Origin: Myxococcales bacterium
GTDB taxonomy: Bacteria > Myxococcota_A > Polyangia > Polyangiales > Polyangiaceae
DNA length: 64,000 nt
NCBI GenBank assembly: GCA_903642325.1
Contig: CAHJWM010000003.1
Location: forward strand, 1 to 64,000
Reading direction: 5' to 3'
Shown here: positions 1-64,000 of the stretch, in pieces
Layout of the letters: each line of letters starts with the position of its first letter
Position numbering within the stretch: the stretch's first letter is position 1
The notes under the pieces: model-generated
Seen by the model: the letters and a program-made list of their open reading frames with translations, nothing else
Database searches by the model: none
What the model was told of the DNA's origin: nothing
Made by a program: the position numbers and the translations under genes

Positions 1-2
1 AT

Positions 3-236
3 GCCGACGCCGGCGCGACGGCGAGCCCCGACGTTGCGATGCGCGGCGCGCGCGGCGCTCGGGCGACCAGCACGCACGGCGCGGTCGTGCGCGGTTTCGG
101 AGGCAAGATGAGCGAGCGCGACGCCCTCCGCTTATCCGCCGTCGGCGCCGGCGATTTCGCTACCAGCTTGCGTTCGGTCGGGCTGAGGCGCCCCGCGGTG
201 GGCGGTGGCGTCTTCTTGAGCGTCGCCGCGGGCTGA
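3..236 (+). other. Possible 3' end of an upstream gene
   Basis: Reading frame 3 is open from the left edge of the window to a TGA ending at 236, giving about 77 residues (internal ATG at 39). The translation is Ala/Gly/Arg-rich and I recognise no domain in it. It could be the tail of a gene that starts outside the window, or a chance open frame in GC-rich DNA. The other two plus-strand frames close earlier (near 110) or at about 248 with an arginine-rich, unprotein-like translation. Low confidence. Confidence 0.2.
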
Positions 237-460
237 GCGCGGTCTGCTGAACGGACGTGCTTCGTTTGGGCAGAGTGAGCCGGCCGTTGTGAAACACGGC
301 GGCCCCGCTTCGTAAGCTTATTTGTGCTTTTCGCCATCACCGAGACCGTATTGTTGACGAAGCATTAACATTATCAGTGACAGAAATACAGTGCTCAAAC
401 GCGCAGCATGGCGCCGCCCGTGACTGAGCCGTGCCCGCGAGGCCCAGCTAGGCTCCGGTC
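237..460. promoter_or_regulatory. AT-rich upstream region of the desulfhydrase-like gene
   Basis: This is gene-free sequence before the GTG start at 461. Within it, about 310-395 is clearly AT-richer than the rest of the window. It contains a TTGACG hexamer at 354-359 that resembles a sigma-70 -35 box, but I see no convincing -10 hexamer at the right distance. It is the most likely place for the promoter of the gene at 461. Confidence 0.3.
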
Positions 461-1582
461 GTGACCTTTGCGCTCTTTGCAGAGCTACCCGTCCTCGAGC
501 AACGCATCTCACGTGTGACCCTGGGCGATTTTCCGACCCCTGTCGCTTCGCTCGCAGCGCTGGCGAAAGAGCTGCGCGCTTCGAGCAGCGATGCGTGGGT
601 CAAACGTGACGATGTGTCTTCGCCGATTTACGGCGGAAACAAAGTCAGAACGCTCGAGCTCTTGTTCGGGCAGGCTCGCGCCTTCGGTCATACGCGCGTG
701 CTGGCGACGGGCGCGTTCGGATCGAACCACGCGTTCGCTTGCGCTCTCCACGCCCCACGGGCTCGGCTCAGGCCAGAGGCGCTCTTGTTCCCGCAGCCGG
801 CGTCGCTGGCGGCTTGGTCGAATCTGCGCGCGCTCACGACGAGCGGTGCGCGGCTGTACGCGTTGCCCCACTGGAGCGCGCTTCCACTTGCAATGGCCTG
901 GCTCGGCCGTGGGCCAGATGCTCCGTACGTGATGGTTCCCGGAGGGGCCACGCCGCTCGGTGCGCTCGGTTACGTGTCGGCTGGGCTCGAGCTCGGTCAT
1001 CAGATTGCCGCTCACGTGCTGCCCTCGCCCCGGCGTGTCGTGCTCGCGGTTGGGTCGACGTGCACGTCCGCCGGGTTGTTAGTAGGCATGGCTTTAGCGG
1101 CCTTTCTAGGGCGCGGCTTCACCCCTGCGACGTTACCCACCCTGACCTCGGTGCGCGTGACGCCTTGGCCAATCACGAGCCGGTTTCGCATTCTGTCGCT
1201 AGCCGTGCGCACGTCACGGCTGCTTCATCGCCTCAGCGCGGGCGTGCTGCCGCTCTTCGAGCGGGCTGCGCTGAGCTCTCGTCTCGAGATTGATGGCAGC
1301 TACCTCGGGCCTGGCTATGGCGAGTCGAGCGAGGGGGGGGACGAGGCCGAAGCGATTTGGCAAACAGCGGGCTTACCGGCACTAGACGGGACTTACAGTG
1401 CCAAAGCAGCGGCCCGCGTCGTCGCTGAGCTTCGTTCTCGGCAGCCCGGCCCAATCTTGTTTTGGTCGACGAAATCCAGCGCGGCGTTGCCCGCGCCGTG
1501 CAGCGCACCGGCGTCGACGCCCGAGCCAATGGTGGCGTGGCTAAAGCGAGCGGAGCGTATGCTTCCTGCTCGCCGCGCCTGA
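461..1582 (+). CDS. PLP-dependent D-cysteine desulfhydrase / ACC deaminase family protein
   Basis: This is a 373-residue pyridoxal-phosphate enzyme of fold type II, in the family of D-cysteine desulfhydrase and 1-aminocyclopropane-1-carboxylate deaminase. The signature YGGNKVRTLE near residues 57-66 carries the presumed PLP-binding Lys61. GAFGSNHA and the Gly/Ser-rich GSTCTSAG segment fit substrate and phosphate-binding loops. Members release ammonia from small amino acids, either D-cysteine to pyruvate, sulfide and ammonia, or ACC to 2-oxobutyrate. The substrate cannot be decided from sequence alone. The start is GTG at 461. The gene is convergent with the GntR regulator, with a 7-nt gap. 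Family is likely; specific activity is unassigned. Confidence 0.8.
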   Translation: MTFALFAELPVLEQRISRVTLGDFPTPVASLAALAKELRASSSDAWVKRDDVSSPIYGGNKVRTLELLFGQARAFGHTRVLATGAFGSNHAFACALHAPRARLRPEALLFPQPASLAAWSNLRALTTSGARLYALPHWSALPLAMAWLGRGPDAPYVMVPGGATPLGALGYVSAGLELGHQIAAHVLPSPRRVVLAVGSTCTSAGLLVGMALAAFLGRGFTPATLPTLTSVRVTPWPITSRFRILSLAVRTSRLLHRLSAGVLPLFERAALSSRLEIDGSYLGPGYGESSEGGDEAEAIWQTAGLPALDGTYSAKAAARVVAELRSRQPGPILFWSTKSSAALPAPCSAPASTPEPMVAWLKRAERMLPARRA

Positions 1583-1589
1583 GCGACGC

Positions 1590-2351
1590 TTAGCCCTTGG
1601 GGACCAAGCTTGCGAGCGCGCGCATCAACATAGAGTCGACCCGGTAATAGTAATCGCGCGTCACCGCGATCGATTTCTCTTCGTCCGCGGCCTCGAGGGT
1701 CGTCACCAGATCGCGCAAATGCTGAGGAAAGCTCGGCTCTAACATCCACAACGCGGGAAAGCGATCGAGCAGCTCTCGATAGGCATCCAAAAAGGGGTTG
1801 GCGATCCAGCGTACGGCCACCGAGTGGCCAGCGTCGAGCAACGCGTCGAGCCAGCGCTGAAAGCCATGAGCAATCACCACCGGATCCCGGCGCTCGAAGG
1901 CCGCAATCAAGAGCTCGGTGATGTCGCGCAAGCGTGCGATGTCGTCAGTGCTGGCGCGCTTGGCGGCGAGGCGCGTTGCAAACTCGAGCACCAGCAAGCG
2001 CGCAGGCAAAATGTCTTCTAGCAGGGCATGAATCTCGGCCGCGTTGCCAGTGTTCTCGAGAAACGGTGGCAAAAGCTCCATCGTCCCCGTCTTGCGAAAG
2101 TCGGCCACGGTTACACCCTGGCCGTGGCGCACGGTGACGAGCTTGGCTTGTTCGAGCATGCGCACCGCCTCGCGTAGGGTGTTGCGATTCGTGCCGTACT
2201 GGGCGGCGAGCTCGCGCTCGCCGGGGAGCCGCTCGCTCGGCTTGAGCACGCCCTTCAATATCTGGCTGCGCAAATCACGGAAAATGGTGGCGGCGATGTT
2301 GGTCGAGGGTGGGGCGCGATGTTCCATGACTAAGACGCGCCGTGAGGCCAA
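1590..2351 (-). CDS. GntR/FadR-family transcriptional regulator
   Basis: This is a 253-residue regulator. The N-terminal winged helix-turn-helix (about residues 20-85) contains LPGERELAAQYGTNRNTLRE, the classic GntR recognition region. The remainder is a helical C-terminal domain of the FadR/FCD type that usually binds a small acid and controls DNA binding. A second Met at 2327 (MEHRAPP) is an equally good start, since family members often begin shortly before the wHTH. It is convergent with the desulfhydrase-like gene and lies 15 nt downstream of the barrel-like gene, so it may be read with it. Its ligand and targets are unknown. Confidence 0.85.
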   Translation of the reverse strand: MASRRVLVMEHRAPPSTNIAATIFRDLRSQILKGVLKPSERLPGERELAAQYGTNRNTLREAVRMLEQAKLVTVRHGQGVTVADFRKTGTMELLPPFLENTGNAAEIHALLEDILPARLLVLEFATRLAAKRASTDDIARLRDITELLIAAFERRDPVVIAHGFQRWLDALLDAGHSVAVRWIANPFLDAYRELLDRFPALWMLEPSFPQHLRDLVTTLEAADEEKSIAVTRDYYYRVDSMLMRALASLVPKG

Positions 2352-2366
2352 GACGCGCCCCGAACC

Positions 2367-2978
2367 CTACAGCAAGATGGAGACGCCGGCCGAGAAGTAA
2401 GGATAGCCAAGCCTCACCAAGAAGCCCACCGAGTCCGATACCAAGAACCGGCCGCCCAACGAGAATGAGCCATCGACGGAGCTGTCACTGCCGGTGCCGC
2501 TGCAGAACCCGTTGACGCAGGTCGGACCCGCCGAACCGTTGTCGAAGCGGCGGTACTGCAGCACCAGCCCGCCTTCACCGAAGACGCTGATCTTCGGCAG
2601 TAAGAAGAAGTTCCATTGCACGACGACGGGCAGCGACCAGACGTTCGCGGTGAAGCCGTTGCCCACGAAGGTCGTGCCGTTGTAGTACGCGCCGCAGCGA
2701 TTGTTGATGCTCGAGTGGGCCCAATCCAAGCCGAAGCCGATGGCCATGTTGTTGTTGATCTTCGGCACCGGCCCATTGTCGAGGAAGGGAATGGCGGCGC
2801 GGAACCCCGGGCCAAAGCCGTCGTTCGTGCACGGCGCGTAGTCGCTCCATTCCACGATGAGGTGCGGCTCGAGCTCTGCCTTGTAGAGCGGGTGATTACC
2901 CGGCTCTTTGATTTGAGCAGAAACAGCCGCAGGTACGGATAAAACGGCGAGGGCGACGCACGTTTGTGCAAAGCGCAT
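2367..2978 (-). CDS. Exported beta-barrel-like protein, function unknown
   Basis: This is a 203-residue protein with an N-terminal signal peptide (MRFAQTC followed by a hydrophobic run ending AVSAQ). The mature part has alternating hydrophobic and aromatic strands, for example VWSLPVVVQWNFFL, ISVFGEGGLVLQYRRF and GFLVRLGYPYFSAGVSILL. That pattern is typical of a small outer-membrane beta-barrel, and the C-terminus ends in a strand. Four cysteines in loops (CTN, NRCG, TCVNGFCS) could form disulfides. It lies 3 nt downstream of the preceding minus-strand gene, so the two are probably cotranscribed. No specific function can be given. Confidence 0.65.
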   Translation of the reverse strand: MRFAQTCVALAVLSVPAAVSAQIKEPGNHPLYKAELEPHLIVEWSDYAPCTNDGFGPGFRAAIPFLDNGPVPKINNNMAIGFGLDWAHSSINNRCGAYYNGTTFVGNGFTANVWSLPVVVQWNFFLLPKISVFGEGGLVLQYRRFDNGSAGPTCVNGFCSGTGSDSSVDGSFSLGGRFLVSDSVGFLVRLGYPYFSAGVSILL

Positions 2979-2981
2979 GAA

Positions 2982-3644
2982 TTACCTTTCGAAGCTACTG
3001 GCTAAACGCTGCTCGACTTCTTGAAGCAGCAGCGGAGCACCGGACAAGATGGAAGGCCCGACACGTGTGGCCCAGTCCCGTACAACGGATTGCCCCGCGT
3101 CGTCCAATGTTAGGCGCGGGCGGTCGGCCAAGATGTTGCGCAAACGCTCGGCGATGACCTCGGGCGCAATCTGGGTGGGCAGCGCGCCGCGCCTGCGCAA
3201 GTGTTGACACAGCTCATCGAACCGAATCGAACCGTCGAGCGTTGCCCAGCTCAGCTGCTCGGCGACGCGCGTCGTCAAGGCGCAGGTAATAGCCGACAAA
3301 TACGCCTCGTTCGCGCGCTTACTGACGAACGCGGCGTCGAGTAAAAGCTCCACCCCAACGTGAGCGACGGCGCGGGCACTGCCACGCGATAGGCCTTGGC
3401 TCATCAGGAAGCGCGAAGCCTCCCCGGAAATTTCCAGGAACGAACGGGCGCCGTGAAATGCGTCGTCGGTCAAGTGATGAAAGCGCAAGCCCGCGTTGAC
3501 CTCCGGGAGCAAAGCGCGCGGTGGGCGCACGCGTAGCATGGACGCGAAATCGGGCAGCATGGCCCCCAGCACGAATTCGGCGCGAAAGGCGCCGCGCGTC
3601 GCCTCGTATCGTTCCGCGATCATGGCATGGCCAAAAAAATTCAT
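2982..3644 (-). CDS. AcpH/DUF479-like hypothetical protein
   Basis: This is a 220-residue, mostly helical protein. Its start, MNFFGHAMIAERY, followed by the LGAMLPDF motif near residue 27, resembles the beginning of acyl-carrier-protein phosphodiesterase (AcpH, DUF479), where His and Asp residues in this region bind metal. A later FHHLTDDAFH segment supplies further histidines, as in that family. AcpH removes the phosphopantetheine arm of ACP, but similarity here is only motif-level, so hydrolase activity is an inference. It is divergent from the oxidoreductase at 3680 and is the first gene of a likely two- or three-gene minus-strand unit. Confidence 0.5.
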   Translation of the reverse strand: MNFFGHAMIAERYEATRGAFRAEFVLGAMLPDFASMLRVRPPRALLPEVNAGLRFHHLTDDAFHGARSFLEISGEASRFLMSQGLSRGSARAVAHVGVELLLDAAFVSKRANEAYLSAITCALTTRVAEQLSWATLDGSIRFDELCQHLRRRGALPTQIAPEVIAERLRNILADRPRLTLDDAGQSVVRDWATRVGPSILSGAPLLLQEVEQRLASSFER

Positions 3645-3679
3645 GGCATCCGTGCTTGCAAGACCGGTATGTACCGTCG

Positions 3680-4372
3680 ATGTTGGCGTCGCGCTTCTCG
3701 GTCGAGCTGCTCAGCCGAAAGCCGCTGTCGGGCTCGGTTCACCGACTGCGCTTCGCCCCGCAAGCGCCCTTCAAGTGGCATGCAGGGCAACACGTCGCGG
3801 TCGGTGGCGATGGGCAAGACCTTTTCCTACCCTATTCGATCGCCTCCGCCTACGACGTCCGGCGACCAGGTCAGTTCGAGCTGGCCGTGGCCTTTGGCGC
3901 CGGGGCGGACGGCCTGGATGCGCTCGAGGTGGGTGGAACACTCGAGTGTGAGGGCCCGTTTGGCGACTTCGTTTGGCAGACCCTACCGAGCCCAGCAGCG
4001 CTATTGGTGGGGGTGGGTACCGGCGTCGCGCCTCTGCGCGCGCTGATCGAAGAAGAGCTCGCGCGGCCCTCGCCGGTGCGGTTGCTTTTAATCGCGGGTC
4101 ATCGCGCGCCTCAGGACGTATTGTTCGCCAATGACTTCGCGGAGCTCGCGGCCGAGCACGCGCGCTTTCGCTTCGTGCCGACGGTGACGAGCCCCGAGAA
4201 CGCGTGGCTTGGCGAGCGCGGTCGCGTGCAGGCTCGCGTCACGGCGGCGGTGAGTGCCCTTGGCCCACTAGATGCGTACGTTTGCGGGCGCCTCGACATG
4301 GTCGAGGACGTCGTCGCTCTCCTGACGCGTGAGGGCGTGCCGGTATCACGCATTCGAAGCGAAGGCTTCTGA
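3680..4372 (+). CDS. FAD/NAD(P)H-binding ferredoxin reductase-like oxidoreductase
   Basis: This is a 230-residue protein of the ferredoxin-NADP+ reductase / flavin reductase superfamily. Residues 1-100 form the FAD-binding barrel with the flavin motif LPYSIAS. The second half is the NAD(P)H-binding domain, with GVGTGVAPLRALIEEEL and the late YVCGRLDMVEDV motif. It ends in RSEGF, close to the aromatic C-terminus often seen in this fold. No iron-sulfur or haem domain is fused, so an electron acceptor must come from elsewhere. The ATG at 3680 is preferred over an upstream in-frame start at 3521, because residues before it do not look like the fold. A GTG at 3671 is possible. Confidence 0.78.
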   Translation: MLASRFSVELLSRKPLSGSVHRLRFAPQAPFKWHAGQHVAVGGDGQDLFLPYSIASAYDVRRPGQFELAVAFGAGADGLDALEVGGTLECEGPFGDFVWQTLPSPAALLVGVGTGVAPLRALIEEELARPSPVRLLLIAGHRAPQDVLFANDFAELAAEHARFRFVPTVTSPENAWLGERGRVQARVTAAVSALGPLDAYVCGRLDMVEDVVALLTREGVPVSRIRSEGF

Positions 4373-4378
4373 TGCACC

Positions 4379-4708
4379 TTACGTGCTGACAGAGCTCGCC
4401 CGAACGCGTGATCCTGGGTCCGCGCTCGGCGATGGCGGAGCCGGCGGCAGGGGCGACGGAAGCAGTGACCGGATCGGTAGCAAGCCTGGCCCGCCGACCC
4501 GCTTTGCAAGCAGCGAAGCCGCCGCCTGCAGGTCTCCAAGGATGGGCGCACCCCCGGACACCGCGCTGCGTTGCGCACGGGCCAAACGATACGCCGCGCG
4601 TGCCATGCCGCCCGACTCAAGCACCAGACGGCTGTACCCTCTGCTATCTTCCGACAACGAGCGCAACCATTGCGCGGGGTCCGCGATCTCCAACCTCGTT
4701 CTGAACAT
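4379..4708 (-). CDS. Small hypothetical protein
   Basis: This is a 109-residue protein that I do not recognise. The ATG at 4708 is preceded by a strong Shine-Dalgarno sequence (GAGGAGG, reading the minus strand), which is the main evidence that it is real; the longer open frame to 4822 has no such signal. The first 75 residues are amphipathic and helical with no signal peptide (MFRTRLEIADPAQWLRSLSE onward). The last third is Pro/Ser/Leu-rich and low in complexity. It ends 6 nt from the stop of the convergent oxidoreductase gene. Confidence 0.55.
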   Translation of the reverse strand: MFRTRLEIADPAQWLRSLSEDSRGYSRLVLESGGMARAAYRLARAQRSAVSGGAPILGDLQAAASLLAKRVGGPGLLPIRSLLPSPLPPAPPSPSADPGSRVRASSVST

Positions 4709-4945
4709 GGGGGCCTCCTCGCGCCGTTCCAGCAACAACGGCGCCGGTGCGACTCGTCGCCTCTGTTGATGCGTGATGCAATGTACGTGCCTCACCGCAC
4801 GAATTGGCGGAATCCGCCGCATGCTCGCGCAGCGCGAGGAACTCCGGCGCTCAGCTCGTCGAGAGCAGCCCTGATGGCACCATGATAACGAGTAGCGCGA
4901 AAAAATTGTTGCGGCTGCGACCTACATTTCGCACAAGCGATCCGA

Positions 4946-5596
4946 GTGCCTCTCTGGAAAGCGCCGTCCTCCCGAACCAAGAAGCGCTGTTTTTGGTGTG
5001 GTGACGACCCATTGATGGTCGACTATCACGACACTGAATGGGGTGTGCCTGTGCACGACGACCGGCGCTTGTTCGAGTGTCTCGTGCTCGAAGGGGCGCA
5101 GGCTGGCTTGAGTTGGCTCACGGTTTTGCGCAAGCGCGAAGGGTACCGACGTGCTTTTGCTAGCTTCGACGTCGAGCGGGTGGCGCGTTTCACGCCGGCA
5201 AGGGTAGAGCGTTTGTTGCTGAACCCAGCCATCGTGCGGAACCGCGCGAAAATCGAAGCGACGATCAGAAATGCCCGCGCATTTTTGACTGTCCAAGCGG
5301 AGTTTGGCAGCTTCGCGGCCTATCAATGGCGCTTCGTAAATGGTCAGCCGATACAGAACGGTGTGCGAACCCGCCAAGATATCGTGGCCCGCAGCGTCGT
5401 GTCGGACGCGCTCAGCAACGACTTGAAACAGCGCGCTTTCAGCTTCGTTGGCTCGACGATCGTGTACGCGCACATGCAGGCAGTGGGTATGGTCAACGAT
5501 CATGCTTTCGACTGCTTCAGGCATGAACCGTTGCTCCAAAAAATCCGCGGTCAACGCGCGAGAAGCACGGCGCGCTTCGACGGAGCCGGCCAGTGA
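4946..5596 (+). CDS. tag: DNA-3-methyladenine glycosylase I
   Basis: This is a 216-residue base-excision repair enzyme that removes 3-methyladenine from alkylated DNA. It shows the Tag signatures: CFWCGDDPLMVDYHDTEWG near the N-terminus (zinc Cys plus the W-G motif), QAGLSWLTVLRKREGYRRAF, and the later GSTIVYAHMQAVGMVNDH segment with the C-terminal zinc ligands. Length is slightly above the usual 190 or so residues because of a tail. The start is GTG at 4946, which is forced, since the in-frame stop at 4886 leaves no other ATG or GTG. It is convergent with the EAL gene, separated by a single nucleotide. Confidence 0.93.
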   Translation: MPLWKAPSSRTKKRCFWCGDDPLMVDYHDTEWGVPVHDDRRLFECLVLEGAQAGLSWLTVLRKREGYRRAFASFDVERVARFTPARVERLLLNPAIVRNRAKIEATIRNARAFLTVQAEFGSFAAYQWRFVNGQPIQNGVRTRQDIVARSVVSDALSNDLKQRAFSFVGSTIVYAHMQAVGMVNDHAFDCFRHEPLLQKIRGQRARSTARFDGAGQ

Positions 5597-5597
5597 C

Positions 5598-7049
5598 TCA
5601 GGGCGCGAAGGAATCCCAGTCTAAATCAGCGCACACCACGCGCACGCCGTTGGTCTCGGGGATCGCAATCGAAAAAGTGACGCAGGCGCGTGCGTCGGCG
5701 ATGGACAGGTAAGGCCGCGAGATCTGCACGGCCATGGGTTGCGTGATGGCACGGCGGAAGTAAGGGCGCCGAAACCAATTGGCGCCCTCCGCGTCTGCGC
5801 ACGGCAGATAGCGCGGGTCCAGACGACGCGCGCCTTCCCTCGTGCCGATGTTGGCGCCGACCTGCACGCCTTCCGCAGACAGCAGATAACAGCGCCGCAC
5901 GCCACCCAAGGTCAGAAAGTCCACGAAGGCCTGCTCTGGTTCGGCGCCGAGGCGAAATAATTGCGCCGCGTCGTCGAACTTCTTGGAATAGTGGGCGAGC
6001 ATGGAGCGCTCGCTGCTCGATTGACGCCGAACTCTTTCCTGAAAACAGGCGAAGAGCTCGTTCAGCAACTCGCGGAAATTTTCGTCGGGAGTAAGGCAGG
6101 AACGCGGCTCGCCGAAGTAAAAGCCCTGCACGAAGTCGACGTCGCTTTCCATTGCGATCAAAGCGTGCTCGCTCGTTTCTAAACCCTCCATAACCACCAA
6201 GCAGCCGGCCTCGTGGAGCAGGGATACCAGGCCGGGCAGGATCCGACGCACGCGTGGCGTGCGCGTGGCCTCCACGACCATCGAACGGTCGAGCTTGACG
6301 ATGTCAGGCGTGAGCCGCCAGATGCGCTCGAAATTGGACTCACCTGCGCCAAAGTCGTCGATCGCAACCAAGCAGCCCAGATCTCGGAAATACTGCACGC
6401 AGCGCGCGAGACTCTCTTCGTCGTACGCTGACGTTTCTAGGATCTCCACGACGACGCGGTGGGCGGGCACGCCGTACTGCTCCAACATCCGTGGCAAGAT
6501 CGTGCGTGTGGAGTGGCCCTCCAAGATCAATGCGGGACTCACGTTCAGGAAGATCCAGTTTTGGTTCGCGCCCTGCAAGACGCAGTTTTGCAGGTGCAGC
6601 GCCCGGCAGATCTGGTCCAGCAAAATTGCGTTGTCGCCCGCGTTGCGGAACATGCGATGCGGCGAGACCAGGCGGTCTTGCGCGTCGTACGCACGCAGCA
6701 GGGCCTCGTAACCAACCGGCTTATGGTGCGCGAGGCTCAGCACCGGCTGCAAGGCAGTGCGCAACGTGTGCTCTCCGAAGCGCGCATGCGCCAGCTTTCC
6801 GTCGACGCTGATGCTGGAGAAAATTTGCTCGAGCCAGCCCGGCCCTGTTCGATCCAGCAAAACGTTCGAGGCGGGGGAAGAAGCCGGTGGCGACGGCGAG
6901 CTCGAGGAAAAGACTTTAGGGGGCGAACGTGACGAGTGCGACGAACGTGGCGCACTAGCGGGCGCCGGCCCCGGCGCGGGTTCATCATTCGCGTCCTGAT
7001 CTAGATCCGTGGAACCGGCCAGAACAATGCGACTCATCCAGCTTGTCAT
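5598..7049 (-). CDS. EAL-domain cyclic-di-GMP phosphodiesterase with C-terminal sensor
   Basis: This is a 483-residue soluble protein. After a Ser/Pro-rich N-terminal 60 residues comes an EAL domain with every catalytic motif in place: EALLR (Glu115), FLNVSP, VEILET, IDDFGAGESNFERI, DIVKLDRS, MEGLET and VQGFYFG. It should therefore be an active c-di-GMP hydrolase. No GGDEF domain is present. The last 150 residues resemble the PAS/Cache-like fold found C-terminal to EAL in YkuI-type proteins, a presumed small-molecule sensor. ATG at 7049 is chosen, since the extra 17 residues of the longer frame (to 7100) look non-native. There are no transmembrane segments. Confidence 0.88.
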   Translation of the reverse strand: MTSWMSRIVLAGSTDLDQDANDEPAPGPAPASAPRSSHSSRSPPKVFSSSSPSPPASSPASNVLLDRTGPGWLEQIFSSISVDGKLAHARFGEHTLRTALQPVLSLAHHKPVGYEALLRAYDAQDRLVSPHRMFRNAGDNAILLDQICRALHLQNCVLQGANQNWIFLNVSPALILEGHSTRTILPRMLEQYGVPAHRVVVEILETSAYDEESLARCVQYFRDLGCLVAIDDFGAGESNFERIWRLTPDIVKLDRSMVVEATRTPRVRRILPGLVSLLHEAGCLVVMEGLETSEHALIAMESDVDFVQGFYFGEPRSCLTPDENFRELLNELFACFQERVRRQSSSERSMLAHYSKKFDDAAQLFRLGAEPEQAFVDFLTLGGVRRCYLLSAEGVQVGANIGTREGARRLDPRYLPCADAEGANWFRRPYFRRAITQPMAVQISRPYLSIADARACVTFSIAIPETNGVRVVCADLDWDSFAP

Positions 7050-7124
7050 GATGCCACATCGCGCATTTCGCGGCCGTTTCGCGCGCTCCTTGCCTACCAA
7101 CTAAGTGGGACTCTAGGTTACCGT

Positions 7125-7841
7125 GTGAGTCCGACTCGACGACGGAGGGAGATCGCGGCCGCGCGCCGCTGCGCTATCGCGACATTGCTCTGTTTATTGG
7201 CCTTCGCCGGATTGTCGGGGACCGCGATGGCGCTGTACCCGGGGGGTAACTGGCTCGATCGCACTGCCGTTGGCCATCGTTTTTTTGCAAACTTCTTCTG
7301 CGACTTGACGCAGCCGATATCACTGTCGGGGGTCCCTAACCCCCTCGGCGCGCGCTGTGCGCAGTTTGGCATGCTCTTTTTCGCGCTCGCGCTCGCAGGG
7401 TTTTTCTGGCTCGTTCCGGCGTACTTCACCCGCGATTCACCGGCCAAGCGTTGGGTGCATAGGCTCGGCAAGTGGGCCTTCGTGAGCTTCGTTGCGGTGC
7501 CGCTCACGCCCTCCGAGCGATTCGGCAATGTCCACGCCGCGCTGTCGCTGGTGTCCGGCGGCTTTGGTATCGCCTCGGCAGTCTTGGTGGTTCATGCCTT
7601 GCTGTGCGCCGAGCGGAGAGCGCTGGCGGCCCTGGGTGCCGCATCACTGACGGTGGGCACGGCCGACATCGTGCTTTTCGCCTATCACCTGGGGGGTGTC
7701 GCTCCGCCTCCGCTGATCGTCCCGGCGGCGCAGAAAATTGCCGCGCTTCTAGTCGGCGCGTGGATAGCAGCGGTCGCCGCCGGCCTCCTGTTCGACGGTT
7801 CCGCGCTAGCGCGGCAGAATGAAAAAACCGGTGACCCGTGA
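7125..7841 (+). CDS. Multi-pass membrane protein (DUF998-like), function unknown
   Basis: This is a 238-residue integral membrane protein with about six hydrophobic helices, starting with IATLLCLLAFAGLSG and ending with LLVGAWIAAVAAGLLF. The short loop after helix 1 (LYPGGNWLDRTAVGHRF) and the next segment, FFANFFCDL, resemble the DUF998/Frag1-like membrane proteins often found in myxobacteria. No catalytic motif is visible. The GTG start at 7125 is divergent from the EAL gene. Its stop overlaps the start of the S4-domain gene by 4 nt, so the two are translationally coupled. Confidence 0.6.
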   Translation: MSPTRRRREIAAARRCAIATLLCLLAFAGLSGTAMALYPGGNWLDRTAVGHRFFANFFCDLTQPISLSGVPNPLGARCAQFGMLFFALALAGFFWLVPAYFTRDSPAKRWVHRLGKWAFVSFVAVPLTPSERFGNVHAALSLVSGGFGIASAVLVVHALLCAERRALAALGAASLTVGTADIVLFAYHLGGVAPPPLIVPAAQKIAALLVGAWIAAVAAGLLFDGSALARQNEKTGDP

Positions 7842-8200
7842 CTGAGTCGATACGTCTCGATCGTTTTCTGGCCGCTTCTCGGTTATTCAAGTCGCGCACG
7901 CTCGCGCAAGCGGCGTGTGAGGCGAACCACGTGCGCTTGAATGGCCAGCCCGCGCGTTCGAGTCACCTCGTGCACATCGGCGACGAGATTCGAGCCTTTG
8001 CTCCGCGCGGTAGCGTGATTTGGGTAGTCCTGAAGCTCGCAGAGAAGCGATTGGGAGCGCCGGAGGCCCGTGCCTTGTACGAAGATCACTCGCCGCCGCC
8101 GCCCCCCAAAGAGGACCGGGTAGCCGTGCGTGAGCGCGGTACGGGTCGGCCCAGCAAGGCCGAACGTCGCGCCCAGGATCGCTTTCGAGGAGAGGATTGA
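7838..8200 (+). CDS. S4-domain RNA-binding protein (Hsp15-like)
   Basis: This is a 120-residue protein. Residues 4-50 are an S4 RNA-binding domain (IRLDRFLAASRLFKSRTLA, then HVRLNGQPARSSHLVHIGDE), as in the heat-shock protein HslR/Hsp15, which rescues stalled 50S subunits. The C-terminal 45 residues are proline-rich, then basic (GRPSKAERRAQDRFRG), also typical of HslR-type proteins. The GTG start overlaps the preceding membrane-protein gene by 4 nt. An Hsp15 function is inferred from domain and tail; other small S4 proteins are possible. Confidence 0.75.
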   Translation: MTESIRLDRFLAASRLFKSRTLAQAACEANHVRLNGQPARSSHLVHIGDEIRAFAPRGSVIWVVLKLAEKRLGAPEARALYEDHSPPPPPKEDRVAVRERGTGRPSKAERRAQDRFRGED

Positions 8201-8203
8201 GCG

Positions 8204-8554
8204 TCAGTTCTCTGGCTGCGGCGCGTTCGGATCGGCAGACGGCGGAGGCGGCTCTGGCGCGGCGACGACGCCGGGCGGTAGCGTCGGCACCGGCGGATTC
8301 GGGGCGGCGCGCGGGGCCATGAAAGAGCGGGCGGCCAAAGACGGCGCGGGTGTGAGCGAGGAGTTGAACACGGCGCTCGTGGTGGACGGGGGCCGATCAA
8401 ACGAGCTCGACACGTCTTCCGATTTGTGGCCGTCGATTTGCTTCGGGATCAGTAACAGCGCAAGTCCGACGAAAACCAGCGAGCCTGCCGTGAGGGCCAC
8501 GCACGGCATCCACCGCCACTCAAAAAAATCGCTGATTACCGCGGGTAGTGCCAT
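8204..8554 (-). CDS. Small single-pass membrane protein with Pro-rich tail
   Basis: This is a 116-residue protein with one hydrophobic helix near the N-terminus (MPCVALTAGSLVFVGLALLL). A polar, then strongly Pro/Ala-rich tail follows (about 45 residues), likely spanning the periplasm. No domain is recognised. The ATG at 8554 is favoured over the one at 8569 because an AGGA sequence lies at the right distance upstream. It is convergent with the S4-domain gene, with a 3-nt gap. Confidence 0.45.
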   Translation of the reverse strand: MALPAVISDFFEWRWMPCVALTAGSLVFVGLALLLIPKQIDGHKSEDVSSSFDRPPSTTSAVFNSSLTPAPSLAARSFMAPRAAPNPPVPTLPPGVVAAPEPPPPSADPNAPQPEN

Positions 8555-8674
8555 GGGTCCTGCTCGCACAGGGTCAAACTTTTAACAGGCTACACGCCGC
8601 GCGCGCCTACGTCACGTGACCTGTTCCTGAGGCGCGACTCCTTCGATGGCCATGGCGCAGTCCTCGCCTCGTTA

Positions 8675-9856
8675 CTAACCCCCCGAAAACTCATCTTCCG
8701 CTTCCGGCCCCGGCGGGGTGGCGTCGTCGCGGTCGAGTAGGTAATTTTCCGGCAGGCTCACCGATTGGGTCCCGGAGCCCTTGCCGCGCGGCACGCGCAT
8801 CGCCGTGGGCGGGAAAGCTTCGGCTGCGTCGATACCGATGAGCGCCTGCCGCAGGTCCTCCAAAGTCGTGATCTGCATCAGGCGCTGACGCAGCTCGGCG
8901 GATCCGCGAAAGCCCTTGGTGTACCAAGTGGCATGTCGGCGGAAGGCGCGCATCGCCGTTCGTTCGCCGAACCAAGTCGTGAGCAGGGCGGCGTGTTCGA
9001 GCATGATGTCGCGAATGCCGCCGAGCGGCGGTGGATTCTCCGGCTCGCAGCCCGAAAACACGCTGGCCAAGTCCCGGAACAACCAAGGCCGCCCGAGGCA
9101 ACCGCGGCCGACGATCACTCCGTCGCATTGCGTGCTGCGCATCATGCGCAAGGCATCCTCGGCCTCCCATATATCGCCGTTGCCGAGCACCGGGATCGAG
9201 CGCACGGCTTGCTTCAGCTCGGCGATAGCGCTCCAGCGCGCCTCTCCGTCGTAAAGTTGCGCCGCCGTCCGCGCGTGCAATCCAACCGCTCGGCAACCTT
9301 CGCTTTCGCCGACACGGCCGGCATCGAGAAAGGTGAGCAGGGCATCGTGGATGCCCATGCGAAACTTGATCGTGACCGGTACGCGGCCCGCGTTGCTCAC
9401 GCACGCCCTCACGATGGCTGCCAGCAGCCTGGGTTTCACGGGGATGGCGGCGCCGCCCCCTTTGCTGGTGACCTTGCGCACTGGGCATCCAAAATTCATG
9501 TCGATGTGGTCGACCCGCCCTTCACCGACCAATCGCTTCGTAGCCTCACCCACGTAGTACGGATCGACGCCGTACAGCTGTAGGCTGCGCGGGCTTTCGT
9601 CGGCGCCGAAGTCTGCGATGCGTAACGTTTTCTGATTACCCTCCACCAGGGGCCTGGCGGTGATCATTTCGCTCACGTAGAGGCCAGCGCCGAAGCGTCG
9701 GCACAGCGACCGAAATGGATAATTGGTCACGCCTGCCATGGGCGCGAGCACCACCGGCGGCCAGATGCGCAGGGCGCCGATGTGCAGGGCATCGAATTCT
9801 CCGGGGCGGGCGGGCGCCACGTCCCGGTTCAAGTCGCTTTTGTAGACGCTATCCAT
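8675..9856 (-). CDS. dus: tRNA-dihydrouridine synthase
   Basis: This is a 393-residue flavoenzyme that reduces uridine to dihydrouridine in tRNA. The N-terminal TIM barrel shows PVVLAPMAGVTNYPFR, SLQLYGVDP, MNFGCPVRKVTSKGGGAA with the catalytic Cys, IKFRMGIHD, VGLHARTA and VLGNGDIW, then VIVGRGCLGRPWLF at the FMN phosphate site. This combination is closest to the DusB group. The last 50 residues are a polar extension. ATG at 9856 is chosen over 9913, since the family starts close to the barrel. It lies 8 nt after the membrane-protein gene at 9865, so the pair is probably one transcript. Confidence 0.92.
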   Translation of the reverse strand: MDSVYKSDLNRDVAPARPGEFDALHIGALRIWPPVVLAPMAGVTNYPFRSLCRRFGAGLYVSEMITARPLVEGNQKTLRIADFGADESPRSLQLYGVDPYYVGEATKRLVGEGRVDHIDMNFGCPVRKVTSKGGGAAIPVKPRLLAAIVRACVSNAGRVPVTIKFRMGIHDALLTFLDAGRVGESEGCRAVGLHARTAAQLYDGEARWSAIAELKQAVRSIPVLGNGDIWEAEDALRMMRSTQCDGVIVGRGCLGRPWLFRDLASVFSGCEPENPPPLGGIRDIMLEHAALLTTWFGERTAMRAFRRHATWYTKGFRGSAELRQRLMQITTLEDLRQALIGIDAAEAFPPTAMRVPRGKGSGTQSVSLPENYLLDRDDATPPGPEAEDEFSGG

Positions 9857-9864
9857 GGCTCGTA

Positions 9865-10725
9865 TCACTTCGCATCGAAAGGGAGCGTGGCTCGCGGCAC
9901 CTTGTGGCGCCAAACTCGCCAGTCGGGGCTCGTGGCCGATGCGCTGACGTCGTCACAGCTCGGGGGCGCGTCGACACCGGCCAAGCGGCGCGGCTCGCTG
10001 TCTCGGCTATCGGCCAGCATGATTCGCTCGTGCTCATCCAGGAAATACGCGAGGTCTAGGCCGGTGCCGCGCTGCGCGGGCCACGCATAAACGTAAAATC
10101 CGCGCTCGGCGCGCTCGTCGTCGACGGGGTCGCTGGGCACGGCGGTGTAGCCTCCTCCCTGCTTGGGCAAGCAGACGATGATCAAGTAGCCGCCGATCTC
10201 GGCAGCAGGGCCGAGGCGCGTAGAGACGAGCTTGGGATAGCTTTCGAGCACCGCAGGTTCGACGCGATCGCCGCCGCGCGCGCCGATTTCCCCGGTGAGC
10301 TCGCCCAGAAAGCCGGCTGAGCCCACGTGATCTCCATCGGGATCGAAGAAGGCTTGTTTGCGCCACGCATCTTCGGCAAATAAAATTTCGCGCAGGCGCG
10401 ACACCACCCGCTGCTCGGTCGCGCTGGTCCCGCCCTCGACCATGCCGGGTACGGCCTCCAGGACGAGAAAGCGAAACGTACCAAGCGTTGCGCACATGGC
10501 GGCAATGCTCAATGCGAGTCTCAACGCTCGCACCGCTCGCGGCGGGCCGCTCGGGAGCGACACGAAGCCGAGCAAGGTGCCGACCGCGGCAAAAAGAGCA
10601 AGCTTCGTGACGACGACCGATAATGCCGAGGCGCTGCACAGGAGGGCGACACGCAGTAGTACCCAGCGGGGCAGGCTGCCGGGTGCGGGCGCCGTCGCAT
10701 CGGTTAGGGAGGCCGGCGCTCTCAT
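9865..10725 (-). CDS. Membrane-anchored protein with periplasmic DPDGD-type domain, function unknown
   Basis: This is a 286-residue protein with two hydrophobic segments at about 20-55 and 75-95, followed by a soluble region. That region contains AFFDPDGDHVGSAGFLGELTGE, an acidic Gly-rich loop that resembles calcium-binding or pseudopilin-like C-terminal domains seen in myxobacterial proteins of unknown function. Later aromatic segments (GFYVYAWPAQ and DLAYFLDEH) support a beta-rich fold. ATG at 10725 is preferred to 10794 because the preceding residues are basic and uninformative. It sits just upstream of dus on the same strand; I see no functional link between them. Confidence 0.5.
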   Translation of the reverse strand: MRAPASLTDATAPAPGSLPRWVLLRVALLCSASALSVVVTKLALFAAVGTLLGFVSLPSGPPRAVRALRLALSIAAMCATLGTFRFLVLEAVPGMVEGGTSATEQRVVSRLREILFAEDAWRKQAFFDPDGDHVGSAGFLGELTGEIGARGGDRVEPAVLESYPKLVSTRLGPAAEIGGYLIIVCLPKQGGGYTAVPSDPVDDERAERGFYVYAWPAQRGTGLDLAYFLDEHERIMLADSRDSEPRRLAGVDAPPSCDDVSASATSPDWRVWRHKVPRATLPFDAK

Positions 10726-11019
10726 TTGGCAAGCGTAGTAGCACCAACGCTTACGAGCGTGACCTGATGCGGCCAAGCCGGTCGCGTCTATCAACGCTTA
10801 TCGGAGGCGCGACGACAGCGGCGGATGAACGGGCTACTGGGCGGTGGTCTGAGCATGCTGACGACCGCGGGCTTGTCGTAACTCGCGGCTGGCACGGCCG
10901 CGGCAGAACCGATGTTACAGGCTGCTCCGCTAGGTCAGAGCACAGTTTGGCCCGGAAGCGTGTTGCGTTCCGTTGACACGGTACAGGCGCGGTCGAGGGC
11001 GCACAGCTATCCTTCGAAG
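10726..11019. promoter_or_regulatory. Divergent intergenic region
   Basis: This is 294 bp between two divergently transcribed genes and must contain promoters for both. A TTGACA hexamer at about 10973-10978 matches a -35 box for the plus-strand gene at 11020, but I see no good -10 box. No repeat, RNA gene or open frame of interest is visible. Confidence 0.25.
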
Positions 11020-12732
11020 ATGGGCGCATCTGCCGAGCTGGAGACCTCGACCGCCGAGCTGGACCGAGCGCTCACTACGCTGCAGGAAAACGCGAGCGCC
11101 TTCGCCCGAGCGCCTCTAGCAAACAAGGTCGGCTGGCTGCGCGAGATCCTCCGGCGGTTTCACGAGGTCTCGCCCCGCATGGTGCGCGACTCGTGCTTGG
11201 CCAAGGGGGTCGAGTTTAATACCGCACTGGAGGGTGAAGAGTGGCTGGCCGGAGTTTTACCCATCATCCGCAACTTGAAGCAGCTGGCCGACTCGCTTGA
11301 CCAAGTGCGCCGCTACGGGGCACCGAGCCTCGATCCTTCGCGTGTGGCGCCGCGCGCAGACGGCGGAGTGGCGGTGCAAGTCACCCCGCACCAAAGTCAT
11401 GACGCCGTCTTGTATGCGCCATTCCGAGCGCACACGTGGCTCGATGCCAGCGTCGACGTCGACCGGCTCGGCGAGGCGCAGGCAAGCTTCTACGCGCGCC
11501 GTGATCCCGGGGGCCGCGTCGCTTTGGTCCTGGGCGCAGGCAACGTCGCCTCCATCCCGGTGCTCGACGTGATCTACAAGTCCTTCGTCGAAGGCGCGGT
11601 GTGCTTGCTCAAGATGAGCCCCGTGAACGCTTATCTCGGATCGTACTTCGAGCTCGCCATGGCGCCGCTGATCTCGCAAGGCTTCTTATGTATCGTGTAT
11701 GGCGGCGCGAGTGTGGGTGCTTACTTGGTGGCGCAGCCGGCAATCGACGAGCTGCACATCACCGGGTCCTCCGAAACGCACGATCGTATCGTTTGGGGCG
11801 AGCCCGGTCCGGAGCGCGAACGGCGCAAGAAAAACGGCTCGCCGCTGTTTACCAAGCCGGTCAGCAGTGAGCTCGGCAACGTCAGCCCCGTGCTGGTCGT
11901 ACCCGGAAAATACAGCGCCGCTGAGCTCCGCACCATGGCGCGCGGCATCGCGGGAATGGTCGTGCAGAACGCTTCCTTCAATTGCAACGCGGCCAAAATG
12001 TTGATCACGCCAAGGGGTTTTCGGCAGCGCACTGATCTGATCGGTTTGCTCGAGGCCGAGCTCGGAAGCATTGCCCCCAGGCGAGCGTATTATCCCGGCG
12101 CGGCGGCGCGCTATGCAGCTCTCACACGGGACGCCGAGCACGTGACACGCCTCGGGAGGGCGACCGAAGATCAGTTGCCCTGGACGCTGATCACCGAGCT
12201 CGATGCCGCTTCGAATGCGCCTCAATTCACGGTCGAGCCGTTCTGCAGCATTCTGAGTGAGGTCAGCGTGGGCAGCGCCGACCCGCTCGAGTTCTTGGCC
12301 AGTGCCACACGCTTCGCCAACGAACGGCTTTGGGGCACCCTGAATGCAATGCTGTACGTCGCGCCCGCTACCGAACGCGACGCCACGCTATCGGCGGCGC
12401 TAGAGCGATCGATATCTGGCCTTTGCTATGGCACGGTCGCCGTCAACCAATGGCCCGCGTCTGCGTACGCGCTTGCCACTTCGCCCTGGGGAGGCCATCC
12501 CAGCGCAACCCTTTCGGACGTGCAGAGCGGCATCGGCTGGGTTCATAATTCGCTCATGCTCGAGCACGTCGAGAAGACGGTCCAGCGCGGACCGTTGCGA
12601 GCGTTTCCGGCTCCGCCGTACTTCCCCGGGCACCGCTCCCTTCATCATCTGGGCCGCGCTTTGGTGGATTTCGAAGCCGCGCCCAGCGCGCTTGGCTTGG
12701 CGCGCGTCGGCTACTTTGCGCTCCGCGATTGA
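11020..12732 (+). CDS. Aldehyde dehydrogenase-family protein
   Basis: This is a 570-residue protein of the aldehyde dehydrogenase superfamily. The NAD(P)-binding half includes ALVLGAGNVASIPVLDVIY and DELHITGSSETHDRIV. SSELGNVSPVLV holds the general-base Glu, and QNASFNCNAAKMLI holds the catalytic Cys (the Cys of the FNCNA motif). It therefore looks catalytically intact. The layout is somewhat longer than standard ALDH (about 490 residues), with about 80 extra N-terminal helical residues, so it may act on an acyl thioester or an unusual aldehyde; the substrate is unknown. The ATG at 11020 is used because the longer frame (from 10912) extends into promoter-like DNA. Confidence 0.78.
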   Translation: MGASAELETSTAELDRALTTLQENASAFARAPLANKVGWLREILRRFHEVSPRMVRDSCLAKGVEFNTALEGEEWLAGVLPIIRNLKQLADSLDQVRRYGAPSLDPSRVAPRADGGVAVQVTPHQSHDAVLYAPFRAHTWLDASVDVDRLGEAQASFYARRDPGGRVALVLGAGNVASIPVLDVIYKSFVEGAVCLLKMSPVNAYLGSYFELAMAPLISQGFLCIVYGGASVGAYLVAQPAIDELHITGSSETHDRIVWGEPGPERERRKKNGSPLFTKPVSSELGNVSPVLVVPGKYSAAELRTMARGIAGMVVQNASFNCNAAKMLITPRGFRQRTDLIGLLEAELGSIAPRRAYYPGAAARYAALTRDAEHVTRLGRATEDQLPWTLITELDAASNAPQFTVEPFCSILSEVSVGSADPLEFLASATRFANERLWGTLNAMLYVAPATERDATLSAALERSISGLCYGTVAVNQWPASAYALATSPWGGHPSATLSDVQSGIGWVHNSLMLEHVEKTVQRGPLRAFPAPPYFPGHRSLHHLGRALVDFEAAPSALGLARVGYFALRD

Positions 12733-12784
12733 GGTGGCAGAGTCCGCACGAATTCCGCCAAGGGCGCCTTTCACCGAGAACTTC

Positions 12785-13849
12785 ATGTCAGACACGACCG
12801 ACGACGTTCGCATCGAGAGCCTCCGCCCGCTGATTCCGCCCGCCATTTTGATGGAGGAGTTACCTGCCAGCGACGCCGACATCCGCCTGATCGCCGAGGC
12901 GCGAAAGGACGTCGCGCGCATCGTCACGGGCGAGGACGATCGGCTCGTGATCGTCGTAGGCCCGTGCTCCATTCACGATCCCGAGGCTGGCATCGCGTAC
13001 GCAAAGCGCTTGAAGCCGGTGGCCGAAGCCCTCAGCGCGGAGCTGAAGATCGTGATGCGCACTTATTTCGAGAAGCCGCGCACGACCGTCGGCTGGAAGG
13101 GCCTGATCAACGATCCCAAGCTCGACGGCTCGTTCTCGATCAATCAAGGCTTGCGCGTCGCTCGTAAATTCCTGCTCGACGTGGTTCAACTCGGCGTGCC
13201 CACCGCTACCGAATTTTTAGACCCAATATCGCCGCAATTCGTGGCCGACTTGGTGTCGTGGGGCGCCATCGGTGCCCGCACGACCGAAAGCCAAGTCCAT
13301 CGCGAGCTGGCCAGCGGCCTATCTATGCCCGTCGGATACAAAAATGGCACGAGCGGCGACGTACAAATCGCCGTCGACGCCGTGCGGTCCTCTTCAGCGC
13401 CGCATCGCTTCTTGTCCGTCACCAAACAAGGCGTGGCGGCTATCGTCGCGACCCGCGGGAACAAGCACTGCCATGTGATCTTGCGCGGCGGCCGAAACGG
13501 CCCGAATTTCTCCGCAGAAGCCATTCGCGAGGCACTCGGGGCCCTGGACAAAGCTGAACTCCGGCCCGCGGTGATGGTCGATACGAGCCACGCCAATAGC
13601 CAGAAAGATCACCGAAATCAGGTAACGGTCGCCGGCTCCCTGGCGAATCAGGTCAGCGGCGGCAGCAACGCGATCTTCGGCGTCATGATCGAGAGCAACT
13701 TGGTCGAAGGTCGTCAAGACGTGGTCCCGGGTGTTGCGTTGACCTTCGGCCAAAGCATCACCGACGCCTGCCTGGGCTTTGCCGAAACCGAACCCGTGCT
13801 CGAGCTTCTGGCCAAGGCCGTGCGTGACCGCCGCAAACTGAAAGCGTGA
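12785..13849 (+). CDS. aroG: 3-deoxy-7-phosphoheptulonate (DAHP) synthase, class I
   Basis: This is a 354-residue enzyme that condenses phosphoenolpyruvate with erythrose 4-phosphate, the first step of the shikimate pathway. It has the full class I signatures: VVGPCSIHDPEAG, RTYFEKPRTTVGWKGL, INDPKLDGS, PTATEFLDP, GARTTESQ, PVGYKNGTSGD, HCHVILRGG, DTSHANSQKDHR and a final VMIESNLVEG. These include the metal-binding Cys, His and Glu residues. Length matches the AroG/AroF/AroH enzymes of E. coli. Which aromatic amino acid inhibits it cannot be told from sequence. The ATG at 12785 follows the aldehyde dehydrogenase stop by 52 nt. Confidence 0.95.
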   Translation: MSDTTDDVRIESLRPLIPPAILMEELPASDADIRLIAEARKDVARIVTGEDDRLVIVVGPCSIHDPEAGIAYAKRLKPVAEALSAELKIVMRTYFEKPRTTVGWKGLINDPKLDGSFSINQGLRVARKFLLDVVQLGVPTATEFLDPISPQFVADLVSWGAIGARTTESQVHRELASGLSMPVGYKNGTSGDVQIAVDAVRSSSAPHRFLSVTKQGVAAIVATRGNKHCHVILRGGRNGPNFSAEAIREALGALDKAELRPAVMVDTSHANSQKDHRNQVTVAGSLANQVSGGSNAIFGVMIESNLVEGRQDVVPGVALTFGQSITDACLGFAETEPVLELLAKAVRDRRKLKA

Positions 13850-14213
13850 GGCGGGCGAACGGCGAAGTCAGTCGGTCAACGTGGGCTCGAGGCCGGCCGC
13901 GCCGCCGAAGGCTGCGTGCTCTCGGTTGCCTCGGTGACCATCATCAACAGGCTCGATCCATGATGGTGGTTTGGTGGTCGCGCGCGCGTCGTAGCCCGTC
14001 AAAGCCTTCGGCGTCGCAGACGGAATCATCTGTTCACGACGGGCAGCGCTCAATCGTGTCGGCGAACGGCGGCGCCGCGTCAGCGCGAGAACGAGCGCCT
14101 CTGGTGCTGGAAGCCGGTGGGTCCGGCACGGGCTCGCCGTCCTCAGTGGCACGCAAGAGCCTGGCTGGCTCGGCCCCCCCCCGACGGCCTTTAATGAAAA
14201 TTGTTCCTGAGCG
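13850..14213. other. Long gene-free stretch containing a hairpin repeat element
   Basis: No credible gene is present. A minus-strand open frame here (13868-14353) gives a low-complexity translation and overlaps the DGPF gene, so I reject it. The stretch contains the 115-bp inverted-repeat element at 13901-14015 and, at 14174-14182, a run of C residues. It ends at the putative ECF-type promoter of the DGPF gene. Confidence 0.5.
13901..14015. repeat. Dispersed hairpin element, copy A (115 bp)
   Basis: The element begins with GCCGCCGAAGGCT (13901-13913) and ends with AGCCTTCGGCGTC (14003-14015); the two ends are complementary at 12 of 13 positions. Near the centre is a perfect inverted repeat, ACCATCAT at 13937-13944 with ATGATGGT at 13960-13967. 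The first 21 bases (13901-13921) are identical to the start of a 117-bp element at 54485. The structure suggests a miniature inverted-repeat element or a structured RNA. Confidence 0.5.
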
Positions 14214-14240
14214 TGTCCGGTAGGCTGCCCCAGGTTCGTC
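14214..14240 (+). promoter_or_regulatory. Candidate ECF42-type promoter
   Basis: TGTCCG at 14214-14219 and CGTC at 14237-14240 are separated by 17 nt. ECF42 sigma factors are reported to use promoters with TGTCGA at -35 and a short C-G-(A/T)-C-type element at -10, and to regulate the adjacent DGPF gene. The match here is one base short at -35. The start codon of the DGPF gene is 32 nt downstream. Autoregulation by the sigma factor at 14639 is therefore plausible but untested. Confidence 0.4.
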
Positions 14241-14271
14241 CTTGCTTTACTCTCCAACCAAGGACGAACCT
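14232..14271. promoter_or_regulatory. Perfect 13-bp inverted repeat over the -10 region and ribosome-binding site
   Basis: AGGTTCGTCCTTG at 14232-14244 is followed, after a 14-nt loop, by its exact reverse complement at 14259-14271. The left arm covers the candidate -10 element. The right arm contains the ribosome-binding site (AAGGA, 14260-14264) and ends one base before the ATG at 14273. It could be an operator for a dimeric regulator, or, if transcription starts upstream, an RNA hairpin that hides the ribosome-binding site. Confidence 0.55.
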
Positions 14272-14272
14272 C

Positions 14273-14632
14273 ATGCCTCAATTCATGTACCTGTTTCGCG
14301 GCGGCGGCTACGCGACGCCGCGCGAAATCTCGCCCAGCGAGCTGCAAGCGCACTTGGCCAAGTGGACCGCCTGGAGCAACGGCTTATTAGCAGCGGGGCG
14401 GCTCGCCGGCGCTCATCCGCTCACTCATCCACCTACGGGGAAGACCGTACGAGGCCAAGAAAAAACCGTGACGGACGGCCCGTACGCCGAATCGAAGGAT
14501 TTGGTGAGCGGCATTCTCATCGTCGAAGCGGGGTCGCTCGAAGAGGCGACCGAGCTCGCCAAGGGCTGCCCAATCCTCGAGTTCGACGGCTCGGTGGAGG
14601 TGCGGCCCGTGGGAACCTCACCTGGCAAGTAA
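14273..14632 (+). CDS. YCII-related DGPF-domain protein
   Basis: This is a 119-residue single-domain protein of the YCII/DGPF family. It shows the family pattern MPQFMYLFRGG at the start, the TVTDGPYAESKDLVSGILIVEA block with the DGP(Y/F) motif, and the EEATELAKGCP helix near the end. Such proteins adopt a ferredoxin-like fold with a conserved His/Asp pocket; their chemical role is unknown. They are the standard genomic partner of ECF42 sigma factors, and here the sigma-factor gene begins 6 nt downstream. The ATG at 14273 has AAGGA eight nucleotides upstream. Confidence 0.88.
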   Translation: MPQFMYLFRGGGYATPREISPSELQAHLAKWTAWSNGLLAAGRLAGAHPLTHPPTGKTVRGQEKTVTDGPYAESKDLVSGILIVEAGSLEEATELAKGCPILEFDGSVEVRPVGTSPGK

Positions 14633-14638
14633 CAGCGC

Positions 14639-15892
14639 ATGGTGGATGCGAGCGCCGGTGAGCTCATCGAGGACTTGTTTCGTCGCGAGTCCGCTCATCT
14701 CATTGCGGCGCTCGTACGCCTGCTTGGTCCTGCAAACCTGACGCTCGCGGAGGACGTCGTACACGACGCGCTACTCAGCGCGATGCAAGAGTGGCGCTTC
14801 GGTGCCCCGGCCAACCCCAAAGCCTGGATCCTGCACGTCGCAAAAAACCGCGCCATCGATGTCATTCGGCGTGATCGCCGGATGGACGCCCTGCGCCCGC
14901 AGCTCGAGGATCAGGGCTTCGCGAACGCTCTCGAGCAGGGCTTTTCGACGGAAGCGGACGCAGAAAACCAACTCGCGATGATGTTTGCAATCTGCGACGA
15001 CGCGCTGTCGTCCGAGACGCACGTCACGCTAATTTTGCGCTGGCTCAGCGGCCTCTCGTCCGCGGAAATTGCGCGCGCTTTTCTGGTCGACGTGCCGACC
15101 ATCGATCGCCGCTTGCATCGCGGACGCGCGCGCCTCAAAGCGCTCGGTCGCCTGCACGACGTCGGCTCGCGTGACGAGGTCCGGACTCGCCAGCCGTCAG
15201 TGGAGCGAGCCTTGTACCTGCTTTTCAACGAGGGCTACCACGGCAGTGATGCTGAAAGCCCATTGCAACCTGCGCTGTGCGCCGACGCCCTTCGTCTGGC
15301 CGAGCTGATGTTGCAGGCCAGCGCCGTCGAACGCAGCACCGTGCATGCATTGGCGGCGCTGTTCTGCCTCGACGCTGCGCGCTTGCCCGCGCGCTTGGAC
15401 GAAGCCGGGGTCATCGTCCCGCTCGCAGAGCAGGACCGCTCACACTGGGACCGCTCGCTGTTGCAGCGCGGACTCCTTCACCTATCCGCGAGCGCGGGCG
15501 GCGAGCACTTGACGCGCTTTCATCTCGAAGCAGGCATTGCCTTCGAGCACAGCCAGGCGGCTTCGGTAAGTGCCACGAACTGGGCGCGCATCGTCGACTA
15601 CTACGATGCGCTCAGCGCGCTGTCACCGGGCCCGGTGGTAGCCTTGAACCGCGCGCTCGCTCTTGCCGAGCAGCGCGGCCCTGAAATGGGGAGAGTCGCG
15701 TTACTCGCTCTCGAGCACGAGCCCAAGCTTGCCGAGTATTCATTCTATTGGGCCGCGCGCGCGGACATCGAGCGACGCTCTAGCGACCTCGCGTTGGCAG
15801 CTCGCTTCTATCGCCGTGCGATGGCGCTGGCAAAAAGCCGCGCGGAGCGCCTCTCTTATGAACGGCGACTGCGCGGGCTCGAGGATGACTAA
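14639..15892 (+). CDS. ECF42-type RNA polymerase sigma factor with C-terminal extension
   Basis: This is a 417-residue sigma factor. Region 2 is at about residues 10-90 (LTLAEDVVHDALLSAMQEW, then PKAWILHVAKNRAIDVIRRD). Region 4 is at about 120-180 (LRWLSGLSSAEIARAFLVDV, then RRLHRGRARLKA). The following 230 residues are a helical, TPR-like extension (LYLLFNEGYHGSDA, VALNRALALAEQRGP and YWAARADIERRSSDLALAARFYRRA). That extension is the hallmark of ECF42 and is needed for its activity in studied members. No anti-sigma factor is adjacent, which is also normal for the group. It is cotranscribed with the DGPF gene (6-nt gap). Confidence 0.9.
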   Translation: MVDASAGELIEDLFRRESAHLIAALVRLLGPANLTLAEDVVHDALLSAMQEWRFGAPANPKAWILHVAKNRAIDVIRRDRRMDALRPQLEDQGFANALEQGFSTEADAENQLAMMFAICDDALSSETHVTLILRWLSGLSSAEIARAFLVDVPTIDRRLHRGRARLKALGRLHDVGSRDEVRTRQPSVERALYLLFNEGYHGSDAESPLQPALCADALRLAELMLQASAVERSTVHALAALFCLDAARLPARLDEAGVIVPLAEQDRSHWDRSLLQRGLLHLSASAGGEHLTRFHLEAGIAFEHSQAASVSATNWARIVDYYDALSALSPGPVVALNRALALAEQRGPEMGRVALLALEHEPKLAEYSFYWAARADIERRSSDLALAARFYRRAMALAKSRAERLSYERRLRGLEDD

Positions 15893-15905
15893 CGCTCCGG
15901 CGCAC

Positions 15906-16793
15906 TTACTCGTCGATTGGGTCCGCGCCCGGGCTGTCACCGATCGCCGTGCAGAGTGACACCGCTCCGCGCATGACCCCGCGAATACCCGACACGAGTG
16001 TCCGGTAACGCAGCGAATCGAGCGGCACCTGATTGGTGTGGCCCGCGGGGATGGCCGGCGCCAACTCCTCGAGCTGGAGGACATCGGCGGGAAACAGCCC
16101 CGCATCCGTCAGAGCTCGTCTCGAAACCGGTAGCACGGCGCTGCTCGAGAGACGCGTCGCCATGCGGGTGCCACAGGGTGTGGCGTCATGCAGCAAAATC
16201 ACCGGCAGATCCGCGCGCTCGTCGAGCGCCCGGCGCACTTCAGGCAAAAACGCTTGGGGGTAGCCGCTTTCGGACACGATCAAGGCCGAGAGATGGCGGT
16301 GCGCGCCGTTTTTAAGCAGTAAGTCCACGAGCTCTTCTCGCTCGACGACGATCAGTGCCTCTACGCGCTCGGGTCGATATTCGAGACCGGCGTGCGCGAG
16401 CGCGGGTCCCTCCAGCAAGTGCTCGAACGGCTGACGCGCATGCCAATGGGTCAACCAGTGCGTCGCTCGTTCCCGCGCCGCCGGCTCGCGACGCGTTACG
16501 ACCCCCGAGCCCACGCACGCTACGCCGGCAAGCGTCAGCGCGATGCCTAGAACCAGCGTGACGCCTAGGTCTGCCGCAAGGGCGTAAATCCAAGTCGAAA
16601 GCCCCAATACGATCATCGCCAGCCCGAGCTTTCCTCGCCGCGCGATGTAGCGTGTCACGCGTACGCGCCCGCGCGCGTACGCCATGTACAGCTGATTTTG
16701 CGTAAAGTAACGGCCCTCACTCGCCTGTGCGACCAGTGCCAGCCAGCCCGCATCGTGCGTGCCATCCAGCTCCAGCTCGGATACCGAGCTCAC
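15906..16793 (-). CDS. Two-helix membrane protein, function unknown
   Basis: This is a 295-residue protein with a cytoplasmic N-terminus of about 55 residues and two adjacent transmembrane helices (LGLAMIVLGLSTWIYALAA and GVTLVLGIALTLAGVACVGSG). A soluble C-terminal domain of about 180 residues follows (ALIVVEREELVDLLL, LPVILLHDATPCGTRMATRL). I recognise no family. Its ATG overlaps the stop of the flavin monooxygenase by 4 nt, so it is translationally coupled to that enzyme and probably acts with it. It is convergent with the ECF42 sigma gene. Confidence 0.55.
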   Translation of the reverse strand: MSSVSELELDGTHDAGWLALVAQASEGRYFTQNQLYMAYARGRVRVTRYIARRGKLGLAMIVLGLSTWIYALAADLGVTLVLGIALTLAGVACVGSGVVTRREPAARERATHWLTHWHARQPFEHLLEGPALAHAGLEYRPERVEALIVVEREELVDLLLKNGAHRHLSALIVSESGYPQAFLPEVRRALDERADLPVILLHDATPCGTRMATRLSSSAVLPVSRRALTDAGLFPADVLQLEELAPAIPAGHTNQVPLDSLRYRTLVSGIRGVMRGAVSLCTAIGDSPGADPIDE

Positions 16794-18142
16794 GACTGCC
16801 TCGGCGTTGCGGCGCGCGCTGCTCGCTGCCGCGCGCGCCTCCGTCCGGCTTCGGCCTCTAGCGTGAGCTCCGCCAGATACGCTTCGAAGTCGACCTGCAT
16901 CGTGTGGCGGCGTGACGGAACGTAACGCGCCAACATCGCCGCACGTGCTCGCTGGGTCCGCCGCGCCCGCTGCGCGGCGCTCGGTAAGTCGTAGCGCCCG
17001 CTCAAAAGCTCGGCGATGAGCTTGGCCTGTGCCTCGGCCAACGGCATGACGGCCCCCACCGGTTGGGCCAAGCCGACGAAAAAAAGGTCTTCGCGGTCCA
17101 CGGGAAACACCCGCAAAAAGAGCGGCAAGTCGTTGTCCTGGAGGGGAACGACACCTGGCTCGAAGAAAGGAAAACGCACGTTGTAGCCAGTCGCATAAAT
17201 AATGACGTCGATGTCCTCACGACTGCCGTCGGCAAAGTATACGACGCGCCCGTCGCGCCGCTGCACGGCGCCCTTTGCGATGACATCACCCGCGCCGAGC
17301 CGGCTCAGAATCTCGTCGGAGAGCGTTGGGTGCGCTTGGTCCAGACGGTGTTCGGGTTTTGGCAAACCAAAGTCCTCCGGCCGCCCCACGGCGAAGCGAT
17401 ACCAGAGCTCGGCCAGGGCGCGGCGCACGCCGGCAGGAAGCATTGCCGGCAAAATCGAATTTTGATCGATCGGCTTACCAAACGCATATTTCGGCAACAC
17501 CCACGCGCCGCGCCGGGCCGATAAGAAGACCCGCTCCGCTACGCCTGGATGGCCGAGCTCGCACGCAAGATCCATGGCCGAGTTGCCCATGCCCACGACC
17601 AGCACCCGCCGGCCGCGAAGTGCGTGCGGGGCGTCTGGATCGATGTACGAGTGCGAGTGCATCTCCAGCCCGGAAAATTGTCCGGGCGGTGCTGGTCTTG
17701 GCCACGCCGGGTCCCAGTGGTGCCCGTTGGCCACGACCAACGCGTCGAAGTCCTCGGCGGCGCCGGAGGACAGGCTGAGGCGAAAGCCACCCTGCGCCCG
17801 AGGCTCGGCCCGTTCCACGACAGTTCCGAAGCGGATGAAGCGCCGGAGGCCAAAGGCGCTCGCATAGCTATCGAAGTAGCGCGCTACTAGGTCGTGGCGC
17901 GGGTAATCTGGATAGTCCTTGGGCAACGGAAAATCGCGGAACTGCATGCGCTCGCGCGAAGTATTGATATGCAATGAGCGGTACGCGCTGCTCAGACCGT
18001 TCGGGTTTTGAAACACCCAGTTGCCACCGACCCGGTCGCTCTTTTCGAAGCACTGAAACCGAACGCGAGCATCGGCCAACGCTTTGACGGTGGCGATGCC
18101 GCACGCGCCCGCGCCGACCACCGCCACTCTCGGGCCGCTCAT
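16790..18142 (-). CDS. Flavin-containing monooxygenase
   Basis: This is a 450-residue class B flavin monooxygenase that would oxygenate a soft nucleophile (N or S), or a ketone if Baeyer-Villiger-like. Motifs in order are the FAD Rossmann motif VVGAGACGIATVKAL, CFEKSDRVGGNW, the FMO identifying sequence FSGLEMHSHSY (pattern FxGxxxHxxxY), the NADPH Rossmann motif VVGMGNSAMDLA, and VIIYATGYN near the C-terminal third. All are intact. ATG at 18142 (MSGPRVAVVGAG) is preferred to 18196 because the fold begins directly there. The downstream coupled membrane-protein gene is its only apparent partner; the substrate is unknown. Confidence 0.85.
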   Translation of the reverse strand: MSGPRVAVVGAGACGIATVKALADARVRFQCFEKSDRVGGNWVFQNPNGLSSAYRSLHINTSRERMQFRDFPLPKDYPDYPRHDLVARYFDSYASAFGLRRFIRFGTVVERAEPRAQGGFRLSLSSGAAEDFDALVVANGHHWDPAWPRPAPPGQFSGLEMHSHSYIDPDAPHALRGRRVLVVGMGNSAMDLACELGHPGVAERVFLSARRGAWVLPKYAFGKPIDQNSILPAMLPAGVRRALAELWYRFAVGRPEDFGLPKPEHRLDQAHPTLSDEILSRLGAGDVIAKGAVQRRDGRVVYFADGSREDIDVIIYATGYNVRFPFFEPGVVPLQDNDLPLFLRVFPVDREDLFFVGLAQPVGAVMPLAEAQAKLIAELLSGRYDLPSAAQRARRTQRARAAMLARYVPSRRHTMQVDFEAYLAELTLEAEAGRRRARQRAARAATPRQS

Positions 18143-18369
18143 CGCCGCAACTGCTCCGTCATCGGCTGGGACGGCATGTAGGTCATCGGGGGCCAACGCG
18201 GCGAGCGGAGGTTGATAGTCGTAGTTTCATCGGCAAAAACGAGCTATCCCGCGTTGCCCTTCGATGTGCAAGTGGGGCCGACCAAAGTCTCTTAAATCGC
18301 ACGTGCGTGGCTGCGGGCGCATCCCGTTCGCGCGCAACACTGCTATCGTGGACCGAGGAAGGAGCGACA

Positions 18370-18777
18370 ATGTCACGCATTTTAGTGGTGGAAGACTCCG
18401 TCAGCATGCGCTCCTTCGTGCGCAAGGCGCTCGAGTCGGACGCGCGAAGCGCGCTGGGGTCCGAAGTGGTCGAGGCGTCGGGCGGCTTCGAGGCGCTCCG
18501 GCTCTTACCGCGCGGTCCCTATGATTTGGTCATTACCGACATCAATATGCCGGACATCAACGGGCTCGAGCTCGTGAGCTTCATTCGGAAGAGCGAGCTA
18601 CACAAGCATACCCCCGTGTTGATCATTTCCACGCAATCCGCGGAACGCGATCGAGCTCGGGGTCTAGCGCTCGGCGCAGACGGGTACCTATCCAAGCCAT
18701 TCACGCCCCAAGCCCTGCAGGACGAAGCTTGGCGCCTATTGGTCCCCCAGGCCCGACAAGCCAAGCCAAATGGCTGA
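18370..18777 (+). CDS. cheY: CheY-like response regulator
   Basis: This is a 135-residue stand-alone receiver domain. The acidic pair at Glu8-Asp9 (VVEDS), the phosphoacceptor Asp57 in LVITDINMPD, a Thr/Ser in LIISTQS and Lys in LSKPFTP form the full receiver set. There is no output domain, so it should work by protein-protein contact, as CheY does at a motor or motility regulator. The ATG at 18370 has GGAGCG just upstream. It is the first gene of the chemosensory operon, and its end overlaps cheA by 8 nt. Confidence 0.93.
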   Translation: MSRILVVEDSVSMRSFVRKALESDARSALGSEVVEASGGFEALRLLPRGPYDLVITDINMPDINGLELVSFIRKSELHKHTPVLIISTQSAERDRARGLALGADGYLSKPFTPQALQDEAWRLLVPQARQAKPNG

Positions 18778-20857
18778 GCTTTCCGACAAGGCGCGCGAAG
18801 AATTCTTTTCCGAAGCGCAGGAAATCATCGAGACCTTGTCTCGAAATTTACTCAGCCTCGATCAAAACATCAAGGCCGGGCTCACCGACCCGTCCCTCAT
18901 CAACGAAGCCTTTCGTGCGGTGCATACCCTCAAGGGCTTGGCCGGGCTCTTCGGAGCGGTTCGCCTCGGCGCGTTATCGCATCGCCTGGAGGACGTGCTC
19001 GACGATCTGCGTCTTGGCCGCATCGACCTGGGCCAAGACGTACTGGACGTCTTGTTCGGCTCTGTCGACGCCTATACCCGCATCTTGCAGTCGGAGAAAT
19101 CTGGGTCAGACGAAGAGCTCGACGTGGAGCATTTGTTTGGCGAGCTCGAGCGCATCGCCGCAAGCGCAACCGTACCCGAGAGCCCGGTCGCGGGTTACGA
19201 TTTGGATCCGGGGTTGCTTGCGGTGCTCACCGAGTACGAAGAGCACCGTCTGCGAGCCAATATCGATTTGGAGATGCAGCTTTACCGCTTGCGCGTGCAG
19301 TTCGACCTTGCGACGATCGACAAGGTTTTGGAACAGCTGAAAGAGCGCGCCAAGCGGCACGGCGAGATCATCACTTACTTGCCGACCGGGGAAGCGACCA
19401 GCGCGGACACCATCGAGCTCGATCTGCTCATGGCGTCCCGTGACGACCTTGCGACGTTGATCGGGTCCTTCGCTGCGGACCACGTCGTCATCGAAGAAAT
19501 TCCCCGTCGCGCGCGCCGCACGGTTACGCCGGGGACGTTGCTGCCTCGAGCCGCCACATCGGTTGGGCACCCCGAGCGAGACGCGAAACTGCCGGAGCGA
19601 GGCGGCCTGGAGCAAGCCACCTCGTTACGGTCGCTCACCCAAACCGTGCGCGTCGATATTCGAAAGCTCGATCACCTGATGAACATCGTGGGTGAGCTTG
19701 CGATCGTGCGCAGCGCGCTCGGCCGCGTCTCGGAAAAGCTGCGCGCCGACGGTCAAAGAAAGCTTGCGGCCGAGTTACAGCGCCTGCACCGAAACTTCGA
19801 TAGGCGTCTGGGCGAGATGCAGGATGGCATCCTGGAAGTTCGCATGGTTCCGCTAGGCCAAGTATTCGATCGCTTGGCCCGCGTGGTGCGGCAAATCAGC
19901 CGTGAGGTGGGCAAAGAGATCCGGCTCGTGATCACGGGCGCCGAGACCGAAATCGACAAACTGATCGTCGAGGAGTTGAGCGACCCGTTGATGCACATGA
20001 TTCGAAATGCAATCGACCATGGTATCGAGCAAGGACAGCGCCGAGTGGAAGTCGGCAAACCGCTGGCCGGAACGATCGCTCTGAACGCCTTTCAAAAAGG
20101 CAATCACGTGATGATTGAAGTGGAGGACGACGGTCGCGGCATCGACTTGCCAAGCCTGGTGGAGAAAGCCATCACGCTCGGAAAACTGACCCGGTCCGAA
20201 GCAGAGGAGCTTAGCCGCGACGAAACCATGGCGCTAATTTTCTTGCCCGGGCTTTCGACGCGAGCGTCCGCGGGCGACGTGAGCGGACGCGGCGTCGGCA
20301 TGGACATCGTGAAGACGAACATCTCCAAGTTGGGCGGCGTGATCGATGTGCACAGCGAGGGGGGCATCGGCACCAAGGTGGCGATCACGCTGCCCATCAC
20401 GCTAGCGATCGTGAGCGCGCTCTTGATTCAGGCGGGCAGGCATACTCTGGCGATTCCGCTCGCCTCGGTATCCGAGGCGATCGCATTCGACGAGGGTGCC
20501 GTGCGCTTGGTGGACGGCCGTGAGGTGATTACACTCCGCGGTCAGACATTGCCCCTGTGTCGCCTCGGTCGATTGATGGCGCTCGAGAGCGAGTCCGACT
20601 CCATGCTCCGGCGCCGCTTCGTGGTCGTGGCGGCGCTCGGGCAGCGGCGGCTCGGGCTCGTCGTGGATTTCCTGTATGGTCAGGAAGACATCGTGATCAA
20701 ACCCTTAGGCAAGTCGCTGGCCGGCGTGCGGGGCTTTGCCGGCGCCACCGAGCTCGGTGATCAGCGCGTGGGTCTCGTGCTCGATGCAGCTGGTTTGATC
20801 GAAGAAGTGCTGACGGGCGTGGACGCGCCGCGCAGCCTGGAGCGCGCCGGTGGTTGA
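18770..20857 (+). CDS. cheA: Chemotaxis histidine kinase CheA
   Basis: This is a 695-residue CheA. The N-terminal HPt domain carries His52 in FRAVHTLKGLAG. A middle region (about 165-250) resembles a CheY/CheB-docking domain. The dimerisation helices begin near TVRVDIRKLDHLMNIVGEL. The kinase shows N-box MHMIRNAIDHGIE and G boxes VEDDGRGID and GRGVGMDIVKTNI. The last 140 residues are the CheW-like regulatory domain. All motifs needed for autophosphorylation are present. No receiver domain is fused, unlike FrzE of Myxococcus. It overlaps cheY by 8 nt and the first cheW by 8 nt. Confidence 0.95.
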   Translation: MAELSDKAREEFFSEAQEIIETLSRNLLSLDQNIKAGLTDPSLINEAFRAVHTLKGLAGLFGAVRLGALSHRLEDVLDDLRLGRIDLGQDVLDVLFGSVDAYTRILQSEKSGSDEELDVEHLFGELERIAASATVPESPVAGYDLDPGLLAVLTEYEEHRLRANIDLEMQLYRLRVQFDLATIDKVLEQLKERAKRHGEIITYLPTGEATSADTIELDLLMASRDDLATLIGSFAADHVVIEEIPRRARRTVTPGTLLPRAATSVGHPERDAKLPERGGLEQATSLRSLTQTVRVDIRKLDHLMNIVGELAIVRSALGRVSEKLRADGQRKLAAELQRLHRNFDRRLGEMQDGILEVRMVPLGQVFDRLARVVRQISREVGKEIRLVITGAETEIDKLIVEELSDPLMHMIRNAIDHGIEQGQRRVEVGKPLAGTIALNAFQKGNHVMIEVEDDGRGIDLPSLVEKAITLGKLTRSEAEELSRDETMALIFLPGLSTRASAGDVSGRGVGMDIVKTNISKLGGVIDVHSEGGIGTKVAITLPITLAIVSALLIQAGRHTLAIPLASVSEAIAFDEGAVRLVDGREVITLRGQTLPLCRLGRLMALESESDSMLRRRFVVVAALGQRRLGLVVDFLYGQEDIVIKPLGKSLAGVRGFAGATELGDQRVGLVLDAAGLIEEVLTGVDAPRSLERAGG

Positions 20858-21332
20858 CTTGACCCAATCGACGGCGTCGCGCCTAGCTCGCCGCGTGGGC
20901 GATCGCGGCCCCGTTCGTGAATTCTTGATGTTCGCGCTCGCGGGTGACCTGTACGGTCTCGAGCTCACTCGTATCAAGGAGATCTTGAGCCCGCCGCCGA
21001 TCACCATGGTCCCCCGAGCTCCAGCCGCGATTGTTGGTGTGTGCAGCGTGCGCGGTCTCTTGGTCAGCGTGCTCGATCTGAGGCGCAAGCTGCGCTTGGT
21101 GGAGCGTCCGTTGACGCGCCGTGCGCGCATCCTGCTCGGCGCAGCTGAGTCCGGAGAAGTGATGGGTCTCCTGGTTGACGAGGTGCGCCACGTGGTCCGC
21201 TTATCGGCGGGCGAGGTGGAGCCCGCAGCCGCGGCGCTCGGCGGAGACGTGTCGGAGTTCGTGCTGGGCATCGGTCGTCCGGCAGGCGAATTTTTGATCC
21301 TGCTCGATTTGCTGTCGCTCGTCTCGAGCTAG
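20850..21332 (+). CDS. cheW: CheW-like coupling protein 1
   Basis: This is a 160-residue scaffold protein with one CheW domain: REFLMFALAGDLYGLELTRIKEILSP, then the short hydrophobic VPRAPAAIVGVCSVRG, LLVSVLDLRRKL and VGLLVDEVRHVVRL-type blocks. It would couple CheA to a chemoreceptor array. The GTG start at 20850 overlaps cheA by 8 nt. A second, differently sequenced CheW follows 2 nt later, so the operon encodes two couplers that may join different receptors or form a mixed array. Confidence 0.9.
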   Translation: MVDLTQSTASRLARRVGDRGPVREFLMFALAGDLYGLELTRIKEILSPPPITMVPRAPAAIVGVCSVRGLLVSVLDLRRKLRLVERPLTRRARILLGAAESGEVMGLLVDEVRHVVRLSAGEVEPAAAALGGDVSEFVLGIGRPAGEFLILLDLLSLVSS

Positions 21333-21334
21333 TC

Positions 21335-21865
21335 ATGTCCAAAGCACTTCGAGGACCTCACGCCGTGGCGCTCAGCAAGCAGGACCGACCCGATCCTCAG
21401 AAAAGCTTGGTCGGCTTCGTCGTGGGGGGCATCGCCTATGCTGTGCCGATCTCCGTGGTGCGTGAGATCGTGAACCCCGTACCGCTCGCGGAGCTGCCAC
21501 ACGCGCCAGCGTGCGTCGCAGGCGTCGCCGATCATCGTGGCGAGATAGTACCAATCATCGACTTGCGGATGCGTTTCGGTTTAGCCCCACAGAGCGAGCC
21601 GCGAAAGAGCAAGTGGATCCTGATCGAGGTGGAAGGCCGCGGCGTTGGGCTCGCGGTCGACCGCATGACCGAAGTCTTCGGCAAGGGCGGGGCCGAGATC
21701 AAGGCCGCGCCGCAGCTCGGCGCCGGTGATGATTTACGGGGCATCGCCGGGGTCACCACCCACGGCGGCACACTCACCTTCGTGCTCGAAGTCGGGCAAT
21801 TCGAAGCCTTGACGCGTCACATACCCGACGTGCGTCCGAAAACGTCACCCGAGGGGGCGCAGTGA
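21335..21865 (+). CDS. CheW-like coupling protein 2
   Basis: This is a 176-residue CheW-domain protein: LVGFVVGGIAYAVPISVVREIVNPVPLAELPHAP, VAGVADHRGEIVPIIDLRMRFG and VGLAVDRMTEV. It has about 20 extra N-terminal residues and a short Pro/Ser-rich tail compared with CheW1, and clearly is not a recent duplicate of it. The start is ATG at 21335. It overlaps the HEAT-repeat gene by 4 nt (GTGA). Confidence 0.9.
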   Translation: MSKALRGPHAVALSKQDRPDPQKSLVGFVVGGIAYAVPISVVREIVNPVPLAELPHAPACVAGVADHRGEIVPIIDLRMRFGLAPQSEPRKSKWILIEVEGRGVGLAVDRMTEVFGKGGAEIKAAPQLGAGDDLRGIAGVTTHGGTLTFVLEVGQFEALTRHIPDVRPKTSPEGAQ

Positions 21866-23970
21866 GCAAACTTCGACAGCTCGAGGCCGCATTCGCGTCA
21901 GACGATCCGGAGTCACGTCGCCGCGCGCTCGCGCTCCTGCAAGAGCCGGGCTTCGAGCCAGGCTCATCGTCGCAATTCTTACTGCGCGCGCTCGGCGATG
22001 ACGATTGGCGTGTCCGTAAGCAAGCGATCGAAGTCGTCACCGCCCTCCCGCCGTTTCCCGAGCTGCTGGCAGGATTGGTGCTGGCGCTCGAACCCGGCGA
22101 TAACGTTGGGCTTCGCAACGCCGTGGTAGAAGCTTTGGGCGCATTCGGCGAGCCGGCGCTGAATGCGATTGTCGACAAGCTCCCCGCGCTCGACGCCGAC
22201 GGCAAAAAGCTGGCAGCGGAAGCGCTGGCGCGGACGCTATTACCCGCCGCGCTCCCCGCACTGCGGCCGTTGCTCTTGGACCGCGACCCGAACGTGCGCG
22301 CCGCAGCGATCGAGGGAATCGCTCGGGTAGGCGCCGCGGCGGCCGACGATGCGCTCGAAATTCTCGAAAGCTTTCTCGCGCGCTCTGAAGAAGAACCATT
22401 CGTCCGGCTGTCGGCGTTGGATGGCATCAATCGCCTCGGCTCGCAGCTGCCCTGGCGCACTATCGAGCGCATGTTGAGCGATCCGGTACTGGAGCGATCG
22501 GCCTTGTCGGCGGCGGGTCGGTCAATGCATCCACAGGCCTGGGGCGCGCTATTGGCGGCGCTCGAGCGGGCCCAGGGCGGGGGCGTCTCGACGGTGCTCG
22601 CGGCTTTGCTGGAATACGCGCGTAGTTTCGCGCAAAGTGAGCTCTTGCTGCGCGCGGAACCGCCATCCGAGCGAGTCGTGGAACGGCTGCTCCGCCTGTC
22701 GTGCGCCGACAACGAGGACCTCCCATCGCGTAAAGCGGCGCTGATCGTCGCCGGCGCGCTCGGGCTCGAGCGTGTTGCGCCGCTCGCTGCCGAAGCCCTG
22801 TCAGACGTCAGGGTGCTCGGTGAGGCGGACGAGGCGCTCGGTTTGCTCGGCGCGCGTGCCGTGCCCGCGTTGCTCGAACGCCTCACCAGCGCGGATGCCG
22901 ATACCTGCGCGGTCTGTATCGGGATCGTGTCTAGCCTGGCCGACCGAGCCTTGACCCCCCTGCCCGTCGCATCTATTCGCAACTGGGTCGACGCCGGAGT
23001 GCCCGTCGTCGCCCGCGCGGGGCTCGCTGCAATCACTTTGCTAGGCAACGAGACTTGTTTTCCGACGGTCGAGCGCTGGCTCGGTAGTGAGGAGGCCGGG
23101 AGCGCGGCCGAGACGGCGCTCGCCGCGCTCGCCCAGCGCTACCCCGATGCGGCACGAGCGCGAGCGCGCGGCGCCCGAGCGGAGGGCGCCGAGGCCCACG
23201 CCGCCGCCGTCATTCACAGCGCACTGGCAGCGCCGATTCGCGATACCGTCAGCGAGGACGTCGCTTATCTTTCGCTCTTGCTGTCCCACCCCGACAAAGC
23301 GGTGCGACGTGCCGCGTTGGCGGGCCTAGGCCGCGCCGGCAGCGAGCTCGGTGCGCAAACGGCCGGCTTCGCGCTGACCGATGAGGAGCCCGCGGTGCGC
23401 TATGCGGCGGTGCTGGCGCTAAGTCGCCTGCGCAGCGCAGACGGGGCGCTCGTCGGTATGAGCAAGCTGCTCGAGCTCGTCCACAGCTCCGCTGACGACG
23501 AGCTGACGGCGGCCGCGCTTGGCGCGCTTGCCGAGTCGGGCGACGCTCGCGTGCTCGGCGTGCTTCGTTCGCTGCTCCGCAACGCGCCGCCGCTGGTCGC
23601 CGTAGCCGCCATCGAAGCGCTGGCTCGGTCGTCCGATCCACGTCGCGTCGACGCGTTGCTCGAGGGCTTTTCGCATGGCGAATTGGAGGTGGCCAAGGCA
23701 TCCATATTGGCGTTGAGCGACAGCGCTGATCCCCGCGTGATACCCCATCTTGGCGCTTGCCTCGATCACGCGGCTTGGGATGTCCGACGCTTGTCCGCCG
23801 ACATGCTTGGTCGCATGGGCGGCGAAGCGGTGTTGATTCTACTGCGTGCGCGGCTATCTCATGAAGACAATCCCCGCGTCCTCGAGGCGATCAGCCGCGC
23901 CATCGAGGAAGCGAGCGGCGCCGACCATATCCCGCTTCCGCCGCGGGCCGAGAGCCTCGGGCCACGATGA
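21862..23970 (+). CDS. HEAT-repeat protein of the chemosensory operon
   Basis: This is a 702-residue all-helical solenoid with no enzyme motif, signal peptide or transmembrane helix. Repeated units of about 30 residues show the HEAT/PBS-lyase pattern with D-x-x-x-x-VR-x-x-A, for example DDDWRVRKQAIEVVTAL, DRDPNVRAAAIEGIARVG, HPDKAVRRAALAGLGRAG, DEEPAVRYAAVLALSRL and DHAAWDVRRLSADMLGRMG; at least ten units are visible. HEAT proteins are scaffolds. A HEAT-repeat protein (Cpc7) is an output partner of the Che7 system of Myxococcus xanthus, so this gene may provide the output or an array component here. The GTG start overlaps cheW2, and the end overlaps cheR by 4 nt. Confidence 0.88.
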   Translation: MSKLRQLEAAFASDDPESRRRALALLQEPGFEPGSSSQFLLRALGDDDWRVRKQAIEVVTALPPFPELLAGLVLALEPGDNVGLRNAVVEALGAFGEPALNAIVDKLPALDADGKKLAAEALARTLLPAALPALRPLLLDRDPNVRAAAIEGIARVGAAAADDALEILESFLARSEEEPFVRLSALDGINRLGSQLPWRTIERMLSDPVLERSALSAAGRSMHPQAWGALLAALERAQGGGVSTVLAALLEYARSFAQSELLLRAEPPSERVVERLLRLSCADNEDLPSRKAALIVAGALGLERVAPLAAEALSDVRVLGEADEALGLLGARAVPALLERLTSADADTCAVCIGIVSSLADRALTPLPVASIRNWVDAGVPVVARAGLAAITLLGNETCFPTVERWLGSEEAGSAAETALAALAQRYPDAARARARGARAEGAEAHAAAVIHSALAAPIRDTVSEDVAYLSLLLSHPDKAVRRAALAGLGRAGSELGAQTAGFALTDEEPAVRYAAVLALSRLRSADGALVGMSKLLELVHSSADDELTAAALGALAESGDARVLGVLRSLLRNAPPLVAVAAIEALARSSDPRRVDALLEGFSHGELEVAKASILALSDSADPRVIPHLGACLDHAAWDVRRLSADMLGRMGGEAVLILLRARLSHEDNPRVLEAISRAIEEASGADHIPLPPRAESLGPR

Positions 23971-24854
23971 CCTTTGGCAGCTCCGGCGAGCCGCGGCCAC
24001 GAATGGTGTCCAAGGAGTTCTTGCTTCTTCGAGACATGATCTACGAGCACGCAGGACTCAGCTTCGATGGCGACGCCATGTCCTTGTTCGATCGCCGGCT
24101 GGGCGAACGAGTGGCGGCGCTCGGACTGCGGAGCTTCAATGACTACTACAAGTACCTTCGCTTCAACGCGCGTGGTGCGGTCGAGCTCGAAGAAGCGATC
24201 GAGCGGCTTACCACCAAAGAGACCTATTTTTTCCGACAGGAATATCAACTTCGCTCATTTGCGGGCGAGCTTCTGCCGCGCCTCGCCATGCAAAACTCGG
24301 ACTCCAAGCGGCTCTGCATCTGGAGCGCCGGCTGTTCCACGGGTGAAGAAGTGTATACCTTGGGCATGCTCGTGCGGGAGTCGGCGCTCTTCCCAAGTTG
24401 GGAGGTGCGCATCATCGGCAGCGACATCTGCAAGAGCAGCATCGCCACGGCGCGCCGCGGCGTATATCAAGCAGCGTCGTTCCGTGTCACCTCGGACGTG
24501 CTCCGTGCTCGCTACTTCCGGGAGGAAGCGGACGGCATGCACGTGATCGACGACGTGAAGCAGCTCTGCCATTTTGGCCAGTTGAATCTTCTCGACGGCG
24601 GTCGGTCGAGCATGGTTGGCCGCGTCGATGTCGTCTTCTGCCGAAATGTATTGATTTACTTCGACCTTCGCTCTCGGCGCCGCGTCATCGACACCCTCCT
24701 CGAACGGCTTTTGCCGGGTGGATACTTGTTGCTCGGGCACTCGGAGTCACTACTTCATCTGTCCACGGCCTTCGAGCTGGTACACTTACGTGAAGACCTC
24801 GTGTACAGAAAGCCATTGATCAACCAGCGTTGTGATGGGAGAGGCCGCCTATGA
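23967..24854 (+). CDS. cheR: Chemoreceptor methyltransferase CheR
   Basis: This is a 295-residue S-adenosylmethionine-dependent methyltransferase that methylates glutamates of chemoreceptors. The N-terminal helical domain (FLLLRDMIYEHAGLSF) leads to TTKETYFFR, the SAM site IWSAGCSTGEEVYTLGML, the acidic SDICKSSIATARRGVY and VDVVFCRNVLIYFD, and it ends with LLGHSESL. All motifs are complete. The ATG overlaps the HEAT gene and the end overlaps cheB, 4 nt in each case. Its presence means the system has methylated receptors, though none is encoded here. Confidence 0.94.
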   Translation: MTFGSSGEPRPRMVSKEFLLLRDMIYEHAGLSFDGDAMSLFDRRLGERVAALGLRSFNDYYKYLRFNARGAVELEEAIERLTTKETYFFRQEYQLRSFAGELLPRLAMQNSDSKRLCIWSAGCSTGEEVYTLGMLVRESALFPSWEVRIIGSDICKSSIATARRGVYQAASFRVTSDVLRARYFREEADGMHVIDDVKQLCHFGQLNLLDGGRSSMVGRVDVVFCRNVLIYFDLRSRRRVIDTLLERLLPGGYLLLGHSESLLHLSTAFELVHLREDLVYRKPLINQRCDGRGRL

Positions 24855-25915
24855 CCAGTTCCTCGCACCCGCCACTGCGAGTGCTGATCGTGGATGACTC
24901 GGTCTTCAATCGCCGGAGCATCACCGAGATCCTTTCGACCAGTCCAGAGGTCGAAGTCGTCGGCAAGGCTGCGGACGGAGAAGAGGCCCTGCGTCTGGTC
25001 GGCATGCTTCGCCCGGACGTGATCACTCTCGACCTCGAGATGCCGCGTATGGACGGCTTCACCCTGCTTCGCATCTTGATGACGAAGATGCCGACGCCGG
25101 TGATCGTGGTCTCCAGTTACAGCCAAAAAGAGAATGTGTTCAAGGCGCTCGAGTTGGGCGCGCTGGACTTCGTGGCTAAACCCGATCGCTATGCGGATCC
25201 GGACCTAGCCGCCATCCGCGATGACCTCTTGCGAAAAATCACGCTCGCGCGCTCGGTGCGCTTGCCCGCCGTAGCCGCGCGCCGCGCGCCAGACTGGATG
25301 CCGCGCGCGGCGCAGCCCGATGCACGCCCGAGCCCCGCGTTGGTAGCTCCGCGGCACGTCGTGGCGATTGCGTCCTCGACCGGCGGCCCGAGCGCCCTAA
25401 TGGACATCTTTTCGCGTCTGCCGGAGAGCGCGAAATTTGCTCTCGTGATCGCGCAACACATGCCTGACAAATTCACGCGCACGTTTGCCGAGCGCCTCGA
25501 TCGTCGTAGCGCACTGCATGTGTCGGAGGCCCAAGACATGGATGTAGTCGGTGAAGGCATGGCTTTCGTGTGCCCCGGGCGACAGTGCATGGAGCTCGAA
25601 ATGCCGCCCAAGGGCCCCCTGCGCGTCCGCGTGGGCCCCGCTGACGAACGCGATCGTTACGTGCCCAGCGCCGACCGGTTGCTGACGAGCGTTGCGTCGG
25701 CGGTCGGCAAACGCGCTATCGGGATCATCCTTACCGGCATGGGTGATGACGGCGTGCAGGGCGCCCGCGCTATCCTCGACGCGGGGGGCATGGTGGTGGC
25801 CGAGGCCGAATCGACGGCAGTCGTTTACGGCATGCCCGGCAGCGCGGTGCGTGCCGGTGCGACGACCCTGACCTTACCCTTGCAAGACATCGGCGACTGG
25901 CTCGCGAAGCTCTGA
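24851..25915 (+). CDS. cheB: Chemoreceptor methylesterase CheB
   Basis: This is a 354-residue protein with an N-terminal receiver domain (Asp15-Asp16, phosphoacceptor Asp61 in VITLDLEMP, Lys in FVAKP) and a C-terminal methylesterase/glutamine deamidase. The catalytic Ser is in IASSTGGPSAL, the His in IAQHMPDKF and the Asp in GMGDDGVQG. It reverses CheR and is switched on by CheA phosphate, closing the adaptation loop. It is the last gene of the operon and is convergent with apaG, with only 7 nt between the stops. Confidence 0.95.
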   Translation: MTSSSHPPLRVLIVDDSVFNRRSITEILSTSPEVEVVGKAADGEEALRLVGMLRPDVITLDLEMPRMDGFTLLRILMTKMPTPVIVVSSYSQKENVFKALELGALDFVAKPDRYADPDLAAIRDDLLRKITLARSVRLPAVAARRAPDWMPRAAQPDARPSPALVAPRHVVAIASSTGGPSALMDIFSRLPESAKFALVIAQHMPDKFTRTFAERLDRRSALHVSEAQDMDVVGEGMAFVCPGRQCMELEMPPKGPLRVRVGPADERDRYVPSADRLLTSVASAVGKRAIGIILTGMGDDGVQGARAILDAGGMVVAEAESTAVVYGMPGSAVRAGATTLTLPLQDIGDWLAKL

Positions 25916-25922
25916 CCGATTA

Positions 25923-26324
25923 TCAATGGTAAGCGCCGGGCTCGCGAAGCGCGAAGGGCGCGACATCGGCCAAAAAACGCTCGCCGTTTTCGAGGCTCAT
26001 TTCGTAGCTGCCGTGCATCGAGCCGAACGGCGTTTTCAACGGGCAACCGGACGTGTACTCGAACTTCTCGCCTTGGCGGAGCACCGGTTGATGGCCCACG
26101 ACCCCAGGCCCCCGCACCTGTTCGATGTCGCCCGTGGCGTTGGTGATCAGCCAGTGCCGATTCAACAGCTGCACGGTATCGACGCCTTCGTTACTAATCG
26201 TGATGGTGTACAAGAAAAACCACTCGCCCTGCCGCGGGTCGGAATGTTCGGGAGAATATCGCGCTTCGACGCGCACGCGGACGCCGCGGGTGAGGGCTTC
26301 AGAGGTGGTCACGGCGGTGAGCAT
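25923..26324 (-). CDS. apaG: ApaG-domain protein
   Basis: This is a 133-residue single-domain protein with the beta-sandwich ApaG/CorD fold: VRVRVEARYSPEHSD, FFLYTITISNEG, VQLLNRHWLITN, VRGPGVVGHQPVLRQGE, FEYTSGCPL and GSMHGSYEM are all family blocks, and the length matches. Its biochemical role is not known. The ATG at 26324 is used; the longer open frame to 26657 runs over the RNase D gene in another frame and is not coding. It is convergent with cheB. Confidence 0.92.
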   Translation of the reverse strand: MLTAVTTSEALTRGVRVRVEARYSPEHSDPRQGEWFFLYTITISNEGVDTVQLLNRHWLITNATGDIEQVRGPGVVGHQPVLRQGEKFEYTSGCPLKTPFGSMHGSYEMSLENGERFLADVAPFALREPGAYH

Positions 26325-26364
26325 ACCGCGGCGCGCGGGGAGAGCGCGCGCCAGGTTCGTGAAG

Positions 26365-27480
26365 TCAGACTTTGAGCGGAAATTCCGCGGCGAAACGCGC
26401 CAACGCGCCGGCCAGCAGCGTTTTTCGCCAACCTTCCAGGGCCGCGCCCAGGTCGAGCGTGCCGCGGCCGAGCACGTGGCTACGGAGGCCCTTGACGATG
26501 CGAGAAGGCAAGGCCAGCTCTGGGGCGACGTCTTCCGAGACGCACACCTCCGCGCGCGCGGCCGCGAGCCAGCCGTCGACTTGGAGCTCGCGCTTGGTTG
26601 CATAGGCCGGCGGGTCGATGGGCGTGAAGCCGGTGCCTTCGGCTGCATCGGCCACACGGGTCATGCCGGTCACCAACGTCTGCGACAGCTCGCGAGACCA
26701 ACTGCGTGGCACGCCCTTGATGCGCTGCAACTCATCGACGGAACGTGGTAGCCGGCTCGCCAGCGACAGGAGCGTCTTGTTTTCGGGAGCATTTTCACGG
26801 TCGCGCTCGGGCAGCTGATTGAACCATTGAATGAGGTAGCGGAGGCCCGCTTGCCCACGGTAATCGAGCTGCCATGCATTGCGAAATGAATCGAGCGAAA
26901 GCACCGGCGCGGCCGCGCCTTCGTTCCAGATGGACTCGGCCGATGCCAGCGGCACCAAGTCGGCGCGACCGAGCGCGGCCACGCGCTCCTTGAGGAACGC
27001 ATATAACTGCGGCAAATGCTCGACGTCTGCCGCAGCATACGCGAGCTGTGAAGCCGATAGCGGTCTTCGCACCCAGTCGTCTGCTTGATGGGCCTTGGTC
27101 GCCCGCAGTCCGAATGCGCGAAATTGTGCGTAAGCGAGCGAAACACTGTGCTCCACCGTGCTCAAGGACCAGGCGACCTGCGTGTCGAATACGCGCGGAC
27201 GCGTCGTCAAACCCAGGCGCGCCCCGATAAGCATCACATCCTGCTGCCCGGCGTGTAGTACCCATGTGGAACCGCGCTGAAAGGCTTCGGCAATCGGCGT
27301 CAGGTCTCGAAGCGCAATGGCATCGACCAGAAAAATCTGGCTCCCGTCCGAGACTTGAAGCAAACACAGCTCGGTGCCGGAACGATTCGACTCGAACTCC
27401 GTGTCTAGGAACAGGGTTTCCGCGTCGAGCAGGGCTCGGTTCAACTCGGGCAGCTCGGCGCTGCTAGCGATCAGTTTCAC
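26365..27480 (-). CDS. rnd: Ribonuclease D
   Basis: This is a 371-residue 3'-5' exoribonuclease that trims tRNA and other small RNA ends. The DEDDy nuclease domain occupies residues 1-175: DTEFE (Exo I), VLHAGQQDVMLI (Exo II) and YAAADVEHLPQLY (Exo III with Tyr). An HRDC domain follows at about 205-290 (FNQLPERDRENAPENKTLL, IKGVPRSW). All four acidic metal ligands are present. The start is ATG at 27480. It is divergent from the ether-lipid operon and followed by apaG 40 nt downstream. Confidence 0.93.
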   Translation of the reverse strand: MKLIASSAELPELNRALLDAETLFLDTEFESNRSGTELCLLQVSDGSQIFLVDAIALRDLTPIAEAFQRGSTWVLHAGQQDVMLIGARLGLTTRPRVFDTQVAWSLSTVEHSVSLAYAQFRAFGLRATKAHQADDWVRRPLSASQLAYAAADVEHLPQLYAFLKERVAALGRADLVPLASAESIWNEGAAAPVLSLDSFRNAWQLDYRGQAGLRYLIQWFNQLPERDRENAPENKTLLSLASRLPRSVDELQRIKGVPRSWSRELSQTLVTGMTRVADAAEGTGFTPIDPPAYATKRELQVDGWLAAARAEVCVSEDVAPELALPSRIVKGLRSHVLGRGTLDLGAALEGWRKTLLAGALARFAAEFPLKV

Positions 27481-27664
27481 GAGCTTCTCTTACAGGAATC
27501 TAGGCGCCGCTTGCCCATCCGATCGTCCAACGCACTGCGCCACCGTCTTTTAGCGAGAAGGGCTGCCTTTTAGCGTCGCCCGTGCCTAGAATGCGCCCCG
27601 CCGGTCGGCCGCTCGACCTGCGGTCTCGCCCGCTCTATAACGCTCAACCCACGAAGTATCCGCA
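27481..27664. promoter_or_regulatory. Divergent promoter region of the ether-lipid-type operon
   Basis: This 184-bp region must drive rnd on the minus strand and the four-gene operon on the plus strand. It contains a 9-bp direct repeat, CTTTTAGCG, at 27547-27555 and 27567-27575. The 20-bp spacing is nearly two helical turns, so it could be a binding site for a regulator in a tandem arrangement. No sigma-70 boxes stand out. Confidence 0.35.
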
Positions 27665-28333
27665 TTGGCCGCCTGTTACTTTGACGTCGACGGAACGCTG
27701 GTAACCAGCAATTTGGTTCACCCAACGCTCTACTATTTGATCAATCAAGGCACGCCCCTGCAGGCGGCGCTGCGCGTCGGGCGTGCGTTGTTGGGCGCCC
27801 CGCGCATGGCGCTCGCCGAGCTCGTCGATCGACGCACCTTCAACGAGCTCCTGTTCGCGAGCTTCGCAGGCATCAGTGAGGACCGCATGGTGCTGCTTGC
27901 GGAGGACGCTTTCGAGAATGTGCTTCGGCCTTCGCTGTATCCGGCGGCCAAGGGCCTGATCGAAAAGAGTCGCGCCGCCGGCCACGACGTGGTGCTCGTA
28001 TCCGGCGCGCTGACCGTCGTTTTGCAGCAACTCGCTCGCTACCTGGGCGCGCAGGAGTCGATTGGCAATCGCTTGGAATTCAAGGACGGCATCGCCACTG
28101 GCAAGCTGTTGAAACCCGTCGTTGCCGGCCCGGAAAAGGCGCGCTTGATCCGCGAGCACGCCAAGCAGAAGGGTTACGATTTAGCCGAGTGTTTTGCGTT
28201 CAGTGATAGCTACTCGGACGTGCCTATGTTGAGCGTCGTCGGCCATCCTGCCGCCGTGAATCCCGACAAACGCTTGGCGCTTCTAGCCAAGGCCTACAGC
28301 TGGCCAAGCTTCGATTTGAATCACCCGACATGA
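27665..28333 (+). CDS. HAD-superfamily (subclass IB) phosphatase
   Basis: This is a 222-residue hydrolase of the SerB-like HAD family. Motif I is YFDVDGTLV with nucleophile Asp7 and Asp9, motif II is the Ser in VLVSGAL, and motif III/IV is the Lys region with CFAFSDSYSDVPML. It should dephosphorylate a small phospho-substrate, with a lipid or glycerol phosphate being the logical guess from its neighbours. Start: the upstream in-frame stop at 27638 leaves TTG at 27665 as the only plausible start. It overlaps the next gene by 4 nt and is the first gene of the operon. It probably corresponds to one of the small elb genes beside elbD in Myxococcus. Confidence 0.82.
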   Translation: MAACYFDVDGTLVTSNLVHPTLYYLINQGTPLQAALRVGRALLGAPRMALAELVDRRTFNELLFASFAGISEDRMVLLAEDAFENVLRPSLYPAAKGLIEKSRAAGHDVVLVSGALTVVLQQLARYLGAQESIGNRLEFKDGIATGKLLKPVVAGPEKARLIREHAKQKGYDLAECFAFSDSYSDVPMLSVVGHPAAVNPDKRLALLAKAYSWPSFDLNHPT

Positions 28334-29937
28334 ATCATCCCTGCCTCGTTACTTTGGAGCGTGACAGCGCGCCGCGCGTCTTATTTTCCGGTGACCGACT
28401 CGTGGAAGTCGACTTGCCGCCCGGCACGCGCTGCATTTATCCGAAGCCGCCCGCGACCGGATTGAAGGATCCGGACGCTGCTATCCGTTACGCGCTCAAT
28501 CATCCGCTCGGTACGGACCCCCTTCACTCCAAGCTTCGCCCGGGCATGAAGGTGACCATCGCCATCGACGACATTTCGGTGCCGCTGCCGCCCATGAAGC
28601 GTCCGGACGCGCGCGAGCGCGTGCTAACCATCGTGCTCGCGTTGCTGGCCGATCACGGCGTCGAAGACGTCGAGCTGATCATCGCCACGGGAATTCACCG
28701 ACGCATGAAGGGCGCCGAGATTCGGCACATGGTGGGAGACGTGATCTTCGACGCCTACTATCCGGAGCGCTTGTACAACCATGACGCAGAGGACAAGGCG
28801 AACATGGTCGAGATTGGTAAGACCCGCCATGGGGACCCGCTCGAGCTCAACCGTCGGGCGGCCGACAGCGACCTTTTGATCTACGTGAACCTCAATTTCG
28901 TGGCCATGAACGGTGGGCACAAATCGGTTGCCGTCGGTTTGTGCAGCTACAAGAGCCTGCGCCCGCATCACAACCCGCGCACGATCGCCGCCTCCGATAG
29001 CTACATGGATCCAAAGCGCTCCAAGCTTGCGACGGATATCGAGCTGATGGGCCGTTTGGCGCACGAAAAGCTCAATATCTTCACAATCGAAACCACGGTC
29101 AACAATCGCATGTTCGACCGTTCGCTCGAGTTTTTGACCAAGAACGAAGACGACCTGAGCGGGGCCGAGCGCTTGAAACTGAAGGCCATGGTGCTGGCCA
29201 CGAGCAAGCTACCGCAGGGCGCGCGCCAGGCCATTTTCGACAAGTTTCCGGCCCCCTACGAGATCACGGGTGTGGTCGCGGGTGCGACGGACGCCGTCCA
29301 CGAACAAACCATCACCCGCAACTTCGAGCAGTACTGCGTGCCGATCGATGGTCAGGCGGACGTGCTGGTCACGGGTATTCCGTTCATCAGCCCGTACAAC
29401 GTGCACGCATTTTTGAATCCGTTGCTCGTCCAAGTCCTCGCGCAGGGCTACTTGTTCAACATGTATCGCAACGCGCCGCTCGTGAAGAAGGGTGGGACGC
29501 TGATCATCACTCATCCTTGCACCGACAAATTCGATCACGAGCAGCATGCACCGTACATCGACTTCGTGCATCGTTTGCTGCCGGAGACTCGCGATTCCGA
29601 AGTGCTTCGTGAAAAATACGAAGAAAAGTTCGCAGAAGACCCGGCCTTCATCCAAATGTTCCGCACCGGCCATGCGTACCATCCAGCGCATCCGTTTTTC
29701 ATGTGGTACTGGGGTGAAAACGGCCGTCAGCATTTGGGAAGAGTGATCGTCGTCGGCGCCGACAACGAGTACATCCCGAAGTTACTCGGCTGGGAGACGT
29801 CGCCCAGCATGGAAGATGCGCTGTATCGTGCGAAGGGCGGAGAGCTGCGTTCACTGGATGTGACCTTGCTCAAGGTCCCGCCGATCGTGATGGGCGACAT
29901 GCGCCTGCCCAACTCCAACAGCAACGGAGGCGCTTGA
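28330..29937 (+). CDS. LarA-like (DUF2088) protein in the ether-lipid operon
   Basis: This is a 535-residue protein of the nickel-dependent lactate racemase (LarA) superfamily. The N-terminal DUF2088 domain shows VTIAIDDISVPLPP, the histidine motif IATGIHRRMKGAEIRHMVG, NHDAEDK, and NGGHKSVAVGLCSYKSLRPHH, which matches the LarA region holding Lys184 and His200. The motif that carries catalytic His174 in LarA (an E/x-P-H pair before GGxKS) reads NLNFVAMN here, so a different reaction is likely. It is longer than LarA (about 425 residues). It overlaps the HAD gene by 4 nt and the elbD-like gene by 1 nt. No larB, larC or larE is nearby. Confidence 0.78.
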   Translation: MNHPCLVTLERDSAPRVLFSGDRLVEVDLPPGTRCIYPKPPATGLKDPDAAIRYALNHPLGTDPLHSKLRPGMKVTIAIDDISVPLPPMKRPDARERVLTIVLALLADHGVEDVELIIATGIHRRMKGAEIRHMVGDVIFDAYYPERLYNHDAEDKANMVEIGKTRHGDPLELNRRAADSDLLIYVNLNFVAMNGGHKSVAVGLCSYKSLRPHHNPRTIAASDSYMDPKRSKLATDIELMGRLAHEKLNIFTIETTVNNRMFDRSLEFLTKNEDDLSGAERLKLKAMVLATSKLPQGARQAIFDKFPAPYEITGVVAGATDAVHEQTITRNFEQYCVPIDGQADVLVTGIPFISPYNVHAFLNPLLVQVLAQGYLFNMYRNAPLVKKGGTLIITHPCTDKFDHEQHAPYIDFVHRLLPETRDSEVLREKYEEKFAEDPAFIQMFRTGHAYHPAHPFFMWYWGENGRQHLGRVIVVGADNEYIPKLLGWETSPSMEDALYRAKGGELRSLDVTLLKVPPIVMGDMRLPNSNSNGGA

Positions 29938-32900
29938 TGGTCGGCGTCGCTATCACGCCGAGTAAATCTGCGCCGATGCTCGACATGCAGCGCATGCTGC
30001 GAGGCCGGCGGCTGGTAGTCGTCGGCGGAACCGGCTTTTTGGGCAAGGTGTGGTGGGCTTTTCTGCTCTCGCGCTTTCCCGATATCGAGCGCATTTACCT
30101 GGTGATGCGGCCGAAAGGCGGGGCGGGGGTCGAAGAACGGTACGAGAAAGAAGTCGAGCCGAGCCCAGTTCTGGACCCGCTGCGCACTACGCACGGCGCA
30201 AACTTTACCCGCTGGATTCGCGGCAAGCTCACGGTGGTCGCGGGGGATGTGGTGCAACCCTTCTGCGGCATGTCGAGCGAGATGCGCGAAGACCTACGGG
30301 GCAACGTCGACGCGGTCGTCAATGTCGCGGGCGTGGTCGATTTCGATCCCCCGCTCGACGAAGCGCTCGAAGTGAACGCCTTTGGAGTGCAAAACCTGGT
30401 TGCCTTGGCGCGTGATCTTGGCGGCGTCCCCCTCCTGCACACGAGCACGTGCTACGTGGCTGGCACGCAAACCGGGCACGTGCCGGAGATCGACCCGCGA
30501 GAGTTTCCGTTTCCGCGTGCGCACGAGCTCGACCGTTCACACTGGGATCCCGATCGCGAGATAGCAGAATGCTTGGATGTGATCGAGCAAGCGCGGCACC
30601 GTGCGAGCGACGCCTTCCGCCAGAGCCGCTTCTTGGACGAAGCGAAGAAGAATTTGCTCGAGCGAAACGAGCCGGGCCGCGGCGCCGTGCTGGACGCCGA
30701 AGTGCGGCGCGTGAAGCGCAAGTTCGTCGAAGCCCGATTGGCCGAAATGGGCATGGAACGAGCCCAATTTTGGGGGTTTCCGAACACATACACGTACACC
30801 AAAGCGATCGGCGAGCAGATCGCCGCGTCCTCGGGACTACCCTTTACGATCGTACGACCTGCGGTCGTCGAATCGACCTCGCATTTTCCATTCCCAGGTT
30901 GGAACGAGGGCGTCAACACGAGCGCGCCGCTTATTTTCATCGTGCGCCAGGGAGGCCTACAGATCCCGGGCTCCGACAACTACTTGGACGTCATCCCCTG
31001 CGACATGGTGGCGGCGGGTCTCACGCTCGCGCTCGGCGAATTGCTCGAAGGCACGGCCAAGGCCGTCTATCAATTAGGCTCGAGCGACTCGAATCCGTGC
31101 ACCATGCGGCGGTTCTTCGAGCTCAGCGGCTTGTACAAGCGGCGCTATTTTCAGAAGACGGGCAAGGGAGGGCCCGTCATGTCTTTCCTGCAGTCGCATT
31201 ACGAGGGTGCCATGCTCTCGAAGACGCAGTTCGAGAAGTACGGCCCGAACGTGATCGCCCGGCAGGGGAAAGCGTTGTCGAAGATCATTCGTAAGGCCGC
31301 GGTCGGCCCGGCGGCGCCGCTTCTGAAGCCGGCCGCCAAGGTGCTGTACGAGTTTTCCGAGCAACAGCGGAAAGTGGGCAACGTGCTCACCGTGTTTTTG
31401 CCTTTTACTAGTCAATTTCATTACATTTTCCGGTGCGACAATACGCGCGCCGCTCACGCGCGGCTGTCGGAGGCGGAGCGGGCGATCGTCGACTGGTCGC
31501 CCGAGAGTATCGACTGGCGCTCCTGGTTTCTGGACGTGCACGTGCCGGGACTGGAACGCTTCGTGTTCCCGCAGATCGAAGAGCGGTTGCGTCGCCCGAA
31601 GAAGGCTCCGGAACGCCACGACACGTTGCCCGCTTTGCTCGACGAAATGGCCGAGCGCTTCGAGCTTGGTGTAGCATTGCAGCGGACCGAGAAGGACGGG
31701 CTGAGCCGGCTTTCATTCAGTGAGTGGCGCGAGCGCTCCGGTGCCTGTGCGGCGCGCTTGGTGGAAGCCGGCGTTCGTCCGGGCGATCGCGTGCTCCTTG
31801 CCGCGCAAAATCATCCGGCCTGGCCGATCTGTTTCTTCGGCATTCTGAAGGCCGGTGCCACCGTCGTGCCGCTCGACGCGAGTATCGATGGGGTCGCGGC
31901 GCAAAACCTGAAGGAGGCTTCCGGCGCGAAAATTTTCATCGCCGACGCGCAAGCCGAAGAGCGCCTCCGGCCTGCGCTGATGGGCGCTGTGCGTTTCCTC
32001 GACCTGCTGAGCATGTCGGAAAAGGGCTCGGTCGGGCTCGGGCTGGCCGTGGACGCGGACGACGTGGCGGTGCTCATTTACACTAGCGGCACGACGGGGC
32101 GGCCCAAGGGCGTGCAGCTCACGCACAAAAATCTGACAGCGCTGATTGCTTCACTGGCGCCGCTCTTTCCTCTCGGCAGAGGCGACCGAGTGCTCAGTGT
32201 TCTGCCGCTCCACCACACCTTCGAGCTAACCTGCGGCATGCTGCTGCCGCTCTCCCGCGGCGCGCGCATCGTGTACCTGGACGAGCTCAACGCCGACCGT
32301 TTGGTGAGCGGCCTGCAGATGGGCAAGATCACCGCGTTGATCGGCGTGCCCGCACTTTGGGAAATGCTCGAGCGTCGCATCGTTGCGCGCGTGGCAGAGC
32401 ACGGCGCGCTCGCCTCTCACGTGTTCGAGTTTGCCATCGAGCTCAATCGCTCGCTCGGCAAGAACCTCGGTATCGATACGGGAAAGATGCTATTCGGTCC
32501 GGTGCATCAGGGGCTCGGAGGTCATCTCAAGTTCCTGGTCAGCGGCGGCGCGGCCCTGCCACGAAGTACGCATCACCTGTTTGCAGGCCTCGGTTTGCAC
32601 CTAGCCGAGGGCTACGGCTTGACCGAGGCATCTCCGGTCTTGAGCGTGGCTCAAGGCGGGCCGCGCGCCCAGGCCGGTCATGTCGGGCGTGCCATACCCG
32701 GGGTCGAGCTGAAGCTCGAGTTACCGAACGCGGAGGGCGTCGGAGAAGTGCTGGCCCGGGGTCCAAACGTGATGCTCGGTTACGCGGGGGACGCGGAGGC
32801 AACGAGCGCCGTAATCAGCGACGGATGGCTGCGCACGGGTGACCTTGGAAAGATCGATCGCAGGGGCCAACTGACGATCGTCGGTCGGGCGAAAGACGTG

Positions 32901-34604
32901 GTCGTTGGTTCGAGCGGTGAGAACGTGTACCCGGACGACGTCGAGGCACGGCTTGGCCCGATTGAGCATGTGGCCGAGCTGTCGGTGCTCGGGGTCCCCG
33001 ATGGCCGCGGCGGCGAACGTTTGGCATGCGTGGCAATCCCGGACACCGCGAATGACCTGTCACGCGCCAAGCGCCACGAGAAAGCTCGGGCGGCACTCGA
33101 CTCGGCGTTGCTCAAGTTGCCCAGCAGCCAACGGCCAGCGCAAATCTTGCTCTTCGATACGCCGCTGCCCCGGACCTCCACCCGCAAGGTGAAGCGCGGC
33201 GAGGTAAAGCGCTTGGTCGAGCGCGCGCTCGCGAGCGAAGGGCCGGCGAGCGCTCGGCCGGCCGCGCGCGACGGCGCGGCCGCTTTGGTGCGCGCTGCCG
33301 TAGGCACCATCGCGCGCCGCGATCCGGGTCAAATTACCGCCGAAATGAGCGTGCGGGGCGACCTCGGGTTCGACTCGTTGATGCAGCTCGAGCTGCTCGT
33401 CGCCCTCGAGGCTCAGTTGGGCCACTCGTTGGACGCCGAGCGTCTGAGCGCTTCGAGCTCGGTAGCCGACGTCGAAGCGATCGTTCGCGAGACCAGTGAT
33501 GCCCGGAAGATTGCTGCCACCAGCAGCATCGAGCAGGAACAACCGAAGCCCCTCGAGATCCCGCCCGCCTTGCGTGACGCAGCGATGCACTGGATGGGCC
33601 GCGCCCAGATGGGTTTCTACGACACGGTGCTGCGCACGACGGTCACTGGTCGCGCCTTCATCCCCCATAATCGCAGCGCGATCATCGCGGCCAACCACGC
33701 GAGCCATTTGGACATGGGCCTCGTCAAGTACGCGCTCGGTAGCTACGGCCGAGACCTGGTGTCGTTGGCCGCGCAGGATTACTTCTTCGAGGGGAACCGG
33801 TTTCGCAAAGCGTACTTCGAGAACTTCACGAATCTCGTGCCGATGACGCGCAATGGTTCGCTTCGTCAAGCCCTGCGCCAAGCCGGGGACTTGCTAGAGC
33901 AAGGCAAAACGGTGTTGATTTTTCCGGAAGGCACGCGCAGCGCCGACGGTGAGGTGCACGAGTTCAAAGCCTCGCTTGGTCACCTGGCACTGCACTACGA
34001 CAAAGACATCGTGCCCATCTATTTAGCGGGCACGCATGCGGCGCTTCCCAAGGGCAGCACGGTGCTCCGGGGACGGGAGGTCGAGGCACGCATCGGGCTG
34101 CCGCTCTTGGCTGCCGAGCTCAAGCGACTAACGCGCGGGCTCCCGATGAGTGAAGCCTCCCGCGCCGTGGCCAAGCTGACCGAGCGTGCGGTCACGGAGC
34201 TGTCCAAGGGCCGGGTGCTCACCCTCGAGCACCTGCAGCCGAGCGATGTGCTGGCGCCACCCGCAATGCTCGAAGACCGCAGCTTGGCCCCCGTATTTCG
34301 TGAGCTGGAGACGCGCTTTTTAGCGGGCAGCGTGGAGACACCGGTCAGCTTTTATTTTTCGCTCGGCGACACCGAGCGTTGGAGCGTTCGCATCACGCAG
34401 GACTCTTGTCAGGTCACGGCCGGCAAGATCGAAAGCCCTGCGGACTGTGTGCTGAAGACCTCACCGGCCATGTTCACCCGCATCGTTCGCGAGAGGTACA
34501 CGCCATCCCCGGCTGAATTCGTGGCCGGCGCCGTCAAATCCAACAACATTGCGTTGCTGTTTACGTTTCAGAAAGCATTTCAGCTGTCGCAGGCGGGTCA
34601 TTGA
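29937..34604 (+). CDS. elbD: Multidomain acyl reductase / acyl ligase / ACP / acyltransferase / SCP2 protein (ElbD-like)
   Basis: This is a 1555-residue fusion with five domains. Residues 20-400 are a fatty-acyl reductase (SDR) with GGTGFLG at 30-36 and the catalytic YTYTK at 285-289. About 550-1080 is an AMP-forming acyl ligase with YTSGTTGRPKG at 715-725 and GYGLTEASPV. An acyl carrier protein has Ser1147 in LGFDSLMQ. About 1195-1430 is a PlsC-type acyltransferase with NHASHLD at 1253-1259 and FPEGTRS at 1329. The last 95 residues look like an SCP2 sterol-carrier domain. ElbD of Myxococcus xanthus has the same reductase, ligase, ACP and acyltransferase content and makes alkyl ether lipids needed for fruiting. 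ATG at 29937 overlaps the preceding stop (TGATG). Confidence 0.88.
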   Translation: MVGVAITPSKSAPMLDMQRMLRGRRLVVVGGTGFLGKVWWAFLLSRFPDIERIYLVMRPKGGAGVEERYEKEVEPSPVLDPLRTTHGANFTRWIRGKLTVVAGDVVQPFCGMSSEMREDLRGNVDAVVNVAGVVDFDPPLDEALEVNAFGVQNLVALARDLGGVPLLHTSTCYVAGTQTGHVPEIDPREFPFPRAHELDRSHWDPDREIAECLDVIEQARHRASDAFRQSRFLDEAKKNLLERNEPGRGAVLDAEVRRVKRKFVEARLAEMGMERAQFWGFPNTYTYTKAIGEQIAASSGLPFTIVRPAVVESTSHFPFPGWNEGVNTSAPLIFIVRQGGLQIPGSDNYLDVIPCDMVAAGLTLALGELLEGTAKAVYQLGSSDSNPCTMRRFFELSGLYKRRYFQKTGKGGPVMSFLQSHYEGAMLSKTQFEKYGPNVIARQGKALSKIIRKAAVGPAAPLLKPAAKVLYEFSEQQRKVGNVLTVFLPFTSQFHYIFRCDNTRAAHARLSEAERAIVDWSPESIDWRSWFLDVHVPGLERFVFPQIEERLRRPKKAPERHDTLPALLDEMAERFELGVALQRTEKDGLSRLSFSEWRERSGACAARLVEAGVRPGDRVLLAAQNHPAWPICFFGILKAGATVVPLDASIDGVAAQNLKEASGAKIFIADAQAEERLRPALMGAVRFLDLLSMSEKGSVGLGLAVDADDVAVLIYTSGTTGRPKGVQLTHKNLTALIASLAPLFPLGRGDRVLSVLPLHHTFELTCGMLLPLSRGARIVYLDELNADRLVSGLQMGKITALIGVPALWEMLERRIVARVAEHGALASHVFEFAIELNRSLGKNLGIDTGKMLFGPVHQGLGGHLKFLVSGGAALPRSTHHLFAGLGLHLAEGYGLTEASPVLSVAQGGPRAQAGHVGRAIPGVELKLELPNAEGVGEVLARGPNVMLGYAGDAEATSAVISDGWLRTGDLGKIDRRGQLTIVGRAKDVVVGSSGENVYPDDVEARLGPIEHVAELSVLGVPDGRGGERLACVAIPDTANDLSRAKRHEKARAALDSALLKLPSSQRPAQILLFDTPLPRTSTRKVKRGEVKRLVERALASEGPASARPAARDGAAALVRAAVGTIARRDPGQITAEMSVRGDLGFDSLMQLELLVALEAQLGHSLDAERLSASSSVADVEAIVRETSDARKIAATSSIEQEQPKPLEIPPALRDAAMHWMGRAQMGFYDTVLRTTVTGRAFIPHNRSAIIAANHASHLDMGLVKYALGSYGRDLVSLAAQDYFFEGNRFRKAYFENFTNLVPMTRNGSLRQALRQAGDLLEQGKTVLIFPEGTRSADGEVHEFKASLGHLALHYDKDIVPIYLAGTHAALPKGSTVLRGREVEARIGLPLLAAELKRLTRGLPMSEASRAVAKLTERAVTELSKGRVLTLEHLQPSDVLAPPAMLEDRSLAPVFRELETRFLAGSVETPVSFYFSLGDTERWSVRITQDSCQVTAGKIESPADCVLKTSPAMFTRIVRERYTPSPAEFVAGAVKSNNIALLFTFQKAFQLSQAGH

Positions 34605-34606
34605 GT

Positions 34607-35635
34607 ATGGACGGTGAAGGAAACCGCCCCTTACCCAAGCGGCTCTGGGTTGGCGGCGCCACGGGGTTTTTGGGCTCGCATCTGGTGCGCTCGTTGTTGG
34701 ATCAGGGGCACCGATTGGTGCTCGCTTCGCGCTCGGGCGGAGAGCTTTGCGGGATGCCGGTGCAGGCGATCGACGTGCTCGATCAGGCGGCAGTACAGGC
34801 GAGCGCGCGCGGCTGCGAAGGCGCATTCCTGGCTACGGGCAAGGTATCGCGCGACCGCAATGCAGGTGAGGAGCTACACCGCGCGCACGTGCTCGGCACC
34901 CGCAGTGCCCTCTCCGGACTGCGCGCGGCCGGCGTTGGGCGTGTGGTCGTGGCCAGCACCAGTGGTACGGTCGCGGTCAGCGGTGATGCTCATGCGATAG
35001 CTGACGAAAGTGCAAAAGTGCCGCTCGAGCTCGTGGCGATGTGGCCGTATTATCGCAGCAAATTGTACGCCGAACGCGAAGCGCTGGCGGCCAACGTGCC
35101 CGGCTTCGAAGTCGTTCTGGTCAACCCTAGCTTGCTGCTCGGTCCGGGCGATACCCGCGAATCATCGACCGGCGACGTCCGCCGTTACCTGGAGCGCGCG
35201 ATCCCGGCGATCCCGGGCGGGGGCATTGCCTTCGTGGACGTGCGGGATGCGGCGCGGGGCATGTCGCTCGCATACGATCTCGGTCGCGCTGGCGAACGCT
35301 ACATTTTGAACTCGAAGAATATGAGCCTCGCCGCGTTTTTTCAGCGTTTAGAGCGTATCACCGGGGTCAAGGCCCCGGCTTTACGCATGCCGCGCTCGCG
35401 CCCGCTGGCGATCGGCGTCAATCGCCTCTTCTCCAAGGCTCTACGCGCGATCGGCGGCGAACCCCCGGTCGACGAAATCAGCGTCGAGATGGCGCAATAC
35501 TTTTGGTATTGCAGCGCCGCAAAGGCAGAACGCGAGCTCGGGTTCAGCGCGCGCGACCCAGGGGAAACCCTGCGCGAAACCGTAGCCGACCTGATCGCGC
35601 GCAAGGTCGTCTTTCCGAAACGCAGTGTGAGCTGA
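34607..35635 (+). CDS. NAD(P)-dependent epimerase/dehydratase-like protein of the ether-lipid operon
   Basis: This is a 342-residue extended short-chain dehydrogenase, closest in style to dihydroflavonol-4-reductase and 3-beta-hydroxysteroid dehydrogenase. It shows the N-terminal nucleotide motif GGATGFLGSHLVRSL, STSGTVAVSG around the catalytic Ser, the YYRSK active-site pair, and VVLVNPSLLLGPGD. It likely reduces or oxidises a lipid carbonyl or hydroxyl. It begins 2 nt after elbD (an in-frame TTG at 34601 would overlap it), so it belongs to the operon as its last gene. The exact substrate is unknown. Confidence 0.82.
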   Translation: MDGEGNRPLPKRLWVGGATGFLGSHLVRSLLDQGHRLVLASRSGGELCGMPVQAIDVLDQAAVQASARGCEGAFLATGKVSRDRNAGEELHRAHVLGTRSALSGLRAAGVGRVVVASTSGTVAVSGDAHAIADESAKVPLELVAMWPYYRSKLYAEREALAANVPGFEVVLVNPSLLLGPGDTRESSTGDVRRYLERAIPAIPGGGIAFVDVRDAARGMSLAYDLGRAGERYILNSKNMSLAAFFQRLERITGVKAPALRMPRSRPLAIGVNRLFSKALRAIGGEPPVDEISVEMAQYFWYCSAAKAERELGFSARDPGETLRETVADLIARKVVFPKRSVS

Positions 35636-35837
35636 GCCTGGCGTCCTTTGCCCGCCCTGATTAGTTTGTCGGTAGCCATGGCACGGGCTCCCCGAGAGCC
35701 CGGTGTGAGCGTCCTCTCCACGCTGGTCGCAGAGATATACTTGCGCTCAGCGCGTTGGTTCGTCCAACGGGCTACTGTCAGCCGCGTCGCTTCCGGCATG
35801 AGCGGTTCGCCATCGGCCGACCGTCAGCGGACCGGGC

Positions 35838-36587
35838 TCAGCGCTTGCGCTTCACGATGTCCGTGCGCGTGGGAGTATCGGGCCTCTTGGCGATCGACGG
35901 TGCGCTCGCGCCGAGCTTGCCGCGCATCAAGTCGCCCAGATTGCCGAAGCCTCTGACCTCGGGCGTTTTCTGCTTTTTTTGCGGCTCCACTGAAGGGGTC
36001 GCCTCCTCGGCAGATGCGCTGACGGTGCCGGCCGCGAAATCGCGAAAATTTTGTTCTTCTTCGACGCGCGCGACGCTGGTTGCGCTGAAGCGGAGCTTGC
36101 CCTGAGCATTCGCGTCCAACACGACGACCGGAAACTCTTTCCCGATCGGAAAGAGCTTGCGGTGATCGGAACCCGGCGGCAGCGGCAGCTCACGAAGTGG
36201 GATTAGTCCATCGCCCTTCGCGGTCGCCACGAACACCCCGAACTTCTCTACACGCGTAACCCTGCCACTCAACACTTCATTCGCGCGGGGTGCCTCACCG
36301 GGCGGCGCAGATTGGCCGAGGGCCTTGAGCAGCGAGCCTTCGAAACGCGGCTCTACGACGCTAACTCGCAGTCGGTCGCCAACGGCGACCCGGACCTTGC
36401 CTTCTGCGTCAAGCAGCTCCACCCGCGGAATTCGGCCGTCGGTCAGCGTGCCCACGTCGACGAACACGGTATCGCTCGCGATCTGCATGACAGTCGCGTC
36501 GAGCACCTCCCCGCGGTTGAGCCGACGCCGAGCGCGATCGCTCCCGCCCTCGGTGGTCATCAATGAAGCAAAGCTGTCGGTCGCCAT
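35838..36587 (-). CDS. S1-domain RNA-binding protein
   Basis: This is a 249-residue protein with two S1-like OB folds: GEVLDATVMQIASDTVFVDVG at about 22-90 and VLSGRVTRVEKFGVFVATAKGDGLIPLREL at about 105-175. A basic, low-complexity tail ending KRKR follows. Tandem S1 repeats bind single-stranded RNA, as in ribosomal protein S1 and translation factors, but this protein is too short to be S1 itself and a regulatory RNA-binding role is more likely. ATG at 36587 (MATDSF) is preferred over 36620. Divergent neighbours are unrelated. Confidence 0.82.
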   Translation of the reverse strand: MATDSFASLMTTEGGSDRARRRLNRGEVLDATVMQIASDTVFVDVGTLTDGRIPRVELLDAEGKVRVAVGDRLRVSVVEPRFEGSLLKALGQSAPPGEAPRANEVLSGRVTRVEKFGVFVATAKGDGLIPLRELPLPPGSDHRKLFPIGKEFPVVVLDANAQGKLRFSATSVARVEEEQNFRDFAAGTVSASAEEATPSVEPQKKQKTPEVRGFGNLGDLMRGKLGASAPSIAKRPDTPTRTDIVKRKR

Positions 36588-36673
36588 GGCGCGCAGCATG
36601 CCACTTGGTCGAATTTCCACAAGACGCGACGCAGCCTTACGGTGCTTTGAAGTGGCTCGGCGGCAACTTGCTT

Positions 36674-36690
36674 GTCCGGCCAGGCCGGAC
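36674..36690. terminator. Perfect 8-bp stem with 1-nt loop between S1 gene and maeB
   Basis: GTCCGGCC at 36674-36681 and GGCCGGAC at 36683-36690 flank a single A. It lies downstream of maeB on the minus strand and upstream of the S1 gene. There is no U-run after it in either direction, so it may be a binding palindrome rather than an intrinsic terminator. Confidence 0.25.
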
Positions 36691-36818
36691 CGTTCACTCC
36701 TCGCCGGAGAGGAACGCGCTCTTAATCCTAGAAATTGCGCCGCGAACGCGGTCAGGCGCTAGACCGCAGCTGCTCGGGATCGCCCGATCCCGTACCGATC
36801 CCGTCATTGGGGCGACGT

Positions 36819-39083
36819 TCACTGGGCGCGCGCGCCGAGCCGAATCGAGCGCGCGACCGTAATGGCCGTCATGTGCACGATCGCGTCGACGTTTGCGCCC
36901 TGCTGCAACACGTTGACGGGCTTCTTCATCCCGAGGACGATGGGTCCGATAACATCCCCGCCGCCGATCACTCCGAGCAACTTGTAAGCGGCGTTGCCAG
37001 CATCCAGGTTCGGAAAAATCAGCACATTCGCCGCGCCCTTCAGGCGGCTGAACGGGTAGGGGGCGCGCGCTTCGTCGTCCAAGGCAAGGTTGGCTTGCAT
37101 TTCTCCCTCGATCATCAGCTCTGGCATACGCGCCTTTACGATGGCGGTCGCCTCGGCCACCTTTTGCGACTGAGCGTGAGGCGCATCTCCGAAGTTGGAG
37201 AACGACAACATGGCCACGCGCGGCTCGAGCCCCAGATCAGTCACCGTCTCGGCGGCAAGCATGGCGATGCCGGCCAGCGTCTCGGCGTCTGGGTCGATAT
37301 TGATGGTCGTATCCGCCAAGAAACGCACGCCGCTTTTTGTGATCACCAGATACATTCCGGCCGCGCGCCGCACGCCCTCGCTCACGCCGATGATTTGCAG
37401 AGCCGGCCGGATAGTGGCCGGATAATCCTGTCGCACGCCAGCCACCAGGCCGTCCGCGTCTCCCAGCTCGAGCATCATCAAACCAAAGGCGGTACGTGAA
37501 CGGCGAATCTCCTTGTAAGCCGCGTGTCGCGTCACGCCCTTCCTTTGTCGCTTGTGCCAGTAGCCCTCCACGTACGCATCGAGCCGGCCGGATTCGCGAG
37601 GATCGACGATCGTCACTTGATCCAAGTGCAGTCCGAGCTTGCGCGCGTGCTCGTGAATGCGTTCGGGCACGCCGAGCAGCACGGGCTCCGCAATGCCCTC
37701 CTCTTGCACGCGCTGAGCCGCGCGTAAAATGTTGTCGCTCTCCGACTCGGGAAACACGATCCGCCGGGGATCGCTCTTGGCCGTCTCGGTGATGTTCCAG
37801 AGCACGCGACGTGTCGGCGAAATCGTGCGGTAAAGCCGCTCCCGGTACTCTTCCACGTCGATTCGGTCGCGAGCGACGCCGCTTGCCATCGCCGCCTCGG
37901 CCACGGCGGGCGCCACCCAATACAGCACCCGGCTGTCGAAGGGTTTGGGGATGATGTACTCGGGACCGAAACGCATTCGGTGTCTGCCGTAAGCGCGCAG
38001 CACGCTGTCCGGAACGTCCTCACGTGCCAAGCGCGCGATGGCTTCAGCGGCGGCGACCTTCATTTCTTCGCTAACGGTCGTGGCGCGCACGTCCAACGCG
38101 CCCCGGAAAATGTAAGGAAACCCCAGTACGTTATTGACCTGATTCGGGTAATCACTGCGCCCGGTGGCGACGATGGCGTCCGGCCGGGTCGCCCGTGCCT
38201 CGGCGTAATCGATCTCCGGATCGGGGTTGGCGAGCGCGAAGACGATCGGCTTTTTCGCCATCGTTCGCAGCATGGGGGCTTTCACCACGCCGGCCGCGGA
38301 CAAGCCGATCATCACGTCGGTATCGACCATGGCGTCCTCCAAGGTGCGTCGACCATCGCTCTTTGGACGCGCAAACGGGGCTCGGAACTCATCGATGTCC
38401 CCGCGATCTTCGTACAGCACACCGCCCACGTCGACCAACGTGATGTTCTCGCGGCGGACGCCCATTCGCACCCACATCTCCATGCAGCTCGTCGCAGCCG
38501 CGCCCGCTCCTACGCACGTGACTCGTAACGAGTCCATCGGCTTGTCTTGCAGCTCGGCGGCGTTGCGCAAGGCGGCCGCCGAGATGATGGCCGTGCCGTG
38601 TTGATCGTCGTGAAAGACCGGGATCTTCATGTGTTTGCGTAGCGCGCGCTCAATCACGAAGCACTCCGGAGCGCGAATGTCCTCCAAGTTGATCGCGCCG
38701 AACGTTGGCTCGAGCGCCCGCACGATGCTGATGAACTTGTCCGGGTCGAGCTCGTCGACCTCGATGTCGAACACATCGATATCGGCGAAGCGCTTGAACA
38801 GCACCGCCTTACCTTCCATCACCGGCTTGGCCGCGCGCGGGCCGATGTTGCCGAGCCCGAGCACTGCCGTGCCGTTGGTCACCACGCCCACTAGGTTTCG
38901 GCGGGCGGTGTACAAGTCCACCGCGTCCGGGTCCTTCGCAATCTCCAGGCATGGTGCGGCTACACCCGGTGAATAGGCGAGCGATAGGTCGAGCTGGGAT
39001 GCGACCGGCTTCGTCCACACCACTTCGATCTTTCCCGGGCGCCCCTCACGGTGATAACGGAGGGCGTCTTCATTTCTGCTCAT
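36819..39083 (-). CDS. maeB: NADP-dependent malic enzyme with phosphotransacetylase domain
   Basis: This is a 754-residue MaeB-type enzyme that decarboxylates malate to pyruvate, producing NADPH. Residues 1-430 are the malic-enzyme part: [74 protein letters not shown] and [14 protein letters not shown]. The remaining 320 residues are a phosphotransacetylase-like regulatory domain ([29 protein letters not shown]). This two-domain layout is standard for MaeB, where the second domain binds acetyl-CoA or acetyl phosphate as a regulator. ATG at 39083 (MSRNED) is preferred to 39119. It is divergent from the SprT-like gene. Confidence 0.94.
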
Positions 39084-39133
39084 CGCCGGCACCCTAGCAA
39101 AAAGCGCCTTCCGTGACACACTCCGGTCCGGTC

Positions 39134-40219
39134 ATGAAAGCACGCACTGAACGGCTCAGTGAAGAGCTCGAACGAGCGGCCAGCCACGCGATTGCACGCG
39201 CTTGGGACGATCTGAACGGCACCTTGTTTCGGTTCGAGCTGATGCGGCCCGCCTTCATGTTGGTCGACTCACGCTCACGTCTGGGGCGATGGCATGGCGG
39301 ACTGCGCGTGATCGAGCTGGCGCGCTCGTTGCTGCTGGAGCAGGGCTGGGGCGTGCTGACGGAAGTGCTCAAACACGAGATGGCGCATCAGTACGTGGAT
39401 GAAGTGCTCGGTCAACCGGATGACGCCATGCATGGCTCCGTCTTTCGCCGGGTGTGCGAAGAACGCGGCATCGATGCGAGCGCGGCCGGCGTGCCCGACA
39501 CTGAAAATACCCACGCGGTCGACCAGCATTTGCTCGAGCGGATCGCCAAGCTGCTGGCGTTGGCGGAAAGCTCGAACGAGCACGAAGCGCAGGCGGCAAT
39601 GAGCGCGGCACAACGATTGATGTTGAAGTACAACATCGATCTCGCGATCAGCGGCCGTCAGCCCGAGCATCGCTTTCGCCATCTGGGCACGCCCACGGGG
39701 CGGGTGAACGAGGCCCAGCGAATTTTGGCGGGCATCCTCGGAGATCATTTCTTCGTGCAGACGATTTGGGTCCCCGTCTGGCAGCCCTTGCTCGGTAAGC
39801 GCGGCAGCGTGCTCGAGATCTGCGGCTCGCAAGCCAACCTCGAGCTTGCCGACTACGTACACGCTTTTTTGAACTTGACCGCCGAACGGCTGTTCCGGGA
39901 TTTCCGTTCTACCGCCACGGGGCGGGGGGCAAAGCGCCTCACGTTCATCGCTGGCGTAATGGCTGGCTTTCGCGACCGTCTCGAGCGCGAGCGCAAAAAA
40001 TCCAAAGCCGAAGGCCTGGTTTGGGTTGGTGATCCCGCGCTCGAGGGTTTTTTCAGGAAGCGCCACCCGCGCATTCGCTGGACGCGGTACGCGGTTGGCC
40101 ACGGTTCCGAAGCCTATGCGCGCGGCCGTGAAGCGGGCGCGAAGATCGTCCTTCACCGCGGAATCAGCGCGAGCGCGAGCGCCAATACGCCAAGACTCTT
40201 ACCGGCCGGTAAGTCCTGA
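39134..40219 (+). CDS. SprT-like/DUF2786 putative metalloprotein
   Basis: This is a 361-residue protein. Residues 25-110 contain the zincin-type motif LKHEMAHQYVDEV (HExxH, a metal-binding site of SprT/Spartan-like proteases). A DUF2786 helical domain follows (LLERIAKLLALAESSNEHEAQAAMSAAQRLMLKYNID). The C-terminal half has a conserved-looking block, YVHAFLNLTAERLFRDFR, and a basic region typical of the same family. Function is unknown; a DNA-protein-crosslink-type protease role is only an analogy. ATG at 39134 is used, with GTG at 39113 the alternative. It is divergent from maeB and ends 46 nt before a kinase gene. Confidence 0.75.
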   Translation: MKARTERLSEELERAASHAIARAWDDLNGTLFRFELMRPAFMLVDSRSRLGRWHGGLRVIELARSLLLEQGWGVLTEVLKHEMAHQYVDEVLGQPDDAMHGSVFRRVCEERGIDASAAGVPDTENTHAVDQHLLERIAKLLALAESSNEHEAQAAMSAAQRLMLKYNIDLAISGRQPEHRFRHLGTPTGRVNEAQRILAGILGDHFFVQTIWVPVWQPLLGKRGSVLEICGSQANLELADYVHAFLNLTAERLFRDFRSTATGRGAKRLTFIAGVMAGFRDRLERERKKSKAEGLVWVGDPALEGFFRKRHPRIRWTRYAVGHGSEAYARGREAGAKIVLHRGISASASANTPRLLPAGKS

Positions 40220-40265
40220 CCGTTGTTCTCGACTCCCAGTGCAAAGCTTTCCAGAATACGGTTCG

Positions 40266-42158
40266 GTGAGCACGAGCGGCGACGAACCCGTCAGCGAGGG
40301 CGATCCGCTGCTCGGCGCGGTCCTCGCGGGGCGATATCGGATTGAGCAGCTGGTGGGAGCCGGGGGCATGGGCGCGGTGTATCGCGCCGCGCACGTGCAC
40401 ATGCGCAAAGCCGTAGCGGTGAAGGTCTTGCACCGCGAGATGGCAGCCTTCCCCGAGGTCGTTGCGCGCTTCGAGCGCGAAGCGGTGGCCGGGGGCCGCA
40501 TTGATCACCCGAACGTGGTCTCGGCGAGCGATTTCGGTCAGCTGGACAACGGTTCCTTTTACCTGGTGCTGGAGTACGTAGAGGGCCAGAGCCTGGCCAA
40601 GCTCGTGGAGAGCACGGGAGCGCTCTCGGCGCCGCGCGCGCTGTCCATCGCGCGCCAAATTGCAGAGGCCTTACGTGCCGCGCACAGCGCGGGCATCGTG
40701 CACCGAGACTTGAAGCCGGAGAACGTGATGCTGGTCGCGAAAGACGAACGACCGGACCTCGTCAAGGTGCTCGATTTCGGCATCGCCAAGATCGAGGTCG
40801 AAGCGGCTGCCCCTCAGCCCGCCCTCACACGAGTCGGAACCGTGTTTGGCACGCCCGAGTACATGTCACCCGAACAAGCCCGTGGCGAGTTGGTGGACGC
40901 ACGCGCCGACCTGTACACGGTCGGCGTCATTTTATTCGAGATGCTGAGCGGTGTCTCGCCGTTCAAAGACGATGACTTGGTCGTGGTGCTCACGCGCCAC
41001 CTAACCGCCGACCCCCCGCCGCTCCCCGCCGACCTAGATCCCCAGATTGCCGGGTTGGTGCGGCAATTAATGCGGAAAAATCCGAACGAGCGTGTGCAAT
41101 CGGCACACGAGTTGATCGAGCGCATCGACGCGATCGTAACTGCGCCGGTTGGCTCGCTCGGATTGGCCGGCGATTGGCGGTTGGGGCCGGCCCATTCTGC
41201 CCGCGTAGCCATGCCCAGCATGGAGCTCGAGGCAGCGCGCTTGGTCACGCCGGCCGCGGGCTTGGCGCCCACTCTGCTCGAGCAGAGCGTCTGGGGGGCA
41301 TTGCCCTCCGCGTCTGCTCGTAAGCTTCTTCGCCGTCGCGTTGCAATCGGTCCGCGGACGGTCGCCCTTGGAAGCTTAGGCTTTGCCGCGCTCGGTGCGG
41401 CGCTTGGCATCGCCGCAATCGTCGTCTTTGGCGCGCGGTTGTTCGGCGGCAGAAGCGAAGTCAGCGGGGCAGGTAGCGCCGGCGCTCGGCCGGCGGACAT
41501 CGAGCTCGCGCAGCTCGTCCAACGCGTGGAGGGGGGAGACCCGAGCGCGCTCGACAAGCTCGGCGCGCGACCGGAACAGCAGCGCTCGCTCGCGGTTTGG
41601 CGCGCTCTTGCCCACCGCTATGCCGCCCTCGGGCGCTTCGACGAAAGTTTGAATACTTATCGAAGCGGGGCTGCCGCGCAGCCGGGTCTGCTCGAGGACC
41701 GAAGGCTTTTTAGGGACGTGCGCATGGCGGCAGCAGATCCGGAAGCCGCCGAGAAAGCCCTAAAGTTTGCCGCGGGCAGCTTGGGTGCGCCCGGCGCGGA
41801 CCTGCTGTACGAGGTCTGGGAAACATCGAGGGGGGTGCCGAGCCGAGGAGCGCTCGCCAAACAAGCGCGCGCCTACCTCGACGAGGACGATGAGCGGGCC
41901 AGGGCATCACCGGCGCTCCGCCTCTTGCTCGAGCTCGGGAAGTCCCAACGAGAAGGTTGCTCGAGCGTGAAACGCTGGCTCGAGCGAGCTCGAGCCGAAG
42001 GCGACGCGCGCGTAATTCCCGCGCTCAAACGCTTCGACGACCGGCGAGGCTGCGGCTTCCTTGGGCTTGCTGACTGCTACGCTTGTCTGCGTGCGAGCAA
42101 AGACTTGGCCCTAACGGCCGATAGCGTGGCGCCCCGTCCGGCCCCGACTTTCGACTGA
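40266..42158 (+). CDS. Ser/Thr protein kinase, membrane-anchored
   Basis: This is a 630-residue Hanks-type kinase. The catalytic domain (about 20-290) is complete: GAGGMGAVYRA glycine loop, VAVKVL lysine, IVHRDLKPENVML catalytic loop, VLDFGIAK DFG and GTPEYMSPEQA substrate loop. A linker leads to one transmembrane helix (GSLGFAALGAALGIAAIVVFG, about residue 375). An extracytoplasmic region of about 230 residues with TPR-like helices follows (LAHRYAALGRFDESLNTYRSGA). It ends with cysteine-containing repeats (RGCGFLGLADCYACLRAS). The start is GTG at 40266, placing the kinase domain directly at the N-terminus. No phosphatase gene is adjacent. Confidence 0.9.
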   Translation: MSTSGDEPVSEGDPLLGAVLAGRYRIEQLVGAGGMGAVYRAAHVHMRKAVAVKVLHREMAAFPEVVARFEREAVAGGRIDHPNVVSASDFGQLDNGSFYLVLEYVEGQSLAKLVESTGALSAPRALSIARQIAEALRAAHSAGIVHRDLKPENVMLVAKDERPDLVKVLDFGIAKIEVEAAAPQPALTRVGTVFGTPEYMSPEQARGELVDARADLYTVGVILFEMLSGVSPFKDDDLVVVLTRHLTADPPPLPADLDPQIAGLVRQLMRKNPNERVQSAHELIERIDAIVTAPVGSLGLAGDWRLGPAHSARVAMPSMELEAARLVTPAAGLAPTLLEQSVWGALPSASARKLLRRRVAIGPRTVALGSLGFAALGAALGIAAIVVFGARLFGGRSEVSGAGSAGARPADIELAQLVQRVEGGDPSALDKLGARPEQQRSLAVWRALAHRYAALGRFDESLNTYRSGAAAQPGLLEDRRLFRDVRMAAADPEAAEKALKFAAGSLGAPGADLLYEVWETSRGVPSRGALAKQARAYLDEDDERARASPALRLLLELGKSQREGCSSVKRWLERARAEGDARVIPALKRFDDRRGCGFLGLADCYACLRASKDLALTADSVAPRPAPTFD

Positions 42159-42205
42159 GGGCATGATTCGCGATCGCCAGCGGGTCTGCTAACTTCAGCT
42201 CCGTC

Positions 42206-44203
42206 ATGAGGCTTCTGCGCGTCGCGGCGGCGACCCTAAATCAGACCCCGCTCGACTGGGATGGTAACCGCGCGCACATCATCGCCGCGATCGAAGAGGC
42301 TCGCGCGGAAGGCGTCAGTGTGCTGTGTTTACCGGAGCTCTGCATCTCGGGTTACGGCTGTGAGGACGCCTTCTTTGCGCCAGGCACTCAAGCCATGGCG
42401 CTGACCGTGCTGGAAGAAATTCTGCCGTACGCGCGCGGCATGATGCTGAGCGTTGGCCTGCCGCTATTTCACAACAAGGCCCTTTACAACACCTGCGCGT
42501 TCGTCGCAGACGGAAAGCTCGCGGGCTTCGTCGCAAAACGCGCGCTTTCTGGCGACGGCATCCATTACGAGCCGCGCTGGTTCAAGCCTTGGCCCGCCGG
42601 CATACGCACTAAGATCTCGGTCCTGGGCCAGGAAGTACCCCTCGGCGATGTCTTCTTCGACTGTTCGGGAGTCCGCATCGGCTTCGAGATCTGTGAGGAC
42701 GCTTGGGTTGCGCAGCGGCGCGGTGCAGAGCTTGCCCTGAACGGCGTAGACCTGATCTTGAATCCTAGCGCCAGCCACTTTGCCTTTGGCAAGCAAGCGG
42801 TGCGGCGGCGCTTGGTGCTGGAGGGCTCGCGCGCATTCGGTGTGAGCTACGTATACGCAAACCTAGTGGGGAACGAAGCCGGACGCGCCATCTACGATGG
42901 CGATGCGCTGATCGCCACCGCCGGCAAAGTGGTCGCGCAGGCCCGTCGCTTCGGGTTTGCCGACTACGCGCTCGTCAGCGCAATAGTGGATATCGATTTG
43001 ACTCGTGTCCTGCATGCGTCACTCAGCAGCTCGCAGCCGCGCGCGCTGAGCGCTCCTCTGGAATGCGTGTTCGTGCGCTTCGACTTGCCCGTGATAGAGC
43101 CGCACAAAAACGAGGCGGCAGTGGAGGAGTGGGAGCTCTCGCCGGCGATCAAGGAAGAGGAATTTGCGCGCGCGATCGCCCTCGGCCTGTTCGACTATTG
43201 TCGCAAAAGCCGGGCGCGCGGCTTCGTCGTCTCGCTGAGCGGCGGGGCGGACTCCGCGGCCGTGGCGTGCTTGGTGGCGCTGATGGTGCGCCTTGCCGTG
43301 CGCGAGCTCGGCCTCGACGGCTTTGCCGAAAAGTTCCGGCACGTGGAGGGTTTGGCGCGGCTCATTTCGGAACGAGAGGTGATCGCCGCCCTCCTCACCA
43401 CGGTGTATCAAGCCACTCGAAACAGCTCACCGGTCACCCGCGACGCCGCCGCGCAAGTTGCGCGCGCGCTCGGCGCCACCCACCTCGAGCTCGAGATCGA
43501 CGCCCTGGTCGACGCGTACGTTTCGCGCATCCAAAGCGCGCTCGGGCGCGAGCTCGAGTGGCAGCGCGATGATCTGGCGCTACAGAACATTCAGGCTCGC
43601 GTCCGTGCCCCCTCCGTGTGGCTGCTCGCGAACCTAAATTCCGCGTTGTTGCTCGCGACCAGTAATCGCTCGGAGGCCGCGGTCGGCTACGCCACGATGG
43701 ACGGCGATACGGCCGGTGGCCTGAGCCCTATCGCCGGGATCGACAAGGCGTTTTTGCGGCGTTGGTTGGTATGGCTGGAAAAGGGCGGGCCTTGCGGCCT
43801 AGCCGGCATACCCGAGCTGCGCGCGGTCAACGTGCAGGCCCCGACGGCCGAGCTCCGCCCCGCCTCTGCATCTCAGACCGATGAGGCCGACCTGATGCCG
43901 TACGAAGTATTGGATGCCATCGAGCGTTCTGCCATTCGCGACAAGCGCAGCCCGCGTGAGGTACTGACGGTGATCCGCGCCGAGTTTCCCAATTATACGC
44001 GTCACGAGCTGTGGCTCTGGCTCGACCGTTTCTTCCGGCTCTGGAGCCGTAATCAGTGGAAGCGTGAGCGCTATGCCCCAAGCTTTCACGTGGACGACGA
44101 GAGCTTGGATCCCAAGACATGGTGCCGCTTTCCAATCTTGTCGGGCGGCTTCGAGCGCGAGCTGCACGAGCTGAAGCTCGAGCTGGCCCGGGCGCAACCC
44201 TAG
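42206..44203 (+). CDS. nadE: Glutamine-dependent NAD+ synthetase
   Basis: This is a 665-residue enzyme that amidates nicotinate adenine dinucleotide to NAD+ using glutamine. The N-terminal nitrilase-type glutaminase has Glu in LPELCISGYG, Lys in AKRALSGDG, and the nucleophile Cys in FEICEDAW. The C-terminal synthetase has the ATP pyrophosphatase loop SLSGGADSAA and the later LATSNRSEAAVGYATMDGDTAGGLSPIAGI, a hallmark of the family. Both halves look complete. The start is ATG at 42206, after a 47-nt gap from the kinase gene. Confidence 0.95.
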   Translation: MRLLRVAAATLNQTPLDWDGNRAHIIAAIEEARAEGVSVLCLPELCISGYGCEDAFFAPGTQAMALTVLEEILPYARGMMLSVGLPLFHNKALYNTCAFVADGKLAGFVAKRALSGDGIHYEPRWFKPWPAGIRTKISVLGQEVPLGDVFFDCSGVRIGFEICEDAWVAQRRGAELALNGVDLILNPSASHFAFGKQAVRRRLVLEGSRAFGVSYVYANLVGNEAGRAIYDGDALIATAGKVVAQARRFGFADYALVSAIVDIDLTRVLHASLSSSQPRALSAPLECVFVRFDLPVIEPHKNEAAVEEWELSPAIKEEEFARAIALGLFDYCRKSRARGFVVSLSGGADSAAVACLVALMVRLAVRELGLDGFAEKFRHVEGLARLISEREVIAALLTTVYQATRNSSPVTRDAAAQVARALGATHLELEIDALVDAYVSRIQSALGRELEWQRDDLALQNIQARVRAPSVWLLANLNSALLLATSNRSEAAVGYATMDGDTAGGLSPIAGIDKAFLRRWLVWLEKGGPCGLAGIPELRAVNVQAPTAELRPASASQTDEADLMPYEVLDAIERSAIRDKRSPREVLTVIRAEFPNYTRHELWLWLDRFFRLWSRNQWKRERYAPSFHVDDESLDPKTWCRFPILSGGFERELHELKLELARAQP

Positions 44204-44255
44204 CGCGGCTCGTCTCCCGTCCGGCAATCGCCAAGATTGTCCTCGCTTTCTGGCG

Positions 44256-44285
44256 AAGCCGCGCACCTGAGCGCAGCGGCTTTTG
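44256..44285 (+). terminator. Candidate terminator after nadE
   Basis: AAGCCGC at 44256-44262 and GCGGCTT at 44276-44282 form a perfect 7-bp stem with a 13-nt loop, followed by a short T run. It lies 53 nt downstream of the nadE stop. The loop is large, so confidence is modest. Confidence 0.4.
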
Positions 44286-44308
44286 CCGATTCCCTCGCAT
44301 CCGGTCGC

Positions 44309-44321
44309 GCCGCCGAAGGCT
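44309..44321. repeat. Partial copy of the GCCGCCGAAGGCT element
   Basis: This exact 13-base match to the ends of the hairpin elements at 13901 and 54485 is followed about 35 bases later by GTGACCAT, which also occurs in copy A at a similar distance. No opposite arm is found downstream, so it may be a degenerate or truncated copy. Confidence 0.35.
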
Positions 44322-44393
44322 CGGCCGGCCCCGTCGTGTTCCGTGACCATTCAAAAGAGACCGGCTTGGATTCGCAAGCCAGAGCGTTCATCT

Positions 44394-44428
44394 CGAGCGC
44401 CGAGCGCCGAGCGCCGAGCGCCGAGCGC
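44394..44428. repeat. Tandem repeat, CGAGCGC x 5
   Basis: Five uninterrupted copies of the 7-bp unit CGAGCGC lie between the convergent nadE and L,D-transpeptidase genes. Directly after it, 44429-44455 is a GC-rich stretch with a short inverted GAGCG/CGCTC pair that could help terminate the minus-strand gene. The copy number may vary between strains. Confidence 0.75.
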
Positions 44429-44454
44429 GGGAACGCTCGGGGCGCCGAGCTTTA

Positions 44455-45978
44455 CTAGCGGTGGACCACCACCAGCGTGGAAGGGCCGAGCCACGGCAGC
44501 CAGCGCACGCCGTGCCAACCCTTTGGCAGCGCCGGCTCGGTAAACTCGAACATGGCTCGACCGTCGATGGGTGACAGGTTCACGCAGCCACCGCTTTTGA
44601 ATTCGCCCCAGCTGTCGTGCCAATAAGCCGTATGCAGCGCGTGGGGCCCGCTGAAATTTTGCGTCCACGGCACGTCCGAATGGATCAACTCACCGGGTGC
44701 CTCCATGGTTGCGGTGGCGAACTTTCCGGAGATCGGAAACGTGCCGGTGGGCGTCAGCGCGTGTTCGATCGGATCCTCACCAGGTTTCGCGAAGCCGCCG
44801 CGCCCAGGCGAAATCAGCGTCGTGTATACCGGGTCCGTGCCCTCGTAGGCGATCAGGTAGCCGGCGGTCACCGCAACTTCGAGCCAGGTGGCGCGTCCCT
44901 TGGGCGCCGCGCCGGAGCCGTCTTGTTGACCGACGCTCGCTCCCCAAGGCGTCTTGGCTTGCGGGACGGGAAGCACGGCGTCACTTTCTTTGATCCACAG
45001 ATCGTCGCGTTTCGTGCGCAGGTAGTGGTCGCTGCCCGCAGTCTGATGCTCCTCACTCAGCTCGACGAAGCTGAGACGCGCAAAGCTGCTGCTCGCTAGC
45101 GTGAAATCGCCGTTGGCGGCGCGAACATACGCCGGTCTGTCCTTGGCTCGGAAGAATGCGAGTGGAAGCCGCGCGTCTCGACCCAGTCTGACGCCCTGAA
45201 ATTTGACGACCGGATATGGGGTGACGCGTGCCTTTGGCAGCCATTGGTAGTCGGCGCTCAGCAGAAAATCCTGACCCTGCACGCCGACCTCGTTGCTGTA
45301 CGCCACGGTCGAGCGGCGATGAAGCGATCTACGCGGCTCGTGAATTGCGAGCGGCAGGTCAGGAAGCTTGATCGAAGCACCGGGCAGCGCCAATGTGCTA
45401 TCGAGGCCGAGCGATTCACCATAACGATGCGGCCATGGCGAAGCGAGATTAGGCGCGTAGGGAAGCACGGCCCGGTAAACCGGGTCATTGGCGTTCAACG
45501 TGGCACGGTTGCCGTCTACGCACACGTAGCCCCGCGGCTCGATGGCGTACCATTCCGTGCAGCCCGGACCAGACATCGGTTTGCTACTCTTCAGCGCCAC
45601 CGAGCCGCCGGTCCACAGGTAGCCGATCCACTCTTTGCTCGCGTCCGGCTCCGGTCGAATCCACACGTAGCGCGTACGCGCGTAGACCCGTGGCCCTCCC
45701 TGGTCAGCGGCAAGCGGCGCTTCTTCTCGGGTGGGGGTGCGAGCCTCGATCGCCGTCATTGGAACGGACGCCGTCGCCTTGAATTGCGACTCGCTCAGTG
45801 CTGCGCCGCTGGAGGCGCCTGCGGGTACCGACCCGGTGCGCTTCGAGCTAGCGGCATGAGGCGCTTGGCGTTCGACGGCGTCCGGTGTGGCCAGGGCGCA
45901 GGCCTCGCCGAGCACTGCGCATACGACGAACCAAAGGGACTGCCGATGCTCACTTCCGACTAAACGCGACCGAACCAC
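44455..45978 (-). CDS. Exported L,D-transpeptidase (YkuD domain)
   Basis: This is a 507-residue exported protein. A signal peptide is visible near the N-terminus (SLWFVVCAVLGEACALA). The middle 300 residues have no recognised domain but contain aromatic and beta-rich repeats. The C-terminal YkuD domain carries the family pattern of a His (LHTAYWHD) and the catalytic Cys in SGGCVNLSP. Members form 3,3-crosslinks in peptidoglycan or attach proteins to it. GTG at 45978 is chosen because the only longer start is a TTG at 46056 that adds 26 basic residues before the signal peptide. It is divergent from the MutH gene. Confidence 0.83.
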   Translation of the reverse strand: MVRSRLVGSEHRQSLWFVVCAVLGEACALATPDAVERQAPHAASSKRTGSVPAGASSGAALSESQFKATASVPMTAIEARTPTREEAPLAADQGGPRVYARTRYVWIRPEPDASKEWIGYLWTGGSVALKSSKPMSGPGCTEWYAIEPRGYVCVDGNRATLNANDPVYRAVLPYAPNLASPWPHRYGESLGLDSTLALPGASIKLPDLPLAIHEPRRSLHRRSTVAYSNEVGVQGQDFLLSADYQWLPKARVTPYPVVKFQGVRLGRDARLPLAFFRAKDRPAYVRAANGDFTLASSSFARLSFVELSEEHQTAGSDHYLRTKRDDLWIKESDAVLPVPQAKTPWGASVGQQDGSGAAPKGRATWLEVAVTAGYLIAYEGTDPVYTTLISPGRGGFAKPGEDPIEHALTPTGTFPISGKFATATMEAPGELIHSDVPWTQNFSGPHALHTAYWHDSWGEFKSGGCVNLSPIDGRAMFEFTEPALPKGWHGVRWLPWLGPSTLVVVHR

Positions 45979-46149
45979 GTCCGAGGGTAGCGCGCATTTT
46001 AGACGCGGCCGGCTATTCTTTTGCGGATTCGCGCTGTACCGAGTGCGTGATACCAACGCAGGAGCTTGCTACGCCGGAACGCGCTCGTGACTACTCTTTT
46101 CGCCCCTGGCTCGCCTCGAGCTCGCGGCTCGTTGTCAGGAAGGAAGGGC

Positions 46150-46875
46150 GTGACGGTCCCGACCCGCGTTTGCGAGCCCCAGACCGAGGCCGAGCTGATC
46201 GCCCGCGCCCGCGCCCTCTCAGGTCTATCGTTCGCCGAGCTCGCCCAGCGTTTCTCGCTCATGGCTCCGCCCGATCTGCGGCGTGCCAAGGGCTTCGTGG
46301 GTGCATTGCTAGAACGGGCCCTCGGGGCGAGCGCGGGGTCGCGCGCGTTGCCCGACTTCGAGACGCTCGGCATCGAGCTAAAAACCCTGCCGGTCGACGG
46401 ACGCGGCCGGGCTCTCGAATCGACATTCGTGTGCACGATCCCGTTGGCCGAAATCGGCGAGGTCGAATGGCAAGCCTCGCGGGTACGGCGCAAGTTGAGC
46501 CGTGTGCTCTGGATCCCGGTCCAAGGCGAGCGCGAGATTGCGGTGCCCGAACGCCGCATCGGCGAACCACTCTTGTGGTCGCTCACGCCGGAAGTGGAAG
46601 CCAGGTTGCGCTTCGATTGGGAAGAGCTTGCCGGCATCATCGGCCGGGGTGACGTGGAATCGATCACCGGCCACATCGGGCGCTGCCTGCAGATTCGGCC
46701 TAAAGCCGCGGACTCACACGCCCGGCGCCGCGCTATCGACGCGGACGGCGTCGGCTTTGCCGCCTTGCCTCGCGGGTTTTACTTGCGTGCAAGCTTCACC
46801 AGCGAGATCGTGCGCGCGCATTACGCGCTCTCCTCTTACGACACTTCGTCGGGCAGCGGCGAGACCCCGACATGA
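46150..46875 (+). CDS. mutH: DNA mismatch repair endonuclease MutH homologue
   Basis: This is a 241-residue protein of the MutH/Sau3AI nuclease family. The block KGFVGALLERALGASAGSRALPDFETLGIELKTLPVD matches the E. coli MutH core closely, including the active-site Asp69, Glu76 and Lys78, which correspond to Asp70, Glu77 and Lys79 there. MutH cuts the unmethylated strand at hemimethylated GATC after MutS and MutL recognise a mismatch. No dam, mutS or mutL gene is in this window. GTG at 46150 is preferred because AGGAAGG lies just upstream and the resulting length fits (MutH has 229 residues). Earlier starts at 46087 and 46066 are possible. It overlaps the convergent lipoprotein gene by 40 nt. 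Confidence 0.85.
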   Translation: MTVPTRVCEPQTEAELIARARALSGLSFAELAQRFSLMAPPDLRRAKGFVGALLERALGASAGSRALPDFETLGIELKTLPVDGRGRALESTFVCTIPLAEIGEVEWQASRVRRKLSRVLWIPVQGEREIAVPERRIGEPLLWSLTPEVEARLRFDWEELAGIIGRGDVESITGHIGRCLQIRPKAADSHARRRAIDADGVGFAALPRGFYLRASFTSEIVRAHYALSSYDTSSGSGETPT

Positions 46876-47666
46876 ATGTGGTCGTAATGGTCTGCGTTGT
46901 CATCAGGCGTCAAATACTCGTGAAATAGCCCGCTATCGCGGAAACGGCGGGCGAACGCGTTGGCCACCGGGGCGTCTTCGGACCGCTCCGCGCCGAGCCC
47001 TTTGCGGAAGTCTTGCCGCACTTCGTAGTGTACGCCGAGTCGCGTGAAGCCATGCATATCGAGGGCTAGGCCATAAGCGTGCAGGCTGACACGACCCTTG
47101 TTGCTCAGGCGGTACACGTAGGCGCCCGAGAAGCGTATCTCGGTCACGCCGAAGTTGGAAAGGTCCGGCCCGATCAGGCTCAATGCCAAAATCAAACGGC
47201 AGTCGGCGATCAATTGGCCGTTCGCCCCCGAATAGTAGCGGACCCCGCCGATCTCGCCAGCCACGACGATGGGCGTCTTCACGCCCAGCTCCCGCTCGAG
47301 CGTTCGAAAGTGAACGCCGCGCTCAGTCAGGCGTGCCAAGCAGTCGGTGCCGCCCGGTAAGATCGAGCGCAGCTCGTTTCGGGCGCGCGGTCGCGGTACG
47401 TCCCCGAGGGTCTTCGCAAAGACGGAGGACGGCGCCGCCGCGGCGATCTTAACTGGGCTCGGGCGGCGCGCGGCAATTGCGTCAGGCGTCCGTAGCGGGC
47501 TCGAGTGCACCGCTTGCCGCGAAAGTGCGCGGGGCGGCCAGTCGTAGTTTGCGGGCACCACCCAGCCCTCGCCGACCGTTGGGGGATAACTTGCGACGTT
47601 TGCCTCGCGCGCGCAGCCACTCAGCGCGGTCAGGGCAAGGGTCACGAGCGAGGCTTTCCCGTTCAC
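46836..47666 (-). CDS. Extensin-like/M15-like lipoprotein
   Basis: This is a 276-residue predicted lipoprotein with lipobox LTALSGC after a hydrophobic start. About 90 Pro/Ala-rich residues follow, then an extensin-type C-terminal domain. That domain resembles zinc D-Ala-D-Ala peptidases of the M15/LAS group, with SLHAYGLALDMHG (His-x6-Asp) and DHIHVG (His-x-His). It may cleave peptidoglycan peptides or only bind the wall. GTG at 47666 is chosen as it puts the lipobox close to the N-terminus; the longer frame to 47891 begins with arginine-rich residues. It overlaps mutH on the opposite strand by 40 nt. Confidence 0.72.
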   Translation of the reverse strand: MNGKASLVTLALTALSGCAREANVASYPPTVGEGWVVPANYDWPPRALSRQAVHSSPLRTPDAIAARRPSPVKIAAAAPSSVFAKTLGDVPRPRARNELRSILPGGTDCLARLTERGVHFRTLERELGVKTPIVVAGEIGGVRYYSGANGQLIADCRLILALSLIGPDLSNFGVTEIRFSGAYVYRLSNKGRVSLHAYGLALDMHGFTRLGVHYEVRQDFRKGLGAERSEDAPVANAFARRFRDSGLFHEYLTPDDNADHYDHIHVGVSPLPDEVS

Positions 47667-47761
47667 GCCCGAAATTGTGCCAGCGAGTCCAGGCTCCGGG
47701 CCAAGATTTGAGCGTTCGGTGAGGTGCCGGTCGGTTCGACGTGGCGATCTCGCCCGGCGGC

Positions 47762-48916
47762 TCAGGCATCGCTGCCACGGTCGGCTTGCTCGATCAGAAA
47801 AGGAGCGTGCGTGAATTGTCGGACTACTTCCGTCGCGTAGCTTCCGGAGGGCAGCGAGAACGCGAGCTCGAGCCTTCCCACCGCTGACCAACGCAGCTCC
47901 AGCTGCTCGACCTTGGCGATCAAATCTCGGCGGGTTCCGGGCGCCATGCGCGCAAGCTTCGCTCGCGCTTCTTCGCTCAACCCGAGCTCATTTATCACCG
48001 ATAGCTCGAGCGCCGCTGCGTCGGCCGATGTGGAACGCGCCTTGGGACCGAAAATTGGACCGGTCAGGTGGACGTCGCCGCTGGCCAGCCGCGGTTGCTC
48101 CCCCGCCACGTCCTCGACCGCGAACATTGCGCCCGCGTTGTTCAGGCGCACGACCTCGCCCAGCATGAGCTGACCGAGACCGCGCGCTCGACGTGCGGAA
48201 AAGTAGCGATTGAAAACCTCGGCTTGGATCACGCTTGGGTAAAGCTTGGTCAAAAAGCGGGGCAGCCCATGCAACTTCGCGCCCTCGGCGAGCCAGCCCA
48301 TGGCTTGGCGCAGGCCGTCCCCAGCTCGCCCAAAGCGCTGGCCGCCGTAGTAATTGTACAAGCCGAAGGTGCGCAGCACATCGGCCACGGGCAAGGCCTT
48401 CTCGAGTGCGGACGAGTCGGCCGTGACGAGGGTGATGCGGAAGCGATTGCCCAAGAGGTGGCCAGTGCGGAGCTTGTTGCCGTGTCGCGTATGCTCGACG
48501 ATGCTTACCCCTTCCGGTAATTGCCAGTCGCTCGGCGGTCTCGCCTTTAATGGCAGCGACAGCCACTGCCGTGTCACGGCGTGCTTGTCTTTCAGCCCGG
48601 CATAGCCCACATCGCGTTCGTCGACGCCGGCGGCTCGAGTCACCGCACGCAACATGGCGGGCGTCGTGAAGCCGCGCTTCTCGACCCGCACATACAGATG
48701 CTCGCCTTCGCCGCTGTGAGCGTAGAGCGGCACTTCGTCGACCACGAAGTCCTCCGGCTCCGGACCGATGTGGGCGGCGAGGGCGGGCAGATCAGGGCTG
48801 ATCAGCCCGGGTTCGTGGGGCGCAATTCCGGAAATTGCGAAGCTCTCGGGCGAGGCCGTCATCGGCGTGGCGCAGCGTCGCATCATTTTTATGAGCGCGC
48901 AGCGCGCCCCGTTCAT
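47762..48916 (-). CDS. truD: tRNA pseudouridine(13) synthase TruD
   Basis: This is a protein of up to 384 residues that converts U13 of tRNA to pseudouridine. It shows the family signatures PEDFVVDEVPLY, VGYAGLKDKHAVTRQW with the catalytic Asp110, RHGNKLRTGHLLGNRF, FGLYNYYGGQRFG and QAEVFNRYFSARR. All core motifs are intact. No start has a clear ribosome-binding site; ATGs at 48916, 48886 and 48862 are all possible, and the later ones give an N-terminus closer to E. coli TruD. It lies 95 nt upstream of the extensin-like gene on the same strand. Confidence 0.93.
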   Translation of the reverse strand: MNGARCALIKMMRRCATPMTASPESFAISGIAPHEPGLISPDLPALAAHIGPEPEDFVVDEVPLYAHSGEGEHLYVRVEKRGFTTPAMLRAVTRAAGVDERDVGYAGLKDKHAVTRQWLSLPLKARPPSDWQLPEGVSIVEHTRHGNKLRTGHLLGNRFRITLVTADSSALEKALPVADVLRTFGLYNYYGGQRFGRAGDGLRQAMGWLAEGAKLHGLPRFLTKLYPSVIQAEVFNRYFSARRARGLGQLMLGEVVRLNNAGAMFAVEDVAGEQPRLASGDVHLTGPIFGPKARSTSADAAALELSVINELGLSEEARAKLARMAPGTRRDLIAKVEQLELRWSAVGRLELAFSLPSGSYATEVVRQFTHAPFLIEQADRGSDA

Positions 48917-49026
48917 TAAAAGGCGCAGGGATCCGGCCAGGCGGCTCGAACCTGTGCGTCGGGGCCCCGGATTCTGAGGCTTTCGCTTGACCTGGGCGGA
49001 GGCGGGGCGGGAGAGTCGATATCGGA

Positions 49027-50259
49027 GTGAGCACTCATGCGCCGCATGCCAAGCCCAAAACGGGCCTCGTGCTGTCCGGCGGCGGCATGCGCGGTGCCTA
49101 TGAGGTCGGCATCGTCGCGGGCATCATGGAGGTTCTGGATCCGGAGCCCGGTTCGGACCCAGTATTCCAGATTTTTGCGGGAACCTCGGTAGGGGCGATC
49201 AACGCCACCTACTTGGCTTCGAACTCGGCGCATGCCGACCACGGCGTGGAGCGCTTGGCCGAGGTTTGGAACAGCCTGCGGCTCGAGGACCACGCGCGCT
49301 TTCGTCCCTTCGGCTTGCTCCGCCTGCCCGAATCATTGGCCCGCTTTCGATCTAAGCCGAGCGAGAGCTCAGGCAGCTCGCTGCTCGACTCGCGCGGTAT
49401 CGAGGTGCTGGTGCGCAGGAGCATCGACTGGGCGAAGCTGCACGAGAACATCGACCAGGGCAGGATCGACGCCGTAATGGTGGCGGCGCTGCACGTGCTC
49501 TCGGGCCGTACCACGCTGTTTACCGAGCGCGCCCCCCACTGCCGAATCGAGCCCACGCTCGACGAGCGCAAAGTAACGTCATTCGAGCCCATCACGGCGG
49601 ACCACGTGCTGGCATCGGCGGCGATCCCGCTGCTGTTTCCCACGCGGCGCATCGGTCAGCACTACTACTGTGACGGCGGCCTGCGCTTCAACACGCCGAT
49701 CGCGCCCGCGATCCGCGCGGGTGCCGAGCGGCTCGTGATCGTGTCGGTCCGTCACGAGCGCTCACAACGTGAAATAGCCGCCGCCGAGCATGCCGATGCG
49801 GGCAAGGGCGGAGAGCTAAGCTCGGTGTTCTTGATTGGCAAGCTCCTGAACGCGCTGCTACTCGACCCAGTTGCGTACGACCTGCAAGTGCTCGAGCGCC
49901 TGAACCAGGTGATGGAGGTGCTGGAGGAGACGCTTGACGGCGACGATTTAGAGCGCATTCAAAGAGTGTGGATCCAGCATCGCGGCGCGCCTTACCGTCG
50001 CTTGAAAAAGCTGGTATTCCAGCCGTCTCAAGATCTAGGCCGAGTGGCGGGCGAGTTCATAAAAAGGTCGCTAAAAACCAGCAACCTTCGACCCGTAGCC
50101 CGGTACATCATCGAAAAATTCGCCAGCGACGCACCGGAGCCGGAGGCGGACTGGGCATCGTATTTGCTGTTCGACGGCAGTTTCGCCCACGAGCTGATCG
50201 AGATCGGCCGGCAGGACGCCCGGGCGCAGGCCGACAAGATTCGGGAATTTTTCCGCTAG
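49027..50259 (+). CDS. Patatin-like phospholipase
   Basis: This is a 410-residue lipid acyl hydrolase of the patatin family. The oxyanion motif is GGGMRG at 18-23, the catalytic Ser54 is in GTSVG, and the Asp of the dyad is in YCDGGLRFNTPI. It should be active on phospholipids or galactolipid-like esters. The C-terminal 170 residues are helical and charged, with no further domain recognised. It has no signal peptide, so it is likely cytoplasmic or peripheral. GTG at 49027 starts the gene. An 8-bp perfect hairpin lies 21 nt after the stop. Confidence 0.9.
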   Translation: MSTHAPHAKPKTGLVLSGGGMRGAYEVGIVAGIMEVLDPEPGSDPVFQIFAGTSVGAINATYLASNSAHADHGVERLAEVWNSLRLEDHARFRPFGLLRLPESLARFRSKPSESSGSSLLDSRGIEVLVRRSIDWAKLHENIDQGRIDAVMVAALHVLSGRTTLFTERAPHCRIEPTLDERKVTSFEPITADHVLASAAIPLLFPTRRIGQHYYCDGGLRFNTPIAPAIRAGAERLVIVSVRHERSQREIAAAEHADAGKGGELSSVFLIGKLLNALLLDPVAYDLQVLERLNQVMEVLEETLDGDDLERIQRVWIQHRGAPYRRLKKLVFQPSQDLGRVAGEFIKRSLKTSNLRPVARYIIEKFASDAPEPEADWASYLLFDGSFAHELIEIGRQDARAQADKIREFFR

Positions 50260-50280
50260 ACCCAGGCGCTACCGGGGTGT

Positions 50281-50297
50281 CCTCGGCAGTGCCGAGG
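50281..50297 (+). terminator. Candidate terminator after the patatin gene
   Basis: CCTCGGCA at 50281-50288 and TGCCGAGG at 50290-50297 flank a single G, with outer CTACC/GGTAG pairing extending the stem. There is no strong T run, so it would be an imperfect intrinsic terminator. Confidence 0.4.
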
Positions 50298-50341
50298 GTA
50301 GTGGCCGCTTTCGCCGGGCCGGGCAGGAATGAATCTTTGCC

Positions 50342-50359
50342 GCCGGGTGTTCACCCGGC
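50342..50359. promoter_or_regulatory. Perfect 18-bp palindrome in the htrA leader
   Basis: GCCGGGTG at 50342-50349 and CACCCGGC at 50352-50359 are exact reverse complements separated by TT. It lies 36 nt before the HtrA start codon. Placement in the leader suggests an operator or a hairpin affecting expression; it is not clearly a terminator since no T run follows. Confidence 0.4.
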
Positions 50360-50395
50360 ACGCGGCATGGTGCCCGCGCAGATTGAGGAAAAGCG

Positions 50396-51853
50396 ATGCT
50401 CACTCGGCCATTGACCAATCCCTTGTTCCTGATCGCGGCTTGCGCGGTCGCGTCCGGCGGTTGCGCCAAATCCGCCAACGCACAGATGCACCCGGAGATC
50501 GCCGCCGAAACCAAAGTAACGGCGCCGGTTACCGTGCTGCCGAACCCGCTCTTGGCCCACACCGGCGCGGAGTCCATCGCCGACATCACGGCCCGCGTGC
50601 TGCCGTCGGTGGTGAATATCTCGATGACCAAGGTCACCAAGATGTCGGGTTCCGGAAGTTTTCTGCCTTTCTTTGGCAACCAAGGCCAGGAAGATCGTCG
50701 TGAACAAGGCATGGGTTCGGGAGTGATCGTTTCGAAAGACGGTTACGTGCTGACGAACAACCACGTCGTGGCCGACGCGCAGGAAATCAAAGTCACGACC
50801 TCCGATCGGCACAACTACGATGCGACCATCGTCGGCACCGATCCCAAGAGCGATCTGGCTGTCATCAAAATCAAGGGCTCCGTCGGCAACCTCACACCGG
50901 TGGAGTTCGGTGACTCGGGTCGTCTTCGTTTGGGCGACATCGTTTTGGCCATCGGCAATCCGTTTGGAGTCGGCCAGACCGTCACGATGGGGATCGTCTC
51001 TGCCAAAGGCCGTTCGGATCTCGGCATCGAGGCATATGAAGACTTCATCCAAACCGACGCGGCGATCAACCCCGGCAACTCTGGCGGCGCCTTGATCAAC
51101 AGTGAAGGTCAGCTGGTTGGCATCAACACCGCGATCTTGTCGCGTAGCGGCGGCTACCAAGGCATCGGTTTTGCCATTCCGAGCAACATGGCCGCGCCGA
51201 TCATGGATAGTCTGAAGAAAACCGGCAAAGTCGTGCGCGGTTGGCTAGGCGTCGCGATCCAAGACGTCGATCAAGAGTTGGCCGACGCCATGAAGCTGCC
51301 GAGCGCCACCGGCATTCTCTTGTCCGACGTGAAGCCGGGCACGCCGGCCGCCAAGGCCGGCCTGGCTCGGGGGGACGTAGTGCTCAAGGTCGACGGCAAG
51401 GTCGTCGATACCAGTGGGCAGTTTCGGAACATGATCGCCGCCAGTGGCGCGCGTCACACCGTGCACCTCGACTTGGTGCGCGAAGCAAAGGCTACGGCCG
51501 CCGACGTGCAGCTCGGTGAAATGCCCGAGGCCGAGGCCACGGCGGCGGCGGGGCCGAGCTCCGCTCAAGGCGGGGCGCTGGACGGCATCGTGCTCGAGAA
51601 CCTCAGTCCGCAAACGCGGAGCGCGTTCGAGATCGACGACAGCGTCAGGCAAGGCGTAGTCGTCACGCGCCTCGATCCGCAGAGCAGCGCCGCCCGGGCC
51701 GGTTTGCGACCAGGCGACGTGGTGCTGGAGGTCAATCGCACTCGGATCGGATCGCCCCAACAATTTCAGGAGCTTTACGCGAAGTCCAAGAGCCGCGTCC
51801 TACTACTCGTGAATCGCCGCGGCAGCACGACGTTCCTGGTCATCAAAGGCTGA
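50396..51853 (+). CDS. HtrA/DegP-type periplasmic serine protease
   Basis: This is a 485-residue stress protease and chaperone. A lipoprotein-like signal peptide (FLIAACAVASGGC, Cys23) precedes the trypsin-like domain with His123 in LTNNHVV, Asp153 in KSDLAVI and Ser229 in NPGNSGGAL, an intact triad. Two PDZ domains follow: about 250-370 (GWLGVAIQDVDQEL, GTPAAKAGLARGDVVLKVDG) and about 400-480 (VVTRLDPQSSAARAGLRPGDVVLEVNR). The layout is that of DegP. The ATG at 50396 has GAGGAAAAG upstream. A Gln/Gly-rich loop before the His resembles the LA loop of DegP. Confidence 0.92.
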   Translation: MLTRPLTNPLFLIAACAVASGGCAKSANAQMHPEIAAETKVTAPVTVLPNPLLAHTGAESIADITARVLPSVVNISMTKVTKMSGSGSFLPFFGNQGQEDRREQGMGSGVIVSKDGYVLTNNHVVADAQEIKVTTSDRHNYDATIVGTDPKSDLAVIKIKGSVGNLTPVEFGDSGRLRLGDIVLAIGNPFGVGQTVTMGIVSAKGRSDLGIEAYEDFIQTDAAINPGNSGGALINSEGQLVGINTAILSRSGGYQGIGFAIPSNMAAPIMDSLKKTGKVVRGWLGVAIQDVDQELADAMKLPSATGILLSDVKPGTPAAKAGLARGDVVLKVDGKVVDTSGQFRNMIAASGARHTVHLDLVREAKATAADVQLGEMPEAEATAAAGPSSAQGGALDGIVLENLSPQTRSAFEIDDSVRQGVVVTRLDPQSSAARAGLRPGDVVLEVNRTRIGSPQQFQELYAKSKSRVLLLVNRRGSTTFLVIKG

Positions 51854-51943
51854 AGCAGAACGCCGCCGAATGCGCGAATCCGCGCGGACCTGCGGGTTGG
51901 TCGTACCCAGGCCGCGCACTAGGCGCTAGCATGCCACCGCCAC

Positions 51944-53572
51944 ATGTCCGACCTGAGGCCCGCTTCGTCGTCGATCTCCGAGGGGTCGGCGCGGCCGGTT
52001 TCGGTTCCCAGTTTGCCGCGCGCGCCGCAGAGCAGTTTAGCTGCGGTGAACCCGCGGGTCTGCCCGGCATGCGGCGCGCGCTATCCGGCGGATTTTCGGG
52101 TTTGTCCCCGCGATGCGACACCGCTCGAGGATGCACCGAGTGACGAGGATCCACTGGTGGGTCAGCTTCTCGATGGCAACTACGAGGTCGTGCGCGTGAT
52201 CGGCGAGGGTGGCATGGGGCGCGTGTACGAGGCACGGCACACGAGGCTCCAGACCAAGCGCTTCGCGGTCAAGCTCTTGCATCACGAGCTTGCGCGTGAG
52301 CCCGAGGTCGTGACGCGTTTCCAGCGCGAAGCCGAGGCCGCCAGCGTGCTCACGCACCCCAACGTGGTCGGTGTGTACGACGTCAACACCAGCGCCGACG
52401 GGCGGCCCTACATCGTTGCCGAGCTGCTCGAGGGCGAGGAGCTCGGCAAGTATCTAGATCGGCTCGGCAAGCTCCCGGTGATCGAGGCCGTGCATGTCGT
52501 ACGCCAGGTCTGTCACGCGCTGGCCGCGGCCCATGCCGCTGGCATCGTGCACCGTGACGTAAAACCGGAAAACGTGTTCTTGGCCGGTCCGAACGCCACG
52601 GTGAAGGTGCTGGACTTCGGTATTTCCAAGGTCTCGGAGGTGAGCGACGGCTTGACCAAAACCGGCGCCGTGATGGGCACGCCCGACTACACGGCGCCCG
52701 AGCAGGCACGTGGCGACCGTGTGGACGCGCGCGCGGACATCTACGCCGTGGGCGCGATCCTGTACCGCGCGCTCACCGGGCGAAAGCCGTTCAACGGCAA
52801 CGACCCGATGGCGATCCTCACCGCTGTATTGACCCAAGAGCCCGAGCGCCCATCCACGCTCGAACCTTCTATCCCGCTCGCCTTGGAGCTCATCGTGCAG
52901 CGCACCATGGCCAAAGCGCCGAAGGAACGCTTCGCGAGTATGGAGTTATTGGAGCAGGCGCTCGCGCCCTTCGACGCGGTGGCTGGGCCGGAGAGCGCCG
53001 TCTCGCCCGTGTTCGTCGTTCCCGCCAGCGGCTCCGGTGGCACGCTGTTCGAGGAAGCGGCTCGCACGTTACTCGCCACGCCGGAGCCCGGATCCATGCA
53101 AGAAGCGCTGGAAGAAACCTCGCGCAGCGTGCGACTTGCACGTCCGAGTCTGGTTTTCTTCACGTCCTTGGGCTTGTTCTGGGGCTTCGTGAACTTGGTG
53201 GTCATCGCGGCCGGCCTCGTGCGCTTGGTGCGAGGCACAGACCTCAGTACGGCGGAAGTCATGTTGTCGTTGATCGGCGTGTTCGCGACACTTGCCACCC
53301 CCGCGCTGCTTTGGATTCGTCACGTTCGGCGTGAGGTCTGGCCGAGCACGCCGCGCTCCCTCGAGATGTCGCTCCGGCTGCGGCGTTCGGTTCTTTATAG
53401 CGCCGCCTCCTATGGCCTTGCGGCCGTCCTCGTACAGCTCTTCGAAGGCGTGGTCGGACGGAACGGCCTGGGCATCGCTCGCCCCGGTTGGTCGCTGTTC
53501 GCGTTCGGCGTTGCCCTCATCGTGGGGATGCTGACCTGGCTGGCTTCGCGCTCTCGAGCGCGCCAGCCCTGA
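51944..53572 (+). CDS. Ser/Thr protein kinase with N-terminal Cys motif and membrane domain
   Basis: This is a 542-residue Hanks-type kinase. Residues 38-60 contain CPAC at 40-43 and a third Cys54, a zinc-ribbon-like motif in which the fourth ligand position is Asp57; this form is common in myxobacterial kinases. The kinase domain (about 80-345) is intact: GEGGMGRVYEA, FAVKLL, IVHRDVKPENVFL, VLDFGISK and GTPDYTAPEQA. The C-terminal part has four predicted transmembrane helices (about 405-425, 437-458, 480-500, 515-535). The ATG is at 51944. It starts about 90 nt after the protease gene; a shared promoter is possible. Confidence 0.9.
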   Translation: MSDLRPASSSISEGSARPVSVPSLPRAPQSSLAAVNPRVCPACGARYPADFRVCPRDATPLEDAPSDEDPLVGQLLDGNYEVVRVIGEGGMGRVYEARHTRLQTKRFAVKLLHHELAREPEVVTRFQREAEAASVLTHPNVVGVYDVNTSADGRPYIVAELLEGEELGKYLDRLGKLPVIEAVHVVRQVCHALAAAHAAGIVHRDVKPENVFLAGPNATVKVLDFGISKVSEVSDGLTKTGAVMGTPDYTAPEQARGDRVDARADIYAVGAILYRALTGRKPFNGNDPMAILTAVLTQEPERPSTLEPSIPLALELIVQRTMAKAPKERFASMELLEQALAPFDAVAGPESAVSPVFVVPASGSGGTLFEEAARTLLATPEPGSMQEALEETSRSVRLARPSLVFFTSLGLFWGFVNLVVIAAGLVRLVRGTDLSTAEVMLSLIGVFATLATPALLWIRHVRREVWPSTPRSLEMSLRLRRSVLYSAASYGLAAVLVQLFEGVVGRNGLGIARPGWSLFAFGVALIVGMLTWLASRSRARQP

Positions 53573-53641
53573 CCTCATGCTGCGGCCACGAGCGGTCGCT
53601 GGCGAACGACGAGCTCGAGTCGAAACAGACCGAACGCGACG

Positions 53642-54331
53642 CTACTTCGTCACGTCTTTGGCGGTTTGAAAGGACGGGCGCGCGGCACAACGCGCAAGCC
53701 AGGCTTGGACGTTCGGAAACTCAGTCATGCGAAAGATCTCCGAGGCGCCGTATGCCCAGCCGAGTGCGTTCACCCAGGGGAATGTCGCAATGTCGGCGAT
53801 CGAAAAGTCGTCGACTAGGTACTCACGCTCGGTCAGCCGGGTGTCGAGCACGCCGAGCAAGCGTTTGCTCTCGTTGGTGTACCGTTCGAGCGGGTAGGGA
53901 TGGTCGCACTTGTCTTTCGCGTATTTGAAGAAGTGCCCGAACTGGCCGAACATCGGCCCCACGTGCGCCACTTGGAAGAACAACCACTCGAGGCATTCGA
54001 AGCGCCGGGCTGGATCGGTGGGCAGCAGCTTGCCGGCTTTCTCGGCCAAGTAGATCAAGATAGCGCCGGATTCCATCAGCGAAATCGGCTTCCCGCCTGG
54101 GCCATCGAAATCCAAAAGGATGGGGATCTTGGCGTTTGGGCTGATCGACTTGAATGCCTCGCTGAATTGCTCGCCCTGACCGATGCGCACCGTGTGTGCT
54201 TCATACTGGAGGCCAAGCTCCTCCAGCGCGAAGGCCACCTTTTGCCCATTGGGCGTGGCCAGAGAAAAGAGCTGGAGCTTGCGGCGGTCGGCGATCGGCC
54301 ATTTCGATTCTATCAAGAGCGGCTCTAACAT
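53642..54331 (-). CDS. Glutathione S-transferase (YghU/YfcG-like)
   Basis: This is a 229-residue protein. The thioredoxin-like N-terminal domain has FSLATPNGQKVAFALEEL, in which the Thr-Pro-Asn-Gly run replaces the usual Tyr/Ser active site. This is typical of the Nu-class enzymes YfcG and YghU, which act as disulfide-bond reductases with glutathione. NAKIPILLD and the SLMESGAILIYLAEK motif bind the glutathione glutamate. The helical C-terminal domain is complete (DFSIADIATFPWVN). ATG at 54331. It sits downstream of a gene-free stretch that separates it from fumC. Confidence 0.85.
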   Translation of the reverse strand: MLEPLLIESKWPIADRRKLQLFSLATPNGQKVAFALEELGLQYEAHTVRIGQGEQFSEAFKSISPNAKIPILLDFDGPGGKPISLMESGAILIYLAEKAGKLLPTDPARRFECLEWLFFQVAHVGPMFGQFGHFFKYAKDKCDHPYPLERYTNESKRLLGVLDTRLTEREYLVDDFSIADIATFPWVNALGWAYGASEIFRMTEFPNVQAWLARCAARPSFQTAKDVTK

Positions 54332-54695
54332 GCCCAGAGCTTAGGATCGGTTCTCCGCGGTTCACAATCGAGCTCGGCGCGCTTCTTGATGCGAGCCGAA
54401 TATGGCTCATATCTGATCGCGTGCGGCCTGAGCTATGGTGGGAACGGCGGTTCGTCGAGCGCGTCCGCGGGTGAAGGCGGCTTTGCCGCCGAAGGCTGCG
54501 TGCTCGCGGCCGTGGCTCGTGATCATGAATGAATCTCAATCACCGGGGACTGATTGCGATGGTCAGTGCGCGAGCTCGCGCTCGTCGAAGCCTTCAGCGC
54601 CGGGGCGAGAGCGCGTGCATGCTCGCGCTGGGGCAGAGGCGGGTGATCGAGTGCATGGCGCGCCTCTGACTCGAGGTGTTGCCGGCTCGCCCGCG
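54332..54695. other. Gene-free stretch with hairpin element copy B
   Basis: No convincing gene is present; open frames here give Arg/Ser-rich translations. The stretch separates fumC from the glutathione transferase gene on the same strand. Its main content is the inverted-repeat element at 54485-54601. Confidence 0.5.
54485..54601. repeat. Dispersed hairpin element, copy B (117 bp)
   Basis: The ends are GCCGCCGAAGGCT (54485-54497) and AGCCTTCAGCGCC (54589-54601), complementary at about 10 of 13 positions. A perfect 6-bp inverted repeat, CAATCA at 54537-54542 with TGATTG at 54551-54556, sits almost exactly at the centre. The first 21 bases match copy A at 13901 exactly and the total length differs by only 2 bp, while the interiors have diverged. 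Confidence 0.5.
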
Positions 54696-56093
54696 TCAGC
54701 CCTTTGGCCCGAGCATTTCCTCCGGCCTCACGAAGCGGCTGAAATCTTCACTCGATACGAGCCCCAGCGCCTCGGCCGACTGGCGCAGGGTAAGCCCCTC
54801 TTTGTGCGCCTTTTTAGCGATCTTGGCCGCGTTATCGTAGCCAATGTGCGGATTCAACGCGGTGACGAGCATCAGCGAGCTCTCCAGGTGTTGCTGGATG
54901 CGCTCACGGTTGGGCTCGATGCCCACCGCGCAATTTTTGCGGAAGCTGTCACAGCCATCGGCGATCAGGCGCGCGCTTTGTAAGAAGTTGTAGGCTAAGA
55001 GCGGCTTGAACACGTTGAGCTCGAAGTTGCCGCTCGCGCCGCCGATGTTCACGGCCACGTCATTGCCGAACACTTGTGCGCAAAGCATGGTCATGGCCTC
55101 GGACTGGGTCGGGTTGACCTTGCCCGGCATGATCGAGCTACCTGGTTCGTTTTCCGGAATCGAGATTTCGCCGATCCCGCAACGGGGGCCGGACGCTAGC
55201 CAGCGCACGTCGTTGGCGATCTTCATCAAAGATGCGGCCAGTGTTTTCAGCGCACCATGGCCGAATACGATTGCGTCGTGGGCCGCGAGCGACTCGAACT
55301 TGTTCGGCGCGGTGACGATGGGATGCCCGGTGAGCTCAGCCACTCTGGCCGCGACGCGCACCGCGTACTCGGGGTGGGCATTGAGGCCCGTGCCCACGGC
55401 GGTGCCGCCGAGAGCCAGCTCGGCCAAGTGCGGTACGGCACTTTCCAGGTGTTTCAAGCCGTGATCCAGCTGTGCCACCCAGCCGCTGAGCTCCTGGCCA
55501 AGCGTCAACGGTGTGGCATCCATCAAGTGGGTGCGACCGATCTTGACGAGAGTCGCGAAGGCGGCGGACTTTTCCGCCAGCGTGTCACGCAAGGCCGTGA
55601 CGGCCGGCAGCACGCGCGCGCGCACCGCGTCGGTGCAGGCAAGCGACATCGCCGCTGGGAACACGTCGTTCGACGACTGGCCGCGGTTCACGTGATCATT
55701 CGGGTGCACCAATCGCGTCTCGCCGCGTACGCCGCCCAAGATTTCGCTGGCGCGGTTGGCCAGCACCTCGTTCATGTTCATGTTGCTTTGCGTACCGCTC
55801 CCGGTTTGCCAGACCACGAGTGGGAACTCGCCCTCGTGTTTGTTGGCGATGACTTCCTCGGCGGCGGCCACGATGGCGTTGGCGATTTTGGCGTCGATCG
55901 CCTGTAGGTCCATGTTCACGAGTGCGGCGGCCTTTTTGACGATCGCCAGCGCGCGCAGTAACTCCGCCGGCATGCGCTCGCCGGAGATGTCGAAATTCTG
56001 CAAGCTGCGCTGGGTTTGGGCGCCCCAGAGCCGGTCGTCCGGGACTTCAATCGGGCCGAAAGTGTCGAGCTCAGTGCGGGTCTTGGCGGTCAT
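54696..56093 (-). CDS. fumC: Fumarate hydratase class II
   Basis: This is a 465-residue fumarase of the TCA cycle. It shows the family signatures [64 protein letters not shown] and the fumarase/aspartase signature [11 protein letters not shown]. The catalytic loop Ser and His are present and the length is typical. ATG at 56093 is selected because it begins [13 protein letters not shown]; the longer frame to 56306 adds arginine-rich residues and overlaps the divergent transglycosylase gene. Aspartase is unlikely given the overall match to FumC. Confidence 0.95.
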
Positions 56094-56192
56094 CTCGCGC
56101 GCTACCAGGCACAAGCGCCACCGCGGGATCAAGATCCACGGCAAAAAGCGCGGATATTTGACCAATTTAGTGGACCTCGCTACGACGCTACC

Positions 56193-58631
56193 ATGCCCCG
56201 AGCCCGCCACGCCTTTCGAGCCTCGAGGCTCGTTTTGGCGCTCGGCTTGGCGGCACTCCCCGCGAGGGCCGCGCCGGACGCGGCGCCAACGGGCAGCGTG
56301 AAGCACGTGGCAAGGCCGAAAACCGAGCCGAGCCCCAAGCCCGATGCCGCCCCGAAGCCTCAGCTGGGCGCGAAGTTTCGCTCGACTAAACCAGAGAAGC
56401 CCAAATCAGAGGCCGTCAGCGCGGGGGCACGCGCTCCGGATCGACCGGCCGAAGTCCCCGCCACGAGCGAGCCGACGACATCGCCGGATGCGTCCAGTGC
56501 CGCTGAGCTTGCCCCCGATCCACAGCGCGGCGCGGGCATGCGCTCGGTCAGTGCACTGCCGGTCGCTGACGCGCCCGAGCCAGCTCGCCAAGAGGAGGCC
56601 GAGCTTCCGAGCTCGAGTAGGCCCGGCAGGCTGGACCCGAGCTCGACGCTGGAAAAAGTCGCCGCGCCGGGCAAGCATCAAAAGGGCAAGCCGCCGCACA
56701 AGCCCGCCGCGACCTTGCCCGCGAACGTGCCGCACGCGTTCGCCAATCGCGCCGCGCGTCAAAAAATCGCGGGCGGGCTCACGGACGAAGACCTGCGAGC
56801 CGGTAAAGACGATCCCGAGCTGCGCTCGCTGAAGGCGGCGGAGCGGGTACTTTTTCCTCGGCCGCTGAGCGGTGTGGAGGCGGGCTGGTCGTGGGACCTT
56901 CCCGCACCGGTGGCCGATGGCCGCCCCGAGCTGCAGGGGTCGCCCACGCTAAGTCCGAACGGCGCGCAGAGAGAAGCGTTGAACGGAGCGCCTGACGCCG
57001 CGTGGCTGAAAAGCCTCACGCTGCCGAACTTGCCCGTGGTGCTCGACGAGTTCGTGATCAAGTACCTGAGATTTTACCGCGATAGCTCCAGTGGCAAATC
57101 GATTGCGCGCGTCTGGGCCAAGAAGAGCGGCCGCTACTCGACCGCCATGCGAGCCGAGCTTTCGCGAGCGGGCGTGCCGACCGACTTGGTCTGGCTATCG
57201 ATGATCGAAAGCGGTCATAACCCGACCATCAGCTCACCCGCCGGGGCGGCCGGGCTTTGGCAGTTCATGCCCGACGCGGGACGGACTTACGGACTGACCG
57301 TCGATCGTTGGGTGGACGAGCGACTCGACCCCGAGCGCTCGACCGAAGCGGCCAGCCGATACTTGAGCGATCTGTATCGCCGTTTTGGCAGCTGGGATCT
57401 TGCGATCGCGTCGTACAACATGGGCTACGGCGGGCTCGCGCGCGCGATCCGGAAGTTCAACAGCAACGACTTCTGGGAGCTCGTGCGTTACGAGGCTGGT
57501 GTGCCGTGGGAGACGACGCTTTACGTGCCGAAGATATTCGCGCTGGCAATCGTGATGAACAACAAGCAAGCCTTCGGGCTCGACACGGTGGAACCAGACT
57601 CAGCGGAGGCGTTCGATGTCGTGCTCGTGGGGCCGAGCGTGTCTCTGGAAGAGGTCGCGCGCGCCGCGGATGTGCCCGAGAGCCAAGTCGAGGCGCTAAA
57701 TCCGAGCTACTTGGCGGGTCGCACGCCGCCCGCGCGGCCGGGCACGGCGAAGCCGAGTTGGCGCGTGCGAGTCCCCGCCGGCCGCGGGACGCAATGTACT
57801 TCTGCGTTGGCGCGCGTCTCGGCTGACGATGACGCGTTCGAGGCCTATGTCAGCAAATTCGGCGACACCGTCGAGGCCATCGCGAACGCCCACGGTGTGA
57901 GCGAAGCGCGCATTCGCGCCATCAATCGCGTAGACCCGAAGGAGACTCTAGCCGCGGGCACGGTGCTGCTCGTGCCTCGGGCCGGGCGCACAGTCATCGC
58001 CGAAGCGAACGACGAAGTGGTCGTCGTCCCGCCGCGTCAGTTCGACTATGCCGGACGGGCACGGCTTTTTTACCGGGTGCTACCGGGCGACACGCTAGCG
58101 CGCGTGGCTCACGTGTTTGGCGTGGGCGTCGTAGACGTTGGTTCATGGAACGCGCTCGACGAAAGCGCGCGGCTGCAAGCGGGTATGACCCTCCAGCTCT
58201 TCGTGGATAAGAGCAAGAGCTTTCCGGCGCGTACGATTGCGCCGTCGCAGACCCGCGTGCTGGTCGCGGGCACGCCGGATTTTTATGATTATTTCGAAGG
58301 CCAAAATGGGCGAAAGCGCGTGATCGTGAACGCGCGCCAGAACGACACGTTGGCCTTGCTCGGCAAGCGATATGGCATGACGGTGGGCAGTATGGAGCGC
58401 ATCAACCGGCGCGCTCGAACCGACAAACTCTACGCAGGCGAAAACATCGTCGTGTATGTCGATCGCGGTCGTTCCGTGCCGCGGCATAAAGAAGATCTCG
58501 ATTCGGACGTTTTGGCCAGTGGCACACTGTTGCCACTCGAGCCCGCGCTCGATGCGTCGTCCGCTGCGGAATTGCCCGCGGCCTCGCCGAGCGAGGCGGC
58601 GGTCCCGCTGCCTGAGCCGGGCGCCCCGTAG
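56193..58631 (+). CDS. MltD-like LysM lytic transglycosylase
   Basis: This is an 812-residue exported murein hydrolase. The signal peptide is at residues 1-28 ([14 protein letters not shown]). A 200-residue Pro/Ala/Lys-rich region precedes the goose-lysozyme-type SLT domain (about 290-450): catalytic Glu339 in [10 protein letters not shown], then [17 protein letters not shown] and [14 protein letters not shown]. The C-terminal half has three LysM-like segments (for example [36 protein letters not shown] and [17 protein letters not shown]) that bind glycan. The layout matches MltD but is longer (E. coli, 452). ATG at 56193 is chosen so that it begins at the signal peptide. It is divergent from fumC. 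Confidence 0.92.
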
Positions 58632-58659
58632 TGTGCACGAGTCAGATCGTCTCGCGGCC

Positions 58660-58677
58660 GCAAGTTAGCTTGCTTTC
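58660..58677 (+). terminator. Candidate intrinsic terminator before glmU
   Basis: GCAAG at 58660-58664 and CTTGC at 58669-58673 form a short stem with a TTAG loop, followed by TTTC, and a further T run lies at 58682-58687. It lies 28 nt after the transglycosylase stop. The stem is short, so the call is tentative. Confidence 0.35.
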
Positions 58678-58707
58678 TGGCATTTTTCCGGTCGCTGTGG
58701 GAAGTGC

Positions 58708-60126
58708 ATGGGCATGTCCAGTCTCACTGCCGTGATCCTCGCTGCTGGCCTCGGCAAGCGCATGAAAAGCGCCCTGCCCAAGGTGATGCACCCCATCGCT
58801 GGGCGGCCCTTGCTGCACTACGCGGTGCGCGCAGCATTCGACGCGGGCGTCGAACGAGCCGTCGTCGTCAGCAACGGTCGCACGGAAATCAGGGACTCAT
58901 TGTCGCACGCGTTCGGCGACCGGGTCGTCACGGTCGTTCAAGATCCACCGCGGGGTACGGGTGACGCGGCGCGCGTTGGTCTCGAGCAGGTCGACTCCGA
59001 GCGCGTGTTGATCTTGTGCGGTGACACGCCGCTCGTTCGAGCCGAAGAGCTGAGCGAGCTCGTACGCGCGCTCGATGCGCCAGGAGCGGACGAGCTCAGC
59101 GTAATGACCTGCAAATTGGCCGAACCGGCTGGCTACGGCCGTATCCTGCGGGACGCTTTTGGTCTCGTTTCGGAGATCCGTGAGGAGCGTGATTTGCAGA
59201 GCCTCGAAGAGCACGCGATAAGCGAGGTTAACGCAGGCATGTATGCGGGCAAGACCGAAGTCCTGCGGCGCGCGCTGGCGCAAATTTCGCCGAACAACGC
59301 GCAGGGCGAATATTATCTGACCGACGTGATCGCTCTCGTGGCGCGGACCAGCCGGGTAACCGCGGTCCTGGGTCCGGGCGAGGCGCTCGTGGGCGTGAAC
59401 GATCGCAGTCAGTTGGCGAAGGCGGAAGCGCACCTCTTCGAACGCATCCGGGTACGCCACGCGCGGAACGGCGTCACCGTGCGCGGCGCGCCATTCATCG
59501 ACGAGGAGGTCGAGATAGGCGAGGACGCCCGCATCGAAGATGGCGTGATCTTGCGCGGCCAAACCCGCCTCGGAGCGCGTACCATCGTCGACGTGGGCTG
59601 CGTCGTGACCAACTCCCTCATCGGCGCCGACGCGCTGCTCAAGCCCTACACGGTCGTCACCTCGAGCTGCGTGGGCGACCGCGCAGAGCTCGGTCCATTT
59701 GCTCATCTGCGCCCTGAGTCCGAGGTCGAGGCGGACGCGCACATCGGCAATTTCGTCGAAACCAAGAAGACGCGCGTGCGGCGCGGCGCCAAGGCCAACC
59801 ACTTGGCGTACCTGGGTGACGCCGATATCGGGGAGCGCGCCAATGTGGGCGCGGGCACTATCTTCTGCAACTACGACGGCTTCAACAAGCACAAGACGGT
59901 GATTGGAGCCGATGCCTTCATCGGCAGCGACTCGCAGCTCGTTGCCCCCGTCGTGGTCGGCCGCGGCGCGTACGTGGCCACGGGCACCACCGTAACCAGT
60001 GACGTGCCGGAGGATGCGCTCGCCATTGGGCGCATCAAACAAATAAACAAGGAGGGCTACGCTCCCAAGCTCAAGGCCCGATTTGCCGCGCTCAAGGCGG
60101 CCGTGGCCCGCGGAGAAAAGCGCTGA
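58708..60126 (+). CDS. glmU: Bifunctional N-acetylglucosamine-1-phosphate uridyltransferase / glucosamine-1-phosphate acetyltransferase
   Basis: This is a 472-residue GlmU that makes UDP-GlcNAc for peptidoglycan and LPS. The N-terminal pyrophosphorylase has the signature VILAAGLGKRMKSALPKVMHPI, PRGTGDAARVGL, LILCGDTPLV and NAGMYAG. The C-terminal left-handed beta-helix has hexapeptide repeats from about residue 260 (VEIGEDARIEDGVILRG) and the acetyltransferase residues in KANHLAYLGDADIG and NYDGFNKHKT. Both active sites look intact. ATG at 58708 or 58714 could be the start. It is convergent with ribA, with 3 nt between stops. Confidence 0.96.
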   Translation: MGMSSLTAVILAAGLGKRMKSALPKVMHPIAGRPLLHYAVRAAFDAGVERAVVVSNGRTEIRDSLSHAFGDRVVTVVQDPPRGTGDAARVGLEQVDSERVLILCGDTPLVRAEELSELVRALDAPGADELSVMTCKLAEPAGYGRILRDAFGLVSEIREERDLQSLEEHAISEVNAGMYAGKTEVLRRALAQISPNNAQGEYYLTDVIALVARTSRVTAVLGPGEALVGVNDRSQLAKAEAHLFERIRVRHARNGVTVRGAPFIDEEVEIGEDARIEDGVILRGQTRLGARTIVDVGCVVTNSLIGADALLKPYTVVTSSCVGDRAELGPFAHLRPESEVEADAHIGNFVETKKTRVRRGAKANHLAYLGDADIGERANVGAGTIFCNYDGFNKHKTVIGADAFIGSDSQLVAPVVVGRGAYVATGTTVTSDVPEDALAIGRIKQINKEGYAPKLKARFAALKAAVARGEKR

Positions 60127-60129
60127 CGG

Positions 60130-60834
60130 CTACTGCGCTGCGCGTGGCCCGTTTTGGCTGACGCTGACGACGCTATCTACGAGCAAGCCCGGGTCCGGCA
60201 GCTCATGTTGCATGCGCAGGCGTTTTACTTCCAAGTAGGACGCTGAAAATGGATTAGCCGGAATCAGCACGGGCAACCGCTTGTCTACCGTGATCCCCAG
60301 CTTCCGCAGCTCATCCACCTTGACGGGGTTGTTCGTCAGTAGCTCGATCGATTCGATACCCAGCTCACGCAGCATGGCCGCCGCAACGTCGTAGGTTCGG
60401 GCATCCACCGGCAAATGGAGGAGCTCGTTTGCCTCTACCGTGTCTGCGCCCATGGCCTGCAGGGCGTACGCGCGTACCTTGTTGACCAAGCCTATGCCGC
60501 GGCCCTCTTGGCGGAGGTACAAAATCACACCAAACCCATGCTTGGCGATGGCGGCCTGGGCCTGGTCGAACTGTTCGCGACAGTCGCACTTGAGCGAGCT
60601 GAAGACCTCTCCGGTCAAGCATTCGGAATGCACCCGGACCGGAACGCTACGCCGGCTCCGCACATCCCCCATGATCAGGGCGCAATGCTCACGGCTGAGC
60701 GCGGGATGGGCGGCCGGATCTTCCCAACGGAACACCCGGAGCTGAAACATGCCGTGACGCGTGGGAAGAGGCGCTTGAGCAAGTTGCTCGATCCGAGTCG
60801 AGGGCTGAGTTTCCCGGGACACTGTATCCATCAC
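60130..60834 (-). CDS. ribA: GTP cyclohydrolase II
   Basis: This is a 234-residue stand-alone GTP cyclohydrolase II that opens the imidazole ring of GTP, the first committed step of riboflavin synthesis. The zinc site is Cys72, Cys83 and Cys85 in VHSECLTGEVFSSLKCDC, and the GTP-binding loop is RQEGRGIGL, followed by LLTNNPVKVDELRKLGI. There is no fused DHBP synthase domain. A paired ATG (MMDTV) starts it. It shares a metabolic pathway with ribF 1.1 kb away, although they are not in one operon. Confidence 0.95.
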   Translation of the reverse strand: MMDTVSRETQPSTRIEQLAQAPLPTRHGMFQLRVFRWEDPAAHPALSREHCALIMGDVRSRRSVPVRVHSECLTGEVFSSLKCDCREQFDQAQAAIAKHGFGVILYLRQEGRGIGLVNKVRAYALQAMGADTVEANELLHLPVDARTYDVAAAMLRELGIESIELLTNNPVKVDELRKLGITVDKRLPVLIPANPFSASYLEVKRLRMQHELPDPGLLVDSVVSVSQNGPRAAQ

Positions 60835-60870
60835 GCTACCTCATAAATGTGGGGCGGCGGCCGGGCCTGG

Positions 60871-61935
60871 TCAAGCTCTGCGCTCATCGGGGCGCGGGGA
60901 ACGGCGCGCCTCGGCACTTCGACATAGCTTTAAAATGCCGTGTTCCAGCACCGATTTTGCGGGGCGCCGCGAGCCACCTTTGAGCGCGTAGTCGAGCTCC
61001 GCGAGGATCTCGAGCCAACGCTCGAGCTCCAAACGAGGGATTCGGCGGACTTGCTCGGCAAGCTCTCGGCCCTTGAACGGGGGCGCGCCGGCGCGAATGG
61101 CTGCATCACTCGCGGATAGGCCTTCATGCATGGCCGACTCGAAGCGGAGCAGCTGGCGTGTAGACCACGCGAGCAAGCCCAACAAACGCAAACCGCGGTC
61201 CTGAGGGTCGTACACCTGATCCAGAGCGATGAGCGCTGCGCCCGAGTCGCGACGGCCCACCGCCCCGACCAACTCCCAGACCGTCTTCGCGCGCAAGCGA
61301 ACTACGCATTCGGCGACGATGTCTTCGGTCACGGCTTGGCCAGCGCCCGCGTATAGGCAGCAACGCTCGAGCGCGTCCGTCACGGGACCGAGCTCGGGGC
61401 CGGCCAGTTCCGCAATTAGATCCGCCACGCCCGGCTCGAGAGCGTTGCCGCGCACGCGCGCGCTACGCTCGATGAACCCAGGCAGATCCGCGCGTGATAG
61501 CGCTTCACAATTGACGAGCCAGCCTTCTTTGCGCGCACTCGTTACGAGCTTGCGCCGTTTGTCCAGACGGCCACCGAGCAAGACCAAGGTGGTCGACAGA
61601 GCCGGCTTCTGCGCGTACTCGAGCAAGCGATCGAGCGGGCCGCTCACTTTTAGTTCTACGCCTTCTCTAGGTTCCCAATGCTCGAGGCCGCGCACCAGCA
61701 CGAAGCGACGCTTGGCCATCATCGGTAGCGTGCGCGCAGCGGAGAGCGCCGAGGCCACGTCGCCGTCCTGCGCTTGAATTTGATCCTCGTTCAAGCCGAC
61801 GATACCCCCTGCGAGAGCCGCCGCGCGCAGCGCCTGCACGACCTTGGCCTCGAAGTAGCGTTCTTCCCCGACGAGTAAGTACACCGGCCTGAGCTGTTGG
61901 TCCTGGGCTTCGTTGATGGCTTGTTCGGGTGTCAT
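60871..61935 (-). CDS. holA: DNA polymerase III subunit delta
   Basis: This is a 354-residue clamp-loader delta subunit. The N-terminal segment PVYLLVGEERYFEAKVVQALR is the usual HolA entry. It is followed by DVASALSAARTLPMMAKRRFVLVRG, then the RecA-like and helical parts, ending in LAWSTRQLLRFESA and LDYALKGGSRRPAKSVLEHGILKLC, which are typical of the collar domain. Length is close to E. coli (343). ATG at 61935 (MTPEQA) is used; the open frame to 62283 overlaps ribF and looks non-native. It starts 44 bp from the divergent ribF start. Confidence 0.93.
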   Translation of the reverse strand: MTPEQAINEAQDQQLRPVYLLVGEERYFEAKVVQALRAAALAGGIVGLNEDQIQAQDGDVASALSAARTLPMMAKRRFVLVRGLEHWEPREGVELKVSGPLDRLLEYAQKPALSTTLVLLGGRLDKRRKLVTSARKEGWLVNCEALSRADLPGFIERSARVRGNALEPGVADLIAELAGPELGPVTDALERCCLYAGAGQAVTEDIVAECVVRLRAKTVWELVGAVGRRDSGAALIALDQVYDPQDRGLRLLGLLAWSTRQLLRFESAMHEGLSASDAAIRAGAPPFKGRELAEQVRRIPRLELERWLEILAELDYALKGGSRRPAKSVLEHGILKLCRSAEARRSPRPDERRA

Positions 61936-61978
61936 CGAGCGCCGCCCCAGCATTCCCGAGGGCGCGCAGGGCCGCAAG

Positions 61979-62971
61979 GTGTTGTATACAGAATGGGTCG
62001 TGAAAAGACGCGCTCGCACTCTGAAAGCGGAACAGCCGGGCAGAGGCTCACTCGTCGCGATCGGGAATTTCGACGGCGTGCACTTGGGCCACCGCGCGGT
62101 GATCGAGGCGGCCCTGGCCGAGGCGCACGAAAGTGACCTGCGCCCGCTAGTGCTCACGTTCGATCCGCATCCCGCGCAGGTGCTCGGCCGCGGTATGCGC
62201 CCGCCGTTGACGGTATTGGAACGCAAGGTCGAGCTGATCGAGCGGCTGGGTGCCGATCTGCGCGTCGTCGTCGAACCGTTCACGGTCGAGCTGTCGCAGC
62301 TTTCGCCGGTGCAGTTTGCTCGTGACTTCGTAGTCCATCTACTCGGCGCGAGGGTCGTGATCGTGGGCGAGAATTTTCGCTTTGGTCACGAACGCGGGGG
62401 CGATCTGGCTACCCTCGTCGCGCTGGGTGAAGAGCTTGGTTTGACAGCGCGGGCTTCGTCCTTGAGCGGCGACAGCGCGGGGCCCTACTCCAGCACACGC
62501 GCGCGTTCTGCACTTGCGATAGGTGACTTAGCCGGCGTGGCTCGCGTCCTGGGCCGGCCCCACTCGCTGAGTGGAACCGTCGTGCTCGGCGACCAACGCG
62601 GTCGCACCATTGGCGTGCCCACGGCAAATCTCGGCGGCGTCGCCGAGGCGCTGCCGCCGCACGGCGTGTATGCGGTGCTGGTGGACCGCGTGGTGGGCGA
62701 TGTACGCACCGCGCTCGCCAAGGGCGTTGCCAACATTGGTCTTCGACCCACGGTCAGCGGCGGCTTCAGCTTGGAGGCGCACCTCTTGGACTTCGAAGGT
62801 GATCTGTACGGCGCGGGCCTACGTGTTCACCTCATTTCCCGTCTGCGGGACGAACGGAAGTTCACTGGCTTGCCCGAGCTCAAAGCTCAGATTAGCCAGG
62901 ATATCGCCGCGGCTCGGGCCGCCCTTTCGGCGGCGCGGCCCGACCCTTTGGCGCTGGGCGCTTGGAGCTAG
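61979..62971 (+). CDS. ribF: Bifunctional riboflavin kinase / FAD synthetase
   Basis: This is a 330-residue RibF that phosphorylates riboflavin to FMN and adenylates it to FAD. The N-terminal FAD synthetase has AIGNFDGVHLGHRAV, LTFDPHPAQVL and VVIVGENFRFGHERGGD. The C-terminal riboflavin kinase has LGDQRGRTIGVPTANL, HGVYAVLV, VANIGLRPTV and EAHLLDFEGDLYG. The start is uncertain: GTG at 61979 is chosen, with GTG at 62000 also possible, while ATG at 61913 would overlap the holA start. It is divergent from holA. Confidence 0.93.
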   Translation: MLYTEWVVKRRARTLKAEQPGRGSLVAIGNFDGVHLGHRAVIEAALAEAHESDLRPLVLTFDPHPAQVLGRGMRPPLTVLERKVELIERLGADLRVVVEPFTVELSQLSPVQFARDFVVHLLGARVVIVGENFRFGHERGGDLATLVALGEELGLTARASSLSGDSAGPYSSTRARSALAIGDLAGVARVLGRPHSLSGTVVLGDQRGRTIGVPTANLGGVAEALPPHGVYAVLVDRVVGDVRTALAKGVANIGLRPTVSGGFSLEAHLLDFEGDLYGAGLRVHLISRLRDERKFTGLPELKAQISQDIAAARAALSAARPDPLALGAWS

Positions 62972-62988
62972 CCGGTTTTGCGCGCCGC

Positions 62989-63019
62989 TTGACCTCGCAC
63001 ACCGCCGCGCCTCAATAAT
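62989..63019 (+). promoter_or_regulatory. Candidate sigma-70 promoter
   Basis: TTGACC at 62989-62994 is a good -35 box. The best -10 candidates are TCAATA (63012, spacing 17) or AATAAT (63014, spacing 19). The start codon of the next gene is at 63029, only about 10 nt after the -10 region, so its message might have a very short leader. Confidence 0.4.
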
Positions 63020-63028
63020 GCACCCGCC

Positions 63029-64000
63029 ATGGTCGAAGGTAGCGATGAGCTAGAGCGTTTGAGCCGCGAGCAGCTCATTTTGAGGGCTCGTGTTCTGGGG
63101 GTGGAGCGCGCGGAGTTGATGACGCGGGTCGAAATGCGCGATGAAATCGTGCGCCGCTCCGAACCAGATCTAGTGCAACAGAAGCGCGCTCGCGGGTTTC
63201 TCGGGGTCGCACGCGACCTCGTCGCGAGCGTGGTCGAAGCTGGCCTCAATCTACCCGATGCGGCGGCTGTCATTCGGGGTGAAGGCGTACGCGAAGGGGA
63301 CTGGAGGGGCCCACCGCCCGTAGCCACGGTCACGCTGGCCGAGATCTACGCGACTCAAGGTCACCTCGAACGCGCGCTGCGCATGCTGGACGAGGTATTG
63401 AGCAAAGAGCCCGACCACGATCCGGCGCGCGCGCTTCGTGATCGCCTTGCAACCGGGGCCGAGTTGCCCAAGCCTGCGCCACGTCGACAGCGCATCTCCT
63501 TCGCCGATCCACCGGAATCCGACTTCATCCCCGCGACCGAGCGTGCGCCTAGTGACCCCGCGCAAACGCAAGCCATCGAGCCCGCGGCGGAGCCCGAACC
63601 CGCCGCCGAGCCTGCATTCGTAGCGGAGCCCGAACCCGCCGCGGAGCCGCCTATACTCGCACCATTCGCACCCGCAGCGGAGCCCGCACCCGCACTCGAG
63701 TCCGCGCTTGCGCCGCGAGCGGAGGAGCCGGAGACAGCCGCCGCAATCACTCCAGCCGCTCCCACGCTCGCCAGCGTGCCTCTGGTCGTGACATTGGCCT
63801 TCGCCAACGAACGACAGATCTACTGGGAGGTTCCGGCGCACGCTCTCAACTTGCTTCAGATGCGCTTTCCACAAGGCCGTCCGCTCGTCCGCGCTCTCAG
63901 CTTCCGAACGCGGGGGGGCAAAGTCGACCGACGCACGCACGATTTTTCCGTTTCCGCTCAAGCCGCGGTGGGCAGCGGAGTGCTGACCGGTCTCGGCTCC
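63029..64000 (+). CDS. Hypothetical protein with Ala/Pro/Glu-rich linker (partial, runs off right edge)
   Basis: The frame is open from ATG 63029 to the end of the window (324 codons, no stop), so the gene continues outside. Residues 1-85 are helical (ELERLSREQLILRARVLGV, a SAP- or Rho-N-like start). About 98-135 is a TPR-like unit (IYATQGHLERALRMLDEVLSKEPDHDPA). About 155-250 is low-complexity Ala/Pro/Glu with repeats of the form AEPEPAAEP. After about residue 255 there is a beta-rich segment (LVVTLAFANERQIYWEV) resembling DUF4912-type domains. Function is unknown. The in-frame codon usage matches neighbouring genes. It is likely transcribed from the candidate promoter just upstream. Confidence 0.8.
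   Translation, partial: MVEGSDELERLSREQLILRARVLGVERAELMTRVEMRDEIVRRSEPDLVQQKRARGFLGVARDLVASVVEAGLNLPDAAAVIRGEGVREGDWRGPPPVATVTLAEIYATQGHLERALRMLDEVLSKEPDHDPARALRDRLATGAELPKPAPRRQRISFADPPESDFIPATERAPSDPAQTQAIEPAAEPEPAAEPAFVAEPEPAAEPPILAPFAPAAEPAPALESALAPRAEEPETAAAITPAAPTLASVPLVVTLAFANERQIYWEVPAHALNLLQMRFPQGRPLVRALSFRTRGGKVDRRTHDFSVSAQAAVGSGVLTGLGS

Follow-up and report, generated by a model that had tools for sequence, protein, structure and literature searches.

Which lipid is made by a four-gene myxobacterial locus built around a 1555-residue fusion enzyme, and what could a LarA-like protein contribute to its synthesis? The window analysed here (64,000 nucleotides, positions 1 to 64,000 of contig CAHJWM010000003.1 from a Myxococcales bacterium) contains four co-directional genes on the plus strand at 27665-35635, overlapping or abutting one another. 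An ORF check of the window retrieved all four reading frames of the operon proposed in the original prediction, which had described them as a HAD phosphatase, a LarA-like protein, a fusion and an epimerase-like protein. The first gene (27665..28333, TTG start) is overlapped by 4 nt by the start of the second (28330..29937, ATG start), which in turn shares a single nucleotide with the third (29937..34604) in a TGATG junction. The ATG of this third gene gives the anticipated 1555-residue fusion, and an alternative TTG three bases upstream would yield 1556 residues. The fourth gene ends at 35635 and starts with an ATG at 34607 or a TTG at 34601. The upstream neighbour encodes an RNase D-like protein and the downstream neighbour an S1-domain protein; as both are read from the opposite strand, the four genes form an isolated unit.

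In gene content, gene order and domain order this unit matches elbB-E of the Myxococcus xanthus elb (bacterial ether-lipid biosynthesis) operon elbA-E (MIBiG BGC0000871), in line with the predicted ElbD-like fusion in an elb-type operon. In M. xanthus elbB encodes a HAD protein, ElbD combines a fatty acyl reductase (FAR), an acyl-CoA synthetase (ACS), an acyl carrier protein (ACP) and an acyltransferase in the same order as the fusion studied here, and ElbE is an epimerase/dehydratase (PMC9131029); here, too, elbB, elbC and elbE flank elbD in the known order and on the same strand. As the Myxococcus comparison sequence we used ElbD of Myxococcus dinghuensis in place of that of M. xanthus; the fusion is 40% identical to it, and the five-gene elbA-B-C-D-E layout is directly seen in that species. 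Two differences set the present operon apart from its Myxococcus counterpart: its ElbD has an extra SCP2 domain, and elbA, the first gene of the known operon, is missing, its position being occupied by the RNase D-like gene on the opposite strand. M. xanthus elbA mutants show no ether-lipid phenotype, so that elbA is not essential to the system, and in elbD mutants most of the alkyl and vinyl ether lipids disappear, as expected from the earlier statement that ElbD-containing loci make alkyl ether lipids in this species (PMC9131029). From these sequence comparisons, the locus is almost certainly an elbB-C-D-E operon of a Polyangia-type myxobacterium, and by analogy with M. xanthus its products are very probably ether lipids.

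The individual proteins carry the expected signatures. ElbB, a HAD-IB family phosphatase, scores 121 bits with PF12710 and 142 bits with TIGR01490 (cut-off 98.3), and has an intact DVDGT motif; its gene neighbours elbC in almost every relative. In the fusion, NAD_binding_4 (163 bits), AMP-binding (257), PP-binding (36.7) and Acyltransferase (77.4) follow each other above the curated Pfam cut-offs in the order foreseen, whereas the fifth domain foreseen, SCP2, stays under its cut-off. Motifs are intact in the reductase (GGTGFLG and YTYTK), ligase (TSGTTGRPKG), ACP (DLGFDSL) and PlsC (HASHLD and FPEGTR) parts. ElbE resembles extended-SDR, NAD-dependent epimerases/reductases (PF01370, 87 bits; TIGR03466 HpnA, 198 bits, below the TIGR03466 cut-off) and retains GATGFLG and YYRSK; of the 63 named loci having enough sequence, 49 have its gene at most 1 kb downstream of elbD, and in relatives a gene for a YegS-type lipid kinase adjoins it.

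By Pfam alone, the assignment of the fusion's C-terminal domain (encoded by 34233..34604) to SCP2 is not secure: with a gathering cut-off of 21.3, PF02036 reaches only 12.7 bits when the full-length fusion is scanned and 17.7 when the domain is scanned by itself. The predicted assignment was nevertheless borne out by profile and fold searches. A profile of 30 members matches the SCP-2-like domain of human MFE-2 (1IKT, E 2.5e-5), and 29 of these members individually match PF02036 at E<=1, with the best relatives reaching E 1.3e-5. An AlphaFold2 model of the domain (pLDDT 87) matches SCP2 folds, with Foldseek giving a TM of 0.64/0.68 to 1IKT at probability 1.0 and many further SCP2 domains at the same probability. 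Polyangia-type relatives typically carry this domain; the ElbDs of Myxococcus, Corallococcus, Anaeromyxobacter and Acidobacteria lack it. The modelled structure supports the idea that it may bind a fatty alcohol or lysolipid; our literature search found no paper linking SCP2 with ElbD.

The protein for which the analysis provides the most new information is ElbC, described in a 2022 review, which reports no elbC mutant, as a protein of unknown function (PMC9131029). It scores 786 bits with NCBIfam NF052592 (LarAH14/15/16; cut-off 740), as compared to 848 bits for ElbC of M. dinghuensis. Its AlphaFold2 model (pLDDT 88.6) has the two-domain fold of LarA, and its best structural matches are 9q3k (Z 39.0 over 455 residues) and 9q3j (Z 36.0), single-histidine LarA homologues from Streptococcus plurextorum and Blautia wexlerae (PMC12611868). 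D80/D81, H123, K198 and H213/H214 are invariant in 76/76 ElbC sequences; in LarA the corresponding types of residue serve as the ribose-binding Asp, the first catalytic His, the Lys that links the nickel-pincer nucleotide (NPN) and the Ni-binding His (PMC12611868). No His occurs at positions 183-196 in any of the 76 sequences, so the second catalytic His (His174 of LarA) is missing and ElbC is not a canonical two-base racemase; with the Arg that binds phosphate or carboxylate missing as well, ordinary racemisation is unlikely. NF052592 is named as a hydroxyacid isomerase, and we found no reported activity for the family; given the absent His, ordinary isomerisation is doubtful too. The 9q3k/9q3j homologues share with ElbC the fold, the retained NPN residues and the missing second His, at about 21-24% identity, but their genes lie among glycolysis-type genes and elbC among lipid genes; unlike them, ElbC shows Asn187-x-Asn189 in the region of the missing His and lacks a Lys/Arg three residues past the Asp. 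Sequence and predicted fold place ElbC in the LarA superfamily, among its single-histidine members, and we hold with good confidence that it binds NPN.

Genes for making NPN, a rare nickel-containing organic cofactor, are at hand: larB, larC and larE are all present in the source genome above the NCBIfam cut-offs, and no Lar_N protein other than ElbC was detected there. In two related genomes, one of them Plesiocystis pacifica, and only in these, a larB-larE-larC cluster divergently adjoins elbB-E. Across 282 genomes of the phylum, ElbC and ElbD occur together in 77, ElbD alone in 2, ElbC alone in 5 and neither in 198; the two proteins are thus found together in 77 of the 84 genomes that have either, often encoded at separate loci. 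Three of the five ElbC-only cases have contigs ending in ElbD fragments, and all 16 named genomes whose elbD locus has no elbC carry elbC elsewhere. No conserved extra gene was found between split elbC and elbD in the relatives' loci. LarC is present in 12/12 named elb genomes tested and in 78 of 82 ElbC-positive genomes versus 130 of 200 others, a comparison confounded by phylogeny; many genomes that have no ElbC carry LarC and LarE as well.

These data bear on the possibility that the operon makes ether lipids with ElbC as a non-catalytic scaffold or regulator, a degenerate LarA relative free of NPN. Such a role would fit the missing His and Arg, and a 2020 survey held group 16 to be probably not NPN-using and found the Frankia LarAH14 protein inactive on the substrates tested (PMC7583248). 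However, the Asp, His, Lys and Ni-binding His of ElbC are strictly conserved, and NPN was bound to the closest relatives of solved structure (9q3k) on purification, although they lack the same His (PMC12611868). The larBEC-elb adjacency also speaks against an NPN-free ElbC, as do the 34 of 82 ElbC-positive genomes in which ElbC is the sole Lar_N protein, 31 of which have LarC. We therefore regard a non-catalytic ElbC as unlikely.

In the reading that we prefer, the ligase domain of ElbD would activate a fatty acid and load it in cis onto the ACP, the FAR-type domain would reduce the loaded acyl group to an aldehyde or alcohol, the PlsC domain would acylate a glycerolipid, and the SCP2 domain would hold on to a long-chain alcohol, or to a lysolipid, between active sites. 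LarB, LarC and LarE would make the NPN carried by ElbC, which would perform a hydride-transfer step, needed by the pathway, on a small hydroxy-substrate or glycerol derivative. ElbE would use NAD(P) to reduce an intermediate, for instance a 2-keto compound resembling alkyl-DHAP, and ElbB would take off a phosphate; the product would be a 1-O-alkylglycerol lipid. The order of these steps is a guess. An elb operon making such a lipid, with an NPN-carrying ElbC in the pathway, is on the whole probable; a strict need for ElbC is somewhat favoured. We know of no elbC mutant.

An alternative as improbable as a non-catalytic ElbC is that an AGPS-like protein encoded elsewhere makes the ether bond, the elb operon supplying only fatty alcohol and acyl transfer. 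The AGPS/MXAN_1676-1674 route also uses FAR, acyltransferase and SDR parts to form alkyl ethers, but there the bond is formed by the FAD-dependent AGPS, for which the elb operon has no gene. The source genome does encode a match to guinea-pig AGPS (E 3.9e-47, with the HHH motif), yet its gene adjoins one for a phosphatidylserine-decarboxylase-like protein rather than FAR or SDR genes. Deleting MXAN_1676, the AGPS homologue of M. xanthus, has only a minor effect, ElbD being the main route there (PMC9131029), and the conservation of ElbC would be left unexplained. The AGPS-like protein of the source genome could make ether bonds independently of elb. A search of this genome for CarF (PF10520) gave no match, but the controls in the same search were likewise unmatched, so that this result does not show CarF to be absent.

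More speculatively, ElbC itself might use nickel-pincer chemistry of a "borrowed hydride" kind to form or prepare the ether bond, an idea that we consider quite doubtful. In an acylated glycerol phosphate, H123 would deprotonate the hydroxyl at C2 and NPN would accept the hydride, giving a transient C2 ketone equivalent to acyl-DHAP; a fatty alcohol made by ElbD would displace the acyl group at C1, after which the hydride would return to the same face. No inversion would be needed, so that the missing second His would be explained. If true, ether lipids would be made by a route needing neither AGPS nor oxygen, and NPN would gain a new reaction class. Our literature search found no paper linking LarA/DUF2088 or NPN with ether lipids.

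Still less likely is a product other than glycerol ethers, such as a wax ester or free fatty alcohol. A FAR-type reductase and an acyltransferase in one protein would also suit wax esters, the domain families being shared, and ether lipids were not found in a Pontiella species that has an ElbD homologue (PMC11868695). But the acyltransferase is of the PlsC/AGPAT type (HX4D, FPEGTR) and not a wax synthase, the HAD phosphatase and the relatives' lipid kinase fit glycerolipids, and the closest characterised system is that of M. xanthus, where loss of elbD removes most ether lipids (PMC9131029). Chance or mis-annotated ORFs are ruled out by the ORF check, the Pfam domains and the relatives of the fusion, whose occurrence in 79 of the 282 genomes at E<=1e-150 is far beyond chance, and a polyketide/NRPS origin is rejected by the lack of condensation and ketosynthase domains, even though antiSMASH-type tools label such genes NRPS-like (PMC9426513).

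How myxobacteria get from a fatty acid to an alkyl ether lipid was listed as unknown in the 2022 review (PMC9131029). Acidobacteria, too, have elb genes; their brGDGT ether lipids serve as temperature proxies, and their ether-forming step is likewise debated (PMC10087280). What is new here is a strong lead on ElbC as an NPN enzyme within a known type of operon: ElbC gains a structural family, a predicted cofactor and the genes that would make it. As a predicted NPN enzyme, ElbC suggests an unexpected role for nickel chemistry in ether-lipid making, and it would offer a candidate pathway for the single-histidine LarA homologues, for which no substrate is known.

Gene positions and family profile matches bear out the four-gene operon predicted at positions 27665-35635, in which all genes lie on the plus strand and overlap or abut, with genes of the opposite strand on either side. 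In order, they code for a HAD-IB phosphatase (elbB homologue), a LarA-superfamily protein (elbC homologue; NF052592 at 786 bits, cut-off 740), a 1555-residue fusion (elbD homologue) and an extended SDR (elbE homologue). The predicted elb type also held up: gene order is that of M. xanthus and of Myxococcus dinghuensis, whose ElbD is 40% identical to the window's, and on sequence grounds this is an elbB-C-D-E operon. Within M. xanthus elbA-E, elbB codes for a HAD protein, elbC is of unknown function, ElbD has FAR, ACS, ACP and AGPAT-like domains and ElbE is an epimerase/dehydratase; insertions in elbD strongly reduced ether lipids, those in elbE reduced them, and those in elbA had no effect (PMC9131029).

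An RNase D-like gene (26365-27480, minus strand) lies upstream of the operon and an S1-domain gene (35838-36620, minus strand) downstream. In several same-family relatives the former also adjoins elbBC and the latter elbDE, even where the halves are split, hinting at a rearrangement behind either the joined form in the window or the split one.

The ElbD fusion contains, from N- to C-terminus, NAD_binding_4, AMP-binding, PP-binding and Acyltransferase domains, each over its Pfam cut-off and in the predicted order, and inspection found the catalytic motifs intact; SCP2, predicted to follow, stayed below threshold in the whole fusion (12.7 bits, cut-off 21.3). An alignment of the window C-terminus with 29 relatives gave a profile matching the SCP-2-like domain of human MFE-2 (E 2.5e-5), 29/30 members matched PF02036 at E<=1 (best E 1.3e-5), and the predicted fold (pLDDT 87) matched SCP2 domains as well as the SCP2-like ones found in alkylsulfatases. 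These results therefore confirm a real C-terminal SCP2 domain, which, judging from its family, probably holds a long-chain intermediate. It occurs in relatives from Polyangiaceae, Sorangium, Polyangium, Minicystis, Plesiocystis, Enhygromyxa and Bradymonadaceae, and is missing from the examined ElbDs of Myxococcus, Corallococcus, Pyxidicoccus, Citreicoccus, Anaeromyxobacter and Acidobacteria; SCP2-less ElbDs stop near residue 1425-1449 (window numbering), followed by a short unrelated tail.

Across 282 Myxococcota-level genomes, ElbD was found in 79, ElbC in 82, both in 77 and neither in 198; three of the five ElbC-only genomes carry an ElbD fragment at a contig end, adjoining elbC. In about 14 genomes elbB-elbC and elbD-elbE are apart (on different contigs or >20 kb) and both are retained. 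Among named genomes, the elbD locus is without elbC in 16; every one of these, Sorangium cellulosum So ce26 and Minicystis rosea among them, has elbC at another place. The two genes are paired in Acidobacteria loci too. The co-occurrence, the retention when split and the Acidobacteria pairing therefore indicate that ElbC is part of the elb system rather than a chance neighbour.

The ElbC family (LarAH14/15/16) is already named by NCBIfam as dependent on the nickel-pincer nucleotide (NPN). The AF2 model of ElbC (pLDDT 88.6) best matched two NPN enzymes of the LarA type that have a single catalytic histidine, 9q3k (Z 39.0 over 455 residues, 2.3 A) and, at Z 36.0, 9q3j, with canonical LarA (5huq) fitting less well (Z 28.3). 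Invariant across 76 ElbC sequences are the equivalents of the ribose Asp (D80/D81), the first catalytic His (H123), the NPN-linked Lys (K198) and the Ni-binding His (H213/H214), with residue roles taken from PMC12611868. None of the 76 has a His at 183-196, the site of LarA's second catalytic His; Asn187 is invariant. A one-histidine LarA-type enzyme was found with NPN bound, its substrate unknown and one-directional action suggested (PMC12611868), and Frankia LarAH14 showed no activity with the substrates tried (PMC7583248).

This genome encodes larE (L141) as well as larB and larC (both L142), each over its NCBIfam cut-off, and ElbC is the only protein detected with the LarA N-terminal domain (Lar_N). 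LarC is present in 78/82 ElbC-bearing genomes vs 130/200 without ElbC, a comparison confounded by phylogeny, and in 12/12 named elb genomes tested. Where ElbC is the sole Lar_N protein (34/82), LarC occurs in 31, with LarE also over its cut-off in 29. At L038 and in Plesiocystis pacifica SIR-1 (L039/L193), larB-larE-larC lies divergently beside elbB-C-D-E, which is followed by a YegS-type lipid kinase gene. With both genomes in one family (f11), this adjacency should be regarded as a single evolutionary event; it is nevertheless a specific link, as LarB, LarC and LarE are not known to do anything but make NPN. Separately, eight genomes (G041, G061, G144, G149, G187, G226, G254, G276) have larC and larE, yet their Lar_N match is very weak or absent altogether, possibly reflecting unrecognised NPN-dependent enzymes.

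Product assignments for the window operon, whose families, folds, motifs and linkage are demonstrated here, would follow M. xanthus by analogy. Going by M. xanthus, where ACS and ACP activities of ElbD were confirmed in vitro (PMC9131029), ElbD would activate a fatty acid onto its own ACP and reduce it, and its PlsC domain would act on a glycerolipid. ElbC, with NPN, probably carries out a hydride-transfer step. In a speculative model, glycerol C2 would be oxidised and re-reduced on the same face, which could permit an AGPS-like exchange at C1 and would explain ElbC's missing histidine. Possible roles of the other two proteins are ketone reduction for ElbE and phosphate removal for ElbB. In one Pontiella that carries ElbD, no ether lipids were present (PMC11868695).

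Some of the elb loci carry a YegS/diacylglycerol-kinase-like gene adjoining elbE (L038:15369-16322, L039:16700-17662, and L055, L057, L058, L059, L062, L160, L165, L172, L174, L175, L178, L193 and L215). The window operon is without this gene; a possible substrate of the kinase is an alkyl- or diglyceride made by the elb pathway. A CarF search of this genome gave no match, its control being uninformative. Elsewhere in this genome, contig C13 encodes an AGPS-like FAD protein (L037/L223; L223:2907-5690, minus strand; E 3.9e-47 to 4bby). Its sequence contains an HHH motif and ends in a long C-terminal extension, and the gene next to it is phosphatidylserine-decarboxylase-like. By analogy with M. 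xanthus, two ether-lipid routes may coexist in this organism.
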